Made by a program: the position numbers and the translations under genes. A stretch of DNA of 64,000 bases from Sphingobium sp. HWE2-09 (GTDB taxonomy: Bacteria; Pseudomonadota; Alphaproteobacteria; Sphingomonadales; Sphingomonadaceae): NCBI RefSeq assembly GCF_035989265.1, contig NZ_JAYKZX010000003.1, positions 2,046,001-2,110,000 of the forward strand, read 5' to 3'. Of the stretch, positions 1 through 64,000 are shown one piece after another. Positions within the stretch are counted from its first letter, which is position 1; the number at the start of each line of letters is the position of its first letter. The notes under the pieces are model-generated. The model saw nothing but the letters and a program-made list of their open reading frames with translations, searched no databases and was not told where the DNA came from.

Positions 1-59
1 TGCTGGGCGCGCCTTTAGACGCGGGCCGGGCAAGTCGCAAGGGGGTTGAGCGGACGGGG
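1..59. other. Window edge, no gene seen
   Basis: Short GC-rich stretch downstream of holC. I see no reading frame, terminator or repeat in it. Confidence 0.5.
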
Positions 60-497
60 TCAGGCCATCTGCACCCATTTGCGGCCATCCTGCCGGAAAT
101 AGCGCGCCGCTATCCCCTCCCGCTTGGCCAAGGCGCGCCAGCTGGCCCGCGCCGCTTCGATCGTATCATCGTCGAAAAAGTGGAAGACGCGCTCGAAATC
201 CAGCGCCTCGTCGCGCCAGACGCCATCGGCCAGCGCGATGTGGCGCGCGCCATTGGCGGCGTCGCAGGTGCCACTCAGCAGGATCGGCTGCTGCGCCTCC
301 GCCCCCGCGCCCGCCGACCCGTGCGCCAGGAAACTGTCGGGCGGCCCGGCCCATAGCCCTGCCGAAATCCGCTCCAGCCGGTCAGGTTCCTGCGCCACCA
401 CCAGCAACCGCGCACCCATCGCCAGGATGCGCGCCGCGATCGCGGGCAGCACCTGGTCCACGGGATCGCGGCTGAGCTGGTAGAAATCGACCTGCAT
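60..497 (-). CDS. holC: DNA polymerase III chi subunit
   Basis: Encodes 145 residues, close to the usual length of chi (about 147 in E. coli). Chi is part of the clamp-loader complex and links it to single-strand binding protein on the lagging strand. The start MQVDFYQLSR is typical of the family. The frame stays open 19 codons upstream, but that extension runs into a palindromic repeat and is rejected. The C-terminal part carries the family-like FHFFDDDTIEAAR and RYFRQDGRKW segments. It follows pepA on the same strand, separated by a repeat, the same pairing as in many proteobacteria. Identification rests on length, N-terminus and pairing with pepA. Confidence 0.85.
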   Translation of the reverse strand: MQVDFYQLSRDPVDQVLPAIAARILAMGARLLVVAQEPDRLERISAGLWAGPPDSFLAHGSAGAGAEAQQPILLSGTCDAANGARHIALADGVWRDEALDFERVFHFFDDDTIEAARASWRALAKREGIAARYFRQDGRKWVQMA

Positions 498-523
498 GGG
501 TGGAGCCTTGGTTGAGGGGAGCC

Positions 524-589
524 ATGTTCCCGCGCAGGCGGGAACCCAGTCCAAAGGCCGGAACTGGGTTCCCGCCTACGCGGGAACAC
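524..589. repeat. Palindromic repeat, family A (copy 1)
   Basis: Two short palindromes (TTCCCGCGCAGGCGGGAA and TTCCCGCCTACGCGGGAA), each extended by CCCAGT/ACTGGG so that the whole element folds back on itself. It fills the pepA-holC gap. The same unit recurs near 7.8, 26.2, 27.4, 44.1 and 62 kb. Confidence 0.9.
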
Positions 590-596
590 CTTATCG

Positions 597-2042
597 TTAC
601 ACCTCGAACTTGTCCGCGACCAGCCGGTCGATCAACCGCACGCCATAGCCGGTCGCGCCCTTGTCCCATGTGCCGCCCGGCTTGTCGGACCACACCATGC
701 CCGCAATATCCAGATGCGCCCATTTCACGCCATCCTCGACAAAGCGCTTGATGAACTGCGCAGCGGTAATTGACCCGGCATAGCGACCACCGATATTCTT
801 CATGTCGGCGATCGGGCTGTCGATCAGCTTGTCATAGGCGGCCGACATTGGAAAGCGCCACAGCTGGTCGCCGCTCGCCTTGCCCGCCGCCGTCAGATCG
901 TCCGCCAGGGCATCGTCATTGGCGAACAGCCCGCCATATTGGTCGCCCAGCGCCACGATCATCGCGCCGGTCAGCGTCGCCAGGTCGATCACCACCTCGG
1001 GCTTGTAGGTGCGCTGCGCCCAGGTCAGCGCGTCGCACAGCACCAGCCGCCCTTCGGCGTCAGTGTTCAGCACCTCGATCGTCTGGCCCGACATCGACGT
1101 CACGATGTCACCCGGACGCTGCGCATTGGCGTCGGGCATATTTTCAACCAGACCGCAAATGCCGACGACCCGCGCCTTGGCTTTCCGCCCGGCCAGCGCC
1201 TTCATCGCACCCGCGACCGCGCCCGCGCCGCCCATGTCCCATTTCATGTCTTCCATGCCGGCCGCCGGCTTGATCGAAATGCCGCCGGTGTCGAACGTCA
1301 CGCCCTTGCCAATGAAGACGACCGGTTTTTCCACAGCGCCATCGGTGCCGTCCCATTCCATCGCCAGCAGCCGCGCTTCTCGCACGGAACCCTGCGCCAC
1401 GCCCAGCAGCGATCCCATGCCCAGCGCTTCCATCGCCGCCTTGTCCAGCACGGTGATCTTGACGCCCAGCTCGCTCAAATGCTGGCAGCGCTCCACGAAG
1501 CTTTCGGGGTAGAGGATGTTAGCCGGTTCCGACACCAGCTCGCGAGTGAAGGCGACGCCTTCGGCCACCGCGGCCAGTTTGGCCCAGGCGGCGTCGGCAC
1601 CGGTGGCGACCAGCGTGATCGTCTTCAACGTCGGCTTGGCCTTTTCCGGCTGACGCGTGCGATAGGTGTCGATCCGCCAGCCGCGCAGCCGCGCGCCGAA
1701 GGCCAGCTGCGCCGCCTGCTCGCCGGTCGCACCGCCGAAAAATTCGACCGCCGCATGGGTCGCGCCGCTGGTCGACAGCTTGGCGGTCAGCGCCGCACCC
1801 GCCTTCTCATAGTCCAGCTCGGCCCCAGCGCCCACGCCAAGCAACAACACGCGTACCGCCTTGCCGCCTTCGTCCACGAAACTTTCGAAGCTTGCGCCCG
1901 TCTCCCCGGTGAAGCGCGACGCGGCCGCGCCCGCCGCCAGGGTCGGCGCTGCGCTCAGCGGCAGCGTGTCGAAACCGCCCTTGGGAACGACGAAGACCAA
2001 CGTATCGGCATCGGGGCGGGTCGGGCTGAACTGGATATCCAT
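597..2042 (-). CDS. pepA: Leucyl aminopeptidase (M17 family)
   Basis: A 481-residue cytosolic aminopeptidase that removes N-terminal residues, with leucine preferred in the family. The M17 signature NTDAEGRLVL is present, as is the metal-binding stretch GKGVTFDTGGISIKP. These give the two-metal active site with the Lys, Asp and Glu ligands expected for the family. The start MDIQFSPTRP is chosen because the 46 upstream codons are arginine-rich and lie in the gap toward lptD. It is transcribed divergently from lptD and heads a pair with holC. Confidence 0.95.
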   Translation of the reverse strand: MDIQFSPTRPDADTLVFVVPKGGFDTLPLSAAPTLAAGAAASRFTGETGASFESFVDEGGKAVRVLLLGVGAGAELDYEKAGAALTAKLSTSGATHAAVEFFGGATGEQAAQLAFGARLRGWRIDTYRTRQPEKAKPTLKTITLVATGADAAWAKLAAVAEGVAFTRELVSEPANILYPESFVERCQHLSELGVKITVLDKAAMEALGMGSLLGVAQGSVREARLLAMEWDGTDGAVEKPVVFIGKGVTFDTGGISIKPAAGMEDMKWDMGGAGAVAGAMKALAGRKAKARVVGICGLVENMPDANAQRPGDIVTSMSGQTIEVLNTDAEGRLVLCDALTWAQRTYKPEVVIDLATLTGAMIVALGDQYGGLFANDDALADDLTAAGKASGDQLWRFPMSAAYDKLIDSPIADMKNIGGRYAGSITAAQFIKRFVEDGVKWAHLDIAGMVWSDKPGGTWDKGATGYGVRLIDRLVADKFEV

Positions 2043-2218
2043 GGGGGCTGTTGTCCTCTTGTGTCTGGGGGCGGAAAAACCGCGCGCTTGTCTGCCAGAT
2101 AGTGCGGCTTTCCTCCGCTGGCAAAGCCGTTCGACCGATTTCGCGCCAAAGATGCGCGACGGGCGATTGCGAAGGGGCAATCAGTGCGATAGGCGGGACG
2201 GCAAGACGCGCCCCGTCG

Positions 2219-4498
2219 ATGAGGCTCCACCGCTTGCAAACCCTGTTTTCCCCTTTCTCCATCCGCGCCGCCCTGCTGGCCGGTGCGACGTTGCCCGCCC
2301 TGATGCTTGCGCCGTCCGCGCTGGCGCAGCAGTTGAACGAACCCGTCGCCCCGATCAGCGCGCCCGACGCGCCGGTCCCGGCCAGCGACGACCAGATCGG
2401 CTTTGCCGCCGACGCGCTACAATATGACAGCAACAGCGAAACCGTGACCGCCAACGGCAATGTCCAGTTGCTGCGCGACGGCAACCGGCTGCGCGCCGAC
2501 AAGGTCGTATGGGATCGCACCAGCGGGAAGGTGGAGGCGTTCGGCAACGTCTCGATCGTCGATCCCGAAGGCAATGTCGCCTATGGCGATCGCATCAATG
2601 TGACCGACACGTTGAAGGACGGCGCGGTCGACAATATGCTGCTGGTGCTGCAGTCGGGCGGTCGGCTGGCGGCGGTCGAGGGGACACGCGCCAACGGCGT
2701 CTATACGCTCAATCGCGCCACTTATACCGGCTGCGCGGTAGAGGATAGCAAGGGCTGCCCCAAGGAACCCACCTGGCAGATCAATGCCGTCCGCGTGATC
2801 TACGATCCCGTGCGGCAGCGCGTGACGTATAAGAACGCCAATGTCGAACTGTTCGGTCTGCCGCTCATTCCCCTGCCCGGCCTGTCGCATCCGGTCGGCG
2901 ATGGCGGCAGCAGCGGCCTGCTGGTGCCCAACCTGCGCTATGATCGCAATAACGGCTTCGAAGTCGCGCTGCCCTATTATTTCAAGCTGGCGCCCAATCG
3001 CGACCTGACCATCACGCCGCACGTCTATACCGAAACGCTGCCGATGCTGGAGGCGAATTATCGCCACCTCTACGATCGCGGCGCCTATCAGGTTCTGGGC
3101 TTCCTGACCTATGGCAGCCGCGTCGCGACCGGCGAGGTCACGGGCACCACGCCCGCTGAATCGCAAAAGGATATTCGCGGCTATATCGACGCCAATGGCA
3201 AGATGCAGTTCTCGCCCGAATGGAGCCTGGACGGGTCCATTCGCGTTGCGAGCGACCGCACCTTCCTGCGCCGCTACGACATCAGCCGCGACGACCGGCT
3301 GCGATCGACCATCGGGGCGCAGCGGATCGGCGACAACAGCTATTTCTCGATTCGCGGCTGGGCGGTCCAGACCCTGCGCCAGGGCGATTCGCAAGGGCAG
3401 ACGCCAATTGCGCTGCCGCTGATCGATTACCGGCTGCGCATGAAAGACCCGCTGCTCGGCGGCGTGCTCCAGTTGCAGGCCAATACGCTCGCCATCACCC
3501 GCACCAGCGGACAGGACACGCAGCGCGCTTTCGCGGCGGCCGAATGGAATCTGCGCACGCTGACCGGGATGGGTCAGGAAGTCACCTTTACCGGCTATCT
3601 GCGCGGCGACCTCTATCACAGCAGCGACAATGACCTGACGAGCGTCGCCAGCTATGCCGGCAGTCCGGGCTGGCAAACCCGCGGCATCGCCGCTGCGGCG
3701 GTCGACATGCGCTGGCCGTTCGTGGGTGAAGCCTTTGGCGGCGTGCAGCGGATCGCGCCGCGCATCCAGATCGTCGCCGCGCCCCACCTCGCCAACCTGT
3801 CGCTGCCCAACGAAGACGCCCGCGCCGTCGATCTGGAAGACAGCAACCTCTTCGCGCTCAATCGCTTTGCTGGCTATGACCGGTTCGAAGACAGTTCCCG
3901 CATCACCTATGGCGTGGAATATAGTTTGGACCTGCCCGACTTCTCGCTCCAGAGCAATGTCGGCCAAAGCTATCGTCTCAACAACCGCGAAACCATCCTG
4001 CCTGACGGCACCGGCCTGTCCGACCGCATGTCCGATATCGTGGGCCGCACCACCATCCGCTACAAAAATTTCGTCGCCTTCACCCATCGTTTCCGCGTGG
4101 ACAAGGATAATCTGGCCATTCGCCGCAATGAGATCGACGCGACTGTGGGCAGCAAGAAGACCTATGTGATGGCCGGCTATCTGCGGCTCAACCGCAATAT
4201 CCAGTCGAGTGCGGAGGATCTGCAGGATCGGGAGGAACTGCGCCTGGGCGGCCGGGTTCAGTTCGCGCGTTTCTGGTCGGTCTTCGGTTCGACGGTCATC
4301 GACCTGACCGATGCGAAGGAAGATCCGCTCAGCGTTTCGGACGGCTATCAGCCCGTCCGCCATCGCCTGGGCGTCGCCTATGAAGACGACTGCCTGACCC
4401 TGGGCCTTACCTGGCGGCGCGATTATCAGGCCAATGGCGACGCGCGAAAGGGCAATGGTTTCCAGCTACGGCTAGCTTTCCGCAATATTGGCATATAA
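2219..4498 (+). CDS. lptD: LPS-assembly protein LptD
   Basis: A 759-residue outer-membrane beta-barrel protein that, with LptE, inserts lipopolysaccharide into the outer leaflet. Residues 1 to about 37 form a signal peptide ending at SALAQ. An OstA/LptA-like jelly-roll domain follows at about residues 58-140 (repeats such as DALQYDSNSETVTANGN), and the rest is the barrel, ending in the beta-strand FQLRLAFRNIGI. Cysteines at about 172, 180 and one near the C-terminus (DDCLTLG) are candidates for the structural disulfides of the family. ATG 2219 is used because it opens directly onto the signal peptide. It is followed by surA, as in many proteobacteria. Confidence 0.95.
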   Translation: MRLHRLQTLFSPFSIRAALLAGATLPALMLAPSALAQQLNEPVAPISAPDAPVPASDDQIGFAADALQYDSNSETVTANGNVQLLRDGNRLRADKVVWDRTSGKVEAFGNVSIVDPEGNVAYGDRINVTDTLKDGAVDNMLLVLQSGGRLAAVEGTRANGVYTLNRATYTGCAVEDSKGCPKEPTWQINAVRVIYDPVRQRVTYKNANVELFGLPLIPLPGLSHPVGDGGSSGLLVPNLRYDRNNGFEVALPYYFKLAPNRDLTITPHVYTETLPMLEANYRHLYDRGAYQVLGFLTYGSRVATGEVTGTTPAESQKDIRGYIDANGKMQFSPEWSLDGSIRVASDRTFLRRYDISRDDRLRSTIGAQRIGDNSYFSIRGWAVQTLRQGDSQGQTPIALPLIDYRLRMKDPLLGGVLQLQANTLAITRTSGQDTQRAFAAAEWNLRTLTGMGQEVTFTGYLRGDLYHSSDNDLTSVASYAGSPGWQTRGIAAAAVDMRWPFVGEAFGGVQRIAPRIQIVAAPHLANLSLPNEDARAVDLEDSNLFALNRFAGYDRFEDSSRITYGVEYSLDLPDFSLQSNVGQSYRLNNRETILPDGTGLSDRMSDIVGRTTIRYKNFVAFTHRFRVDKDNLAIRRNEIDATVGSKKTYVMAGYLRLNRNIQSSAEDLQDREELRLGGRVQFARFWSVFGSTVIDLTDAKEDPLSVSDGYQPVRHRLGVAYEDDCLTLGLTWRRDYQANGDARKGNGFQLRLAFRNIGI

Positions 4499-4583
4499 GG
4501 GAAATGCTCCCGCCCGCCGTCAGGACTGGTTAAGGCGGACCAGCGCATCACGCGCGGGTTCGTATTGGAGATTATTGCCGACG

Positions 4584-5969
4584 ATGCTGCCTGTCGCTTC
4601 CTCGCCCAACCGCATGTTTCATGGCGTCCGTTCGGGCCTTCGCGCCCTGCTTCTTTCCTCGGCGCTGCTCGGCGTCGGCGTCCAGCCCCTTGTCGCCCAG
4701 ACGGTCGACGATGGCGGCGACGTCGCCAGCCAGCAACTCAACCTGCCCAAGGACGTGACCGTCTTTGGCAAGAGCGACCCCAATGTCCGCAAGGCGACGG
4801 CGATCGTCAACGGCCGGATCATCACCGGGACGGACATCGACCAGCGCCTTGCGCTCATCATCACGGCCAATGGCGGCAAGGTGGACGCGGAGGAAAAGGA
4901 ACGGCTGCGCGTACAGGTGCTGCGCAACCTGATCGACGAAACCCTCCAGATCCAGGAAGCCGCCGCCAACGACATCAAGGTCGATCCGGCCGAAGTCCAG
5001 CAAAGCTATGAGCGCGTCGCTGCCAATTTCCGCCAGTCGCCGACCCAGTTCGACGCCTATCTGCGCGAAAAGGGCAGCTCGCCCGCCAGCATCAAGCGTC
5101 AGATCGAGGGGGAACTCGCCTGGAGCCGCCTGCAACGCCGCAATATCCAGCCCTTCATCAACGTGTCGGAAGACGAAGTGAAGTCGGTGGTCGATCGGCT
5201 CAACGCGGCCAAGGGCAGCGACGAATATCGCATCGGCGAAATCTATCTGTCGGCGACGCCTGAAAATCGCCAGCAGGTGATGGCCAATGCGCGCGACATC
5301 ATTCAACAGATTCAAAAGGGCGGCAGCTTCCCGGCCTATGCCCGGCAATTTTCCGAAGCATCGACGCAATCGGTCGGCGGCGATCTGGGCTGGGTCCGCC
5401 CCAGCCAGCTGCCGACCGAACTGGCGCAGGCGGCGGCCGAAATGCAGGTCGGCCAGATCGCCGGTCCGATCGAAACGGCTGGCGGCGTGTCGCTGATCTA
5501 CGTGATGGACAAGCGCAAGGTGCTGACCGCCGACCCGCGCAATTCGCTGCTCAGCCTGAAACAGCTTTCGGTCCTCTTCCCGCAAGGCACGACCAAGGAA
5601 CAGGCCAGCGCCAAGGCGGCGTCCTTCGCCGCCGCGGTCAAGGAGATCAAGGGCTGCGGCCAGGCTAATGACGTCGGTTCCAAGATCGGCGCGGACGTGG
5701 TCGACAATGACAATGTGAAGGTGCGCGACCTGCCGCCCCAGTTGCAGGACATCCTGATCAATTTGCAGGTTGGGCAAGCGACGCCCCCCTTCGGTTCGAT
5801 CAACGATGGCGTCCGCGTCCTGGTGGTGTGCGGCCGCGACGATCCCGTCTCCGCCAACGCTCCCAATGCCGAACAGATTCAGGCCCAGTTGGAAGAGGAA
5901 CGCGTCAACAAGCGCGCGCGCATCTATCTGCGTGACCTTCGTCGCGACGCGGTGATCGAATATAATTGA
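4584..5969 (+). CDS. surA: Periplasmic chaperone / peptidyl-prolyl isomerase SurA
   Basis: A 461-residue exported chaperone that helps outer-membrane proteins, including LptD, reach their folded state. A signal sequence ends near PLVAQ (about residue 39). The SurA N-domain follows (TGTDIDQRLALI, with the family pattern of Leu-Arg-Asn-Leu-Ile-Asp-Glu). A parvulin domain lies around residues 215-310 and includes GGDLGWVRPSQLP. A second, degenerate parvulin-like segment precedes the C-terminus. The ATG at 4584 has GGAG 13 bases upstream. ATG 4614 (MFHGVRSG) is a possible shorter start. The gene lies 85 bases after lptD and its stop is directly followed by pdxA. Confidence 0.93.
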   Translation: MLPVASSPNRMFHGVRSGLRALLLSSALLGVGVQPLVAQTVDDGGDVASQQLNLPKDVTVFGKSDPNVRKATAIVNGRIITGTDIDQRLALIITANGGKVDAEEKERLRVQVLRNLIDETLQIQEAAANDIKVDPAEVQQSYERVAANFRQSPTQFDAYLREKGSSPASIKRQIEGELAWSRLQRRNIQPFINVSEDEVKSVVDRLNAAKGSDEYRIGEIYLSATPENRQQVMANARDIIQQIQKGGSFPAYARQFSEASTQSVGGDLGWVRPSQLPTELAQAAAEMQVGQIAGPIETAGGVSLIYVMDKRKVLTADPRNSLLSLKQLSVLFPQGTTKEQASAKAASFAAAVKEIKGCGQANDVGSKIGADVVDNDNVKVRDLPPQLQDILINLQVGQATPPFGSINDGVRVLVVCGRDDPVSANAPNAEQIQAQLEEERVNKRARIYLRDLRRDAVIEYN

Positions 5970-5994
5970 CGCCGCCCCCCTCGCCCCCTTTGCG

Positions 5995-6969
5995 GTGTCG
6001 CTTGGCGATCCGGCCGGTATAGGGCCGGAAATCGTCGCCAAAAGCTGGGTGATGCGCGAAGCGCGCGGCCTGCCGCCTTTCTTCGCGGTCGGCGATGCGG
6101 CGTCGCTGCGTGCGGTGTGGCTGGGACCGATCGCCATGATCGGCTCGACCGAGGAAGCCGCCGCCGCCTTCGGCACGGCCTTACCCTGCCTTCAGGTCGC
6201 CGAAGCCGGACCGGTCGTGCCGGGCAGCCCCACGATCGACGGCGCGCGCACCGCCTTCCAAGCACTCGAAGTATCGGTCGGCCTCGCGCGGCAGGGGTCC
6301 GCCGCGGGAATCGTGACAGCGCCGGTGGGCAAGGAACAGCTTTACGGCGTAGGCTTCACCCACCCCGGCCAGACCGAATTCGTCGCCGAACGCTGCGGCG
6401 TATCGCCGCATAATGCGGTGATGATGCTGGCCGGCCCCTCGCTCAAGGTCGTGCCGATCACCATCCATATCCCGCTGGCGCAGGTGCCTGCGGCGCTGAC
6501 GATCGATCTGATCCGCGCCCGCGCCCTGACCACGGCCAAGGGATTGCAGCGCAATTTCGGCATCGCCCGACCGCGCCTGGCGGTCGCGGGTCTCAACCCC
6601 CATGCCGGGGAAAATGGGGCACTCGGCCGCGAGGAGATCGAGGTGATCCGTCCAGCGATCGAAGCGCTGCGCGCGGATGGGCTGGACATTGTCGGCCCGC
6701 TTGCCGCCGACGGCATGTTTCATACCCGCGCGCGCGAAACCTATGACGTGGCGCTGTGCATGTATCATGATCAGGCGTTGATCCCGATCAAGACGCTGTC
6801 CTTCGATGAAGGCGTCAACATCACGCTCGGCCTGCCGATCGTACGCACCTCGCCCGACCATGGCACCGCTTTCGGCATCGCGGGCACCGACAGCGCCAAT
6901 CCCGGCGCGATGATGGCCGCGCTCAAGATGGCCGCCGAAGCCGCCCGCGCCCGCCTCGCCCATGGCTGA
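5995..6969 (+). CDS. pdxA: 4-hydroxythreonine-4-phosphate dehydrogenase (5-prime end uncertain)
   Basis: Catalyses the NAD-dependent oxidation of 4-phosphohydroxy-threonine in pyridoxal phosphate synthesis. Visible motifs are [10 protein letters not shown] at the N-terminus, [22 protein letters not shown] and [14 protein letters not shown], which hold the metal-binding histidines. The only ordinary start in this frame is GTG 5995, which has no Shine-Dalgarno and would begin the protein only three codons before GDPAGIG, removing the first beta strand. In-frame codons continue upstream to 5956 and include ATT at 5965. One extra C in the run at 5975-5980 would join this frame to a TTG overlapping the surA stop. 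Its 3-prime end overlaps rsmA by 8 bases. Confidence 0.93.
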
Positions 6970-7798
6970 CACGCATCCGGCATTGCCGCCACTCCGGGAC
7001 GTGATCGCACGCCACGGCTTGGCCGCCAGCAAGGCGCTGGGCCAGAATTTCCTGCTGGACGAACAATTGCTGGACCGGATCGCCGCCATTCCTGGCCCGC
7101 TCCGGGAGGCGCCCGCGTTCGAAGTCGGTCCCGGTCCCGGCGGCCTCACCCGCGCGATCCTGCGGGCCGGCGCACGGCTCGTTGCGGTGGAGCGCGACCG
7201 GCGCTGCCTGCCAGCGCTTGCCGAACTGGAAGAGGCGTTCCCCGGCCAGTTGCGCGTCATCTCCGGCGACGCGATGGAGGTCGACGCCCGCACGGAAGCC
7301 GGTGAAGCCGCGCATATCATCGCCAACCTCCCCTATAATGTCGGCACCCCGCTGCTGGTCGGCTGGCTGTCGGCTGCGTGGGAACCGTTGCCCTGGTGGT
7401 CCAGCCTGACGCTGATGTTCCAGATGGAGGTCGCCGAACGCATCGTCGCCAAGGTCGGATCGGACCATTATGGCCGCCTCGCGATCCTGTCCCAATGGCG
7501 CAGCGACGCGAAGATCGCGATGAAGGTGCACCGCAGCGCTTTCACCCCGCCCCCCAAAGTCATGTCGGCGGTCGTCCACATCACGCCCAAGCCAGCGCCG
7601 GACGGGGTGCAGCTCAAATTTCTCGAACGCCTCACCGCCGCCGCCTTCGGCCAGCGCCGCAAGATGCTGCGCCAAAGTCTGAAAGGGCTGCCCGGCGCCC
7701 TTGACGCACTGAAGACGCTGGGCATCGATCCCCAACGCCGCGCCGAAACGGTCAGCGTCGAGGAATTTGTCGCCGTCGCCCGGATTTTAAGTCGATAG
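6962..7798 (+). CDS. rsmA: 16S rRNA dimethyladenosine transferase (A1518/A1519)
   Basis: A 278-residue SAM-dependent enzyme (KsgA) that dimethylates two adjacent adenines in the 3-prime hairpin of 16S rRNA, a late step of 30S maturation. The family start LGQNFLLD, the SAM loop [15 protein letters not shown] and the catalytic [11 protein letters not shown] motif are all present. It overlaps pdxA by 8 bases, so translation is probably coupled. The order surA-pdxA-rsmA is widely conserved. Confidence 0.96.
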
Positions 7799-7804
7799 TT
7801 GCTG

Positions 7805-7872
7805 CGTGTTCCCGCGCAGGCGGGAACCCAGTCCAGCCGTTAGAACTGGGTTCCCGCCTGCGCGGGAACACG
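7805..7872. repeat. Palindromic repeat, family A (copy 2)
   Basis: Complete two-palindrome unit with CCCAGT and ACTGGG inner arms. It lies directly downstream of rsmA and before the pseudouridine synthase gene. Confidence 0.9.
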
Positions 7873-7912
7873 CCATCCTTGATCAACAAGCGCCTTCCCG
7901 TCTGGAAACTCC

Positions 7913-8464
7913 ATGTCCCACCTGATCTTGTTCAACAAACCCTATGACATGCTGTCCCAGTTCACCGATCGCGGCACCGACACGGCGCGCGCGACCTTGT
8001 CGGACTGCATCGCCGTCCCCGGCGTCTATCCCGCCGGTCGGCTCGATCGCGACAGCGAAGGATTGCTGCTGCTGACCGACGACGGCCGCCTGCAATCGCG
8101 CATCGCCGATCCCAAATATAAGACCGCCAAAACCTATCTGGCGCAGGTGGAAGGCGACGTGACCGACGAAGCGCTAGCGACGCTCCGCCGCGGCGTGGAC
8201 CTCAAGGACGGGCTGACCCGCCCCGCCGATGTCGAACGGATCGAAGACCCCGGCCTGTGGCCCCGCATCCCGCCCATCCGCGTGCGCAAGGCGATTCCCG
8301 ACAGCTGGATCAGCCTCACCATCCGCGAAGGCCGCAACCGCCAGGTCCGCCGCATGACCGCCGCCGTCGGCCACCCCACGCTGCGCCTCGTGCGCTGGCG
8401 CATCGGCGACTGGACGCTCGAAGGCCTGCAACCGGGCGAATGGCGTGAGGTGGAAGTGGGCTAA
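7913..8464 (+). CDS. rluE: Pseudouridine synthase, RsuA/RluE type
   Basis: A 183-residue RNA pseudouridine synthase without an S4 domain. The catalytic motif [14 protein letters not shown] with its essential aspartate is near residue 45, and the family segment [19 protein letters not shown] is in the C-terminal half. Size and lack of S4 fit RluE (23S rRNA U2457), but the exact target site cannot be proven from sequence, so the symbol is provisional. Confidence 0.8.
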
Positions 8465-8477
8465 CACTATTGACTTC

Positions 8478-8552
8478 CGTTCGCCCGGAGCCTGTCGAAT
8501 GGCGTCTTTCTCCTTATGAGAGAAGAGGCTTCGACAAGCTCAGCCCGAACGG
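8478..8552. repeat. Palindromic repeat, family B (copy 1)
   Basis: Inverted arms based on GTTCGCCCGGAGCCTGTCGA and its complement around a short centre. It sits between two convergent genes. The same family reappears at 53.85 kb. Confidence 0.85.
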
Positions 8553-8553
8553 G

Positions 8554-8730
8554 TTAATTTGAAGGCACCGATTCCGCCCGCACCACCCGCTTCCCCTTGG
8601 TCCGGCTGGTCAGATGAAATTGCCGACACCGGTCGCAGCGATAGGGCCGCAACGGCACATCCGCGCGCAACGCCACCGCCAGCGCCGCGTCTTCAGACCT
8701 GAAACGCGTCTTCTTCGCGCAAATGCTCAG
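8554..8730 (-). CDS. Small Cys-pair protein, rare start codon
   Basis: A 58-codon frame with coding character, ending in TAA next to a family B repeat. The middle of the product is PLRPYRCDRCRQFHLTSRTK, a CxxC pair followed by a basic segment, which looks like half of a zinc ribbon. There is no ATG, GTG or TTG between the in-frame TGA (which is also the stop of the upstream oxygenase gene) and the conserved part. CTG 8730 (giving MSICAKKTRF) or ATC 8742 are the only plausible starts. It follows the oxygenase gene on the same strand and is probably co-transcribed. I know of no assigned function. Confidence 0.6.
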   Translation of the reverse strand: MSICAKKTRFRSEDAALAVALRADVPLRPYRCDRCRQFHLTSRTKGKRVVRAESVPSN

Positions 8731-8745
8731 CCTCGTGCGGATCGC

Positions 8746-9897
8746 TCAATCCTCCGCCAGAAAGCTGACGCTCCCTTCATCATATAATGTCACCACCAGC
8801 GCCATCGCCGCGTCCGACCCGGCCAGACCGGGATCGACCAGCACCTCATCGCTCGCGCATAGCTGCTCGGCCAGCGTCGCCACATCCCCGCTACAATCAT
8901 AAGCCTGCCCGTCCACGAACAGCGTCAGCGCATTCGCGCCTTGCCGAACGAAGGCAAAGCGGCTCGCCGGATTGCGGCACAGCGCGACGCCCTCCTCCAC
9001 CAATGCCCGCACATGATCCGCGGCGATCGGTTCGTCCGGCCGGAAATCCATCTCGGGATATTTGCGTTCGCTGACATATTCGCCGAACCAGCGCGCAAAG
9101 GTCGCCCGGTCGTTCAGCGCGTCGGCGACCATCGCCTGCAACCGCGCCAGCGCCGCCGTGCCGATCTCCCCCGGATTGGCCTGCGCCGTCAGGTCCGGAT
9201 CGGCATAGCGGTCGTCATCCTCCATGCCGGTCACGACATGGGCGCAAAATTGCTCGACCAGTTCGCTGCGCGACGGCGCGCGGAAGCCGACCGAATAGGT
9301 CATGCAATCATCGCCCACCGCCACGCCATCATGCGCCACGCCCGGCGGCACATAGAGGATGTCGCCCGGCTCCAATATCCATTCCGCCTCCGGCTGGAAA
9401 TCGGCCAGCAGGCGCAGATCGTCATGCAACAGCAACGGGGTATCGGCGTCGCAGCGCCCCCCGACCTGCCAGCGCCGCCGCCCCAGCCCCTGGATCAGGA
9501 ACACGTCATATTGGTCATAATGCGCGCCCACCCCGCCCCCGTCGGTGGCGTAGCTGACCATGACATCGTCGATGCGCCAGTTGGGGATGAAGCGGAACGG
9601 CGCGATCAGCGTCGCGACATCGGGCACATGGGTATCGACCGCCTGCACCAGCAGCGTCCAGGGATTGCCGTCCATCCGCCCGAACCGCTCTTCGGGCAGC
9701 GGGCCATGCTCCACCATCCACTGCGCGTCCGGCCGCCGGATCAGTCGCGATTCGACGCCTTCTTCGCACGCCAGGCCCGCTAGCTCGTCCGGCTCCACCG
9801 GATTGACCCAATGCGCCCATGGATTGCGGATCAGCAGCGGTTTCTTCTGCCAATAATCGCGCAGGAACAGGTCGGCGTCGAACGTCTCGAAATACAT
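8746..9897 (-). CDS. JmjC/cupin ribosomal oxygenase (RoxA/YcfD-like)
   Basis: A 383-residue 2-oxoglutarate/Fe(II) oxygenase of the family that hydroxylates an arginine of ribosomal protein L16. The iron facial triad is visible as HYD in GAHYDQYDVF and the later His in PPGVAHDGV. The family N-terminus FLRDYWQKKPLLIRNPW and the RWQVGGR segment are also present. A C-terminal domain, which includes KYPEMDFRPDEP, follows the cupin core. The L16 substrate is inferred from family membership. Confidence 0.85.
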   Translation of the reverse strand: MYFETFDADLFLRDYWQKKPLLIRNPWAHWVNPVEPDELAGLACEEGVESRLIRRPDAQWMVEHGPLPEERFGRMDGNPWTLLVQAVDTHVPDVATLIAPFRFIPNWRIDDVMVSYATDGGGVGAHYDQYDVFLIQGLGRRRWQVGGRCDADTPLLLHDDLRLLADFQPEAEWILEPGDILYVPPGVAHDGVAVGDDCMTYSVGFRAPSRSELVEQFCAHVVTGMEDDDRYADPDLTAQANPGEIGTAALARLQAMVADALNDRATFARWFGEYVSERKYPEMDFRPDEPIAADHVRALVEEGVALCRNPASRFAFVRQGANALTLFVDGQAYDCSGDVATLAEQLCASDEVLVDPGLAGSDAAMALVVTLYDEGSVSFLAED

Positions 9898-9977
9898 GGC
9901 AGGCCCAATTTAGCCGGCGCGCCTCATGCGCCCGCCCGAACGGCCTTGCCGGGCCAAGCCGACGAAGTCAAAGCGCG

Positions 9978-10496
9978 TTAAGGCGTTTCGGTCGGCGCGA
10001 CCTTCGGCACGGTCACCGCGTCCTTGTTCGTCATCGCGACGGCGGGCGGCCCTTTCTGGATCGCAGCAGCCAGCTTGCCGACCGGCGCGCAATCGCCCTT
10101 GCACAGCGCCTGCGCCTGCGCCAGCACCTCTTTCGCCCGGGCGACCGCGCCCTTTTCGACCATTGCCTCACCCTGACCCGCCAGGGCGGCGACGTCGGTC
10201 GGGTCCAGCAACAGCGCTTCCTTGTACAGGCGGATCGCCTTGCCCTGCAGCCCCTGCGCCCGCGCGACTTCGGCCAGCTCGATAAAGGCCGCACGATTGC
10301 GCGGATCGATCGCCAGCGCGCTTTCCAGCGCGTCGTTCGCGCCGTTCAAATTACCGGCCTTGCGCGCGGCTTCGCCCGCCTTCTGCCATTCCACCGACTG
10401 CGGATTGATCTGGCTGTCGGGCTTCTGGCTCAGCCCCATGCTCGACACGGTGGTCAGCACGAGCGCAAGCGCGATCGAAGCGGGGGTAAAACGCAT
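9978..10496 (-). CDS. Exported tetratricopeptide-repeat protein
   Basis: A 172-residue protein with a signal sequence ([19 protein letters not shown]) and two or three TPR units. The best matches to the TPR pattern are [19 protein letters not shown] and [20 protein letters not shown]. It probably acts as a periplasmic scaffold, and nothing identifies its partner. ATG 10496 is used because it has GGAG seven bases upstream. The longer open frame would run into rsmB. Confidence 0.75.
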
Positions 10497-10588
10497 GATA
10501 GTCTCCAGCCATGTTTCAGGCGTTGATTTCGGCTCATAGCCCACGGCCCAAGTGTCGCGATTTTGCGGGCGCTTGTCCATGCCCTGTT

Positions 10589-11764
10589 TCACGCCCCCCG
10601 GCGCAACCGCGCAAAGAAGAAGCCGTCGCTGCCATCATGGCCGGGCGTCAGCAGCAGGCCGGGACCATGGGGCCGCCCGACGGGCAGATCGACCGGCTCC
10701 GCATGCCAGCCCTCATGCCGCGCCAGAAACGCGTCCACCTGGGCGCGCCCTTCCCGCTCAGTCAAGGCGCAGGTCGCATAGATCAGCGCCCCGCCCGGCG
10801 CCACCAGCGGCGCGGCGAAATCCAGGATGCGGGCCTGTTCCGCGACCAGCCGGTCGAGCCGCGCCTGCGTCAGCCGCCAGCGCGCCTCCGGGTTACGCCG
10901 CCAGGTGCCGGTGCCCGAACAGGGCGCATCGACCAGCACCACGTCCACCGTGCCGTTCAGGCTCTCCAGCCCCCGCGCCTCATGGCTCTGGTCCAGCAGC
11001 AGCGTCTCGATGAAGGTCGCGCCCGCCCGCGCCGCGCGCGGCTCCAGCCGCGCCAGCCGCGACCGGATCGTGTCGGCGGCGATCAGCGTCCCCTGCCCGC
11101 GCATGGCCGCCGCCAGCGCCAGCGTCTTGCCGCCAGCCCCTGCGCACAGGTCGACCACGGTCATCCCCGGCTGCACGCCGCACGCCGCCGCGATCCACTG
11201 GCTGCCGGCATCCTGCACCTCGACCAGCCCGTCTTTCCATGCCGCCTGCTGCTCGACCGGAAACCCTTCGGGCAAGCGCAGTCCATCGGGCAGCCCCGCG
11301 ATCGACGTCGCGTCGGGCAGCAAAGGCGCGACCGCTTCCGGCGTCGCCTTCAACCGATTGACGCGCAAATCCACCGGCGCTCGCCCCAGCAAAGCGTCCT
11401 GCTCCACCGGCGCGGCCAGCAGCGGTTGCAGCCAGCCCGGCACCGCGCCCGCTTGCGCACCCATCTCACCTGGCTCGATCGGCAAGGGCGCATGGGTCGA
11501 TCCGTCGAACAGCGCCGCAATCTCCGGCCGCTCCAGCGCCAGCCCGATCATCGCCTCGCGCCCCGTCTCGGGCCGCTCCGCCGCGCGCCGGATCGCGTCA
11601 TAAACATGATCCCGCACCGCGCGCCGATCCCGCGACCCGGCATAGCGCCGTTCCTTGAAATAGCGCGCGATCAGCGTATCGGCCGCTGGCCCGCCATCTC
11701 GCGCGGACGCAATGATGGCGTCCAGCAAATCGATCGCGGCCTGGATTCGGGCGGAGGGGGTCAT
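10589..11764 (-). CDS. rsmB: 16S rRNA m5C methyltransferase, RsmB/NOP2 family
   Basis: A 391-residue SAM-dependent RNA cytosine-5 methyltransferase. The SAM loop is [15 protein letters not shown], the first catalytic cysteine is in [15 protein letters not shown] and the second in [11 protein letters not shown]. The 16S C967 target is inferred from similarity to RsmB rather than from a full NusB-like N-domain. The start ATG 11764 has a strong GGGGAGGAT site which is formed by the arm of the adjacent family E repeat. The TPR gene follows downstream. Confidence 0.82.
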
Positions 11765-11765
11765 A

Positions 11766-11915
11766 TCCTCCCCGGCACGGGGATGGGGACCACGACGCGA
11801 AGCGGCGTGGTGGAGGGGGCGGGCGGCAAACGCAGTCTTACGATAGGCAGCACCCGGCGGCGCTCCCCCTCCACCACTGGCTTCGCCAGCGGTCCCCCTC
11901 CCCGTGCCGGGGAGG
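11766..11915. repeat. Long inverted repeat, family E (copy 1)
   Basis: Outer arms are CCTCCCCGGCACGGGGA and its complement. Inner arms carry the GGTGGAGGGGG/CCCCCTCCACC blocks. The element fills the whole gap between guaB and rsmB, and its left arm supplies the rsmB ribosome-binding site. Confidence 0.9.
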
Positions 11916-11917
11916 AT

Positions 11918-13654
<1,737 letters not shown>

Positions 13655-13684
13655 AAAAGGGGGCCAGCCTTTCGGCTCGCCCCC
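13655..13684 (-). terminator. Rho-independent terminator after sdhA
   Basis: On the minus strand an 11-base stem (GGGGGCGAGCC with GGCTGGCCCCC, one mismatch) around a GAAA tetraloop is followed by TTTT. It begins 29 bases after the sdhA stop, so the sdh transcript ends here without an sdhB gene. Confidence 0.85.
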
Positions 13685-13712
13685 TCCAAGATGTTCAGCC
13701 GTGGAAGCGGCG

Positions 13713-15515
13713 TTAGTAAACGCGCGCCTTGGGCTTCACATATTCGGCTTCGTCGGTCATCGTATAGTCGTGGACCGGGCGATAATCGAGCGTCACCTTG
13801 CCGCCCGAACCGCCCCAGCCTTCGAACCAGCTGATGGTGTGCTTCATCCAGTTTTCGTCGTCGCGGTTCGGAAAATCCTCATGCGCATGGGCGCCGCGCA
13901 ATTCCTTGCGCGCTTCGGCGCCTTCCATCGTGCAGATAGCCTGGCACATCAGATTGTCGAGTTCCAGCGTCTCGATCAGGTCCGTGTTCCAGATCAGCGA
14001 GCGGTCCGAAACCTTGACGTCCTGGAGCCGCTTGTTGACCGCCTGCATCTGCGTGACGCCTTCGGACAGCAGCGCGCTGTCGCGGAACACGGCGGCGTGC
14101 TTCTGCATGGTGCGCTGCATGTCGAGGCGGATGTCCGCCGTCGGCGTGCTGCCCTTGGCATTGCGATAATGGTCGAGACGCGACAGCGCCAGGTCCGCCG
14201 CATCGGCCGGCAGCGCCTTGTGCGGCGCGTTGGGCTTGAGGTTGTCCTTCAGGAACAGGCCGGTGGCGCGGCCGAACACGACAAGGTCGATCAGGCTGTT
14301 GGAGCCGAGGCGGTTGGCGCCATGGACCGACACGCAGGCCGCTTCGCCCACCGCGAACAGGCCTTTCACGATAACTTCGGGATCGTCGCCGACCTTCGTC
14401 ACGACCTGGCCGTGATAGTTACAGGGGATGCCGCCCATATTATAATGGACGGTCGGCGTCACCGGCAGCGGCTGGCGGGTCAGGTCCACGCCCGCGAAAA
14501 TCTTGCCGCTTTCGGTGATGCCGGGCAGGCGTTCGGCCAGCACCTTGGGATCGATATGGTCGAGGTGCAGGAAGATATGATCCTTATGCTCGCCCACGCC
14601 GCGCCCTTCGCGCATTTCCATCGCCATCGAGCGGGATACGACGTCGCGCGACGCCAGATCCTTGGCCGACGGCGCATAGCGTTCCATGAAACGCTCGCCT
14701 TCGGAATTGGTGAGGTAGCCGCCCTCGCCACGCGCGCCTTCGGTGATGAGCACGCCCGCGCCGTAGATGCCGGTCGGGTGGAACTGCACGAACTCCAGAT
14801 CCTGGAGCGGAAGCCCTGCGCGCAGCACCATGCCGCCGCCATCGCCGGTGCAGCTATGCGCCGAGGTGGCGGAGAAATAGGCGCGGCCATAGCCGCCCGT
14901 CGCCAGCACGACCGCATGGCTGCGGAAGCGATGGATCGATCCGTCTTCCATGCAGATGGCGATCACACCTCGGCATTCGCCATTTTCCATGATCAGGTCG
15001 ATGGCGAAATATTCGATATAGAAGTCCGCGTCATATTTCAGCGACTGCTGATAGAGCGCGTGCAGCATGGCGTGGCCGGTCCGATCCGCCGCCGCGCAGG
15101 TGCGCTGCACCGGCGGGCCGGCACCCATATTCTGCATATGGCCGCCGAAGGGGCGCTGGTAGATCGTCCCATCCTCGTTCCGACTGAACGGCACGCCGGC
15201 ATGTTCCAGCTCGATCACGGCCGCAGGCGCTTCACGCACCATATATTCGATCGCGTCCTGATCGCCCAGCCAGTCGGACCCCTTGACGGTGTCGTACATG
15301 TGCCAGGTCCAGTGATCGGGCGAGTTGTTGCCCAGCGACGCGGCGATGCCGCCCTGCGCCGCGACGGTGTGCGACCGGGTAGGGAACAATTTGGTGATGC
15401 AGGCGGTCTTGAGGCCCGCTTCGGCACTGCCCATGGTCGCGCGCAGGCCTGAGCCGCCCGCGCCCACGACGACCGTGTCGTAGGTGTGGTCGATGATCTT
15501 ATAGGCTTCGGTCAT
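13713..15515 (-). CDS. sdhA: Succinate dehydrogenase flavoprotein subunit
   Basis: A 600-residue catalytic subunit of respiratory complex II, oxidising succinate to fumarate. The FAD-binding N-terminus [15 protein letters not shown] and the [16 protein letters not shown] segment holding the histidine to which FAD is covalently bound are present. The substrate-binding HPTGIYGAG and the [11 protein letters not shown] segment are also visible. Its ATG overlaps the sdhD stop by four bases. Confidence 0.97.
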
Positions 15516-15904
15516 GGCTTGACGACCCCAATGAAGGCGATCTTGGCGATCGCGAAGACGCCCGCGGCCGCGCCGCCAAAGGCATAGAAATTGAGCACCA
15601 GCATGGAGAAGAAGGCCAGACCCTTGTCATGGACATAATCCTCCAGCATCACCTGCATGCCGAGGCGCAGGTGCCAGAAGATGCTGACGATCATCAGCAT
15701 CAACGGCACGGCGACCAGCGGATTGGCGATCCAGTTGACGACGCTTTCATAGTCGAGACCCGGCAGGCTGAGCAGGCTGAACAGCAGCCACAGCGTCAGC
15801 AGCAGGTTGCCGACGGCGGTGTAACGCTGCGCCAGCCAGTGATGCGCGCCGTGACGCGCCGAACCCAGGCCACGGACGCGGCCGATACCAGTACCGTTGC
15901 CCAT
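15512..15904 (-). CDS. sdhD: Succinate dehydrogenase membrane anchor subunit
   Basis: A 130-residue membrane anchor with three predicted helices ([56 protein letters not shown]). The [16 protein letters not shown] segment carries the family haem and quinone-site residues. The longer open frame overlapping sdhC is not used, since ATG 15904 overlaps the sdhC stop by one base (TGATG) and opens at [12 protein letters not shown], as in related anchors. Confidence 0.92.
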
Positions 15905-16299
15905 CAGAAGGCCTTTCCGAAGATGAAGAGCCAGACAAGGCCGGTGACCAGCAGCGACGCGACGAACGTCGCGATCGACCATGTCTTGTTGTTGTTCAGC
16001 TCGTACCCCGCGCCCATGTCGAGCACGAAATGCCGCAGGCCCGAAAAGAGATGCTGGAAGAAGAACCAGCTCAGGCCGATCATGACCAGATAGCCAAATG
16101 GCGACGTCGCGCACTTGACGAAGGTCGCATAGGCCTCCGGCCCGGTCGCGGCGGCCATCAACCACCAGATGAGGCCAAGCGCACCGGCGGTCGCCAGGCC
16201 ATTGCCCGTCACGCGATGCATGATGGAAACGGCCATCGCCGGTCCCCATTTCCAGATCGTCAAATGCGGCGAGAGCGGCCGGCTGTTGGATCGCGCCAT
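15904..16299 (-). CDS. sdhC: Succinate dehydrogenase cytochrome b556 subunit
   Basis: A 131-residue membrane subunit. The family signature RPLSPHLTIWKWG is followed by SIMHRVTGNGLA, with the histidine and arginine of the quinone site. HLFSGLRHFVLD, in the second helix region, holds the haem-ligand histidine. It is the first gene of sdhC-sdhD-sdhA. AGGG lies just upstream of the start. Confidence 0.95.
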   Translation of the reverse strand: MARSNSRPLSPHLTIWKWGPAMAVSIMHRVTGNGLATAGALGLIWWLMAAATGPEAYATFVKCATSPFGYLVMIGLSWFFFQHLFSGLRHFVLDMGAGYELNNNKTWSIATFVASLLVTGLVWLFIFGKAF

Positions 16300-16497
16300 G
16301 TCTACCCTAGTCCCTGATACATGTCCCTAAGTCCGCCCCCCTTAAGAGCGATACGCCAAGAGGGCAAGAAGCGGAGCGCGGGAGATTGCCGATGCCCTTT
16401 TGGACAGGCCGGGGTGTCAGGCATAAGAAGTGATTAACCAACGCACGCTAAAGGTGGACCCCGAACCGATTATGTCACCAGCAAGGGCCGTCCCCGC

Positions 16498-17832
16498 ATG
16501 CCGTCCAGCCTTCCTGCCGCCACCGCCACGCCGGACTATCTGGCGGAAGTCGATCCTACCGGAGAGTTGGCCCGCGCCGCGCGCGAAGTCGGCGACCTGA
16601 TCGGCGATGAACTGAACAGCGTCGGCGCTGCATTTTTCGCGAGCTATATGCGCGAAACCGGACTGAAGGAGCGGCTGGGGGGCGCCATCATCGCGCGAAT
16701 CGAACGCGAAGCCGACAATTATGCGCGGGAAAAGCTGCTGCATTTCGCCGAAGGGCGCTGGGCGCGATCGGCCGCCGATTGCGTGCGCCATGCCCGCAAG
16801 CATGACGTATCGGTGCGATCGGTGCTGAACGCCGTCGCCGCCGCCAACGAACGCATCACCGACCTGATCTGGGAACGCTGCCACGCGGACGAGGCGCGGT
16901 GCCGCCGCCTGCTGCGCATGATGTTGCAGATCGCGATGACCGACTCCGGCTTCATGAGCAACGTCCTGGCGACCGACCAGGCCGAAGCGCAGCGCGCCGA
17001 ACGGCAGCGTTATGGCACATTGTTCGAACAGCGGATCGTCGGCGAAATCGACGGCGCGTCCAAATTGGGCGAATCGCTGCGCGAACAGGCCAAGGACGCC
17101 TCCGCCGCCACGCGCGGCATGTTGGGCAAGGCATCCGAAGTCGCCGCCGCCGCCGAACAATCCGCCCTCGCCATGCGCGAAGCCGCCCGCACGTCGGCCG
17201 GCCTGATCCGCGCGATCGAGGATGCCCGCACCGAAGTGGAAAGCGCCGCCGAAGTCGCGCAGCGCGCCTCCGCCCAGTCGAGCGACGCCGTCTCCATGTC
17301 TTCCACCCTGTCCGACCATGCCAAGTCGATCGAATCGATCCTGGGCCTGATCCGCGACATTGCCGGGCAGACCAACCTGCTAGCCCTCAACGCCACGATC
17401 GAAGCCGCGCGCGCGGGCGATGCGGGCCGCGGCTTTGCCGTCGTCGCGCAGGAAGTGAAGAGCCTGGCCAACCAGACCGCGCGCGCCACCGACGAAATCG
17501 CCAACAAGATCGCCGATATCCAGGCATCGACCCGGCAGTCGGTCGAAACCAACGAACGGATCCGCGACACGGTAGGCGAAGTGAAGGCGAGCGCCGAACG
17601 CATCCGCCACGCCATGGACGCGCAGGCGCAGACCGTCACCATGATCACCGCCGCCGTCGACGAAACCGCCCTGGCCGCCGATTCGATGTCCACCACCATC
17701 TCCGCGATCCGCCAGGATACCGAAGTCGTCGCATCGGAAATCGACCAGCTGGAACGCGGCTTCGTAAGCGTCGAAGGCAAGCTCGCCAGCCTGCGCAACG
17801 CGTCGTCGGATTTTGGGCGGCAGGTGGCCTGA
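16498..17832 (+). CDS. Soluble methyl-accepting chemotaxis-type receptor
   Basis: A 444-residue receptor without a signal peptide or membrane helix, so a cytoplasmic sensor. The signalling hairpin tip [19 protein letters not shown], followed by [15 protein letters not shown], is unmistakable. Residues 1-160 form an all-helical sensor domain whose middle ([19 protein letters not shown]) resembles, in position and pattern, the proximal-histidine region of globin-coupled sensors. Haem binding is only inferred. No other chemotaxis gene is nearby. Confidence 0.9.
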
Positions 17833-17870
17833 GCGGCGAATTTTAGAGCCGAAGTCAAATCGGATCATAA

Positions 17871-17968
17871 CGTCATCCCGGGCTTGACCCGGGATCCCGC
17901 TTCTTCATTTCATCCTTTACTCAGTGGCTTGAAGAACAGCCGGACCCCGGCTCAAGGCCGGGGTGACG
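17871..17968. repeat. Palindromic repeat, family D (copy 1)
   Basis: Arms GTCATCCCGGGCTTGACCCG and GGACCCCGGCTCAAGGCCGG are each palindromic and together form a larger hairpin. It lies between the chemoreceptor gene and prmA. Confidence 0.85.
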
Positions 17969-18051
17969 AAATTTCGAATGGCGGAAATACACCTCCGCCC
18001 ACAATCCCATCCCGCTTCCCCTCCCCCGCCGCCTCGGCTAAAGGCGGCGGG

Positions 18052-19047
18052 ATGAACGATGTCGCCACGCCAGTGCAAAGCTGGAAAGTCACCCTGCCCT
18101 GCACCCGCGCCGAAGCCGAAGCGCTGGACGGGGACATCGCGGCCTTCACGCTGATGGAACATCCGCCGGTGCTGATGACCAGCGAGGCGACGCCGGATGA
18201 CGAAGATGCCTGGCAACTCGACGCCTATTTCGAAGGGAAACCCAGCCCGGCCGCGATCAAGCTGCTCAAGACGCTGGTGCCCAGCGCCGCGCGGGTCAAG
18301 CCGCTGGTCGAGGCGCTGCCCGACGAGGATTGGGTGACGCTGAGCCAGCAGGGGCTGGAGCCGGTGACCGCCGGGCGCTTCCATGTCCGCAATATCGCTA
18401 GCGACCCTGAATTGCCCGGCCACGTCAATCTGCTGATCGAAGCGGGTCGCGCCTTTGGCACCGGGCAGCATGAAACGACGGCGGGCTGCCTCGCCATGCT
18501 CGACCGGATGCGCCGGGTGGGGATGCGCTTTGCCCATGTCGCCGATATAGGCACCGGCACCGGCCTACTCGCCTTCGCCGCGCTAAATCTGTGGCCCCGC
18601 GCCCGCGCCATCGCATCGGACATCGACGCCGTGGCGGTGGAGATCAGTGCCGACAATGCGCGCGCCAACGGCATCGCGCTGGGCGACGGACCGGGTCGGC
18701 TGGCGCTGGTGACGGCGGCGGGCGGCAATCATCCCGCGTTGGTCGGGCGCGCGCCCTATGACCTGCTGATCGCCAACATCCTGGCCGGACCGTTGATCGA
18801 GCTGGCGCCCTCCTTATGCGCGCTGGTCGAGGATGGCGGCACGATCGTGCTCGCCGGGTTGCTGAACACGCAAGCCGACGCAGTGATCGCCGCCTATCGG
18901 GCGCAGGGGATGCGGCTGGCCGAACGCAGCGACCGGGGCGATTGGCCGACCCTGCGCCTGCGCAAGCGGCCGAGCATCGGCTGGAAACGGCCCAAGCGCA
19001 TCAATCCCGCCGCGCGCGGCGAAGCGCCCGGTTTCGGCAGCATTTGA
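18052..19047 (+). CDS. prmA: Ribosomal protein L11 methyltransferase
   Basis: A 331-residue SAM-dependent enzyme that trimethylates ribosomal protein L11. The substrate-recognition N-domain is followed by FGTGQHETTAGCLAML, the SAM loop IGTGTGLLAFAAL and the family motif NILAGPLIELAP. ATG 18052 sits after GGCGGCGGG. The frame remains open upstream through the family D repeat, which is not coding. It is followed 21 bases later by the hydrolase gene. Confidence 0.92.
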   Translation: MNDVATPVQSWKVTLPCTRAEAEALDGDIAAFTLMEHPPVLMTSEATPDDEDAWQLDAYFEGKPSPAAIKLLKTLVPSAARVKPLVEALPDEDWVTLSQQGLEPVTAGRFHVRNIASDPELPGHVNLLIEAGRAFGTGQHETTAGCLAMLDRMRRVGMRFAHVADIGTGTGLLAFAALNLWPRARAIASDIDAVAVEISADNARANGIALGDGPGRLALVTAAGGNHPALVGRAPYDLLIANILAGPLIELAPSLCALVEDGGTIVLAGLLNTQADAVIAAYRAQGMRLAERSDRGDWPTLRLRKRPSIGWKRPKRINPAARGEAPGFGSI

Positions 19048-19068
19048 CCCTTAGCGAAGGTATCGACC

Positions 19069-19785
19069 ATGAGCATCACCCGCACCGTCATCGTTCAGAA
19101 TATGGCCGGCTCACCCTTCGAGCATGTCGCCGTGTTCGATGACACGGCTGGCCCATTACCGGGCGTGCTGCTCTTCCCCAATGTGCTGGGCACCAAGGAA
19201 GCCGACTTTGCTTATGCGGAAAAGGTCGCGGCGCTGGGCTATGCGGTGCTGGTCGCCGACGTCTATGGACAGGGCAAGCGCACCAGCCGGGCCGATAGCG
19301 ATGCCGGGCGTTACATGAACGCGCTGAACGCCGACCGCGCCTTATTGCGGGAGCGGGTGAACGGCGTGCATGACGTGCTCAAGGGGCTGGCGCAAGTCGA
19401 TGCGACGCGCACCGCGGCGATCGGCTTCTGCTTCGGCGGCAAATGCGTGCTGGATCTCGCCCGTTCCGGCGCGGACATTGCCGGCGGCGTCAGCTTCCAT
19501 GGCGTTTATGACGTGCCGCCTTTCCCCAATGCCGCAATCACCGCAAAGCTGCTGGTGTGCCATGGCTGGGACGACCCCATCGCACCGCCGGAAGCGACCG
19601 TCGGCCTGGCGCGCGAACTGACGAATGCGGGCTGCGACTGGCAGATCCACGCCTATGGCGGGACCGGTCACGCCTTCACCGACGAAGCCGTCAACATGCC
19701 GGAAAAGGGATTGGCCTATAGCCCCAGCGCCGATCGCCGCAGCTTCCGCGCGATGGTGGATTTCCTGGCGGAACTGTTCAATTAA
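19069..19785 (+). CDS. Dienelactone hydrolase family protein
   Basis: A 238-residue alpha/beta hydrolase. The triad is readable as the cysteine nucleophile in GFCFGGKC, the aspartate in CHGWDDPIAPP and the histidine in GTGHAFTDEA. The cysteine in place of serine is typical of dienelactone hydrolases. With no aromatic-degradation genes around, the substrate is unknown and a general carboxylesterase role is as likely. A GAAGG site precedes ATG 19069. Confidence 0.85.
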   Translation: MSITRTVIVQNMAGSPFEHVAVFDDTAGPLPGVLLFPNVLGTKEADFAYAEKVAALGYAVLVADVYGQGKRTSRADSDAGRYMNALNADRALLRERVNGVHDVLKGLAQVDATRTAAIGFCFGGKCVLDLARSGADIAGGVSFHGVYDVPPFPNAAITAKLLVCHGWDDPIAPPEATVGLARELTNAGCDWQIHAYGGTGHAFTDEAVNMPEKGLAYSPSADRRSFRAMVDFLAELFN

Positions 19786-19789
19786 TCTT

Positions 19790-19857
19790 CCGCTCGTTCG
19801 AGCGAAGTCGAGAAACTTGTGCGGGAGCGTTACTCGACCTCGCTCGAAACGAACGGA
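19790..19857. repeat. Palindromic repeat, family C (copy 1)
   Basis: Arms GTTCGAGCGAAGTCGAGAAAC and CTCGACCTCGCTCGAAACGAAC form a long imperfect hairpin between the convergent hydrolase and ruvC genes. It is related to copies at 32.7 and 52.7 kb. Confidence 0.88.
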
Positions 19858-19870
19858 GAGTAGGATTGTC

Positions 19871-20362
19871 TCACCGCGTCGGGATGCGCCGCGCGCTCGC
19901 CAGATGGTGCGCATGGGTGATCGCGACCGCCAGCGCATCCGACGCATCCGGCCCGACGATCTTCGCGCCGGGCAGCAGCCGCGACACCATGGCATGGACC
20001 TGATCCTTCGACGCATTGCCTACGCCAACCACCGATTTCTTGACGAGGCGCGCGGCATATTCGCCGACCTCCATGCCCGATCGCGCCGCATTGAGCAGGA
20101 TCACGCCGCGCGCCTGCCCCAGTTTCAGCGTCGATTGCGGGTTCACATTGACGAACACCTCCTCCACCGCCGCGCCATCGGGCCGATGTTCGAGGATAAG
20201 GTCGGTCAACGCCAGATCGAGCGCCAGCAACCGCGTCGACAACGCCATGGCGCTATCGGTCTTGATCTGGCCATTGGCGATATGGGTCAGCCGATTGCCA
20301 TCGGCGGCGATCAGCCCCCAGCCGGTCGTGCCAAGGCCGGGGTCGAGGCCCAGGAGAATCAT
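19871..20362 (-). CDS. ruvC: Holliday junction endonuclease RuvC
   Basis: A 163-residue resolvase that cuts Holliday junctions with RuvAB. The acidic active site is visible as D7 in [14 protein letters not shown], the glutamates in [12 protein letters not shown] and the aspartates of [17 protein letters not shown]. Start ATG 20362 is preceded by GAGAGGA, part of the family E repeat arm. The 12 upstream codons encoded by that repeat are rejected. RuvA and RuvB are not in the window downstream. Confidence 0.95.
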
Positions 20363-20368
20363 GCGCTT

Positions 20369-20483
20369 ATCCTCTCCCCGCCGGGGAGAGGATAGCAAGG
20401 CTTGCCGACCTGTCGGCTAGCCGCGCTTGGAGAGGGGGTAGAGCCGCCAAGGCTGCGCAACCCTCTCCCCCACGGGGAGAGGG
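20369..20483. repeat. Inverted repeat, family E (copy 2)
   Basis: Arms CCTCTCCCCGCCGGGGAGAGG and CCCTCTCCCCCACGGGGAGAG enclose GCTTGCCGACCTGTCGGC. It separates yebC from ruvC and provides the ruvC ribosome-binding site. Confidence 0.88.
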
Positions 20484-20491
20484 ATTGGAGA

Positions 20492-21235
20492 TCAACCCAG
20501 TTTCTCCATCACGTCGTCGGACACTTCGTAATTGCCCCAGACGGTCTGGACGTCGTCATCGTCTTCCAGCGTATCGACCAGCTTCAACAGCGTGGCGGCG
20601 TTGGATTCGTCGACTTCCATGGTCGTCTGCGGCTTCCAGGCGAGCTTCGCGCTGTCGGCGGCGCCAATCTTGGCTTCCAGCGCCTTGGCGACTTCATGGA
20701 GCGCGTCCATCGCGGTCCAGATTTCATGCTCGTCCTCGTTGGACGACACGTCCTCCGCGCCCGCTTCCAGCGCCGCTTCGAAGATCGCGTCGGCGTCCCC
20801 GGCTGCGGCGGGATAGGTGATCAGGCCCACCCGATCGAAACCATGGCTGACCGCGCCCGAAGCGCCCAGATTGCCGCCATTCTTGGAGAAAGCAGTGCGC
20901 ACATTGGTCGCGGTGCGGTTGCGATTGTCGGTCAGCGCTTCGACGATGATGGCGATGCCGCCGGGGCCATAGCCCTCATAGCGTACTTCCTCATAATTCT
21001 CGCCGCCCGCCGCGTTCGCCTTGTCGATCGCACGCTGGATATTGTCCTTGGGCATGGACTGCGCCTTGGCAGCGTTGACCGCCAGGCGCAGGCGCGGGTT
21101 CATGTCCGGATCGGGCATGCCCATCTTGGCTGCGACGGTGATTTCGCGGCTAAGCTTGGAGAACATCGAGGAACGCTTCTTGTCCTGTGCGCCCTTGCGA
21201 TGCATGATGTTCTTGAATTTGGAATGGCCGGCCAC
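20492..21235 (-). CDS. yebC: YebC/PmpR family protein
   Basis: A 247-residue protein of the YebC family, known as a transcriptional regulator and, in recent work, as a ribosome-associated factor. The N-terminus [17 protein letters not shown] and the [19 protein letters not shown] segment are diagnostic. GTG 21235 is chosen because it yields MAGHSK and has GGGGAGAAGG directly upstream. Upstream in-frame codons have no homologous counterpart. It is adjacent to ruvC, a widespread arrangement. Confidence 0.94.
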
Positions 21236-21400
21236 GGCCTTCTCCCCAATATTTCTGTGAAAGCGAAGGGCGCTCTCTAGCGAGCAGCGCCCGTTCGCGC
21301 AACTCAGAGCGGGGATCCGATTGCATCGGATCACCGCTCCAAGTTACAGGTTTACGCGATTTCCGAGTCATCAGATGATTTCATCTGATTGGAAATCGCT

Positions 21401-21727
21401 TTAGACGAGGATTGCGGTGCCCGACGCCGACACCATCAGCATCGACCCGTTGGACCCGATGACTTCATAGTCGAGATCGACGCCCACTACCGCATTGGCG
21501 CCCAGCGCCGCCGCGCGCGTGCGCATTTCGCCGATCGCCTGTTCGCGGGCGCGCTGCAGCACATCCTCATAAGCGCCCGATCGCCCGCCCACGATATCGC
21601 GGACGCTGGCGAACAGGTCGCGAAACAGGTTGGCGCCCACGATCACCTCGCCGGTGACGATGCCCAGATACTCCTTCGCAGGCCGCCCTTCCAAGCGGCT
21701 GGTGGTGCTGACGATGACATCAGACAT
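21401..21727 (-). CDS. YbjQ/DUF74 family protein
   Basis: A 108-residue protein of the YbjQ (UPF0145) family, which forms pentamers of unknown function sometimes called heavy-metal binding. The segment [17 protein letters not shown] and the central [13 protein letters not shown] are typical. It is followed by the YebC gene on the same strand after 165 bases. Confidence 0.85.
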
Positions 21728-21754
21728 GGGGCGCTTCTCCTGAATTACCGAGGG

Positions 21755-21997
21755 TTATTCCATTCCCAGCGCGGCGAGATAGGTCTGGAGGATGGCTTCC
21801 ATTTCCTGCCGGTCGTGCGGCTGCATTTTGCGCAGGCGGACGATCTGGCGCATGATCTTGCCGTCATAGCCGTTTGACTTGGCCTCCAGGTAGACGTCCT
21901 TGATATCGTCGCCGATGCCCTTCTTTTCCTCTTCCAGCCGCTCGATGCGCTCGATGAAAAGGCGTAGCTGGTCGGCGGCGACGTTGGGTTCGCTCAT
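21755..21997 (-). CDS. GapR-like DUF2312 nucleoid protein
   Basis: An 80-residue, almost wholly helical protein. The pattern [20 protein letters not shown] followed by [20 protein letters not shown] matches the family of Caulobacter GapR, which clamps overtwisted AT-rich DNA ahead of replication and transcription. ATG 21997 is preferred over the ATG at 22012 because GGAG lies at the correct distance. GapR function here is inferred from the family. Confidence 0.85.
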
Positions 21998-22036
21998 GGG
22001 TCTTGTCTCCAAACTGTGAATCGGTTGGAGGGCGTC

Positions 22037-22336
22037 CTAGTGATTGTCGGCGTTCTTCGCCACACTCTCTTTCATCCGCGCCAACTGCTCCGGCGTCGCG
22101 TCGCCCTGATGCCGCTCTTTCCACTCGGCAAACGGCATGCCGTGGATGATTTCGCGCGCCTGATCGCGCGTCATCTCCCCGTCCGCCTCCGCGATCCAGT
22201 CGGCCAGGCAGTTGCGGCAAAAGCCCGCCAGACCCATCAGGTCGATATTCTGGACGTCGGTGCGATGCTGCAAATGCGCGACCAGGCGGCGGAAGGCGGT
22301 TGCGGCCACGGCATCTGTGACTATGCTGTCCGTCAT
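22037..22336 (-). CDS. DUF1244 family protein
   Basis: A 99-residue helical protein of the DUF1244 family, no known function. Recognised by MGLAGFCRNCLADWIAEAD and the following REIIHGMPFAEWKERHQ, with a CxxC pair. It is the first of a minus-strand run DUF1244, GapR-like, YbjQ. Confidence 0.8.
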   Translation of the reverse strand: MTDSIVTDAVAATAFRRLVAHLQHRTDVQNIDLMGLAGFCRNCLADWIAEADGEMTRDQAREIIHGMPFAEWKERHQGDATPEQLARMKESVAKNADNH

Positions 22337-22456
22337 CGGTGGGAGAAACCTTTCGCTGATCTACATCATCCTGTCGTGCAGCACGGATAACCCATAACGA
22401 CGCACTGGCAAGCCCCACGCGGCAGGCGAGCAGCGATCAGACGGTCAGGAGAAGAC

Positions 22457-23914
22457 ATGACGAAATTACCGCCCCGTTCGCGCAAGGTCCGCATCTTGGC
22501 GACCCTTGGCCCCGCGAGCGATACGCCCGACATGATCCGGGCGCTGTTCGTCGCCGGGGCCGACGCCTTCCGCATCAATATGAGCCATGGCGCGCATGAG
22601 GATCATGCCGCGCGCATCGCCATCATCCGCGCGCTGGAAAAGGAATTTCAGCGGCCAACCACGATCCTGGGCGATCTGCAAGGCCCAAAGCTGCGCGTCG
22701 GCACCTTCGAAAAGGGGCTGGCGCTATTGGAACGCGGCATGGCTTTCACCCTGGACCGCGACGAAACGCCAGGCAACGCGCGCCGCGTGAACCTGCCCCA
22801 CCCGGAAATCTACGCCGCGCTGGTGCCCGAAACCCGGCTGTTGCTGGACGACGGCAAGATGGTGCTGCGGGTGAAGGCCATCACCGCGGACCGGATCGAG
22901 ACGATCGTGGAGGTCGGCGGCACCCTGTCCAACCGCAAGGGCGTGAACGTGCCCGACGTGGTCGTGCCGGTGCCCGCGCTGACCGACAAGGATCGCCGCG
23001 ACCTCAGCTTTGCGATGCAACAGGGCTGCGACTGGATCGCTTTGAGCTTCGTACAGCGGCCCGAGGATCTGGCCGAAGCGCGCAAGCTGATGGGCGGCTA
23101 TGGATCGCTGATGGCGAAGATCGAAAAGCCGTCCGCCGTGCAGCGGCTGGAGGAGATTATCGAACTGGCCGACGGTGTCATGGTCGCGCGTGGCGACCTA
23201 GGCGTGGAACTGCCGCCGCAATCAGTGCCGCCGCTGCAAAAGCAGATCGTCGCCACCGCGCGCCGCATGGGCCGCCCGGTGGTGGTCGCGACCCAGATGC
23301 TCGAATCGATGATCAAATCGCCCTCGCCCACCCGCGCCGAAGTGTCGGACGTGGCGACGGCGGTCTATGACGGCGCGGACGCGATCATGCTGTCAGCGGA
23401 AACCGCGGCGGGCGACTGGCCGGTCGAGGCGGTGACGATGATGGACAGCATCGCGCACAGCGTCGAGCGCGATCCGGGCTATTTCGGGCGGCTTCATTAT
23501 ACCGAGACGAAGCCGGACCCGACCACGGCCGACGCGCTGGCCGAAGCGGCCGGTAATATCGTGGGCATCGTCGGCGCCAGCGTCATCACATGCTTCACCC
23601 TGTCGGGCAGCACCGTGCGCCGCGTGGCGCGCGAACGGCCCAACGCGCCGATCCTGGCGCTGACCCCGCGATCGGACACGGCACGCAAGCTGGGCCTGAC
23701 CTGGGGCGTCCACGCCATCCGTACCAAAGATATCGGGACGTTCGAGGAGATGATCGGCAAGGCGCGTCGCATGGCGCTGCGCCACGACATGGCCGAAAAG
23801 GGTGGCAAGATCGTGGTGCTGGCCGGTGTCCCCTTCGGCACGCCGGGATCGACCAACGTGCTGCACGTCACCGCGATTCGCGGCGACGAGTTGAAAGGCC
23901 GCGACGAGGGGTAA
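22457..23914 (+). CDS. pyk: Pyruvate kinase
   Basis: A 485-residue glycolytic enzyme converting phosphoenolpyruvate and ADP to pyruvate and ATP. The N-terminus RILATLGPASDTPDMIRALF, the metal/substrate site MVARGDLGVELP and IMLSAETAAGDWPVEAV are characteristic. The start ATG 22457 has AGGAGAAG upstream. No allosteric-site assignment is attempted. Confidence 0.96.
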   Translation: MTKLPPRSRKVRILATLGPASDTPDMIRALFVAGADAFRINMSHGAHEDHAARIAIIRALEKEFQRPTTILGDLQGPKLRVGTFEKGLALLERGMAFTLDRDETPGNARRVNLPHPEIYAALVPETRLLLDDGKMVLRVKAITADRIETIVEVGGTLSNRKGVNVPDVVVPVPALTDKDRRDLSFAMQQGCDWIALSFVQRPEDLAEARKLMGGYGSLMAKIEKPSAVQRLEEIIELADGVMVARGDLGVELPPQSVPPLQKQIVATARRMGRPVVVATQMLESMIKSPSPTRAEVSDVATAVYDGADAIMLSAETAAGDWPVEAVTMMDSIAHSVERDPGYFGRLHYTETKPDPTTADALAEAAGNIVGIVGASVITCFTLSGSTVRRVARERPNAPILALTPRSDTARKLGLTWGVHAIRTKDIGTFEEMIGKARRMALRHDMAEKGGKIVVLAGVPFGTPGSTNVLHVTAIRGDELKGRDEG

Positions 23915-23926
23915 GTGCAACAGACC

Positions 23927-24006
23927 TGTGCCCCGGCGAAAGCCGGGGTCCAGAGTCGCACAGGCTGCGCCAGAGAACTCTGGACCCCGGCTTTCGCCGG
24001 GGCACA
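23927..24006. repeat. Palindromic repeat, family D (copy 2)
   Basis: Nearly perfect inverted repeat with arms GTGCCCCGGCGAAAGCCGGG and the complement. It also contains GGTCCAGAGT/ACTCTGGACC. It lies downstream of pyk and could act as a transcript end. Confidence 0.9.
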
Positions 24007-24036
24007 ATATGGCCCATGCCGCCCTACAAAACGCGG

Positions 24037-24067
24037 AAAAGCGCCCGATCGTCTTTGATCAGGCGCT
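24037..24067 (-). terminator. Likely terminator after rpmJ
   Basis: On the minus strand AGCGCCTGATC pairs with GATCGGGCGCT across a six-base loop and is followed by TTTT. It lies just beyond the rpmJ stop. Confidence 0.65.
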
Positions 24068-24122
24068 TGCCGCAGTGTCACGAAAACCCGTCGCCCCCTA
24101 AGCAGGGGCGACGCGTAGCCTT

Positions 24123-24248
24123 TTAGCCCTGGCGAGCCTTGAAGCGACGGTTGGTCTTGTTGATGACATAGGTGCGGCCGCGACGGCGGATCACACGGTT
24201 GTCCCGGTGACGGCCCTTGAGCGACTTGAGCGAGTTGCGGATCTTCAT
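24123..24248 (-). CDS. rpmJ: 50S ribosomal protein L36
   Basis: A 41-residue protein beginning [19 protein letters not shown], too short for ordinary ORF screens. It matches the longer, cysteine-free L36 type, lacking the zinc-binding CxxC seen in the other L36 form. It is a single gene on the minus strand with its own terminator. Confidence 0.95.
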
Positions 24249-24461
24249 GGCAGACGGCCCTTGATGAATCTGATGTGGTCGAATTTCGAAGCGCAGCCCC
24301 TATGGGTCGGGCAGCCCAAAGTCAAGGGCGGCAGGCGCTCTTTTGCCGCCGTTCATCCTTCATGCAGCAACTTCGTGGCTTCACGCGTTGAGGGGGGAAT
24401 TATATGCCCCATATCGTCTTTAGGGTGCCGCGCCGTCGGCAAACCCGTTGGAGTTGAACCC

Positions 24462-25103
24462 ATGTCGAAGCGCCTCTTGCTCCTTGCCGCCATCGCCCTG
24501 CCCTTTGCCGCCCTGCCCCTCGGCATGACCGCATCAGCGGCCCCGCGCGTGGAAGTCACGCGATTCCATATGGGCGCTCCGGCTCGGTCCGGCACGCTCG
24601 CGGTCGAAGAAATGCCCGGCAATCCGGACATCAGCCTGGAATTTCGCACCTATGCCAACGCCGTGTCGCAGGAATTGCAGCGCGTCGGATTCACCCCTAC
24701 GGGCGATGGTCCCACGGCCGCGTCGAGCGACTATGTCGCGCTGGTCAGTTTCAGCCGCACCTTCCGCCCGACCGGCGTCGATCGCAGCAGCGACCGGCCG
24801 GTCAGCGTCGGCGTGGGCGGCGGCATCGGCAGTGGCGGCGGTCGCCGGGGCGGCACCTTCGGCGGGCTGGGCCTGGGCGTGGGCATCAACCTGTCGGGCA
24901 AGCCCAAGGATATCGTGACGACCGAACTGCATGTGCAATTGCGCCGCCGGTCCAATTCGACCGCGATCTGGGAAGGGCGCGCCTCCACCGAGGCAAGGCA
25001 GGGGAAGCCCGAGTCGCAACCCGCCACCGCCGCGCAGAAACTCGCCGCCGCCTTGATCGGGGGCTATCCCGGTGAATCGGGGCGCACTATAATGGTCAAA
25101 TGA
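24462..25103 (+). CDS. DUF4136-type exported protein
   Basis: A 213-residue exported protein. The signal sequence runs to about residue 28 ([11 protein letters not shown]). The body has the DUF4136-like pattern of a conserved [10 protein letters not shown] start, a Gly-rich stretch at about 125-145 ([13 protein letters not shown]) and a final beta region with [15 protein letters not shown]. There is no lipobox cysteine. It overlaps the carboxypeptidase gene by four bases (ATGA), suggesting coupled translation. Function unknown. Confidence 0.7.
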
Positions 25104-26230
25104 CCATCAGCATCTCAAGCGGCTTCGACAGCGGCAATATCCGCGTCCTGTCCATCACCGACACCCTAACGGGCGTCCGCGCGGAACTGGAGATCGTCAC
25201 CGATCATCAGAGCGACTTCTATCAATGGTTCCATTTCCGGCTCGCCAACGCGGCGGGGCGCGAGGTGGAACTGGCGATCGTCAATTGCGGGCAGTCGGCC
25301 TATCCGGGCGGCTGGACCGGCTATAGCGCGCGGGTCAGCGAGGATCGCGAAAACTGGTATCTGGCCGACACCAGCTATGCCGACGGCACGCTGACCATCC
25401 GCCTGACGCCCGACAGCGGCGCCGTCTGGATCGCCTATTTCGCGCCCTATTCGATGGAACGGCACCACGACCTGATCGCCTGGGCCGCCAGCCAGCCGGG
25501 CGTCGTGCATCGCGAACTAGGACTGACGCTGGACGGCCAGCCGATGGACCTGCTGACGATCGGCGATGGCCCCAAGCAAGTGTGGCTCTACGCCCGCCAG
25601 CATCCGGGCGAAACGATGGCGGAATGGTGGATGGAAGGCGCGCTGGAACGGCTGTGCGACGAAGAGGACGCGGTCGCCCGCCTGCTGCGGCAAAAAGCGA
25701 CGATCCATCTGGTGCCGAACATGAACCCGGACGGCAGCCGTCGCGGCCACCTGCGCACCAATGCAGTCGGCGTGAACCTGAACCGGGAATGGCATGAGCC
25801 GACGGCCGAACGCAGCCCCGAAGTGCTGATGGTCCGCGATGCGATGGACGCGACGGGCGTCGATTTCGCCATGGACGTCCATGGCGACGAAGCCATCGCC
25901 GCCGTCTTCATCGCTGGCTTTGAAGGCATCCCGTCGATCACCGATCGGCAGGTCACGCTCTATCACCGCTATCGCGACACGCTGGCCGCGCGGACGCCCG
26001 ATTTCCAGACGCGCTTGGGCTATCCGGTTGCGGGCGTGGGCAAGGCTAACCTGTCCATGTCCACCAACCAGCTGGCCGAACGCTTCGGCGCGGTGGCGAT
26101 GACGCTGGAAATGCCGTTCAAGGATAATGACGACCTGCCCGATGCCGATTTCGGCTGGTCCCCGGCCCGGTCGATGCAGTTGGGCAAGGATTGCCTGGCC
26201 GTGCTGGCGGAGATGATCGGAGATATTTAG
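25100..26230 (+). CDS. M14 family metallocarboxypeptidase
   Basis: A 376-residue zinc carboxypeptidase of the cytosolic-carboxypeptidase-like (M14D) type. An N-terminal beta-sandwich precedes the catalytic domain. The zinc motif [12 protein letters not shown] (HxxE), [18 protein letters not shown], the third zinc histidine in MDVHGDE and the catalytic glutamate region TLEMPFKDN are all visible. No signal peptide is seen, so it is probably cytoplasmic. The substrate is unknown. Confidence 0.88.
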
Positions 26231-26236
26231 GTCTTA

Positions 26237-26303
26237 TGTGTTCCCGCGAAGGCGGGAACCCAGTTGATACGGCGGACTGGGTTCCCGCCGCCGCGGGAAC
26301 ACG
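26237..26303. repeat. Palindromic repeat, family A (copy 3)
   Basis: Complete two-palindrome unit (TTCCCGCGAAGGCGGGAACC and its partner) in the gap between convergent genes. Confidence 0.9.
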
Positions 26304-26306
26304 AGG

Positions 26307-26585
26307 CTATTGCCAATCAAACGGCAGCGGCGCTTCTCGGAACGCGAAGCGGTCGAGATGATCTGCCACCACCTTCTTGAACGTCTCGACATCCGCGTCA
26401 GCGTTCGGCTCCAGCACGACCACCAATGCCTCCGGCTCCGCCGCCATGCGGATCGTTCCCATGGGGAAGGCGATCTCCCCCTTCTCGGCGTCGAATTGCA
26501 CCTCAAACTTGTGGCTCCAATGTTTGCAAAGCTGTTGCAGATAACGGCTGCCGTTGGTGGTCGGCACAGTTGCGGTCAGGGTCAT
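26307..26585 (-). CDS. DUF2218 family protein
   Basis: A 92-residue protein of the DUF2218 family. Features are RYLQQLCKHWSHKFEVQFD at the N-terminus and DHLDRFAFREAPLPFDW at the C-terminus. In other bacteria this domain is found fused to or beside siderophore-interacting ferric reductases. Here no reductase is present. It directly follows a YqjI-like regulator gene (three bases apart), so a role in iron or nickel balance is inferred. Confidence 0.8.
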   Translation of the reverse strand: MTLTATVPTTNGSRYLQQLCKHWSHKFEVQFDAEKGEIAFPMGTIRMAAEPEALVVVLEPNADADVETFKKVVADHLDRFAFREAPLPFDWQ

Positions 26586-26588
26586 GGG

Positions 26589-27254
26589 TTACAGCCTTTC
26601 GATCTTGTTGACGGCTTCATCGATCAGCGCGGCGATGTCGAACAGGGTCTGGTTATCTGCACCCTCCTTTTCAAGTCGCTGCTGCACCGCGAAGCGCAGA
26701 TTGTGCATGGCGCGGCGGACCGGCCCGCTATCGACGCGCTCGGCCTTCTGCGCCAGCGACGCCAACCGCGCGAGCGCGAGGTCGAGGGCAGCCTGCCGCT
26801 CGGCGATCTGCGCCGTTCCGGCATCGGTGATGGCGAAGCGCTTGCGGCTGCCCTCGCTGGGTTCTTCCACGATCAGGTCCATTTCCGACAACAAAGTCAG
26901 CGTCGGATAGACGACGCCAGGGCTGGGCGCATAGGCCTCGCCCGACAGCGCCTCGATCGCACGGATCAATTCATAGCCGTGGCGCGGTTCGTCGGCGATC
27001 AGCTTGAGCAGGATCAGCCGCAGCGTGTCGTTGTCGAACAACCGCCGCCGACCGCCGCCGCCGCGCCCGCCGCGACCACCGCCGCGCGGACCGTCCTCGC
27101 CAAAGGGATCGCCTCGGCCCAAGCCGTCAGAACCAAAACCGCCGGGCGAACCGAAACGGCGATGTCCATGATGGGAATCATGGTGATGATGGCCGCCATG
27201 GCGACCGTGGAAGGGGTGTGCATTACGCATCATTGAGTTTTTCATATATGTCAT
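26589..27254 (-). CDS. PadR family regulator with His-rich N-terminus (YqjI-like)
   Basis: About 220 residues. Residues 13-70 are rich in His, Gly and Arg (RHGGHHHHDSHHGHRR), then a PadR winged helix begins at RLFDNDTLRLILLKLIADEP and includes HGYELIRAIEAL and PSPGVVYPTLTLL. The His-rich extension plus this core is the layout of E. coli YqjI, a nickel-responsive repressor. ATG 27245 is an alternative start. No ribosome-binding site is obvious. The promoter carries a 10-base palindrome over the likely -10 box. Nickel sensing is inferred. Confidence 0.82.
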   Translation of the reverse strand: MTYMKNSMMRNAHPFHGRHGGHHHHDSHHGHRRFGSPGGFGSDGLGRGDPFGEDGPRGGGRGGRGGGGRRRLFDNDTLRLILLKLIADEPRHGYELIRAIEALSGEAYAPSPGVVYPTLTLLSEMDLIVEEPSEGSRKRFAITDAGTAQIAERQAALDLALARLASLAQKAERVDSGPVRRAMHNLRFAVQQRLEKEGADNQTLFDIAALIDEAVNKIERL

Positions 27255-27259
27255 GATGC

Positions 27260-27320
27260 ATTGAGATATATCTTAAAAACTTGTCGCGTCAAGATTTACG
27301 ATAGATCTTAATTGTATTTT
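27260..27320 (-). promoter_or_regulatory. padR-DUF2218 promoter with repeated operator
   Basis: Read on the minus strand, TTGACG is followed after about 16 bases by TATATC, a plausible -35/-10 pair. The palindrome AGATATATCT (27264-27273) covers the -10. The plus-strand 12-mer GATATATCTTAA (27265-27276) recurs as GATAGATCTTAA (27300-27311), 11 of 12 bases the same, one on each side of the -35. This pattern suits autorepression by the PadR protein. Confidence 0.55.
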
Positions 27321-27355
27321 TCCCACTAAACCGGTCGGTGGCTATCCTCCAACCA

Positions 27356-27423
27356 CGTGTTCCCGCGAAGGCGGGAACCCAGTTGATACGGCAGGACTGC
27401 ATTCCCGTCTTCGCGGACACACG
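27356..27423. repeat. Palindromic repeat, family A (copy 4, degenerate)
   Basis: First palindrome intact (TTCCCGCGAAGGCGGGAACC), second decayed (TTCCCGTCTTCGCGGACAC). Located after thrC. Confidence 0.85.
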
Positions 27424-27428
27424 ACGCG

Positions 27429-28670
27429 CTACAGGGCGGCAAAATCGATCGGCGCGTGGCGGTCCAGCGCGCGGCTCTGATCCTCCAGCGGATATTTAAG
27501 ACCGCTGGCGCAATTGAACAGCACAGCGCGCTCGTCACGCGCGATTAGCCCTTCATCCAGCGCCCGTTGATAAGCGGCCAGCGTGGCCCCGCCCTCTGGG
27601 CACAGCAGCAACCCGTCGTCGCGCGCGACATCGCGCACCGCCGCGCTTATCGCTTCGTCCGACACCGCCAGCGCCGCGCCGCCGCTCTCCCGCACCGCGC
27701 GCAGGATCAGGAAGTCGCCCACCGCGCGGGGCACGCGGATGCCCATGGCGATGGTGCGCGCGCCCTCCCAGCGTTCGGCGAACTCGACGCCCTGCTCGAA
27801 GGCACGAACCATCGGCGCGCAGCCTTCGGCCTGCACCGCAAACATCTTGGGGCGCTTCGATCCGATGAAGCCGATCTTCTCCAGTTCATCGAACGCCTTC
27901 CACATGCCGATCAGGCCGGTGCCGCCGCCGGTGGGATAGAAAATCGCGTCGGGCAATTCCCAGTCCAACTGCTCGGCCAGTTCCAGCCCCATCGTCTTCT
28001 TGCCCTCGATCCGGTAAGGCTCTTTGAGGGTCGAGAAGTCGAACCAGCCGCGCTGCTTTGCCCCCTCCCCCACGATCGCCCCGCAATCGTCGATCAGGCC
28101 GTTGACGCGATAGACCCGCGCGCCCTGCGCCGCGATCTCGCGCACGTTGATTTCGGGTGTATCGTCGGGGCAGAAGATGATCGCCTCCATACCCGCGACG
28201 GCGGCATAGGCGGCCAGCGCCGTGCCCGCATTGCCGTTTGTCGGCATCGCGACCTGGGTCACGCCCAGTTCCTTGGCCATCGACACCGCCATGACCAGGC
28301 CGCGCGCCTTGAAGGACGCGGTCGGCAACCGCCCCTCATCCTTGACGAGCAAATGCGCCCCGCCGAGCCGCGCGGCGGTGCGCGGCAACGGGATGAGCGG
28401 CGTCGCATTTTCGCCCAGGCTCACGATATTGCGGGTGTGCCGCACCGGCAGCAATTCGCGCCAGCGCCACAGGTCCATCGGCCGCTGTGCCAGCGCGTCT
28501 TTGGTCAGCGTCGCACGTACGCCGTCCAGATCATAGCGCACCAGCAACGGCTTCCCCGCCGCTGACAGTCCGTGAAGTTCATCCGCCGCGTAACGCTCGC
28601 CGGTCAGCGAACATTCGAGATGGGTGACAAAGGTCGGGCGATCGGTGGTGAGGTTAAGGTCGTGGATCAT
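27429..28670 (-). CDS. thrC: Threonine synthase
   Basis: A 413-residue PLP enzyme that converts O-phosphohomoserine to threonine. The PLP lysine is in LPTASFKARGLVMAVS, the phosphate-binding loop is TGGGTGLIGMWKAF, and the N-terminal LECSLTGERY segment resembles the zinc-ribbon-like start of this class. It is monocistronic as far as visible, with a family E repeat upstream and a family A repeat downstream. Confidence 0.88.
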   Translation of the reverse strand: MIHDLNLTTDRPTFVTHLECSLTGERYAADELHGLSAAGKPLLVRYDLDGVRATLTKDALAQRPMDLWRWRELLPVRHTRNIVSLGENATPLIPLPRTAARLGGAHLLVKDEGRLPTASFKARGLVMAVSMAKELGVTQVAMPTNGNAGTALAAYAAVAGMEAIIFCPDDTPEINVREIAAQGARVYRVNGLIDDCGAIVGEGAKQRGWFDFSTLKEPYRIEGKKTMGLELAEQLDWELPDAIFYPTGGGTGLIGMWKAFDELEKIGFIGSKRPKMFAVQAEGCAPMVRAFEQGVEFAERWEGARTIAMGIRVPRAVGDFLILRAVRESGGAALAVSDEAISAAVRDVARDDGLLLCPEGGATLAAYQRALDEGLIARDERAVLFNCASGLKYPLEDQSRALDRHAPIDFAAL

Positions 28671-28699
28671 GTGGCTCGAACGGACAGAGCCGCCGATTT

Positions 28700-28828
28700 G
28701 ATCCGCCCCTGGAAAGGGGCGGTGGATGGCCGAAGGCCAGACGGAGGGGTATCGCCCTATCGATAGGGTGATACTCCTCCACCATTCGCTACGCGAACGG
28801 TCCCCCCTCCCCTTACAGGGGAGGATTA
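28700..28828. repeat. Inverted repeat, family E (copy 3)
   Basis: Outer arms GATCCGCCCCTGGAAAGGGGCGG and CCCCTCCCCTTACAGGGGAGG around a perfect inner palindrome GTATCGCCCTATCGATAGGG. It fills the gap between grpE and thrC. Confidence 0.85.
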
Positions 28829-28829
28829 T

Positions 28830-29384
28830 TCACTCCGCCTTCTTCGCCACGCTGACCATGGCGGGGCGTAGCAGGCGATCCTTGATCATATAGCCCGCCT
28901 GCATTTCCACCAGGATCGTGCCCGGTTCGGCGTCGGCGGACGGGATTTCCATCACCGCCTGATGCTTGTTGGGGTCGAGCGGCTGGCCGACCGACTCCAG
29001 CTTGCTGATGCCGTTGCGACCGAACACCGCCTCCAGTTCGCGGCCGGTGGCTTCCAGGCCGACGACCAGCCCCTTGAACTTCTCATCCTCCCGCAACTCG
29101 GCGGGAATCGCGGCCAGCGCCCGGCTGAGATTGTCGGCGACCGACAATATGTCGCGCGCAAAAGCGGTCGACGCATAGGCGCGCGCGTCGGCCAATTCCT
29201 TTTCCAGCCGTCGGCGCACATTCTGCGTGTCGGCATGGGCGTAGAGAATGTCTTGCTTGGCGGTGGCGAGTTCCGCCTCCAGCGCGGCGACCTTGTCGGC
29301 CGTGGCGTCGGCGGCAGGCGCGACATCCTCGGGCAGCACGTCCACGACTTCGGTATTTTCGATATTCTGTTTGTCTTCGCTCAT
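28830..29384 (-). CDS. grpE: Nucleotide exchange factor GrpE
   Basis: A 184-residue dimeric cofactor that releases ADP from DnaK. An acidic N-terminus is followed by a coiled coil (KVAALEAELATAKQDILYAH) and NVRRRLEKELADAR. The C-terminal beta domain ends with GYMIKDRLLRPAMVSVAK, the most conserved part of the family. It overlaps hrcA by four bases. Confidence 0.95.
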   Translation of the reverse strand: MSEDKQNIENTEVVDVLPEDVAPAADATADKVAALEAELATAKQDILYAHADTQNVRRRLEKELADARAYASTAFARDILSVADNLSRALAAIPAELREDEKFKGLVVGLEATGRELEAVFGRNGISKLESVGQPLDPNKHQAVMEIPSADAEPGTILVEMQAGYMIKDRLLRPAMVSVAKKAE

Positions 29385-30433
29385 CTCATCAATCTCGATA
29401 GCGTCTGGGCAGTGAAATCCACCATGGGGATGACCCGCGCATAGTTCAAGCGCGTGGGGCCGATCACCCCGACCACGCCGACGACCCGGCCGTCCGCGCC
29501 ACGGTAGGGGGCGGCTATGACGGAAGAACCCGACAGGGAAAAGAGCTTGTTCTCCGAACCGATGAAGATTTTGGTCGCGCTGCCCGCCAATGCGCTTTCC
29601 AGCAGGCGGGAAATTTCCTGCTTGCCTTCCAGATGCTCCAGCAATTGCCGCACCCGTTCCAGGTCGGCCGCCGTGCCATCGTCGATCAGATGCGCCTGCC
29701 CCCGCACGATCAGCACCGGCCGATCGTCGGCATCGTGGGACCAGATGGCAATGCCCCGTTCCACCAGTTCGCGCGCTGCGCTGTCCAGCGCCAGACGCTC
29801 CGTCTCCATCTCGCGGCTCAGAAAGTCGCCTGCCTGGCGCAACGTCATGCCCGCAAAACGCGCGGACATGAAATTGGCGGCCTCATTCAGCATCGAGGGC
29901 GTGACGGCGGGCGGCAGGTCGAGCACGCGGTTTTCCACCGATCCGTCCTGCCCCACCAGCACGGCCAGCGCCTGTCGATCGTTCAAGGGTACGAAGCCGA
30001 ATTGCCGCAGCACCGGCTCGCGCCGTGGCACCATGACGATCCCCGCGCAGGCCGACAGGCCCGACAGCGCAGCGGTGGCGGCGGACAGCGCTTCCTCGAT
30101 CGGCCCGCTTTCGGCCAGCCCCGCCTCGATCGCCCGCCGTTCCTCCGCCGATGGTTCGGCCGCCTGCATCATCCCGTCCACAAACAGGCGCAGCCCCGTT
30201 TCGGTCGGCATCCGCCCGGCGGAGGTATGCGGCGCGGCGAGCAGCCCCAACTCCTCCAGATCCTGCATGACGTTGCGGATCGAGGCGGGCGACAGGCTCA
30301 ATGTCGCCAGTTTGCTGATCGTGCGCGATCCCACCGGCAGCCCGGTGCCCAGGTAATTTTCCACCACCAGGCGAAAGACATCGCGCGCGCGATCGTTCAG
30401 TTCGGAAATCGGCGTCGTCAGCGTCATGACCAT
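29381..30433 (-). CDS. hrcA: Heat-inducible transcription repressor HrcA
   Basis: A 350-residue repressor of chaperone genes that binds CIRCE operators. The winged-helix start ARDVFRLVVENYLGTGLPVG and ASIRNVMQDLEELGLL, followed by the HTSAGRMPT segment, are family hallmarks. Start ATG 30433 or 30427 cannot be separated, and no clear ribosome-binding site is present. No CIRCE inverted repeat is seen upstream, and only 25 bases separate it from the preceding small gene, so it is probably transcribed from further upstream. Confidence 0.95.
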   Translation of the reverse strand: MVMTLTTPISELNDRARDVFRLVVENYLGTGLPVGSRTISKLATLSLSPASIRNVMQDLEELGLLAAPHTSAGRMPTETGLRLFVDGMMQAAEPSAEERRAIEAGLAESGPIEEALSAATAALSGLSACAGIVMVPRREPVLRQFGFVPLNDRQALAVLVGQDGSVENRVLDLPPAVTPSMLNEAANFMSARFAGMTLRQAGDFLSREMETERLALDSAARELVERGIAIWSHDADDRPVLIVRGQAHLIDDGTAADLERVRQLLEHLEGKQEISRLLESALAGSATKIFIGSENKLFSLSGSSVIAAPYRGADGRVVGVVGVIGPTRLNYARVIPMVDFTAQTLSRLMR

Positions 30434-30458
30434 GATGTAGGATGGATCGCGGCCAGGC

Positions 30459-30650
30459 TCAACGTTTGCGCCGCGCCACAAGGATCAGTGCGATGCCGAC
30501 CACGGCCAGCAACGCGCCGCGCCAAATCCACGGCCTCTGGTCCAGCATGAAACTGGACTCCGGCCAGTGGATCAAGCCTGCCCCCTGCCCGACCCAAAGC
30601 AGCCCCATCAGCAGGAGAAGCACGCCCACAATCTGCAAAAGAACGCGCAT
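30459..30650 (-). CDS. Small two-helix membrane protein
   Basis: A 63-residue protein with two predicted membrane helices (LLQIVGVLLLLMGLLWVGQG and ALLAVVGIALILVARR) joined by WPESSFMLDQRPWIW. AGGAG is six bases before ATG 30650. It lies in a same-strand run from the DUF6438 lipoprotein to hrcA-grpE. A conserved small membrane protein of this pattern is familiar, but I cannot give it a function. Confidence 0.75.
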   Translation of the reverse strand: MRVLLQIVGVLLLLMGLLWVGQGAGLIHWPESSFMLDQRPWIWRGALLAVVGIALILVARRKR

Positions 30651-30659
30651 CACACACTC

Positions 30660-31166
30660 CTATCGGGCGGGCTTGGGTTTCAGCATCGGTTCGACGTCTA
30701 GCATCTTGGGGATCGCCGCGATCGTGGTGCGCAACTTGGCATAGCGCGCATCCATGCAGCCGGACTGAAACTCCAGCCGGGTCGGCTTGCCGCCATTGCC
30801 GGTCCATTCGATCGTATAGCCGGGCATGTCGGTCGCAAAGCGCGTGCAATTCTCGCCATTGCCGATCCGCTTGGTCGTGCCGCTTGGCGGGCGATAGGGC
30901 GCCAGCGCGGTGCGCAGGCGGCGATATTGCACCATGGTCACGGCAAAGCGCGTCGGGCCGGGCACGGCGGTGAATTTCTCCGGCTCCAGCAGGCCCGATC
31001 CGTCCGGCGTCACGCGCAGGCTATAGGCCGGACAAGCGCCGAAACAGCGCCCGGCGGTAAAGCGGATCGTCTCTCCGGGTGCCTTGGGCGTTTCCAGTTC
31101 GGTGTCCCCGCCGCCGACGCAGCCCGCCAGCAACGCTATCCCCGCCATCATCGCATATCGTGTCAT
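30660..31166 (-). CDS. DUF6438-type lipoprotein
   Basis: A 168-residue lipoprotein with the lipobox LLAGC at residues 12-16. The segment FTAGRCFGACPAYSLRVTPD carries the cysteine pair and Gly-x-Cys-Pro pattern of DUF6438 proteins. Two more cysteines (NCTRF and SGCMDA) are near the end. The gene is nine bases upstream of the small membrane protein gene. Function unknown. Confidence 0.75.
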   Translation of the reverse strand: MTRYAMMAGIALLAGCVGGGDTELETPKAPGETIRFTAGRCFGACPAYSLRVTPDGSGLLEPEKFTAVPGPTRFAVTMVQYRRLRTALAPYRPPSGTTKRIGNGENCTRFATDMPGYTIEWTGNGGKPTRLEFQSGCMDARYAKLRTTIAAIPKMLDVEPMLKPKPAR

Positions 31167-31261
31167 GTCCCCTCTTTAACGTCTTATTTCGTTCGCGACA
31201 CTGGCAAGTCGCGCCATCGGACGTTAAGCGCCGTCAACTGAACGTTTCGGAGTAGAAAATT

Positions 31262-31978
31262 ATGCGTCCTTCCGGCCGAGCGCCCGACCAGATGCGCGAC
31301 ATCACCATGGAACCTGGCTTCACCATCCATGCCGAGGGCAGCTGCCTGATCAGCTTCGGCGACACCCGCGTGCTGTGCACCGCGTCGGTGGAAGAAAAGG
31401 TGCCACCCTTCCTGCGCGGCAAGGGGTCGGGCTGGGTCACGGCCGAATATGGCATGTTGCCCCGCGCCACCCACACCCGCGGCAGCCGTGAAGCGGCCAA
31501 GGGCAAGCAGTCGGGCCGCACCCAGGAAATTCAGCGGCTGATCGGCCGGTCGCTGCGCACCGTCGTGGACCTTAAGAAACTGGGCGAGCGCCAGATCGTG
31601 GTCGATTGCGACGTGATCCAGGCCGATGGCGGCACGCGCACAGCGGCCATTTCGGGTAGCTGGGTCGCGCTGCGCATCGCGGTGGACAAGCTGCTGGCGT
31701 CCGGCGCGCTCAAGGAAGACCCGATCATCCAGAAGGTCGCGGCGATCAGCTGCGGCATCTTCGAAGGCACGCCGGTCCTCGACCTCGACTATGCCGAAGA
31801 TAGCAATGCGGAAACGGACGCCAACCTGATCCTGACCGGCGACGGCAAGTTCGCCGAAGTGCAGGCGACCGCCGAAGGCGCGGCCTATGACGAGGAAGAG
31901 CTGCTCCGCCTGCTCCGCCTCGCCCGCATCGGCTGCGCGAAGATCTTCGCGGCGCAGGATGTGGCGACAGGGCGGTAA
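31262..31978 (+). CDS. rph: Ribonuclease PH
   Basis: A 238-residue phosphorolytic 3-prime exoribonuclease that trims tRNA precursors. The N-terminus [20 protein letters not shown], the [20 protein letters not shown] segment and the active-site stretch [18 protein letters not shown] are diagnostic. GGAG precedes ATG 31262. It is followed by rdgB, a common pairing. Confidence 0.96.
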
Positions 31979-31992
31979 GGTCTCCATTTTTA

Positions 31993-32030
31993 CCGTCACC
32001 CCGGGCTTGACCCGGGGTCCCGCTTTCCCT
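31993..32030. repeat. Half repeat, family D (copy 3)
   Basis: Single arm CGTCACCCCGGGCTTGACCC with the following GGGGTCCCGC. The partner arm is missing. It lies in the rph-rdgB gap. Confidence 0.75.
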
Positions 32031-32066
32031 TGATTGGACGGCGGACGAGGACAATAAGGGTAGATG

Positions 32067-32696
32067 ATGACCGACCAATTCGGACAGGAACAGGCGATCC
32101 GCAAGCTCGCCCCGGGCAAGCTGGTGATCGCCAGCCACAATCCCGGCAAGGTGCGCGAAATCGCGGCGCTGCTCGGTCCCTATGGGATAGAGCCGATCTC
32201 CGCTGCCAGCCTGGACCTGCCCGAACCGGAGGAAACCGGCACCACCTTCATCGCGAATGCGGAATTGAAGGCGATGCAGGCCGCCGACCTGTCCGGCCTT
32301 CCCGCCTTGGCCGACGATAGCGGCCTATGCGTCGAGGCGCTGGGCGGCGATCCCGGCCTTTTCTCCGCGCGCTGGGCCGGACCGACCAAGGATTTCGACC
32401 TTGCCATGCGCAAAGTGTGGGACGGGGTCGAAGCCAAGGGACCGGACGCAGGCCACGACGCCCATTTCATCTGCGCCCTCGCCCTCGCCTGGCCCGACGG
32501 CCATGTCGAAGCGTTCGAAGGCAGGATCGACGGCACGCTGGTCTGGCCGCCGCGCGGCGCCAACGGCTTTGGCTATGACGCGATGTTTCAGCCGCACGGC
32601 CATGATGTCAGCTTCGGCGAGATGGACCCGGACGCCAAGCACGCCATGAGCCACCGCGCCGACGCATTCGCAAAGCTGGTGGCAGCGGTTTTCTGA
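32067..32696 (+). CDS. rdgB: dITP/XTP pyrophosphatase (RdgB/HAM1)
   Basis: A 209-residue nucleotide-pool sanitising enzyme that hydrolyses dITP, XTP and ITP. The substrate loop [17 protein letters not shown], the metal-site [15 protein letters not shown] and the C-terminal [11 protein letters not shown] are the family motifs. Of the two adjacent ATG codons the second (32067) is better spaced from AAGGG. It trails rph by about 90 bases. Confidence 0.94.
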
Positions 32697-32710
32697 CCTC
32701 TCCTTTCTTG

Positions 32711-32785
32711 CCCGTTCGTTTCGAGCGAAGTCGAGAAGCATGCGGCACCACGACCCGTTTCTCGACTTCGCTCGAAACGAACAGG
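32711..32785. repeat. Palindromic repeat, family C (copy 2)
   Basis: The best-preserved family C copy, with arms CGTTCGTTTCGAGCGAAGTC and the complementary GACTTCGCTCGAAACGAAC. It lies between convergent rdgB and the lipoprotein gene. Confidence 0.9.
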
Positions 32786-32807
32786 ATTTGGGACTATGTC
32801 ACTCCGT

Positions 32808-33587
32808 TCAGCGCACCGGCACGGCCTTCAGCTTCGCCTGGCCGATATGCCAGCGCAACTGGCTGGCCGTCGCGCCGTCCACATCGTTGACCCGCCGCAC
32901 CACATAATCGCCGACGAAGCGCTGGCGCGTACCATCCGCCAGCTGTGAGTCCACCGTGACAGGCACAGTCTGGTAGATCGACCCGGCCCCGCCGTCCCCC
33001 GGCTCCAGCGAACCGATCGTCACTCGCGTCGACCGCGTCCCCGCAAAGCCCGCCTGAAATTTTTCCAGCGTCTGGTTCGGCGGCCCGTCATCGCCCCATT
33101 GCGTCCAGGCCGTGCCATAATCGCGCGCGTTGATCGCGGAATAATAACGCTGCACCACCGCGACTGCCGCCGCCATGCTCTTGGGTGCGGGATCGCATCC
33201 GGCCATCGGCTCGCCCTTTCCATCGAACAGGGCGCAACTGCGGGCGATCTCATCCTCGATCATCGCGCAGCTATTGGCCGCGTTGCAGGGCGGATGGGTG
33301 GCGGGGGACACATTGCGGCAGATCGCGACGCGTTTCGCCGCCGCCGCCGATCCGATATCCGCCGCACATGACAGCGGCGCCGTGCTTGCCGTGTCGGTAA
33401 CGGGCGCTGCGTCGGGCATCGGGCTGTGCCCCGCGCTCTCATTCGTCGGCGCTTGGGTCGCAGGGGCAGCGACTTCATTCATGGCCGCCACATTCGCGTT
33501 GCGCCCCTGTTCCGGAGCCTGACCGCACGCGCTCAGCGCCATCAGCGCGCAGCCCGATATGATCCATGACAATGACGCGCGGCGCAT
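32808..33587 (-). CDS. Lipoprotein with NTF2-like C-terminal region
   Basis: A 259-residue lipoprotein, lipobox ALSAC at about residue 21. The N-terminal third is a low-complexity Ala/Pro/Thr linker. A Cys-rich middle follows (about six cysteines, e.g. CNAANSCAMIEDEIARSC). The C-terminal region begins with VVQRYYSAINARDYGTAWTQ, a typical opening of NTF2-like or SnoaL-like folds, here probably extracytoplasmic. ATG 33587 has AGGAG upstream. Function not recognised. Confidence 0.7.
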   Translation of the reverse strand: MRRASLSWIISGCALMALSACGQAPEQGRNANVAAMNEVAAPATQAPTNESAGHSPMPDAAPVTDTASTAPLSCAADIGSAAAAKRVAICRNVSPATHPPCNAANSCAMIEDEIARSCALFDGKGEPMAGCDPAPKSMAAAVAVVQRYYSAINARDYGTAWTQWGDDGPPNQTLEKFQAGFAGTRSTRVTIGSLEPGDGGAGSIYQTVPVTVDSQLADGTRQRFVGDYVVRRVNDVDGATASQLRWHIGQAKLKAVPVR

Positions 33588-33650
33588 CCTCTTCTCCTCT
33601 GGCGGCCTTTGCTGTTCAATGCCTGCCGCCCGGAGAATATCCATCGCCGC

Positions 33651-34325
33651 CTATTGACCGACGCTGGCGACCTGCGTGCCCGCCATCGGCGGCGCGTCGT
33701 CCGCATCCAGCGGCCCCTTGCCGAACGTATTACCGGCCGGGACATAGCGACAGACCAGATAGTCCGCATTGGCCCCTTCGCCCAGCGCACAGCCGACTTT
33801 CCTCGTCCCGCGCCAGATCATCTGCGTATAATGACCGACATCCTGCCAGCGTCCGGTTGTGCTGAGATCAGGCAGCTTGCCGGCGACCCGCGTCAGTCGC
33901 TTCTCGTCCAGAAACGCGCCCACCATCGCCTGATAGCCATAGAGGCGGCGCGGCCCCATCCACAGATTTTCGCCGCTGGGAGTGGCGCGACTGCCCCGCG
34001 CCGAATGGCGGAACAGACCGGTGCGCGCCATGTCGTCGGCATAGCGCGCGGCATCCGCCGCCAGCGCATCGTCCCAGTCCAGCAACGGCAAGCCCAGTGA
34101 GGCGCGCTCGCCATTATGCGCGTCCAGCATCGCCGCGCGCAGCATCGCCGCGCCCCGCGGCGCTTCGACCAAGCCATAATAGGCCGCAGGCATCACCGCG
34201 CTTGCTATGCCAGCCGGGCGCGCGCCCGCACCGTCGCTATCGCTCGTCGCCTGCGCACTACTCGCCAGCCACATCACGGCCCATAGCGAAGCGCGCCAAA
34301 ACACTTTAGGGCTGCCCCCAGCCAT
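33651..34325 (-). CDS. Exported CAP/SCP-domain protein
   Basis: A 224-residue secreted protein. The signal sequence ASLWAVMWLASSAQA ends near residue 25. The CAP domain follows with HNGERASLGLPLLDWDDAL, HSARGSRATPSGENLW and the signature VGHYTQMIWRGTRKVGC. Bacterial CAP proteins have uncertain roles. The start codon ATG 34325 overlaps the divergent hemW start, leaving no intergenic space. Confidence 0.85.
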   Translation of the reverse strand: MAGGSPKVFWRASLWAVMWLASSAQATSDSDGAGARPAGIASAVMPAAYYGLVEAPRGAAMLRAAMLDAHNGERASLGLPLLDWDDALAADAARYADDMARTGLFRHSARGSRATPSGENLWMGPRRLYGYQAMVGAFLDEKRLTRVAGKLPDLSTTGRWQDVGHYTQMIWRGTRKVGCALGEGANADYLVCRYVPAGNTFGKGPLDADDAPPMAGTQVASVGQ

Positions 34326-35499
34326 GATGTCCCCCACTCCCCAAAAGCCGTCGGCCATCGCCGATGCCCAGGCCTTATATATTCATTGGCCCTTTTGCGT
34401 ATCCAAATGTCCCTATTGCGATTTTAACAGTCATGTCCGCGACGGCGTGGATATCGACGTGTGGCGCGGCGCGCTGCTGGCCGACATGGCGCATGAGGCG
34501 GCGTTGACCGCAGGCCGCCCGCTGGCCTCCATCTTCTTTGGCGGCGGCACGCCGTCGCTGATGCCGCCCGCTTTGGTCGAAACGCTGATCGGCGCGGCGC
34601 AGGACCATTGGGGCTTCACCCCGGACATAGAAATCACGCTGGAGGCCAACCCCAATTCGGTCGAAGCCGCGCGCTTCGCCGATCTCGCCGCCGCCGGGGT
34701 CAACCGCACCTCGCTCGGCCTTCAGGCGCTGGATAACGAAGCGCTGCATTTCCTGGGCCGCGCCCATGACGTGGCGGAGGGGCTGGCCGCGCTCGACACC
34801 GCGCGGCGCGTGTTCGACCGGGTGAGCTTCGACATCATCTACGCCCGCCCCGACCAAAGCGAAGCGGACTGGCAGGCCGAACTGGCCCAGGCGCTGTCCT
34901 TCGGCACCGGCCATCTCTCGCTCTATCAACTCACGATCGAGCCGGGCACCCGCTTCGCCACGCTGGTGGCGCAGGGCAAGCTGACGCCCGCCGACCCCGA
35001 TCATGGCGCGACGCTCTATGAACTGACCCAGGCGATGACCGGCGCGGCGGGCATCCCCGCCTATGAGATCAGCAATCACGCCCGTCCGGGACAGGAAAGC
35101 CGCCATAACCTGACCTATTGGCGCTATGGCGACTATGCCGGGATCGGTCCGGGCGCGCATGGGCGGCGCGGTGGCATGGCGACGATGCGGCACAAGAAAC
35201 CGGAAAACTGGCTGGGTGCGGTCGCCCGCAACGGCCATGGCGCGCAGAGCGAAGACCCGCTGCTGCCCGAAGATCGCGCGCGCGAAGCGCTGCTGATGGG
35301 ATTGCGGCTGGGTGAAGGCGTGGACCTGTCCCGCATCGCCGCCCTGTCGGGCATCGATACCGGGCAGCTGGTCGATGACCGGGCGATCGCCCAACTCGCC
35401 AACCTTGGCCTCATCCATCTGACCGGCACAAGGTTGCAGGTGGCCCCGGCGGGGATGCTGCTGCTCGACGCGATATTACCCGAAGTGGTCGCGATTTAA
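34324..35499 (+). CDS. hemW: Radical SAM protein HemW (haem chaperone)
   Basis: A 391-residue radical SAM protein of the HemW group, formerly annotated as oxygen-independent coproporphyrinogen oxidase. The cluster motif is FCVSKCPYCDF (C-x3-C-x2-C). The group markers SRHNLTYWRYGDY and GIGPGAHGR are present. The start is ATG 34324 or 34327. In many proteobacteria hemW follows rdgB, and here it lies two genes further on. Confidence 0.93.
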   Translation: MMSPTPQKPSAIADAQALYIHWPFCVSKCPYCDFNSHVRDGVDIDVWRGALLADMAHEAALTAGRPLASIFFGGGTPSLMPPALVETLIGAAQDHWGFTPDIEITLEANPNSVEAARFADLAAAGVNRTSLGLQALDNEALHFLGRAHDVAEGLAALDTARRVFDRVSFDIIYARPDQSEADWQAELAQALSFGTGHLSLYQLTIEPGTRFATLVAQGKLTPADPDHGATLYELTQAMTGAAGIPAYEISNHARPGQESRHNLTYWRYGDYAGIGPGAHGRRGGMATMRHKKPENWLGAVARNGHGAQSEDPLLPEDRAREALLMGLRLGEGVDLSRIAALSGIDTGQLVDDRAIAQLANLGLIHLTGTRLQVAPAGMLLLDAILPEVVAI

Positions 35500-35505
35500 G
35501 TCACT

Positions 35506-35540
35506 ACGCGTTCCCGCGCAGGCGGGAAGCCAGTGCCGAC
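35506..35540. repeat. Half repeat, family A (copy 5)
   Basis: One palindrome GTTCCCGCGCAGGCGGGAAG without its partner, between convergent hemW and the M56 gene. Confidence 0.75.
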
Positions 35541-35561
35541 CTCTCTCGACCGGCTTCACCC

Positions 35562-37193
35562 TCAAGGCTGATCATTGCGCAGTTCCGCAATCGAATCATC
35601 AATCTCGCGCAGCGCCTCCGCGCGGGCATCGGCAGGCATCGACCGGTTGCGCGCAATCTGCGCCCGCGCTGTCCGCAAACCGTTCAGCGCCGCGACATGG
35701 TGCAAACGCGCTGCGCGGTCGGCGCGGGCTTCGTCCAGGTTCGCCTGCCGTTCCGCGCGGTCCGCCTGCATGCGGGCCATATCAGCGGACCGCTGCGCCG
35801 CCCGCTCGATCGCCGCGGTGCAGATGCGCACGCGGATATGGCGGCGGCCATCGGCATCCACCGTTTCGCGGCGGGTCGTCGCGTCCTTGCTGCCGTCGCA
35901 GCCTTCGCGCACATCGACCACCGGCACCATGCGGGCGATGTCCGCTTCGGTGGGAATGCGGTGGGTATCGACCCGGCCATTAGCATAGGTGACGGTCATG
36001 CGACCCTTGTCACGACGCACGACCGGCGGCGCGGGCGGCGTCGGCGCGACCGGGGCGATCATGTCTGCGGCGGGCACGATCGGTGCGGGCGGAGCCGGGG
36101 GCGCTGGCGGCGCCCAGGATTCATCGGCGGCCTTGGCCGCAGGCGCTTCAGGCACGCTGGGCATCGCCGGGACCGCCGCAACTTCGGCAACCGCGGGGAC
36201 GTTGGCTGCGGCGGGCTGCGACACCAGGTTGGACAATTTGGCGAAGTCGGCGCTTCCCACCTTGTCGGTGATCGCGGCCATCTGCTGCGCGGCGCGGCTG
36301 CCCGACGCGGTGAGCGCCAGGCCAGCGGCGGTGACGACCGCGACGGCGGCCATGCCCCAGCTGATGCGCTGGAGCGACAAATCATGGTTGGACAGCATTT
36401 TCAGCCTCCCTTTGAGCGTCGTGATACGGGTGAGGTGGCAGGCGCCGGCGAACTGCCGCCCGCCCGCCGCCTTCAATATGGCGCGGCCATAGATATGCGC
36501 CTGATCGCGGCCGTAGAGCGATAGCACGCGCGCGTCGCAGGCGGTTTCCTGGTCCGCGCGATAGGCGCGATAGGCGATCCAGGCGACCGGATTGCACCAA
36601 TGGATCGCCAGCAGCAGCAGCGCGATCATATTGGCGGCCAGGTCGCCGCGCTCGTGATGCGCCCGTTCATGGGCGATCGCCATATCCTGCTCCTGCGCGT
36701 CGTAACGCAGCGCGAAATCGGCGGGCAGGACGATGTACGGGCGCATGACGCCGAAGGCCAGCGGTCCGGACGCGTGGGGACTGGTGATCAAACGGATGCG
36801 CCCATCCTCCCCGATCGGCGTCGCGCCGTCGAGCATATGGCGGCGAAAGCGCGCATAGCCGACGATCTGGACCAGCAGAAACGCCACCAGCCCGACGAAC
36901 CAGACACCGATGCCGATCTCCAGCCAGGGGATGGACGGCGCCGACGCCGCAATCGGCGCGGTGGGCACCGCCATCAGCATGTCGGGCAAGCCCACCTGAT
37001 CCACCGCCACATGCAATGGCGACGGATCGACATCGTTCGGCAGCGCGGGCAACAGCATCCGCGCCAGCGGCAGCGCCCACAGCCAATAGGCCGCCCCCGC
37101 CCCCAGCCAGCGTGCGACCGGCCGCCGCACCATCATGACCAGCGCCATCAATAAGGTCGCAGCGATTAGCGTTTCGGCCAGCCAGACGCTCAT
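35562..37193 (-). CDS. BlaR1-like M56 metallopeptidase, unusual sensor region
   Basis: A 543-residue membrane protein. The first 340 residues carry about four membrane helices and the M56 zinc site HERAH at 175-179, with the second part ETACDARVL. After a last helix (GMAAVAVVTAAGLALTAS) comes a long periplasmic part that has a Pro/Ala linker (PPAPPAPPAPIVP), a short beta segment (GRMTVTYANGRVDTHRIP) and a final charged helix of Arg/Asp/Ala. The penicillin-binding fold of true BlaR1 (SxxK motif) is absent. It overlaps the BlaI-type gene by four bases. Confidence 0.85.
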   Translation of the reverse strand: MSVWLAETLIAATLLMALVMMVRRPVARWLGAGAAYWLWALPLARMLLPALPNDVDPSPLHVAVDQVGLPDMLMAVPTAPIAASAPSIPWLEIGIGVWFVGLVAFLLVQIVGYARFRRHMLDGATPIGEDGRIRLITSPHASGPLAFGVMRPYIVLPADFALRYDAQEQDMAIAHERAHHERGDLAANMIALLLLAIHWCNPVAWIAYRAYRADQETACDARVLSLYGRDQAHIYGRAILKAAGGRQFAGACHLTRITTLKGRLKMLSNHDLSLQRISWGMAAVAVVTAAGLALTASGSRAAQQMAAITDKVGSADFAKLSNLVSQPAAANVPAVAEVAAVPAMPSVPEAPAAKAADESWAPPAPPAPPAPIVPAADMIAPVAPTPPAPPVVRRDKGRMTVTYANGRVDTHRIPTEADIARMVPVVDVREGCDGSKDATTRRETVDADGRRHIRVRICTAAIERAAQRSADMARMQADRAERQANLDEARADRAARLHHVAALNGLRTARAQIARNRSMPADARAEALREIDDSIAELRNDQP

Positions 37194-37558
37194 GATTTCA
37201 ACCCTTTCAGGATAGCCTCAAGCTCGGCGATATCGTCCGCGGTCAATTGATCTTGTTGCGCTAGCTGGGCGACCAGCGGCGACACGCGCCCGCCGAACAG
37301 CCGGTTCACCAGCCGCCCGGATTCGCCCGCGACATAATCGTCCCGCGCAATCTGTGGGCGATAGAGAAAACGGCGGCCATCCTGCTCAGCGGCGATCGCA
37401 TCTTTGCCCATCAGCCGCGACAGCAAAGTCTTGACCGTCTGCAGGCTCCAGTCGCGGTCGGCGGCGACCCGGTCGGCAACGTCATTGGCGGTCTGCGGCG
37501 CGGTTTCCCACAGCGCCTCCATCACCACCAGTTCCGCTTCGCTGATCTTCTCGCTCAC
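37190..37558 (-). CDS. BlaI/MecI/CopY family repressor
   Basis: A 122-residue winged-helix repressor. The pattern EAELVVMEALWETAPQTAND with the following SLQTVKTLLSRLMGKDAI is typical of BlaI. In the family the partner M56 protease, when signalled, leads to cleavage of the repressor and release of its operators. Two matching dyads lie just upstream (37586-37620). No beta-lactamase gene is in the window. Confidence 0.9.
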   Translation of the reverse strand: MSEKISEAELVVMEALWETAPQTANDVADRVAADRDWSLQTVKTLLSRLMGKDAIAAEQDGRRFLYRPQIARDDYVAGESGRLVNRLFGGRVSPLVAQLAQQDQLTADDIAELEAILKGLKS

Positions 37559-37585
37559 TTCGACTGACCCGACTCGCCATTAACA

Positions 37586-37620
37586 ACTACAGACGTAGTC
37601 GCATCGATTACGGATGTAGT
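37586..37620 (-). promoter_or_regulatory. Two BlaI-type operator dyads
   Basis: Dyad 1 is ACTAC-AGAC-GTAGT at 37586-37599. Dyad 2 is ATTAC-GGAT-GTAGT at 37607-37620. Each has 5-base arms (4 of 5 in dyad 2) around a 4-base centre, and the centres are 21 bases apart, two helical turns. They lie 28-62 bases before the repressor start, where autorepression is expected. Confidence 0.7.
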
Positions 37621-37755
37621 CAATAGGGGTTGATGGTGACTTCAAGCGAGGGTACGCGCTGGGAAGCCGCGATATGTCGGGAATTTTGACAGACGGCATG
37701 ACGCGTGTTGATGCGTTAACCTTTGCATCGCCCGCTTTCGACCGATTGCGCGATA
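37621..37755. other. Intergenic region upstream of BlaI gene
   Basis: Noncoding stretch left of a sigma-54-like site. It holds GATGC-N10-GCATC (37710-37729) and a TTGACA at 37686. No credible gene is seen. The 72-codon minus-strand open frame overlapping it crosses both operator dyads and has no homologous look. Confidence 0.4.
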
Positions 37756-37772
37756 TTGGCACAAGGATTGCG
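37756..37772 (+). promoter_or_regulatory. Sigma-54-like -24/-12 promoter
   Basis: TTGGCAC-AAGGA-TTGCG has GG and GC elements exactly ten bases apart, matching the sigma-54 consensus (TGGCAC-N5-TTGC). No gene begins within 400 bases downstream on this strand. Transcription would enter the hairpin at 37804-37837. A chance match is possible. Confidence 0.35.
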
Positions 37773-37803
37773 ACTTTAGTCGCGTTCCCACCGTTCAACT
37801 ATC

Positions 37804-37857
37804 GGGGGATGCAGGCCCGTCTCCGCTAGCATCCCCCACCCGGTTGGTATCGTTTTT
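37804..37857 (+). ncRNA. Orphan hairpin followed by U run, possible small RNA
   Basis: GGGGGATGC (37804-37812) pairs perfectly with GCATCCCCC (37829-37837) around a 16-base loop. ACCCGGTTGGTATCG and a TTTTT run follow. A smaller dyad GCGACT-TT-AGTCGC lies at 37770-37783. The hairpin is not part of any repeat family in the window. It could be a short regulatory RNA read from the sigma-54-like site, or just an element of an untranslated region. No Rfam family is recognised. Confidence 0.25.
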
Positions 37858-37920
37858 CCCCATAATTCCGGCTCCAGCCATGTACCACCATGGGCGTCCG
37901 ACCGAAGGTGGCGTCTTCTT

Positions 37921-38043
37921 CTCCCCTCCCTTTCAAGGGAGGGGTCGGGGGTGGGTGCGCCACGAAGTGTCGCTCTACCGTCACTGGCCTAGCCGCTCGC
38001 TTCGCTCGCACACACCCAACTCCTCCCTTTAAAAGAGAGGAGC
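37921..38043. repeat. Inverted repeat, family E (copy 4)
   Basis: CTCCCCTCCCTTTCAAGGGAGG at the left and the complementary CTCCTCCCTTTAAAAGAGAGG at the right, with GGGTGGGTGCGCC and CACACCCAAC inner blocks. It is downstream of grxD. Confidence 0.88.
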
Positions 38044-38068
38044 TTATGTTGCAGCAACCCCAACACAC

Positions 38069-38097
38069 AAAAAAGGCGGCCCGAACCGGACCGCCCT
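38069..38097 (-). terminator. Rho-independent terminator after grxD
   Basis: On the minus strand GGCGGTCCG pairs with CGGGCCGCC around GTT and is followed by TTTTTT. It starts 25 bases after the grxD stop and closes the zeta-bolA-grxD run. Confidence 0.85.
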
Positions 38098-38121
38098 TCC
38101 TATGCCTGATCGCAAATCCGC

Positions 38122-38454
38122 TCAGCTTGCCGCAGCGACACCCTGATCCGTCATCAGCTGCTGCAATTCGCCTGCTTCATACATTTCCATCATGATGTCG
38201 CTGCCGCCGACAAACTCGCCCTTCACATAAAGCTGGGGGATGGTCGGCCAGTCGGAAAAGGCCTTGATGCCTTGGCGCACGCCTTGATCCTGCAACACGT
38301 CGACCGTGTCATAGGCGACACCCAGATGCTCCAGGATCGCGATGGCGCGGCTGGAAAAGCCGCATTGCGGAAAGAGCGGCGTGCCCTTCATGAACAGCAC
38401 CACGTCATGGGCGCCCACAAGTTCGGCAATCCGCTGATGCACGGCGTCGGTCAT
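38122..38454 (-). CDS. grxD: Monothiol glutaredoxin Grx4 type
   Basis: A 110-residue CGFS glutaredoxin that carries [2Fe-2S] clusters, usually with a BolA partner. The active site is PLFPQCGFSSRAI and the glutathione site is TIPQLYVKGEFVGGSDIM. ATG 38454 gives the family N-terminus MTDAVHQRIAELV. It lies 58 bases after bolA. Confidence 0.95.
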   Translation of the reverse strand: MTDAVHQRIAELVGAHDVVLFMKGTPLFPQCGFSSRAIAILEHLGVAYDTVDVLQDQGVRQGIKAFSDWPTIPQLYVKGEFVGGSDIMMEMYEAGELQQLMTDQGVAAAS

Positions 38455-38512
38455 GTCTAAAGGTCCAGTCCTGTCTGGCGCGCCGATCCGGGCGCGCAAA
38501 TCGATATAAAGA

Positions 38513-38746
38513 TTAGTTGGGAATGGCAGTGGTCAGTTGCAAGGCGTGCAGCACGCCGCCCATCCGTCCGCCGAGCGCCGCATAGACGGCGCGCTGCTGC
38601 GCGACCCGGCTCATGCCGCGAAAACTTTCCGCCACGACCTTGGCGGCATAATGGTCGCCGTCCCCGGCCAGGTCGGTAATTTCGACCTGCGCATCGGGAA
38701 TGGCGGCGCGGATCATGTCGGCAATATCGTCGGCGGCCATCGGCAT
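38513..38746 (-). CDS. bolA: BolA family protein
   Basis: A 77-residue protein. The BolA fold is recognised from AQVEITDLAGDGDHYAAKVV and the helix FRGMSRVAQQRAVYAAL. The segment GGRMGGVLHALQLTT carries the conserved His near the C-terminus. With Grx4 next door it most likely forms the Fe-S-bridged heterodimer known in the family. The start may also be ATG 38740. Confidence 0.9.
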   Translation of the reverse strand: MPMAADDIADMIRAAIPDAQVEITDLAGDGDHYAAKVVAESFRGMSRVAQQRAVYAALGGRMGGVLHALQLTTAIPN

Positions 38747-38758
38747 GGGATGGCGGCC

Positions 38759-39082
38759 TTATTGCGCTTCGATGAACATGCGGCGGGCAATCACCGCCTG
38801 CTCGTCCAGCGCGGCGCGCACGCCCGCTTCGTCGATGTCGATCCCGGCCGAGGTCATGTCGCCCACCAGCTTGCGAATGACATCCTCGTCGCCCGCTTCC
38901 TCAAAATCCGCCTGCACGACCGCCTTGGCATAGGAATCGGTTTCTTCCGGCGTCAGACCCATCTTCACCGCCGCCCATTCGCCCAGCAGGCGGTTGCGCC
39001 GCGCCTGGATGCGAAATTCCATTTCCTGGTCGTGGGCGAACATATTTTCGAACGCCTTTTCGCGATCGTCAAAGGTGGTCAT
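38759..39082 (-). CDS. ATP synthase zeta-type inhibitor (DUF1476)
   Basis: A 107-residue helical protein of the DUF1476 family, whose Paracoccus member is the zeta subunit that blocks backward rotation of F1-ATPase. The start MTTFDDREKAFENMFAHDQE and RRNRLLGEWAAVKMG match that family. It heads a minus-strand run with bolA and grxD. Inhibition of ATPase here is inferred from the family. Confidence 0.87.
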   Translation of the reverse strand: MTTFDDREKAFENMFAHDQEMEFRIQARRNRLLGEWAAVKMGLTPEETDSYAKAVVQADFEEAGDEDVIRKLVGDMTSAGIDIDEAGVRAALDEQAVIARRMFIEAQ

Positions 39083-39140
39083 GCGTCAAAGCCCCGTTCA
39101 ATGTCAGTATGTCTTGCAGGAGATAGGAAGAAGCGCGCCG

Positions 39141-39755
39141 TTACGCAACAGCGCCGGCGGGCACGATCCAGGGGCGTTCCTGTGCCTGGGTGACTTCATA
39201 GCCGCTGATCACATCCGCCTGGTCCAGCGTCAGGCCAATCTCATCCAGCCCGCCCAGCAGGCAGTGCTTGCGGAACGGATCGATATCGAAAGCAAAGCGA
39301 TCCTGGAAACGAGTGGTGACGGTCTGCGCCTCCAGATCGACATGGATCGGGTCGGGCGTGCCATCGGTGCCCTGCGCGACGTCCATCAACCGGTCGATCG
39401 CGGCCTGCGGCAGCACCACGGTCAGGATGCCGTTCTTGAACGCATTGCCCGAAAAAATGTCGGAAAAGCTGGGCGCGATCACCACCTTGATGCCCAGGTC
39501 CGCGATCGCCCAGGCGGCATGTTCGCGGCTGGAGCCGCAACCGAAATTGTCGCCCGCGATCAGGATCGGGCTGCCGACATAGGTCGGATCGTCAAAGACG
39601 TTGCCCGGTTCCTTGCGCAGCACTTCGAATGCGCCGCGGCCCATGCCGTTGCGCGAAATCGTCTTGAGCCAATGGGCCGGAATGATGATGTCGGTATCGA
39701 CATTCTTCATCCCGAACGGATAGGCCCGGCCGTCGACGGTCGTCAGCTTGTCCAT
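39141..39755 (-). CDS. leuD: 3-isopropylmalate dehydratase small subunit
   Basis: A 204-residue subunit of the leucine-pathway isomerase. The N-terminus [34 protein letters not shown] and the [15 protein letters not shown] segment are characteristic. ATG 39755 overlaps the stop of the 37-codon gene upstream (TGATG). Confidence 0.95.
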
Positions 39756-39868
39756 CAATGAACCTTCTTCGCCTGCTCTGCCGGAATATCTTCGGCGCGT
39801 CCCAGGGTCGCCGCCATTGCCGCGCTCGCCAGCGCACCCAGCGTCAAAACCCAGAAAATCTTCTTCAC
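39755..39868 (-). CDS. 37-residue microprotein between leuC and leuD
   Basis: GTG start overlaps the leuC stop by four bases (GTGA) and its TGA overlaps the leuD ATG (TGATG), so it is coupled on both sides. The product opens [20 protein letters not shown], like a signal sequence or single membrane helix, and ends with a short polar tail. Without the gene leuC and leuD would be about 110 bases apart, unusual for this operon. Function unknown. Confidence 0.7.
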
Positions 39869-41316
39869 AGCGCGATCCCCTCTTGTGTGTTCATCAATTC
39901 CCGCACGTCCGTCAGACGACCCGTGATCGCCGCCGCCGCCGCCATGGCGGGCGACACCAGATGGGTGCGCGCGCCCGGACCCTGACGGCCCATGAAATTG
40001 CGGTTGCTGGTCGATGCGCAGCGTTCGCCTGCGGGCACCTTGTCCGGGTTCATGCCAAGGCACGCCGAACAGCCCGGCTCGCGCCATTCGAACCCGGCGT
40101 CCAGGAAGATGCGGTCCAGCCCTTCCTCTTCCGCCTGCTGCTTGACCAGGCCGGAGCCGGGGACGACCATCGCATGCTTGATGCCGCTCGCGACATGACG
40201 CCCTTTGAGCAAGGCGGCAGCAGCGCGCAGATCCTCGATCCGGCTGTTGGTGCAGCTACCGATGAAGATATGTTCGATCGCAACATCGGCCATGCGCTGC
40301 CCCGCAGTCAGGCCCATATAGTCGAGCGACTTTTGCGCGGCGGCCTGCTTAGACGGGTCGGCAAAGCTCTGCGGATCGGGCACCACGCCGGTCACCGCGA
40401 CGACGTCTTCGGGGCTGGTGCCCCAGGTGACGTTGGGCACGATATCGGCGGCGTCGATGACGACGGTCTTGTCGAACACCGCGCCTTCATCCGTGTGCAA
40501 CGTCTTCCAATAGGCGACGGCCGCGTCGAAGTCGGCACCCTTGGGCGCCATCGGGCGACCCTTGATATAGGCGAAGGTCTTCTCATCCGGCGCGAACAGG
40601 CCGGATCGCGCACCTGCCTCGATCGACATATTGGCGACGGTCAGCCGCCCCTCGATCGACATGTCGCGGAACACGGACCCGCGATATTCCATGACATAGC
40701 CCGTGCCGCCCGCCGTGCCGATCGTGCCGCAAATTGCCAGCGCGACATCCTTGGGGGTGACGCCGGGGGCCAGTTGCCCATCGACCACGACTTCCATGGT
40801 CTTAGACTGCTTGAGCAGCAATGTCTGGGTCGCCAGCACATGCTCGACTTCCGACGTGCCGATGCCGAACGCCAGCGCGCCCAGCGCGCCATGCGAGGAC
40901 GTATGGCTGTCGCCACAGACCAGCGTCGTGCCGGGCAAAGTAAAGCCCTGTTCCGGGCCGACCACATGGACGATACCCTGCTCCAGGTCCGCGTCGCCGA
41001 TCAGGCGCACGCCGAACTCGGGCGCATTGCGCTCCAGCGCTTCGAGCTGCTGCGCGCTTTCGGGATCGGCGATGGGAATGCGATTGCCCTGCGCGTCGCG
41101 GCGCGGCGTGGTGGGCAGATTATGGTCCGGCACCGCCAGCGTCAGATCGGGCCTGCGCACCTTGCGCCCCGCAAGGCGCAGGCCTTCGAACGCCTGCGGC
41201 GACGTCACTTCATGGACGAGGTGCCGGTCGATATAGATGAGGCAGGTGCCATCGGGACGCCGTTCGACGACGTGCGCGTCCCAGATCTTTTCGTAAAGGG
41301 TGCGAAACTTAACCAT
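39865..41316 (-). CDS. leuC: 3-isopropylmalate dehydratase large subunit
   Basis: A 483-residue [4Fe-4S] aconitase-family enzyme. The cluster cysteines are in [15 protein letters not shown] and [32 protein letters not shown] is another signature. ATG 41316 ([13 protein letters not shown]) follows GGGGGAAGG. The 24-codon upstream extension is rejected. Confidence 0.96.
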
Positions 41317-41415
41317 AGGCCTTCCCCCTAGACCCGGAATGACAGCGGGAAAAGGGGGCAAGGCATCAAAACATGCCGTTTCCTCCATCAGGCGGGCAAG
41401 AATGTTACAGGCCGG

Positions 41416-42102
41416 TCAGATCGCGCGATAATCTTCCAATATGCGACCGGCCGCGCCCACCTCCGCCTCGTGGCTTTCCTCGCGCCATGTCTCGCCCAGC
41501 GCCGCCTTCTCCCATTGCAGCATCGCCGGATGCGCCAGCATATGATCGACCCAGTCCTGCGCCTGCCGCCCGACATCCAGCCCATAGGTGCGCACGCGAA
41601 AGGCGACCGGCGCATAAAAGGCATCGATCGCGGTAAAGCCGTCCCCGGCCAGGAAAGGCCCGCCGAACCGGTTCAGCCCCTCCTCCCACAATTCGCGCAG
41701 CCGCGCGATGTCGCGGCCCAAAGCGGGCGAATGCATATGCGGCTCGACGCGGACGCCGACATTCATGGTGCAATCGTTGCGCAGGGCCGTGAACCCGCTG
41801 TGCATTTCGGCGACCGCGCATTGCGCAAAGGCGCGCGCCGCCTCGTCCGTCGGCCAGACGCCAGGATGGCGATCGGCCAGATACAGGATGATGCCGAGCG
41901 AATCCCAGACGGTGCGATCCCCATCGATCAGCGCGGGCACTTGGCCGGTGGGCGAAAAGCTGCGGAAGGCGGCATAGTTGGTCGCGGACGCAAAGGGTTC
42001 GATCCGGTCGTCGAACGCAATGCCCAGCGCCGTCATCAGCACCCAGGGGCGCAACGACCAGCTGCTATAATTACGATTGGCGGTGATGAGCGTGTAGGAC
42101 AT
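41416..42102 (-). CDS. Glutathione S-transferase family protein
   Basis: A 228-residue protein. The thioredoxin-like N-domain starts LITANRNYSSWSLRPWVLM, a pattern seen in the alphaproteobacterial group whose first Ser/Tyr residues bind glutathione. GQVPALIDGDRTVWDSLGI holds the cis-proline and Ser of the glutathione site. The helical C-domain follows. GGGAGGAAAC precedes ATG 42102. The substrate is unknown. Confidence 0.88.
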   Translation of the reverse strand: MSYTLITANRNYSSWSLRPWVLMTALGIAFDDRIEPFASATNYAAFRSFSPTGQVPALIDGDRTVWDSLGIILYLADRHPGVWPTDEAARAFAQCAVAEMHSGFTALRNDCTMNVGVRVEPHMHSPALGRDIARLRELWEEGLNRFGGPFLAGDGFTAIDAFYAPVAFRVRTYGLDVGRQAQDWVDHMLAHPAMLQWEKAALGETWREESHEAEVGAAGRILEDYRAI

Positions 42103-42317
42103 GCCGTTTCCTCCCTGTGCAGGCTGCGCGCGGATTAGCCTATCGGGTAACGGCGTGACAGCCGCAACGATCCATGGCGTACACAAGCTGGGCTTATATA
42201 AACGCCGCGAGAGCACGTAACTTGAAGCCTAGCCAAGTTGTTGAACGCACGTCAAAAGAGCGCATCCCGGGCGGCGCCCCCCTTGCCGCCCCTCCCCGAT
42301 CGATGGAGCCTATAGTC

Positions 42318-44126
42318 GTGAACCGACGCCAATTTCTCGCCACCAGCGGCGCCTCCGCCCTCGCCGCCGCCACGCCCAGCACCCTGGCCCAGACGGGCAG
42401 CGCCGACACACGTTTCCGCGCGATGCTGGACGATTTCTTCTACGGCCGCCTGGCCGAATCCCCGGAACAGGCGACACGCCTTGGCCTCGACACCGGCGCG
42501 CGGGCGGCGTTGCGTGGCAAGCTGTCCGACACCAGCGCGGCGGGCGCGGCGCGCGCGCTGGCCCAGACCAAGGCGCAGGCAAAGCAACTCGCCAGCGTCG
42601 ATCGCACCGCACTAAGCCCTGCCAGCCAGCTGGACTATGACGTCGTCGCCTATCAGCTGGACCGCACCGTGGGCGGCGAACGCTTCGGCTATGGCGAAAC
42701 GGCGGGCCGCTACGCGCCCTATATCCTGAGCCAACTGACCGGCAGCTATCGCGAAGTGCCCGACTTCCTCGATTCGCAGCATCGGGTGAAGGATGCCGCC
42801 GACGCCGACGCCTATCTGGCGCGGCTGGAAGCCTTTCCCATCGCAATGGACGGCGAACTGGCCCGGCAAAAGGCCGATGAGGCCAAAGGCGTGTTCGCAC
42901 CCGACTATATTCTCGACACGACCATGAAGATGCAGGCCTCCCTGCGCGACCAGACGCCCGCGCAGACCGTGCTCGTCGCGTCCTTCGTCAAGAAACTCGC
43001 CGCCGCAGGCCTGCCGCCCGAGCGCGCCACACAGGCGGAAAAGATCGTCGCGGAGAAAATCTTCCCCGCCGTCGATCGCCAACGCGCACTGGTGCAGCAA
43101 TTGCGGGCGAAGGCGAGCCATGATGCGGGCTGCTGGCGCCTGCCCGATGGCGACGCCTTTTACGCCGCCGCCGCCGAAGCGGCGACCACGACCCGGCTGA
43201 CCGGCGATGAAATCCATCAGCTGGGCTTGGCGCAGGTCGCGGAGATCAGTGCGCGGATCGACACGATCCTCAAGGGCGAAGGGATGAGCCAGGGCAGCGT
43301 CGGCGATCGACTGGTGGCGCTCAACAAGCGCCCCGATCAGCTCTTCCCCAACACTGATCCGGGCCGCGAAGCGCTGCTGGCGCAACTCAACAGCCAGATC
43401 GTCGCGATGCAAAAGCGCCTGCCCGACGCGTTCAACACCGTGCCCAAGGCGCCGGTGGAGGTTCGCCGCGTGCCGGTGACGATCCAGGCGGGCGCGCCCG
43501 GCGGCTATTACCAGAACGCCTCGCTCGACGGGTCGCGCCCCGCCATCTACTTCATCAACCTGCGCGACACGTTCGACCGGCCGAAATTCGGCCTGGCAAC
43601 GCTCACCCATCATGAAGCGGTGCCGGGGCACCACTTGCAGGTCACCGTAGCACTGGAGTCCGACTCCATCCCCATGATCCGCCGCCGCGGCTTCTACAGC
43701 GGCTACTCCGAAGGCTGGGCGCTCTATTCGGAACAATTGGCCGACGAAATGGGCATGTATGACGGCGATCCGCTCGGCCAGGTCGGCTATCTCCAGTCGC
43801 TCCTGTTCCGCGCCACCCGTCTGGTGGTAGACAGCGGCATGCACGCCAAGCGCTGGAGCCGCGAGAAAGCGACCGATTACCTCATCGCCACCACCGGCAT
43901 CGCCCGCGGCCGCAGCCAGGGCGAGATCGACCGCTACACCGTCTGGCCGGGTCAGGCGTGCAGCTACAAGATCGGCCATACGGTCTGGACGCAACTGCGC
44001 GACGAGGTGAAGGCGAAGCAGGGCGCGAAGTTCGACCTCAAGGCATTTCACGAAGTGCTGACGCTGGGCGCGATGCCGCTCGACATATTGAAGCAGACGG
44101 TGCGGCAGCGGATGGGGATCGCGTAA
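42318..44126 (+). CDS. DUF885 family zinc-peptidase-like protein
   Basis: A 602-residue exported protein. The N-terminus NRRQFLATSGASALAAAT resembles a twin-arginine signal. The catalytic-looking motif THHEAVPGHHLQVTVA (HEAxPGH, residues about 431-438) and a later YSEGWALYSEQLADEMG are typical of DUF885 proteins, thought to be metallopeptidases. GTG 42318 is chosen over ATG 42303 because GGAG lies nine bases before it and it opens directly onto the twin-arginine motif. Confidence 0.85.
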   Translation: MNRRQFLATSGASALAAATPSTLAQTGSADTRFRAMLDDFFYGRLAESPEQATRLGLDTGARAALRGKLSDTSAAGAARALAQTKAQAKQLASVDRTALSPASQLDYDVVAYQLDRTVGGERFGYGETAGRYAPYILSQLTGSYREVPDFLDSQHRVKDAADADAYLARLEAFPIAMDGELARQKADEAKGVFAPDYILDTTMKMQASLRDQTPAQTVLVASFVKKLAAAGLPPERATQAEKIVAEKIFPAVDRQRALVQQLRAKASHDAGCWRLPDGDAFYAAAAEAATTTRLTGDEIHQLGLAQVAEISARIDTILKGEGMSQGSVGDRLVALNKRPDQLFPNTDPGREALLAQLNSQIVAMQKRLPDAFNTVPKAPVEVRRVPVTIQAGAPGGYYQNASLDGSRPAIYFINLRDTFDRPKFGLATLTHHEAVPGHHLQVTVALESDSIPMIRRRGFYSGYSEGWALYSEQLADEMGMYDGDPLGQVGYLQSLLFRATRLVVDSGMHAKRWSREKATDYLIATTGIARGRSQGEIDRYTVWPGQACSYKIGHTVWTQLRDEVKAKQGAKFDLKAFHEVLTLGAMPLDILKQTVRQRMGIA

Positions 44127-44134
44127 CATACGCC

Positions 44135-44202
44135 ATGTGCTCCCGCGCAGGCGGGAACCCAGTTCTGCCCCTGATCTGGGTTCCCGCCTCCGCGGGAACA
44201 CA
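44135..44202. repeat. Palindromic repeat, family A (copy 6)
   Basis: Complete two-palindrome unit with CCCAGT and TCTGGG inner arms, directly downstream of the DUF885 gene. Confidence 0.9.
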
Positions 44203-44223
44203 ATACTTTGAGAGCAGCGTAAC

Positions 44224-44256
44224 AAAAAAACGACCCGACGGTGCGCCGCCGGGTCG
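44224..44256 (-). terminator. Rho-independent terminator downstream of aceA
   Basis: Stem of 11 pairs with one mismatch, four-base loop, seven-T tail on the minus strand. Confidence 0.85.
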
Positions 44257-44304
44257 TCCAGTTCTTCCACCCAAATTCGCGGGCGCTCTGCACGCGCCCG
44301 CGAA
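44224..44304 (-). ncRNA. Two-hairpin element ending in a terminator
   Basis: On the minus strand an 11-base perfect hairpin (TTCGCGGGCGC with GCGCCCGCGAA, 44276-44304) is followed 19 bases later by a terminator hairpin (CGACCCGGCGG with CCGTCGGGTCG) and TTTTTTT at 44224-44230. It may be the far end of the aceA transcript, but a repeat separates it from aceA and the two-hairpin layout also fits a stand-alone small RNA. No Rfam family is recognised. Confidence 0.35.
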
Positions 44305-44382
44305 CTGGCTCGGTTCACGGCGACACCGCGAATCCGGCTTTCGACAGCCTGTGGCCTGCACGCCGCACATTCCGGCCAGTAT

Positions 44383-44471
44383 CGTCATCCCCGCGCCGGC
44401 GGGGATCCATCTCCTGACCTCTCATCTCAATGCGACGTTGAGAGATGGATTCCCGCCTGCGCGGGAATGAC
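44383..44471. repeat. Divergent family A-like repeat
   Basis: CGTCATCCCCGCGCCGGCGG and TTCCCGCCTGCGCGGGAATG flank CATCTC-N8-CTCATCTCAATG. It is an inverted repeat related to family A and D cores. It lies right after aceA. Confidence 0.75.
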
Positions 44472-44479
44472 GTTCCTCT

Positions 44480-46072
44480 TCAGGCCGCAAACTGATTCAT
44501 CGTATTGTGCGCGCCGCCCGCCTTCAGCGCGGCTTCCCCGGCAAAATAATCCTTATGATCGTCGCCGATGTCGCTACCGGACATATTCTGGTGCTTCACG
44601 CAGGCGATGCCCTGGCGGATTTCCTTGCGCTGCACGCCTTCGACATAGCCCAGCATCCCGGCCTCGCCGAAATAGTCCTTCGCCAGATTATCGGTACTGA
44701 GCGCCGCGGTATGATAGGTCGGCAGGGTGATGAGGTGGTGGAATATCCCCGCCCGCGCCGCCGCGTCCTTCTGGAAGGTGCGGATGCGGTCGTCAGCCTC
44801 GCGGCCCAGATCGCTATCGTCGTAATCGACGCTCATCAGCTTCGCCCGGTCATAGGCGCTGACATCCCGGCCCGCCTCGACCCAGGCATCATAAACCTGC
44901 TGGCGGAAGTTCAGCGTCCAGTTGAAGCTGGGCGAATTATTATAAACCAGCTTGGCATTGGGCACGACCTCCCGGATACGATCGACCATCGAGGCAATCT
45001 GCTCGATATGCGGCTTTTCCGTCTCGATCCACAGCAGGTCCGCGCCATTTTGCAACGAGGTGATGCAATCGAGGACGCAACGATCCGCGCCGGTGCCTTC
45101 GCGGAACTGGAACAGGTTGCTCGGCAACCGCTTGGGGCGCAGCAGCTTGCCGTCCCGGTTCAGGATGACGTCGCCATTCCTCGCCGTCGCCGGGTCGATC
45201 TCCTCGCAATCGAGGAAGCTGTTATATTGGTCGCCGATATCGCCCGGCGCCTTGCTGACCGCAATCTGCTTGGTGAGGCCCGCGCCCAGCGAGTCCGTGC
45301 GCGTGACGATGATCCCGTCATCGACGCCCAGTTCCAGAAAGGCGTAGCGGCACGCCCGGACCTTCGCCAGAAAGTCCTCATGCGGCACCGTGACCTTGCC
45401 GTCCTGATGCCCGCATTGCTTTTCGTCCGAAACCTGGTTCTCGATCTGGAGCGCGCACGCCCCCGCCTCGATCATCTTCTTGGCGAGCAGATAGGTCGCT
45501 TCCGCATTGCCGAAGCCCGCGTCGATATCCGCGATGATCGGCACGACATGGGTGTCATAATGGTCGATCGCGTGCGTCAGCCGCTGCGCCTCGACGGCGT
45601 TGCCGGTTTCGCGCGCCTTATCAAGATCGCGGAACAGCATCCCCAGTTCGCGGGCATCGGCCTGCTTGAGGAACGTATAGAGTTCCTCGATCAGCGCTGG
45701 AACACTGCTCTTCTCATGCATCGACTGATCGGGCAGCGGCCCGAACTCGCTGCGCAGCGCCGCGATCATCCAGCCGGACAGATAGAGATATTTGCCCTTG
45801 GTCGTGCCGAAATGCTTCTTGATCGCGATCATCTTCTGCTGGCCGATAAAACCGTGCCAGCAGCCCAGCGACTGGGTGTAGCGGGCGGGGTCGGCATCAT
45901 AGGCGGCCATGTCGGCGCGCATGATCTTGGCGGTATAGCGGGCGATGTCGAGGCCGGTGTGAAAGCGGTTCTGGGTCCGCATCCGGGCCACCGATTCGGC
46001 GGCGATGCCGCCCCAATTGGCTTGCGCGGCGATCAGGTCGTCGGCCTTGGCGATGTCACTTTGATAGGTCAT
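44480..46072 (-). CDS. aceA: Isocitrate lyase
   Basis: A 530-residue glyoxylate-shunt enzyme that splits isocitrate into glyoxylate and succinate. The active-site motif is SDEKQCGHQDGKV, with the cysteine expected for catalysis. LQIENQVSD and KLVYNNSPSFNWTLNF are also typical. The length matches the longer subfamily common in Pseudomonas and alphaproteobacteria. It is divergent from a ScfR/RamB-like regulator. Start ATG 46072 follows AAGGAAC. Confidence 0.95.
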   Translation of the reverse strand: MTYQSDIAKADDLIAAQANWGGIAAESVARMRTQNRFHTGLDIARYTAKIMRADMAAYDADPARYTQSLGCWHGFIGQQKMIAIKKHFGTTKGKYLYLSGWMIAALRSEFGPLPDQSMHEKSSVPALIEELYTFLKQADARELGMLFRDLDKARETGNAVEAQRLTHAIDHYDTHVVPIIADIDAGFGNAEATYLLAKKMIEAGACALQIENQVSDEKQCGHQDGKVTVPHEDFLAKVRACRYAFLELGVDDGIIVTRTDSLGAGLTKQIAVSKAPGDIGDQYNSFLDCEEIDPATARNGDVILNRDGKLLRPKRLPSNLFQFREGTGADRCVLDCITSLQNGADLLWIETEKPHIEQIASMVDRIREVVPNAKLVYNNSPSFNWTLNFRQQVYDAWVEAGRDVSAYDRAKLMSVDYDDSDLGREADDRIRTFQKDAAARAGIFHHLITLPTYHTAALSTDNLAKDYFGEAGMLGYVEGVQRKEIRQGIACVKHQNMSGSDIGDDHKDYFAGEAALKAGGAHNTMNQFAA

Positions 46073-46158
46073 GTCGTCCGTTCCTTCGTGCGGGAATGGA
46101 CAACGACATAGACAGCTCAATCACCTTTTCGCACCCGCGCAAAGGTCCAGTTGTCGAT

Positions 46159-46189
46159 CTTTACAAAAAACTGGTGTAAAGTTGTAAAG
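46159..46189. promoter_or_regulatory. Probable operator between aceA and its regulator
   Basis: CTTTACA (46159-46165) is the perfect complement of TGTAAAG (46175-46181), and a second TGTAAAG follows at 46183-46189, eight bases after the first. The three 7-mers lie in the divergent promoter gap about 90 bases from aceA and 25 bases from the regulator start. Confidence 0.6.
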
Positions 46190-46210
46190 GCTGCACAGGA
46201 GTTGAATGCC

Positions 46211-47608
46211 ATGGCGAAGGATCGCCCGGTTTATATGGGACCGCGCTTGCGGCGGTTGCGGCGCGACCTGGGCCTGACGCAGGCGGACATGGCTGCCGAC
46301 CTCGACATTTCCGCCTCCTATGTCGCGCTGCTGGAACGCAACCAGCGACCGCTGACCGCCGACATGCTGCTGCGCCTAGCCCGCACCTACAAGCTCGACA
46401 TGGCGGAGGTCGCAGGCGACGGCGGGGCGGAGCAGACCGCGCGGTTGCAGGCAGTGCTCAAAGACCCGATGTTCGCCGACATCGACCTGCCGATGCTCGC
46501 CACCGACGACGTCGCAGTCAATTATCCCGGCATCACCGAAGCGCTGCTGCGCCTCTACACCAGCTATCGCGAGGAGCATCTGGCGCTGGCGGATCGCGGC
46601 GCAGGCGCGCAGCTGACCGAGGACGCCGCCGATCCCGTCGCTGAATCCCGCCGCTTCCTCGCCGCCCGGCGCAACAGCTTCCCGCTGCTGGACGATGCTG
46701 CGGAGAAACTCGCGGTCGAAGCCGAGGCCGAAGGCGGCCTGCCCGCCTGGCTCAAGGCGCACCACAATCTGCGCATCCGCCGCCTGCCCTCCGATATCAT
46801 GGCCGGGTCGATGCGCCGCCTCGACCGCCATCGCGACGCGGTGCTGCTGGATGACACCCTGGACGGCGCGAGTTCCACCTTTCAGCTGGCGCTCCAGATC
46901 GCCTATCTCGACATGCGCAAGCTGTTCGACACGATCCTGAACGACGGCCAGTTCAGCGGCGCGAGCGGCCGCAGCCTCGCCCGCCGCGCGCTTGCCAGCT
47001 ATGCCGCGGCCGCGATCCTGATGCCCTACACCGCCTTCGCCAAGGCGGTCGAAGCACGCCGCTATGATGTCGAAGCCCTCGCCCGCCAGTTCGGCACCAG
47101 CTTCGAACAGACCGCCCATCGCCTCACCACCCTGCAAAAGCCGGGGCAGGAACGCGTCCCCTTCTTCTTCCTGCGCGTCGATCCGGCGGGCAATGTGTCG
47201 AAACGCCTCGACGGCGCGGGCTTTCCTTTCGCGCGCCATGGCGGCTCCTGCCCGCTCTGGTCGGTGCATCGCGTGTTCGAAACCCCGCGCGCAGTGGTGA
47301 CGCAATGGCTGGAACTGCCCGACGGCCAGCGCTTCTTCTCGATCGCGCGCACGGTAACGGCGGGCGGCGGCGGCTGGGGCGCGCCACGGGTGGACCGCGC
47401 CATCGCCCTGTGCTGCGCCGCCGACCACGCCCATCGGCTGATCTACACGCAGGACGCGCCGCCGCCCGAACCGACCCCGATCGGCGTCACCTGCCGCCTG
47501 TGCCATCGCAGCCAATGCATGGCCCGCTCCGCCCCGCCGATCGGTCGCGACATGCTGCCCGACGATTATCGCGGCACGCGCGCGCCGTTCGGATTTGGCG
47601 ATGGGTAA
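46211..47608 (+). CDS. ScfR/RamB-type short-chain acyl transcription factor
   Basis: A 465-residue XRE-family regulator. The HTH is at residues 10-65 (RLRRLRRDLGLTQADMAADL). A middle IrrE-like region has no HExxH site. The C-terminal domain has the cysteine group GVTCRLCHRSQCMARSAPP that typifies ScfR/RamB proteins, which sense acyl-CoA and control acetate and propionate genes. Its divergent position to aceA and shared dyad imply control of the glyoxylate shunt. AGGAG precedes ATG 46211. Confidence 0.87.
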   Translation: MAKDRPVYMGPRLRRLRRDLGLTQADMAADLDISASYVALLERNQRPLTADMLLRLARTYKLDMAEVAGDGGAEQTARLQAVLKDPMFADIDLPMLATDDVAVNYPGITEALLRLYTSYREEHLALADRGAGAQLTEDAADPVAESRRFLAARRNSFPLLDDAAEKLAVEAEAEGGLPAWLKAHHNLRIRRLPSDIMAGSMRRLDRHRDAVLLDDTLDGASSTFQLALQIAYLDMRKLFDTILNDGQFSGASGRSLARRALASYAAAAILMPYTAFAKAVEARRYDVEALARQFGTSFEQTAHRLTTLQKPGQERVPFFFLRVDPAGNVSKRLDGAGFPFARHGGSCPLWSVHRVFETPRAVVTQWLELPDGQRFFSIARTVTAGGGGWGAPRVDRAIALCCAADHAHRLIYTQDAPPPEPTPIGVTCRLCHRSQCMARSAPPIGRDMLPDDYRGTRAPFGFGDG

Positions 47609-47638
47609 TGGAGATATGTCGCACGTCTGAACGCGAGT

Positions 47639-47663
47639 TCCCCTCCCGCTTGCGGGAGGGGAA
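47639..47663. terminator. Symmetric hairpin, likely bidirectional transcript end
   Basis: TCCCCTCCCGC-TT-GCGGGAGGGGA is a perfect 11-base stem between convergent genes. It has no strong T run and resembles one arm of the family E repeats. Confidence 0.5.
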
Positions 47664-47681
47664 CGGCTAGTGCGCGCGTCC

Positions 47682-47876
47682 CTATTCCTCGATCAAATCC
47701 AGATAGGCGACCACATCATTGTCGGTCGCCAGGAACAGCCCGTCCTGCACCTCTTCGGGCTGCTGTTCCGCCACGCGCAACGCTTCGCTGAGCGGGCCGT
47801 ACATGATCGTCGTCGCGCCGCCATCATCGCCCAGATGATAGAGGCGGACGGTCGCGCTGTCATAGGTGGTTCGCAT
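47682..47876 (-). CDS. Small conserved-type protein, unknown
   Basis: A 64-residue acidic protein (MRTTYDSATVRLYHLGDDGG to AYLDLIEE). It has no signal sequence, membrane helix or known motif. The GPLSEALRVAEQQPEEVQDG stretch looks like a helix. Coding is supported by clean codon use and the close spacing to the beta-helix gene on the same strand. Confidence 0.6.
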   Translation of the reverse strand: MRTTYDSATVRLYHLGDDGGATTIMYGPLSEALRVAEQQPEEVQDGLFLATDNDVVAYLDLIEE

Positions 47877-47907
47877 CGCGCCCTCCTACCACAGCGCCGC
47901 CGTCAAG

Positions 47908-48846
47908 TCAGCGCCGGTCCTTGATCTTCATGCTGGGCGCCAGCTGGTTGGCGCCGATGCGCACCGGATCGTTGGTGAAATTGGCGACGAAGGCCGAATC
48001 GCGCGCCAGCCCCGGCACGAAACCGGCCTTGTTGCCCTCAACCACCAGGCCGCCGCTGCTATGTTCGCGGCCTTCGGGCGCGACCGTGATGAAGGCGGAC
48101 CAATTATCCTTGTCCTTGCCCTGCACCATCTCGTTCCCGCTGATGATGCCGCCCGCGCCGTTCGACAGGTCGATCATATAGTTGGTCAGATGCCCGGCGC
48201 TGTCGTCGAAACTGTTGCCGGTGATGGTGACGTGCGCCGTGCGGGTTTTGAGATAATGGCCGCCATCGCCCTGGTCGAACCGGCTGTTGGTGACGGTCAG
48301 GTTGGCGAGCCGCCCGATATAGATGCCGTGCGCGCAATCCAGATCGCGGTCGCAACGGCCCAGCTTGCGAAAGGTCGATTTGTCGATGACGACCTGTCCG
48401 CCATCATAGTCGCCGGTCAAAATGCCTTCCTCGCTGTTGCGGAACAGGCTGTTGCGCACAGTGAGGTTGCCGTTTTCCAGGCGGATGCCCGCGCCATTGC
48501 CATCGGGCACGCGAATATTCTGGAAGATGATGCCATCGACCGTGCTGGACCGGCCGCGCAGGACGAAGGCGCCCTTGCCCTCGCACGGCACCCCGTCGAA
48601 GATCGCGGTGCCGGGCTTCGCCGCGCGGATGGTGACGTCGCCGCCCTGCTGCACCGCGCATTGGCGATAGGTGCCCGGCGCCACCACCACCGTCCCGCGC
48701 CCGTCGCCGATCGCCGCGATCGCGTCGCCCAGTTGCGCATAGGCGCGCCCGGTTTCGGTCACGGTGAAGGGCGCGCCGCCGCCCTGGGCAAAGGCGGTGG
48801 CGGTGATGGCTGCCGACAGCAGCAGAGTCGTGGTCAGGATGCGCAT
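47908..48846 (-). CDS. Exported right-handed beta-helix protein
   Basis: A 312-residue secreted protein with signal sequence ending near TAFAQ. Repeating units rich in Asn, Gly and hydrophobic residues (GIRLENGNLTVRNSLFRNSE; NLTVTNSRFDQGDGGHYLK; VTITGNSFDDSAGHL) indicate a parallel beta-helix of the polysaccharide-lyase/NosD type. No catalytic lysine or arginine pattern of a pectate lyase could be assigned. ATG 48846 is used and the longer frame is rejected. Confidence 0.8.
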   Translation of the reverse strand: MRILTTTLLLSAAITATAFAQGGGAPFTVTETGRAYAQLGDAIAAIGDGRGTVVVAPGTYRQCAVQQGGDVTIRAAKPGTAIFDGVPCEGKGAFVLRGRSSTVDGIIFQNIRVPDGNGAGIRLENGNLTVRNSLFRNSEEGILTGDYDGGQVVIDKSTFRKLGRCDRDLDCAHGIYIGRLANLTVTNSRFDQGDGGHYLKTRTAHVTITGNSFDDSAGHLTNYMIDLSNGAGGIISGNEMVQGKDKDNWSAFITVAPEGREHSSGGLVVEGNKAGFVPGLARDSAFVANFTNDPVRIGANQLAPSMKIKDRR

Positions 48847-48951
48847 GGCCGCCCGTCTACCGCGCCACCGCCCCTGCGCCAACGCACGGATAGGGTTAAC
48901 GGAAAACTGCCCCATCGCGGGACGGAAGCAGCCCTCCGCGTTAACGCCCCG

Positions 48952-49311
48952 TCATTCCCACTTGGCCGTCGCCTTCTGCGTCTTCTGGTTCCAGAAAATC
49001 TGGATCTTGCTGATCGTGCAGAGGTCGAAATTCGTCCAATAGGCTTCGTCGCCGTCGGTGAAGATCACCTTGAGGTCATAATTGCAGATGGCGTTCTTGG
49101 CCTTGAAGGTGATCGGCACGGAATGCGCATCTTCCAGCACCTCATCCTCCATCACATCGTCGCCCCAGGCCTTGGACTTGGCTGGCGAGACATAGACTTC
49201 GGCAATGTCGTAGCCGGTGCGGTTGAACAGCGTGAAGTCCTGATCGCCAGCAAGCGCAGGCGCAGCAAAGGACAGGGCGCAGGCGCCCAGAAATATGGCA
49301 ATCGCTTTCAT
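48952..49311 (-). CDS. Small exported protein, unknown family
   Basis: A 119-residue secreted protein with signal sequence MKAIAIFLGACALSFAAPAL. The mature part begins DFTLFNRTGYDIAEVYVSP and has two cysteines (NAICNYDL and DLCTISK) likely to pair. Proteins of this pattern occur across alphaproteobacteria without a known role. Confidence 0.75.
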   Translation of the reverse strand: MKAIAIFLGACALSFAAPALAGDQDFTLFNRTGYDIAEVYVSPAKSKAWGDDVMEDEVLEDAHSVPITFKAKNAICNYDLKVIFTDGDEAYWTNFDLCTISKIQIFWNQKTQKATAKWE

Positions 49312-49477
49312 GAATTTCCCCCGATCCGGCAAGGTGCCGGTCGGCGACGATGATAATCACATAAGGGGCTTACGGAATAGGCAAATTCCGACATGATCCT
49401 GTGCCAAAATGGCAATAAAGCCGATGCTTATGCGCCAAGGCGATTGGCGACCCGACACCATCTGAGGGCACGTCACT

Positions 49478-49912
49478 CTATCCGGGGAACAGGTCCACCC
49501 GCTCCGCATCGGGCAGGATCGCGTCGAGCAACAGCGATCGATGACAGCCGCTGGGATCACGCTCGAAACAGAGCAAGGCGGTGGGCATTTCCGCCGCCAT
49601 GTCCTTCAACTGCTCAGCCTGCACGATCGCTTCCGGCAAATCGAGCTGGCGGCCATAGATGTCGGCCAGCCGCGCATGCTGCCCCTTGCGCGCCGCTTCG
49701 CGCCCTTCGGCCGGCGTGCCCAGCGCCTTGAGGCCGACATAATCGATCCCCGCCTCGCGCAGCCCGGCGGCCAGGATATTCTTGGAAAAGCCGGGCCGCC
49801 GCGACAGCGGCACCGCGCGAACATCGGCGAGCAGGCGTACGCCCGCGTCTTGCAGCGTCGCGATCAGTTCGGGCTGGGTTACGCCTTCATAGCCGATGGT
49901 GAAGATTTGCAT
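49478..49912 (-). CDS. DUF488 family protein
   Basis: A 144-residue DUF488 protein. The start MQIFTIGYEGVTQPELIATL, LLADVRAVPLSRRPGFSK and LLCFERDPSGCHRSLLLDAI are typical. The last segment has the cysteine and CHR element of the fold. The role is unknown. Confidence 0.85.
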   Translation of the reverse strand: MQIFTIGYEGVTQPELIATLQDAGVRLLADVRAVPLSRRPGFSKNILAAGLREAGIDYVGLKALGTPAEGREAARKGQHARLADIYGRQLDLPEAIVQAEQLKDMAAEMPTALLCFERDPSGCHRSLLLDAILPDAERVDLFPG

Positions 49913-49964
49913 GGACAGGAGATAGTGCGTGGGTGGCGAAGCGCCAGCCCTCATCCCGACAATA

Positions 49965-50091
49965 CCCCCCTCCCTCTAAGGGAGGGGCCGGGGGTGGGTC
50001 GTGAGCGCAGCGATCATCCCATGCCGCCAACAACGGACGGCTCGCGCCGCTCGCCACCCACCCCTAACCCCTCCCTGGAAGGGAGGGGAAT
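49965..50091. repeat. Inverted repeat, family E (copy 5)
   Basis: CCCCTCCCTCTAAGGGAGGGG at the left and CCCCTCCCTGGAAGGGAGGGG at the right, with GGGGGTGGGT/ACCCACCCC inner blocks. It lies right after the metH C-part gene. Confidence 0.9.
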
Positions 50092-50104
50092 CAAGAAAAA
50101 GGTT

Positions 50105-52705
<2,601 letters not shown>

Positions 52706-52716
52706 TATTTTAAGAT

Positions 52717-52782
52717 CCGTTCGCTTCGAGCAAAGTCGAGAAGCATTCGCGCCCGTGTCTCGACTACGCTCGACACGAACGG
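52717..52782. repeat. Palindromic repeat, family C (copy 3)
   Basis: CCGTTCGCTTCGAGCAAAGTC and GACTACGCTCGACACGAACGG arms between the two metH genes, somewhat decayed. Confidence 0.85.
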
Positions 52783-52791
52783 CGGTTGGGT

Positions 52792-53838
52792 TCAAGCCAC
52801 GATATGCATCGGTTCCAGCCCGGCCAGCCGCGTGACCACCGGCAGTTCCGGCACCACGCGTGGGCGATGCCCCTCAAGCGCCTTCGCCACCGCGCCGATA
52901 TGCGCAGGCGTCGTCCCGCAACAGCCGCCCACCATATTGACCAGCCCTTCATCCACCCAGTCGCGGATCAGCCGCGCGGTCGTTTCGGGCAACTCATCAT
53001 ATTGCCCCAGTTCGTTGGGCAGCCCCGCATTGGGATAGGCCAGGATCAGCGTGTCGGCATTCTTGGACAATTCGCTGAGATAAGGCCGCAGCAAATCCGC
53101 GCCGAACGCGCAATTCACCCCGATGGTCAGCGGCTTCAAATGGCGCAGCGAATACCAGAAGGCGTTGATCGTATGGCCCGACAGGTTGCGCCCGGACATA
53201 TCCGTAATGGTGAAGCTCAGCATCAGCGGCACGTCGCGCCCCGCCGCTTCCTCCGCCTCCCGCGCGGCCATGCCCGCCGCCTTGGCGTTCAACGTATCGA
53301 AGCAGGTTTCGACCAGCAGAAAATCCACCCCGCCCGCGATCAGCGCTTCGCACTGTTCGCGATAATCGGCCTTGAGCGTATCATAATCCACCTCGCGAAA
53401 AGCGGGATCGTTGACGTCCGGCGAGATCGAGAGCGTCTTGTTCGTCGGCCCGATCGATCCGCACACGAAACGCGGCCTGCCATCCGCCGCGGTCGCCTTG
53501 TCGCACGCGCTGCGCGCCAGCTTTGCCGCCGCGATATTGATGTCCCACACCAGATGCTCGCAGCCATAATCGGCCATCGCGATCTTGGTCGAACTGAAGG
53601 TGTTCGTCTCGATCATGTCCGCGCCCGCCGCCAGATAGGCAGCGTGGATGCCCTCCACGATGTCCGGCCGGGTCAGGCACAGCAGGTCGTTATTGCCCTT
53701 CTGGTCCTTTGCCAGGTCCAGATCGCCGCGATAATCCGCCTCGGTCAGCCCATGTTTCTGGATCGACGTGCCGTAACCGCCATCGAAGATCAGGATCTTG
53801 TCCGCCGCCAGGGCGCGTAATTGTGCTTCGGCCGTCAT
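52792..53838 (-). CDS. metH: Methionine synthase, homocysteine-binding part
   Basis: A 348-residue homocysteine S-methyltransferase domain protein. The zinc site is formed by the cysteine in [14 protein letters not shown] and the GGCCG pair in [17 protein letters not shown]. The start ATG 53838 follows GGAG, part of a family B repeat edge. It corresponds to the N-terminal third of E. coli MetH and is expected to work with the downstream gene product. Confidence 0.94.
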
Positions 53839-53848
53839 AATCAAAACT

Positions 53849-53945
53849 CCGTTCGCCCTGAGCCTGTCGAAGGGCTGCACTTTTCTTCAAGAACGTACGG
53901 GTCTTCACCAAAGGGCTGGGCTTCGACAGGCTCAGCCCGAACGGG
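53849..53945. repeat. Palindromic repeat, family B (copy 2)
   Basis: Arms GTTCGCCCTGAGCCTGTCGA and the complementary TCGACAGGCTCAGCCCGAAC, between metF and the first metH gene. Confidence 0.9.
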
Positions 53946-53964
53946 GGAGGACAATGCTCTCATA

Positions 53965-54870
53965 TCAGGCATCCACCGCCGCCTTGGCCCTCAGCCCCAG
54001 CAAATGGCAGATCGCAAAGCTGAGTTCCGCCCGGTTGAGCGTGTAGAAATGAAAGTCGCGCACGCCGCCGCTATACAGGCTGCGGCACAGTTCCGCCGCG
54101 ATCGTCGCCGACACCAGCTGGCGCGATCCGGGATGATCGTCCAGCCCTTCGAACAGGCGCGCCATCCAACTGGGCACCTGCGTATTGCACATCGCCGCCA
54201 TGCGCTGCGTCGCGGCGAAATTGCTGACCGGCATGATGCCCGGCACGATGTCCGCCGTAATTCCCGCCGCGCCGACCTTGTCCATGAAGCGGAAATAGGC
54301 CTCTGGCGAAAAGAAGAATTGCGTGATCGCGCGGGTCGCCCCGGCGTCCAGCTTGCGCTTCAAATTATCGAGGTCGCTCTGCGCACTGACCGCATCCGGG
54401 TGCACCTCAGGATAGGCGGACACGCTGATCTCAAACGCATGACGCTGCATCAGCCCTTCGACCAGTTCGGCCGCGCCCTTATACCCGTCGGGATGCGGCT
54501 CGAACGTGCCGCCGACTTCGGGCGGATCGCCACGCAGCGCGACGATATGGCGCACCCCCGCCTCCCAATAGGCGTCGGCGATCTCGCCGATCTCCGCCTT
54601 GCTTGCGCCCACGCAGGTCAGGTGCGCGGCGGCGGCCAGCGGCGTCTCCTTGGCGATCCGCGCCACCGTATTATGCGTGCGTTCGCGCGTGGAGCCGCCC
54701 GCGCCATAGGTGACGGACACGAATTTCGGCCCCAGCGGCGCCAAAGTCTCAATCGCCGACCACAGCTGCGCTTCCATCTTTTCCGTCTTGGGCGGGAAAA
54801 ATTCGAAACTTACCCGGGCGTCGCCGGCCAGATCCGCATAGAGCGGGGCAGCAGGATCATTCAGGGTCAT
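53965..54870 (-). CDS. metF: 5,10-methylenetetrahydrofolate reductase
   Basis: A 301-residue FAD enzyme making 5-methyl-THF for MetH. FEFFPPKTEKMEAQLW, VSVTYGAGGSTRERT, the AHLTCVG segment and VALRGDPP are the family motifs. ATG 54870 overlaps the stop of the ArsR-methyltransferase gene (ATGA), so the 19 upstream codons are not used. Confidence 0.95.
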   Translation of the reverse strand: MTLNDPAAPLYADLAGDARVSFEFFPPKTEKMEAQLWSAIETLAPLGPKFVSVTYGAGGSTRERTHNTVARIAKETPLAAAAHLTCVGASKAEIGEIADAYWEAGVRHIVALRGDPPEVGGTFEPHPDGYKGAAELVEGLMQRHAFEISVSAYPEVHPDAVSAQSDLDNLKRKLDAGATRAITQFFFSPEAYFRFMDKVGAAGITADIVPGIMPVSNFAATQRMAAMCNTQVPSWMARLFEGLDDHPGSRQLVSATIAAELCRSLYSGGVRDFHFYTLNRAELSFAICHLLGLRAKAAVDA

Positions 54871-55838
54871 GCGGAAATCCGTCCTTCGATCGGCAGGACG
54901 TTGCCGCTCCGGCGCCGCCCCAGCCATAATACTACCGTCAATTCCTGGCCGGGCAGCGTCTCCACCCCCTCCAGCACCAGACCCGCCTGCGCGAACCAGC
55001 TTTCGATCTGCTCGTCGGAAAAGCCCAGCCGCGCATGCTGGTCGCGCAGGCGCAATTCTTCGCGTTCATGCGCGGCGAAATCGGCGATCAGCACCCGGCC
55101 ATTGCCCGCCGTCACCCGCGCCGCCTCCGCAATCACCCGTTCGGGCGCCTGCGCATAATGCAGCACCTGATGCAGCACCACCGTATCGGCGCTGCCCGGC
55201 TCCAGCGGCAGGGCGGCAAAATCGCCCAGCAGCAGCGCATATTTGTCACCCGCATCCTGCGGCAGCTTGGCGCGGGCCAGCCGCAGCATGTCCGGGCTGC
55301 GATCCAGCGCCGTCACCTGCGCCGCGGCCTTGCCGAACAATTCGATCATCCGCCCGGTGCCGGTGCCGATGTCGAGCAGATGGCCTATCGGCTCGCGCCC
55401 CAGCAGCGCGGTCATCGCCGCCTCCACCTCGGCCTCCGCGACATGGAGCGATCGGATCGCGTCCCATTCCTCGGCATGTTCGGCGAAATAGCTTTCCGCC
55501 GCGCGCGCCCGGTCGGCCCGCACCGCCGCCAGCCGCGCCAGGTCCGCCGCCTGCCACAATATCTCGCCTTCGGACGGGTCGAGCCGATCGAACAGGGCCA
55601 GGAACGGGACGACCGACGCCGCCTTGCCCAGCCGCAGGAACACCCAATTGCCTTCCTTGCGCCGTTCCACCAGGCCCGCTTCGGCCAGGATTCGGACATG
55701 GCGCGACACGCGCGGCTGGCTTTGCCCCACGACTTGCGCAATCTCGCCCACGGCCAGCTCCATCGCCCGCAACAGGTGAATGATGCGCAAGCGCGTCGGG
55801 TCGCCCAATGCCCTGAAAATGTCGAGTGCTGCGTGCAT
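54867..55838 (-). CDS. ArsR-type regulator fused to a SAM methyltransferase
   Basis: A 323-residue fusion. Residues 1-95 form an ArsR winged helix (ALDIFRALGDPTRLRIIHLL, QSQPRVSRHVRILAEAGLVE). Residues 160-280 form a class I methyltransferase with the SAM loop HLLDIGTGTGRMIELF. The SAM-binding part may serve as a sensor. As the first gene of a metF-metH operon behind a perfect dyad, it is likely a SahR-like regulator of the methionine cycle. That role is inferred. Confidence 0.88.
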   Translation of the reverse strand: MHAALDIFRALGDPTRLRIIHLLRAMELAVGEIAQVVGQSQPRVSRHVRILAEAGLVERRKEGNWVFLRLGKAASVVPFLALFDRLDPSEGEILWQAADLARLAAVRADRARAAESYFAEHAEEWDAIRSLHVAEAEVEAAMTALLGREPIGHLLDIGTGTGRMIELFGKAAAQVTALDRSPDMLRLARAKLPQDAGDKYALLLGDFAALPLEPGSADTVVLHQVLHYAQAPERVIAEAARVTAGNGRVLIADFAAHEREELRLRDQHARLGFSDEQIESWFAQAGLVLEGVETLPGQELTVVLWLGRRRSGNVLPIEGRISA

Positions 55839-55846
55839 GCGCGCAT

Positions 55847-55868
55847 CATATAAAGAAATCTTTATATG
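55847..55868 (-). promoter_or_regulatory. Perfect 10-bp dyad, likely methionine-regulon operator
   Basis: CATATAAAGA-AA-TCTTTATATG, a perfect 10-base inverted repeat with a two-base centre, nine bases before the ArsR-methyltransferase start. It resembles the AT-rich dyads described for SahR-type ArsR regulators. Confidence 0.75.
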
Positions 55869-56065
55869 CGTCAATGCCGGTGAATTTTGCAGGCATTTTT
55901 CGCCGCACATGCGATGAAATGGCGGCTATTCGACCTTTCGCCTGTATGAATGGGATTGCCTTGCCAGACCCAAAGCATTACGAATCGGCGCGCAGGCGCA
56001 ATGGGGGTGAGCTTTTTCTCCGGGAGTGGTCTGCAATTTTTTATTCTCAGAGAGGGGTTCTGCCC

Positions 56066-56281
56066 ATGACTAAGTCTATCGCTCTTTCGCTCGTTCTCGC
56101 CGCTTCGCTCGGCCTGGCTGCCTGCTCGGGCGGCACCGAAAACGCCGCCAACAACGCCGCCAACTCGGCCGAAAACGCGTCGAACGCTGCCGACAACGCC
56201 ATGAACGCGGCGCTGAACGCTGCCGACAACGCCGCTAACGCTGCGTCGAACGCGACCAACAACACCGCGAACGCGATGTAA
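56066..56281 (+). CDS. Asn/Ala-rich small lipoprotein
   Basis: A 71-residue protein with signal sequence and lipobox LAAC, then a nearly pure Asn/Ala tail with the pattern NAADNAMNAALNAADNAANA. The roughly seven-residue rhythm suggests an amphipathic helix along the cell envelope, like Lpp-type or entericidin-like lipoproteins. ATG 56066 follows GAGAGGGG. A terminator follows. Confidence 0.8.
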   Translation: MTKSIALSLVLAASLGLAACSGGTENAANNAANSAENASNAADNAMNAALNAADNAANAASNATNNTANAM

Positions 56282-56308
56282 TCAGGTCCGTTCGGATCTT
56301 GAATTTGG

Positions 56309-56345
56309 AAAAGGGGTCGCACCGTCACCGGCGCGGCCCCTTTTT
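56309..56345 (+). terminator. Rho-independent terminator
   Basis: AAAAGGGG pairs with CCCCTTTT around a GC-rich interior, with the T run directly after, 30 bases past the lipoprotein stop. Confidence 0.85.
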
Positions 56346-56362
56346 CTTGGGAGCGCAGCTGA

Positions 56363-56602
56363 ATGATCCGCATCCTCTTGTCCCTCGCCCCTGCCATAGC
56401 TCTGGCGGCCTGCGGGTCCGGATCGTCGGACGGCGTAGGCGGCGTCAGCGCGGGTGAAGCGAAGACGCTGAACGAAGCGGCGGCGCAACTCGACGCCCGC
56501 ACCGGCGCGGCGCAAAGCAGCGATCCCGGTCTCAATCCCGCAGCCGTAACCGCGGCCCGCGCCGACCGCCATCGCGCAGCGCCCACACCGCCAGCGCCCT
56601 GA
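56363..56602 (+). CDS. Small lipoprotein
   Basis: A 79-residue lipoprotein with lipobox ALAAC at residues 13-17. The remainder is Ala/Ser/Asp rich and ends in PTPPAP. It follows the Asn/Ala lipoprotein after a terminator, so it probably has its own promoter. Function unknown. Confidence 0.65.
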   Translation: MIRILLSLAPAIALAACGSGSSDGVGGVSAGEAKTLNEAAAQLDARTGAAQSSDPGLNPAAVTAARADRHRAAPTPPAP

Positions 56603-56611
56603 CGCTCATGC

Positions 56612-56642
56612 AAAAAGGGCCGCCCCTTTGCAGGGCAGCCCT
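56612..56642 (-). terminator. Rho-independent terminator for the glycine-zipper gene
   Basis: On the minus strand GGGCTGCCCTG pairs imperfectly with GGGGCGGCCC, followed by TTTTT. It starts 26 bases after the stop. Confidence 0.7.
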
Positions 56643-56667
56643 CCTTGATTATCCGGTCGAAAAGCTA

Positions 56668-57108
56668 TCAGCAGTTGCGGTCGATCGCCCGACCGGCCAG
56701 CGCGCCGACACCTGCACCGATGATCGCGCCCGTGGTGCCGTCGCCGCGGCGGCCATAGCGGCCCGAACCCCGGCCCACTTCGTTACCCAGCAGGCCACCG
56801 GCGATCGCGCCGATGATGGTGCCGCCCGTGCCATTGTCCCGGCAGCGATAGCCGCCGCGATACCCGCGATAACCATTGTTGCGATAATAGCCGCCGCCGC
56901 GATAACCGCGATAATTGTCGCCGCGATAGTAGCGATCGCCCCGATCATACCCGCGATAGCCACGATCATAGCCACCGCGATAATAATCGCCGCGGTCATA
57001 CCCGCGATAATAGCCGTCACGCGCCATCGCCGGACTGGCGGTCATGGCAAGGGATGCAGCGCCCATGGCAAGAGCGGCTCCCATATTCACAAGAAATTGC
57101 ATCTTCAT
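56668..57108 (-). CDS. Exported glycine-zipper protein with RGYDRG repeats
   Basis: A 146-residue envelope protein. After the signal sequence (SLAMTASPAMA) residues 31-90 are Tyr/Arg/Gly/Asp repeats (GYYRGYDRGDYYRGGYDRGY). A glycine-zipper region follows (GGTIIGAIAGGLLGNEVG and GAIIGAGVGALAGRAI). This Rick_17kDa-like zipper often sits in membranes. The protein ends in RNC. ATG 57108 has GAGGAG upstream. Confidence 0.82.
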   Translation of the reverse strand: MKMQFLVNMGAALAMGAASLAMTASPAMARDGYYRGYDRGDYYRGGYDRGYRGYDRGDRYYRGDNYRGYRGGGYYRNNGYRGYRGGYRCRDNGTGGTIIGAIAGGLLGNEVGRGSGRYGRRGDGTTGAIIGAGVGALAGRAIDRNC

Positions 57109-57297
57109 GGCGTTGCTCCTCGACATACCATAATCTCAGGCAGCCGCTGAAAAGAACGACATTGCCCATCGATTGATCCCCTTATGCACCATGCGATTTG
57201 AGCCGAGCCTGAATAGGGCTGACAGCCCCCGTTCAGATGCGCGCGACCCGTCACGCCACTGCTGCACCCCGCCGATTTATCGCCTATGGCGGTCGCG

Positions 57298-58281
57298 ATG
57301 CAGCGAATCCTGATCGTCCTGGCGCTCGCCATCCTGTTGCTGCCCGCGCCGCATATGAGCAAGCCGGAGACGGTAACGGCCGGGTCGCTGCTGGTCACCG
57401 CCCGCCCCCTGCCGCTCAGCAGCATCGACCCGGCGCTGACCCATGTCGGCACGCTCACCTATCTGGGCGGCTGGGCGGTAGAGAGCCGCAATCCCGGCTT
57501 TGGCGGCATCTCCGCGCTGCTCGTGTCGCCGACCGGCGACATATTGGGCCTCAGCGATTTAGGCATATTGATGGGCTTTCGCGTCGATAATGGCGTGGGC
57601 GAAGGCCATCCCTTCATCGCCCCGCTGCCGGTCCGCGCGCAGGACCGCTATCGCCCCTGGTGGGCATGGGATTCGGAATCCATGACCCGCGATCCGGCGA
57701 CCGGCCGCTATTGGGTCGGGTTCGAACTGCAACAGGCGATCTGCCGCTACGCCCCCGGCTTCTCCCGGGTGGAGGCGTGTCGGACCTGGCCCGAAATCGT
57801 CGCCTGGCCCAAGACCGGATCGATCGAATCGCTCGCCCGCCTGCCCGACGGCCGCTTCCTGGCGATCGGAGAAATGGGCATGACGGCGGACGGACGGCAC
57901 GACACGCTGCTGTTCGCGGGCGACCCGGCCGACACGAGCACGCCCGCCCCCATCCACCTGCGCTACACCCCGCCGCGCGGCTATCGCCCGACCGACGCCG
58001 TAGCGCTGGACGATCGCCACCTGCTGGTGCTCAACCGCCGCCTGACCGTGGAACAGCTGTTCACCGCCACCATCGCGATCGTCGACCTGCCCGAACGGCT
58101 GGTGCCGGGCGCGGAACTGAAAGCCCGCACCCTCGCCCGGCTGGCGCCGCCGCTACTGGCCGACAATTTCGAAGGCATCGCGCTCAGCCGCGAAGGCGAC
58201 CGCACGATCATCTGGATCATATCCGACGACAATCACGAATTCTTCCAGCGCACCCTGCTGCTGAAATTCGGGCTGGATTGA
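57298..58281 (+). CDS. Exported esterase-like phytase-family protein
   Basis: A 327-residue secreted beta-propeller-like protein. The signal sequence is MQRILIVLALAILLLPAP. Segments such as GGISALLVSPTGDILGLSD, DSESMTRDPATGRYWVGFE and LLADNFEGIALSREG match the esterase-like-activity-of-phytase family. The enzymatic substrate is unknown. ATG 57286 is an alternative start. Confidence 0.75.
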   Translation: MQRILIVLALAILLLPAPHMSKPETVTAGSLLVTARPLPLSSIDPALTHVGTLTYLGGWAVESRNPGFGGISALLVSPTGDILGLSDLGILMGFRVDNGVGEGHPFIAPLPVRAQDRYRPWWAWDSESMTRDPATGRYWVGFELQQAICRYAPGFSRVEACRTWPEIVAWPKTGSIESLARLPDGRFLAIGEMGMTADGRHDTLLFAGDPADTSTPAPIHLRYTPPRGYRPTDAVALDDRHLLVLNRRLTVEQLFTATIAIVDLPERLVPGAELKARTLARLAPPLLADNFEGIALSREGDRTIIWIISDDNHEFFQRTLLLKFGLD

Positions 58282-58287
58282 TCTTAT

Positions 58288-58414
58288 TCCCCCTCCCGCA
58301 GGCGGGAGGGGGCTAGGGGGTGGGCAAGCGCAAGGTTGCATTGGGCCACCCGCTGCGACTACGGCCTGCTGCGCAGCCCAAGTCTCGCTACCCCTCCCGC
58401 AGGCGGGAGGGGTG
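58288..58414. repeat. Inverted repeat, family E (copy 6)
   Basis: CCCCTCCCGCAGGCGGGAGGGG occurs at both ends, with GGGGGTGGGC and GCCCAAG-like inner parts. It is downstream of the phytase-like gene. Confidence 0.9.
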
Positions 58415-58461
58415 TAAGTTGCCCTTCCGCTCTCCCCTTACCGATCAACGTCACCCGACGC

Positions 58462-58488
58462 AAAAAAGCGGCCTGTCGCCAGGCCGCT
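58462..58488 (-). terminator. Rho-independent terminator after rpmB
   Basis: On the minus strand AGCGGCCTG pairs perfectly with CAGGCCGCT across GCGA, followed by a T6 run. Confidence 0.9.
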
Positions 58489-58515
58489 CCTTATGCCGAA
58501 ACGAATCGGAAGAAA

Positions 58516-58809
58516 TCAGGCTGCGACGGCAGCCTTCTTCTTGACGATGTCGCGCTTCAGGCGACGCGCCTTGAGCGACAGCTTGTCGTCGCTGGTCTTG
58601 ACCAGCCAGTTGTCCAGGCCGCCATTATGTTCGACCGAGCGCAGACCATGGGTCGACACGCGCAGCTTCACGCTGGTTTCCAGCGCTTCGGAAATCAGCG
58701 ACACGTTCTGCAGGTTCGGCAGGAACACGCGCTTCGTCTTGTTATTGGCGTGGGAAACATTGTGACCCACCTGGCGACCCTTGCCGGTCAGCTCGCAAAT
58801 GCGCGACAT
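58516..58809 (-). CDS. rpmB: 50S ribosomal protein L28
   Basis: A 97-residue ribosomal protein of the alphaproteobacterial type. [33 protein letters not shown] and the C-terminal lysine-rich tail are characteristic. ATG 58809 starts the MSRIC sequence. It is a single gene. Confidence 0.96.
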
Positions 58810-58989
58810 AGTCAATCAACCTTTGAATTCGGGTTCGTTCGGAAAGCCGCGCCGATAACGGGATTCGCGTCCAGCGTCAACCGCACGCGTAAATTTGCCC
58901 CGCCGATCTTGGCGCCGCCGATCGTGGCGCTTGCGCAACCATTTTGCCCGACGCCGCGTTCTTCCCTCCAATAGATACAGGAGGAATTT

Positions 58990-59211
58990 ATGCGTTTCAT
59001 CGGCGGACTGTTGCTGATCATCCTTATCGTCGTCGGCGTTGGCATAGCAACCGGTTTCATCGACCTGCAAAAGACGAGCGAGGGCCGCCTGCCCGCAATC
59101 GCGGTCAAGGAAGGCGCGCTGCCCAAATATGAAGCGAACGTCGCCAAGGTCGAAGTCGGCACGCGCAACGAAACGGTCGAAGTGCCCACCGTCGCGGTCA
59201 AGAAGCCCTAA
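58990..59211 (+). CDS. Small membrane-anchored protein
   Basis: A 73-residue protein with one N-terminal membrane helix (FIGGLLLIILIVVGVGIATG) and a charged outside part (AIAVKEGALPKYEANVAKVE). GGAGGAA precedes ATG 58990. No function is recognised. Confidence 0.75.
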   Translation: MRFIGGLLLIILIVVGVGIATGFIDLQKTSEGRLPAIAVKEGALPKYEANVAKVEVGTRNETVEVPTVAVKKP

Positions 59212-59251
59212 ACCTTCCTTCCCGCGCGCCGATCCTGTAACGGCGGGGCAT

Positions 59252-59710
59252 ATGGCCCCGCCCTTCCCCCTGCCTGCCCCCATGCGCCGCGCGCTCGACC
59301 TTGCCGCCCAGGCGCAGGCGGCGGGCGAAGTGCCGATCGGCGCGGTGGTCACCAGAGGCGGCGCCATCATCGGCGAGGGCGAGAATCGCAACCGCCGCGA
59401 TTGCGATCCCACCGCCCATGCCGAAATGGTCGCGATGCGCGCAGCGGCGGCTCACCTCCACGACTATCGCCTGACCGGCTGCGACCTGTGGGTCACGCTG
59501 GAACCCTGCCCGATGTGCGCAGGCGCCATTTCCCATGCCCGCATCGCCCGGCTCTATTATGCCGTGGGCGATGCCAAGGGCGGCGCGATCGAACAAGGCC
59601 CACGCCTCTTCACCCAGCCGCAATGCCTGCACCGGCCGGACGTCTATGGCGGCCTGGCCGAAGCGGAAGCCTCAACGCTGCTGCGCGCCTTTTTCGCCGC
59701 CAGGCGCTGA
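59252..59710 (+). CDS. tadA: tRNA-specific adenosine deaminase
   Basis: A 152-residue zinc deaminase that converts A34 to inosine in tRNA-Arg(ACG). The active site is DPTAHAEMVAMRAAA (HAE) with EPCPMCAGAISHAR (PCxxC). ATG 59252 or 59282 are possible starts. The 3-prime end overlaps the convergent membrane-protein gene by 39 bases. Confidence 0.92.
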   Translation: MAPPFPLPAPMRRALDLAAQAQAAGEVPIGAVVTRGGAIIGEGENRNRRDCDPTAHAEMVAMRAAAAHLHDYRLTGCDLWVTLEPCPMCAGAISHARIARLYYAVGDAKGGAIEQGPRLFTQPQCLHRPDVYGGLAEAEASTLLRAFFAARR

Positions 59711-61570
59711 ATAGTCGATCCTGTAGAGCTGATAGGGCAAAGTCATGCCCGTCTTGAGCGTCACCGGCGCCAGCCACGCCGGTATCGTCCCGCGCATCAG
59801 CCCGGCATAAAAGCCCTGCGGACTGCGCGACTGGTAAATCGTGCCTTCCGGGAAGTTCGGGCAGACCAGCAGATAGGTGGCATGATGCTTCGCCGCGATC
59901 GGGCGAAACGCATCGGCCGGCCCGTCATAGGCATGATGCATGTCCAGGATCGCCGCCCCGTTGCGATGATAGGGACCGGCGACCGCGCTATGATGGGTCG
60001 TCGCGATCAGCCGCGGCCCCAAATCCACCATGGTAAAGATCGTCGCAGGCGGCAGCTGGTCCAGCACCTCCAGCGCGGGCAGCGTGCGGCACCGCCCGTT
60101 CGCCTTCTTGATCGCCTCATTGCGCGCAACGGCGGACGGCCGCCACGGCTTCGGCTTCGTGCCCGTCGCCTCCTGATACAGCTTCACCACCTGCGGATAG
60201 AGTGGATAGACGCAGGCGACCGCCGCCAGCACCGCCACGCCCGCCCCCGCGCCGATCCGCACCCTGCGCGATCCCGTCAGGATCATCGCGACCAGCCGAT
60301 GCGCCGCCCATGCGGCAGGCGGGATCGCCAGCAATTGCGCCGCCGGGCCAGCGCGCACCTGCCAGAACAGCAAGGCGGTCGCAAAGACCATCATCAGCCC
60401 CACCGTGGCCCAGGCCCAGAGCCGCTCGCTATCCCGCCGCGCCTCCCACAAGGCCCATAGCAGCCCGATCGACCCCGCCAGCGGGATCGCCAGCAACGGC
60501 ACGACCATGCTCTGCGCCTGCGCGGTGATCGGCTTGGCCTCCCGGATATTGGCGAGCCATAGCTTCTGCAATTCGGGCGAAATCTGATAGGCGCTCAGGC
60601 ATTGCGGCCAGTTCAGATAGAAGAACAGGCCGACCGCCCCGCCCACGACCGCCCCCGCCGCCAGCCGCATCGCCCAGCCGCGCAGTGGCGCCAGCGACAG
60701 CAACACCATGCCCGCCCCCGCCGCGCCGAACACCGCGACCCAGATGGGCGACAGCGCGTCGCAGACCATCTCCCGATTGGCGTAGCTGGCGAACAGCAGA
60801 TAACAAAGCGACGTGCCGCCAGCCAGGCTCAGCGCATAGGGCAGCATCCGCCGCTCCGCCCCCGGCCGGAACACCCAGCGCAGCGCGATCAGCCCGCCGC
60901 CGGCCGCCAGATAGACGATCATCTCCATGCCGATGGCGATCGACAGCGCGCTGCTAATCCCCGCCATCACCCCGCCGCGCAGGCGGTTGGTGTCGATCAC
61001 GCCCGCCAGCATCGTCAGCGCCAGCGCCAATTGCCAGCCATGATGATCGATGCGCATCGGCGCATACATGCCCAGCCCCATCTGCGCGGCCAGCGGCGCC
61101 AGCACCGCCAGCAACCAGCCGTTCGGCCCGGCCAGCCGCCGCCCGATAAAGCCCAGGCTCAGCATCAACAGCAAAAAAGGCAGCAACGGCGCGATGCCGC
61201 AGGCCAGCCGATCGGCCAGCCCTTGGTCCACGAAGGCGCGGAAGAACAGGATCAGGCCCGCGATCGGCAAGTCCACCAACCGCGACCAGTGGATGTTCGC
61301 CCCGCCCGGCGGATCGAGCCGATATTGGCGCAGATCATACCAGCCCTGCCCCGCCAGCCAGTCCTTCACCTGCACATAACGGATATTGTCGTCGGTATCG
61401 CTCAGCACCAGCCAGTGGATGGCGGGCCAGCGGGTGACGACGAAACCGACCGCAATGGCAATCCAGATCAGGAAGGTCAGCCACTTCCAGTGCCGCTGGC
61501 TGTACGTCGTCAGGATCGCGCCCCAATGATGGGCGCGGGCGCGCAAGGGTTCGCGGCTATGCAAGGTCAT
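59672..61570 (-). CDS. Large polytopic membrane protein, GT-C-like
   Basis: A 632-residue protein with about ten to twelve membrane helices. The first outside loop holds SDTDDNIRYVQVKDWL and PPGGANIHWSRLVDLPIAGL, an aspartate-pair arrangement like those of lipid-linked-sugar (GT-C) transferases. A C-terminal soluble part (about 470-632) follows. It is divergent to gtrA, so a role in envelope polysaccharide is possible. No sugar specificity can be seen. Confidence 0.7.
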   Translation of the reverse strand: MTLHSREPLRARAHHWGAILTTYSQRHWKWLTFLIWIAIAVGFVVTRWPAIHWLVLSDTDDNIRYVQVKDWLAGQGWYDLRQYRLDPPGGANIHWSRLVDLPIAGLILFFRAFVDQGLADRLACGIAPLLPFLLLMLSLGFIGRRLAGPNGWLLAVLAPLAAQMGLGMYAPMRIDHHGWQLALALTMLAGVIDTNRLRGGVMAGISSALSIAIGMEMIVYLAAGGGLIALRWVFRPGAERRMLPYALSLAGGTSLCYLLFASYANREMVCDALSPIWVAVFGAAGAGMVLLSLAPLRGWAMRLAAGAVVGGAVGLFFYLNWPQCLSAYQISPELQKLWLANIREAKPITAQAQSMVVPLLAIPLAGSIGLLWALWEARRDSERLWAWATVGLMMVFATALLFWQVRAGPAAQLLAIPPAAWAAHRLVAMILTGSRRVRIGAGAGVAVLAAVACVYPLYPQVVKLYQEATGTKPKPWRPSAVARNEAIKKANGRCRTLPALEVLDQLPPATIFTMVDLGPRLIATTHHSAVAGPYHRNGAAILDMHHAYDGPADAFRPIAAKHHATYLLVCPNFPEGTIYQSRSPQGFYAGLMRGTIPAWLAPVTLKTGMTLPYQLYRIDYSAPGGEKGAQQR

Positions 61571-61614
61571 GCCTGTGGATTAGAGGCTGCGCGTCAAAGC
61601 GCAACGGGGGGTCC

Positions 61615-62031
61615 ATGAAAATCCTGTCGAGATTGTCGACGCAGCAGCAGGCGCTGTTCTGGCAGGTTCTGCGCTACGGCTTGACAGGCCTGTTTGTCAC
61701 CGCCTGCCAGGCCGCGATCTACTGGACCCTCGCTGCGCTGGCAGGCCTGCATCCCCAGGCCGCCAATTTCATCGGCTATCTCGCCGCCGTCGCGATCGGC
61801 TATGTCAGCCACAGCGCCTTCACCTTCCGCGGCCATGGCGGCACGGACAGCCACGCCCAGCGCGGCGCGAAGTTCGTGATCGTGTCGCTGATCAGCTACG
61901 CGCTCAACGCGCTCTGGGTCTTCCTATGCGTCACCCACATGCACTGGCCCGCATGGTCCCCCATCCCCGCCATGATCTTCGTGACGCCCGCAGTGATGTT
62001 CGGCCTGAACCGGCAATGGGTATTCAAATAA
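61615..62031 (+). CDS. GtrA family membrane protein
   Basis: A 138-residue protein with four membrane helices. The pattern FWQVLRYGLTGLFVTACQAA, ANFIGYLAAVAIGYVSHSAF and the ending FGLNRQWVFK are GtrA-like. Such proteins help move lipid-linked glucosyl or other sugars across the membrane. GGGGGG precedes ATG 61615. Confidence 0.88.
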   Translation: MKILSRLSTQQQALFWQVLRYGLTGLFVTACQAAIYWTLAALAGLHPQAANFIGYLAAVAIGYVSHSAFTFRGHGGTDSHAQRGAKFVIVSLISYALNALWVFLCVTHMHWPAWSPIPAMIFVTPAVMFGLNRQWVFK

Positions 62032-62038
62032 AGGATGG

Positions 62039-62117
62039 GCTGTTCGCGCAGGCGGGAATCCACAGCCGTCAAAGATAAGCGCACCCTGGAACTAGGCTCC
62101 CGCCTACGCGGGAGCAC
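62039..62117. repeat. Palindromic repeat, family A (copy 7, divergent)
   Basis: TGTTCGCGCAGGCGGGAATCC and GGCTCCCGCCTACGCGGGAGC arms around a longer centre, downstream of the GtrA gene. Confidence 0.8.
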
Positions 62118-62166
62118 ATATTATGCGCCAATACCGCCAGCCCGACCCCGTTGCCAACAAACCTCT

Positions 62167-62250
62167 CGTGTTCCCGCGCAGGCGGGAACCCAGTCCTGCC
62201 GCCAGAGATAATCGCTCCCGAGGGCCTGGACTCCCGCCTTCACGAGAGCG
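62167..62250. repeat. Palindromic repeat, family A (copy 8), next to nuclease stop
   Basis: First palindrome intact (TTCCCGCGCAGGCGGGAACC), second arm decayed (GACTCCCGCCTTCACGAGAG). It ends four bases from the nuclease stop codon. Confidence 0.82.
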
Positions 62251-62254
62251 CATC

Positions 62255-62548
62255 CTATCCCACGATATCCTCAAACAAATCACGCCATTGCGGGTTCATT
62301 TCTTCGATCAGGCGCAGTTTCCACGCCCGCTCCCATTTCTTTATCCGCAACTCACGCAGACGCGCTTCCTGAATGTCGTCATGGGCTTCGAACCAGACCA
62401 GAAAGCGGCAGCCATATTGAGCGCTGAACGCGCCACCGAAGCCATTGCGATGCTGCCAGACGCGCTGGATCAGGTCGCTGGTGACACCCAGATACAATGT
62501 GCCATTCTGTCCGCTGGCCATCAAATAGACATAACCCGGCTTGGTCAT
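62255..62548 (-). CDS. GIY-YIG nuclease family protein
   Basis: A 97-residue single-domain GIY-YIG endonuclease. The two half-motifs are PGYVYLM and GTLYLGVT. The conserved arginine and histidine are in LIQRVWQHRNG, and the catalytic glutamate is in LRLIEEMNPQW. No DNA-binding domain is attached. ATG 62548 is used. The gene is bracketed by family A palindromes four bases after its stop and about 14 bases before its start. Confidence 0.9.
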   Translation of the reverse strand: MTKPGYVYLMASGQNGTLYLGVTSDLIQRVWQHRNGFGGAFSAQYGCRFLVWFEAHDDIQEARLRELRIKKWERAWKLRLIEEMNPQWRDLFEDIVG

Positions 62549-62561
62549 GCCCAATCTCTAT

Positions 62562-62631
62562 AGTGTTCCCGCGCACGCGGGAACGCAGTTCAACCGTTCG
62601 GACTGGGTTCCCGCCTGCGCGGGAACACACC
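62562..62631. repeat. Palindromic repeat, family A (copy 9), at nuclease start
   Basis: Complete two-palindrome unit: TTCCCGCGCACGCGGGAACG and TTCCCGCCTGCGCGGGAACA with inner AGTTC/GGACTGGG. It sits in the 5-prime region of the nuclease gene. Confidence 0.9.
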
Positions 62632-62706
62632 ATCCCCTGTCAACGCACAAAGCGCCCCAGCGATATTATCGGGCAGAGCATATACCCTCACGCCCATACC
62701 CCACCC

Positions 62707-62739
62707 GTGTTCCCGCGCAGGCGGGAACCCAGTTCAGAC
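62707..62739. repeat. Half repeat, family A (copy 10)
   Basis: Single palindrome GTTCCCGCGCAGGCGGGAAC plus CCAGTTCAG, between the nuclease and the LytTR regulator gene. Confidence 0.8.
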
Positions 62740-62784
62740 GATGCAGCTACTCCCTGCTCGCACAGGAAGCACGCCCCACCAAAA

Positions 62785-63585
62785 TCAATGCACGAACCGC
62801 GCCACCACATCCCTGTACGACCGGCTGACCTTCACCTGCGCGCCGCTTTCCAACACCAGGAAACATTCGCCATTGGTATGCGGCTTGACCTGCCGGACCT
62901 GCGACAGATTGACGATAGTGGAGCGATGCACGCGCTGGAAATTACGCGGGTCCAGCCGCTTTTCCAGATCCTTCATCGTCTCGCGCAGGATCAGGCTGTT
63001 GTCGGCGGTATAGATGCACATATAATCGCCAGCCGCGTCGATCCGCTCGATCGAATCGACGTCCACGCGGAAAATCTGGCCGCGATCCTTGATGTTGATC
63101 AGCTTTTCGAAGCGGTTGGACGCAGGCGCATCATCGTCGGCGGCAAAATCGGTCATCGCCTGGGGCGCGACTTCGGCCAGCACTTCGCGCAGCTTCTCGA
63201 TCTCCTGCACCTGCCGCTTTTCGGTCAGCCGCTGGCGCACGCGATCGAGCGCATCGGCCAGGCGGCCTTCATCCACCGGCTTCATCAGATAATCGACCGC
63301 CTGCGCCTCGAACGCGCGGATCGCATGGTCGCTATAGGCGGTGCAGAAGATGACCAGCGGCGGCTCGACCTCCATCAAACCCTGGACGACCGAAAAGCCA
63401 TCGAAACCGGGCATTTGAATGTCAAGGAACACAAGGTCGGGTTTATGCGTCTTGATCGCGCGGATCGCTTCGCGGCCGTTGGTGCAGGTTTCGATAATGT
63501 CGACATCCTCATGCGCTTGCAGACGCAGCTGGAGGCCTTGAATGGCCAGGCTTTCGTCATCGACGAGGATTGTTCTGATGGTCAT
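62785..63585 (-). CDS. LytTR family response regulator
   Basis: A 266-residue response regulator. Receiver domain: acidic pocket VDDE at residues 8-11, phospho-acceptor D55 in VFLDIQMPG and the conserved lysine in VDYLMKPVDEG. The C-terminal LytTR DNA-binding domain spans about 165-265 (IERIDAAGDYMCIYT, NFQRVHRSTIVNLSQVRQV). It overlaps the upstream kinase gene by four bases, forming a two-component pair. Confidence 0.93.
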   Translation of the reverse strand: MTIRTILVDDESLAIQGLQLRLQAHEDVDIIETCTNGREAIRAIKTHKPDLVFLDIQMPGFDGFSVVQGLMEVEPPLVIFCTAYSDHAIRAFEAQAVDYLMKPVDEGRLADALDRVRQRLTEKRQVQEIEKLREVLAEVAPQAMTDFAADDDAPASNRFEKLINIKDRGQIFRVDVDSIERIDAAGDYMCIYTADNSLILRETMKDLEKRLDPRNFQRVHRSTIVNLSQVRQVKPHTNGECFLVLESGAQVKVSRSYRDVVARFVH

Positions 63586-64000
63586 GCGGCCACTTTCGAT
63601 GTTTCATCCATGTTAAGCGGAATTTCGATGATGACCGAAAATCCGCCCGGCGTGGAACGCGTTTCGAAGCTCTGTCGTTCCCCGAAGGCCTGAATTAACC
63701 GGTCCCGGATGTTCGGCAGCCCGATGCCGGTCCCCTCGCTCATGGGGATGTGCGGCCTCATTCCGCTTTCGTTCAATCCCGGACCGCTATCCGATACGAC
63801 GATCCGGACATTATCCCCGGCAGGCTGCGCGCTGACCGCGATTTCCGCGCCTTCCTCCTTGGGCGTCACCGCATATTTGATCGCATTCTCGACCAGCGGC
63901 TGCAGCAGCAGCGATGGCAACCGCGCATGGGCGACCGCCGGATCAATGGTGAAGGACGGCCGCAATCGTTCCTCGAACCGCATCTTCTCGATCTCCAGAT
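63582..64000 (-). CDS. LytS-type sensor histidine kinase (partial at window edge)
   Basis: Only the C-terminal 139 codons are present. The frame runs open to the edge with EIEKMRFEERL, a typical LytS/YehU signature just before the ATPase part. The N box (LLLQPLVENAIKYAV), G1 (VSDSGPGL) and G2 (GTGIGLPNIRDRL) are all there. The histidine and the sensor domain lie outside the window. The kinase pairs with the LytTR regulator downstream. Confidence 0.92.
   Translation of the reverse strand, partial: LEIEKMRFEERLRPSFTIDPAVAHARLPSLLLQPLVENAIKYAVTPKEEGAEIAVSAQPAGDNVRIVVSDSGPGLNESGMRPHIPMSEGTGIGLPNIRDRLIQAFGERQSFETRSTPGGFSVIIEIPLNMDETSKVAA

Follow-up and report, generated by a model that had tools for sequence, protein, structure and literature searches.

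A small GIY-YIG nuclease of Sphingobium as the probable partner of the REPIN population that surrounds it

In Sphingobium sp. HWE2-09, a short GIY-YIG nuclease gene lies among copies of a palindrome, here called family A, and the locus raises the question of whether this nuclease recognises, spreads or maintains the repeats around it. RAYTs are thought to copy and maintain REPIN populations, and a first-pass annotation had likened the locus to REP sequences around a RAYT transposase, with a different nuclease fold. As set out in parts of two reports, REPINs and RAYTs are established as inverted REP pairs with a spacer in intergenic positions, in which the REPs adjoin one resident single-copy enzyme and enzyme and repeat are said to co-evolve (PMC3116915, PMC8049555). 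The features around the nuclease gene, in a window of 64,000 nucleotides that is the whole stretch of DNA analysed here, are as follows.

62041 to 62118: decaying REPIN 1, made of a half REP (62041 to 62062) and a variant REP (62092 to 62118)
62168 to 62250: decaying REPIN 2, made of an intact REP (62168 to 62196) and a decayed partner (about 62228 to 62250) that ends 4 bases from the stop codon
62255 to 62548, minus strand: GIY-YIG nuclease gene, 97 residues from ATG, single domain
62330 to 62338, minus strand: codons for K71, W72 and E73, of which 71 and 73 are candidate base readers
62563 to 62628: intact REPIN 3, 66 bases long and 14 bases upstream of the start codon; a single hairpin of -31.9 kcal/mol as DNA, z -8.1
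62704 to 62733: single family A REP

The 97-residue GIY-YIG reading frame proposed from the letters was borne out, with a Pfam GIY-YIG score of 45.7 bits against a family cut-off of 22.6. The catalytic set of GIY-YIG domains comprises Tyr, Tyr, Arg, His, Glu and Asn; among 34 sequences of the family, Y8, Y19, R29, H33 and N85 were invariant, and E66 was present in at least 90%. Homologues at an E value of 1e-10 or better numbered 1371. UPF0213 proteins (PDB 1zg2 and 1ywl) are likewise short, single-domain GIY-YIG proteins, but they are distant from the window nuclease, with E values of 0.00086 and 0.033 for the single sequence and 9.6e-8 and 8.2e-6 for a profile. The gene is neighboured by a LytTR response regulator and a GtrA-domain membrane protein. 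All seven orthologues (at least 74% identity) lie between the same two genes, one per genome at a single shared locus. Their median dN/dS was 0.09 (27 of 28 orthologue pairs, with dS near saturation), and orthologues of the window type are under purifying selection.

The first-pass annotation had described four family A elements here, with one half copy. The cluster is real but larger, since seven palindromes are present in the form of one intact REPIN, two decaying REPINs and one single REP. Exact cores lie at 62171, 62566, 62608 and 62710, variant cores at 62041 (three mismatches) and 62097 (two mismatches), and the decayed copy at about 62228 to 62250. The distances given for the inner copies hold: the gap to the start codon is 14 bases (62549 to 62562), and on the stop side it is the decayed copy that sits 4 bases away. 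Family A had also been taken to occur elsewhere in the window as isolated units; most of these proved instead to be paired in inverted orientation at a distance of about 42 bases (527/569, 7809/7851, 26241/26282, 27360/27402 with a decayed second half, and 44140/44181), and the sole single copy is that at 35511. The corresponding elements, with what relatives carry at the same sites, are listed below.

524 to 589: family A REPIN; genome G199 lacks it at the orthologous site (gap of 106 versus 6 bases)
7806 to 7871: family A REPIN, present as a decayed copy at the same site of G199; folds as one hairpin, -39 kcal/mol as DNA
26238 to 26302: family A REPIN
27357 to 27422: family A REPIN, second REP decayed
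35508 to 35531: single family A REP, without a palindrome of this kind at the same position in genome G163
44137 to 44201: family A REPIN; a different palindrome at that site in G199

With up to three mismatches allowed, the window held 27 family A matches, whereas 100 shuffled versions averaged 9.35 and reached 17 at most. Thirteen of 16 window cores were outside any ATG-started frame of at least 150 codons; the only such frame to contain the other three runs on the plus strand, antisense to the LytTR gene. The window also contains one pair of the CGTC-headed D family (44384 to 44471) and one C pair (23931 to 24002), families that match other nucleases of the genome. At 31997 to 32017, the intergenic site is occupied in the relative G163 by a different palindrome family, which looks like reuse of the site.

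Throughout the 4.44-Mb genome, the core TCCCGC-N4-GCGGGA occurs 183 times as an exact match, versus six times for the reversed pattern. This core also picks up the CGTC-headed D family; the strict family A pattern has 91 copies. The abundance of family A is not due to chance. Strict tail-in inverted pairs numbered 24, with none in the control. Spacers of 18 nucleotides were compared in 21 of these pairs, the other three having a spacer of another length; they matched the consensus at 11 to 18 of 18 positions (shuffled mean, 5.7) and were split 11 and 10 between the two orientations. The agreement of the spacers with one consensus suggests that the whole REPIN, rather than the single palindrome, has been copied. 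REP and REPIN of family A both fold as hairpins, and the family thus combines the two inverted REPs, conserved spacer and one hairpin by which REPINs are defined. When ten palindrome sites of the window were set against the syntenic stretches of four relatives, six were comparable, each with one relative. At the four comparable family A sites, the element was missing at 527, 35511 and 44140 and decayed at 7809; as the identity of the relatives was mostly 81 to 87%, these comparisons do not resolve the exact element ends or the direction of change.

Bracketing by palindromes extends to other small GIY-YIG genes. The genome has seven GIY-YIG matches, one of which is UvrC, and the arm search covered the other six. 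Inverted arms of 27 to 39 bases, 87 to 100% complementary, bracket five of these (in locus L021 the arms overlap the frame ends); the five comprise the window gene and those nearest to it in type. For the sixth (L019), the arm search found no arms outside the frame; arms of 49 bases (88%) surround the GIY-YIG domain, with the downstream arm within the C-terminal part of the frame. The arms of this locus (L019:1426-1823) come from the CTTCGACTTCGCTCAGG repeat, a different palindrome class, and the locus adjoins an nrdR-like frame (named by eye). All six arm families of the genome differ, those of L022 and L023 having a common stem with different heads.

The same pattern was observed in 79 related loci from several phyla, of which 75 had usable flanks (L039, L051, L102 and L103 were dropped) and were searched de novo for inverted arms between two flanks of 300 bases. 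With an arm score of at least 18, a cut-off picked after the scores were seen, arms were detected at 49 of 75 GIY-YIG loci, compared with none of 340 control open reading frames from the same loci and 6 of 750 random 300-base blocks; 26 of the 75 loci had no such arms. With a score of at least 14, the figures were 53 of 75 and 4 of 340. The outcome named beforehand as speaking against the proposal, namely that most homologues lack flanking palindromes, is the reverse of the 49 of 75 observed. Arms with a score of 18 were also found at 40 of 58 sphingomonad whole-genome loci (three records common to the 75-locus set) and at 169 of 229 genes in an enlarged census, which included four duplicate records and from which 5 of 231 loci (no gene hit) and 3 of 232 genes (no flanks) were dropped. 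One Flavobacterium metagenome-assembled genome carries four GIY-YIG genes within about 8 kb (L096:2000-10300), three of them with their own bracketing palindromes. On the protein tree, stem type required 28 changes, compared with a shuffled mean of 101 and a minimum of 93 (300 shuffles; the duplicates L135, L137, L138 and L172 and label classes seen once were left out). As the arms are physically linked to the gene, this agreement alone does not prove recognition.

Repeat abundance in whole genomes was a second line of evidence, to which the first-pass annotation had already pointed. In a survey at the level of the taxonomic family, the strict family A pattern was found in only 4 of 149 genomes (91 copies here and at most two in the others), and the comparison was consequently shifted to the genus level. 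Four families were counted in 94 genomes of the genus, namely A, with a TCCCGC stem and a GTG head, and B, C and E, with the stems TCCTGC, CCCGGC and CCCAGC, respectively, and a nuclease was considered flanked when at least one palindrome of the family lay within 300 bases of the fetched gene. At least five copies of family A were present in 5 of 5 genomes with an A-flanked nuclease versus 9 of 89 without (p 3.6e-5). The equivalent figures were 21 of 22 versus 18 of 72 for family B (p 2.2e-9), 4 of 5 versus 11 of 89 for family C (p 0.002) and 10 of 10 versus 25 of 84 for family E (p 2e-5). These association tests ignore phylogeny, and as the 124 nuclease genes fetched are part of the hits, the groups without a flanked nuclease may contain undetected nucleases. 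Whole-genome counts also take in the copies next to the nuclease. With those subtracted, and against the same figures for genomes without, the tests gave 4 of 5 for A (p 0.0011), 18 of 22 for B (p 2.6e-6), 4 of 5 for C (p 0.002) and 9 of 10 for E (p 0.00036). For family C, a looser pattern gave 8 of 11 versus 7 of 83, beside the stricter figures above. Of nine off-family associations, six were not significant in Fisher tests; the three with p<0.05 paired A repeats with C flanks (0.022), B repeats with D flanks (0.0003) and C repeats with D flanks (0.004). The expectation that would have told against the proposal, that palindrome abundance is unrelated to the nuclease, was thus contradicted by a positive association in 94 genomes, but an imperfect one, as the 9 of 89 genomes with five or more A copies and no A-flanked nuclease illustrate. 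Among the exceptions, G181 has 36 and G210 has 16 family A copies, and no A-flanked nuclease was found in either. A loose family A pattern near genes had given no association (p 0.19 and 0.11); it mixed in the CGTC-headed D family, and the head-aware pattern was adopted for this reason.

The orthologues at the shared locus differ among themselves. On one side, A palindromes and E73 occur together in the window genome (G000), G163, G199, G232 and G237; on the other, B palindromes and K73 occur together in G154, G235 and G170, with the G154 nuclease having B palindromes on its upstream side only. The numbers of A and B copies in the genomes are 91/15 in G000, 5/7 in G163, 27/12 in G199, 35/1 in G232 and 20/8 in G237, and 1/346 in G154, 0/42 in G235 and 0/98 in G170. 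The repeat populations of the genomes therefore go with the stem base of the orthologue at the syntenic locus, G163 being a weak case. The switch between A and B may have happened only once.

Position 73 belongs to a pair of residues, 71 and 73, that sit just after the catalytic glutamate 66 and predict the base x in the arm stem NCCxGC. The sample comprised 156 genes with such a stem (24 of 180 stems had another form and were left out), and L026, L027, L028 and L172 were left out of the residue work. For residue 71 with residue 73, K with N, E or R corresponds to C, K with K to T, and A with K to A; E, N or S with K, R or Q corresponds mostly to G, less consistently. When proteins at least 55% identical to the one tested were removed, columns 71 and 73 ranked first of 3828 column pairs, with 127 of 156 genes correct and a balanced accuracy of 0.76 versus a median of 0.08 over column pairs. 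Under the same removal, the base was correct for 19 of 20 genes with A, 70 of 75 with C, 33 of 34 with T and 5 of 27 with G, and the G part of the code thus rests on related proteins. No column pair clearly predicted the first stem base, N.

Trained on 121 sphingomonads, the code was right for 27 of 35 other genes and wrong for one, while seven had an unseen dipeptide; the division followed record names, and some unnamed alphaproteobacterial test records may be sphingomonads. Because 24 of the 35 test genes have x = C, the stricter part of this test comprises the six genes whose base is not C and whose dipeptide was seen in training; five of these were predicted correctly. After relabelling, the base most often seen with a gene's dipeptide was right for 147 of 151 genes, counted within the sample itself. 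Exceptions are L073 (KR with G), the dipeptide NK (four G, two C) and EN (one C, one G). On the Flavobacterium contig L096, two KK nucleases lie beside TCCTGC stems and a KN nuclease lies beside a TCCCAC stem (read by eye from the sequence), as the code says. Independent pairs on well-supported branches were too few for a formal test. Greedy pairing over all branches gave 14 pairs, of which 12 differ at positions 71 and 73 and one involves L166, in which the segment is missing; the 14th pair is the same at both positions, but its member L191 was mislabelled and has CCCAGC arms. The L166 nuclease gene (genome G220) is without residues 70 to 80, approximately, which is the code stretch, and its genome has one C-type repeat only.

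Taken together, bracketing, family matching and covariation make it well supported, as far as sequence comparison reaches, that the nuclease recognises the palindrome that flanks it. The recognition proposed in the first-pass annotation accordingly gains from three sources, the arms at 49 of 75 loci, the family-matched abundance in 94 genomes and the two residues that covary with the stem base. We consider it probable that the locus represents a REPIN-nuclease system, in which a sequence-specific GIY-YIG nuclease would target the family A REP hairpin found next to it and throughout the genome; binding, cutting and spread are the predicted parts of this reading. One resident nuclease, inherited between the LytTR regulator and the GtrA gene, would be paired with a population of REPINs of about 66 bp, each with two inverted REPs around a conserved 18-nucleotide spacer. 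Residues 71 and 73 would read one stem base, and the nuclease would bind the REP hairpin and cut one strand when the DNA is single-stranded, probably on a palindrome exposed at the replication fork or in incoming DNA. Such cutting is probable because REP and REPIN fold as hairpins and Ssn relatives reportedly cut single-stranded DNA. Repair of the cut could then make or keep REPIN copies. The nuclease may also spread or maintain the palindromes, a reading suggested by repeats that differ at orthologous sites and by nuclease genes that are multi-copy in some genomes.

The Ssn nucleases, which we take to be the closest kin of the window nuclease, reportedly form a family of GIY-YIG enzymes that cut single-stranded DNA site-specifically and have a repeated target in Neisseria (Chenal et al., Nature Communications, 2025). 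The Neisseria Ssn protein is said to police single-stranded or incoming DNA at marked sites. By this description, the two would share a small GIY-YIG protein with a genome-wide repeated target, the 183 cores or 91 strict copies being the proposed target here; REPIN organisation, family switching and a two-residue code, in contrast, are not known from the Ssn family. A strong competitor, which we rate at somewhat below an even chance, draws on that policing role: the nuclease may recognise the palindromes without spreading them, so that they serve as marks for the control of incoming or single-stranded DNA (transformation, recombination, defence) and are multiplied by other means. Orthologues that are single in each genome, share one locus and evolve under purifying selection fit such a domesticated role. 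The dRS3 repeat of Neisseria, given in part of one report as ATTCCC(N8)GGGAAT with about 700 copies (PMC3898611), also speaks for this rival, as its core is that of the D family here. However, conserved spacers of whole units, repeats that differ at orthologous sites and duplicated nuclease genes look like mobile DNA, and a PADLOC search gave no match.

Mobility could also reside in the gene itself. Copies of nuclease genes at different sites have DNA identities of 98% in G181, 94% in G163, 89 to 91% in G225 (three copies) and 89% in G226, and these multi-copy genes favour mobility in some lineages. In 57 of 78 genes with both tails readable, the gene occupies the position of the REPIN spacer between tail-in arms. 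Both observations would fit arms and nuclease forming an IS-like mobile cassette, of which the REPINs would be deletion derivatives and the window copy an old, settled member. We regard this as unlikely, since the homologous block outruns the arms by up to about 70 bases in most multi-copy cases, such that the arms are not always the cassette ends, and since the window type is syntenic and present once per genome. Cassettes of the CCCAGC type (L222, L223, L229 and L230) show a conserved block of 487 to 507 bases that extends beyond the arms by 50 to 68 bases; in two genomes the outer sequences are similar, and this may be a true element end. A tandem array of three GIY-YIG nuclease genes with a period of 467 bases and protein identities of 91 to 97% was observed in genome G224 (L244:660-1900).

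That a RAYT or another HuH transposase spreads family A, with the nuclease as a bystander, is highly improbable. Y1_Tnp was detected in 23 of the 94 genus genomes (five matches in G154), and its presence was associated with family A number by a Mann-Whitney test (p 0.033), for A alone among A, B and C; by Fisher test it was unrelated to the numbers of A, B and C repeats (p 0.23, 0.69 and 0.53). The search of the window genome for Y1_Tnp (RAYT) gave no match despite its 91 strict copies, nor did those of G199, G237, G170, G194, G235 and G189, and in place of a RAYT gene beside the REPs there is the nuclease. Least credible of all is an effect of gene context, in which REPINs land in any intergenic gap and small gap genes are often bracketed by chance: family A is indeed common and intergenic, and the controls were open reading frames and random blocks rather than short intergenic genes of other kinds, but arms were almost confined to the nuclease loci and match nuclease type and residues.

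A sequence-specific nuclease paired with its REPINs thus resembles the REPIN-RAYT systems in its inverted REP pairs, spacer, intergenic position and single resident enzyme beside the REPs, as these are given in the parts of the reports cited at the outset, but the enzyme is a GIY-YIG nuclease and not a Y1/HuH transposase. The analogy drawn in the first-pass annotation therefore fits, in a genome that lacks Y1 matches. CGTC-tagged REPs, in the relevant portion of a 2013 survey, have a stem of 8 to 9 bp, a loop of 4 to 5 bases and a CCA tail, with heads outward in dimers (PMC3733652). Family A, with an 8-bp stem and a loop of 4 bases, shares this form, the CCA tail and the outward heads included. 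CGTC-tagged REPs differ from family A in the head, which is GTG here and CGTC there, and share the CGTC head with the D family (L022 type). These REPs, Neisseria dRS3 included, were said in that survey to lack a dedicated transposase, and the term "GIY-YIG" is absent from its text (PMC3733652). A literature search revealed, among the matches listed, no paper linking GIY-YIG with REP or repeat families, and neither the two-residue code nor the orthologue switch was among those matches. The new element here is that the stem base x in NCCxGC can be predicted from residues 71 and 73, though poorly for x = G.

We tentatively extend this reading to a broader proposal, attractive though still short of the better bet. 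Small GIY-YIG nucleases may be the missing dedicated enzymes of non-RAYT REP and REPIN families, the CGTC-tagged REPs and their kin as well as dRS3; each would keep its own palindromes by the two-residue stem-base code and drive their copying by cutting the single-stranded hairpin, and families would switch when the residues change. The enzyme that handles CGTC REPs was left open in the part of the 2013 survey concerned (PMC3733652). Should it prove to be these nucleases, a repeat class that is widespread in bacteria would acquire both a partner and a recognition code, and the residue-to-base code would allow targets to be predicted from sequence for many small GIY-YIG nucleases.
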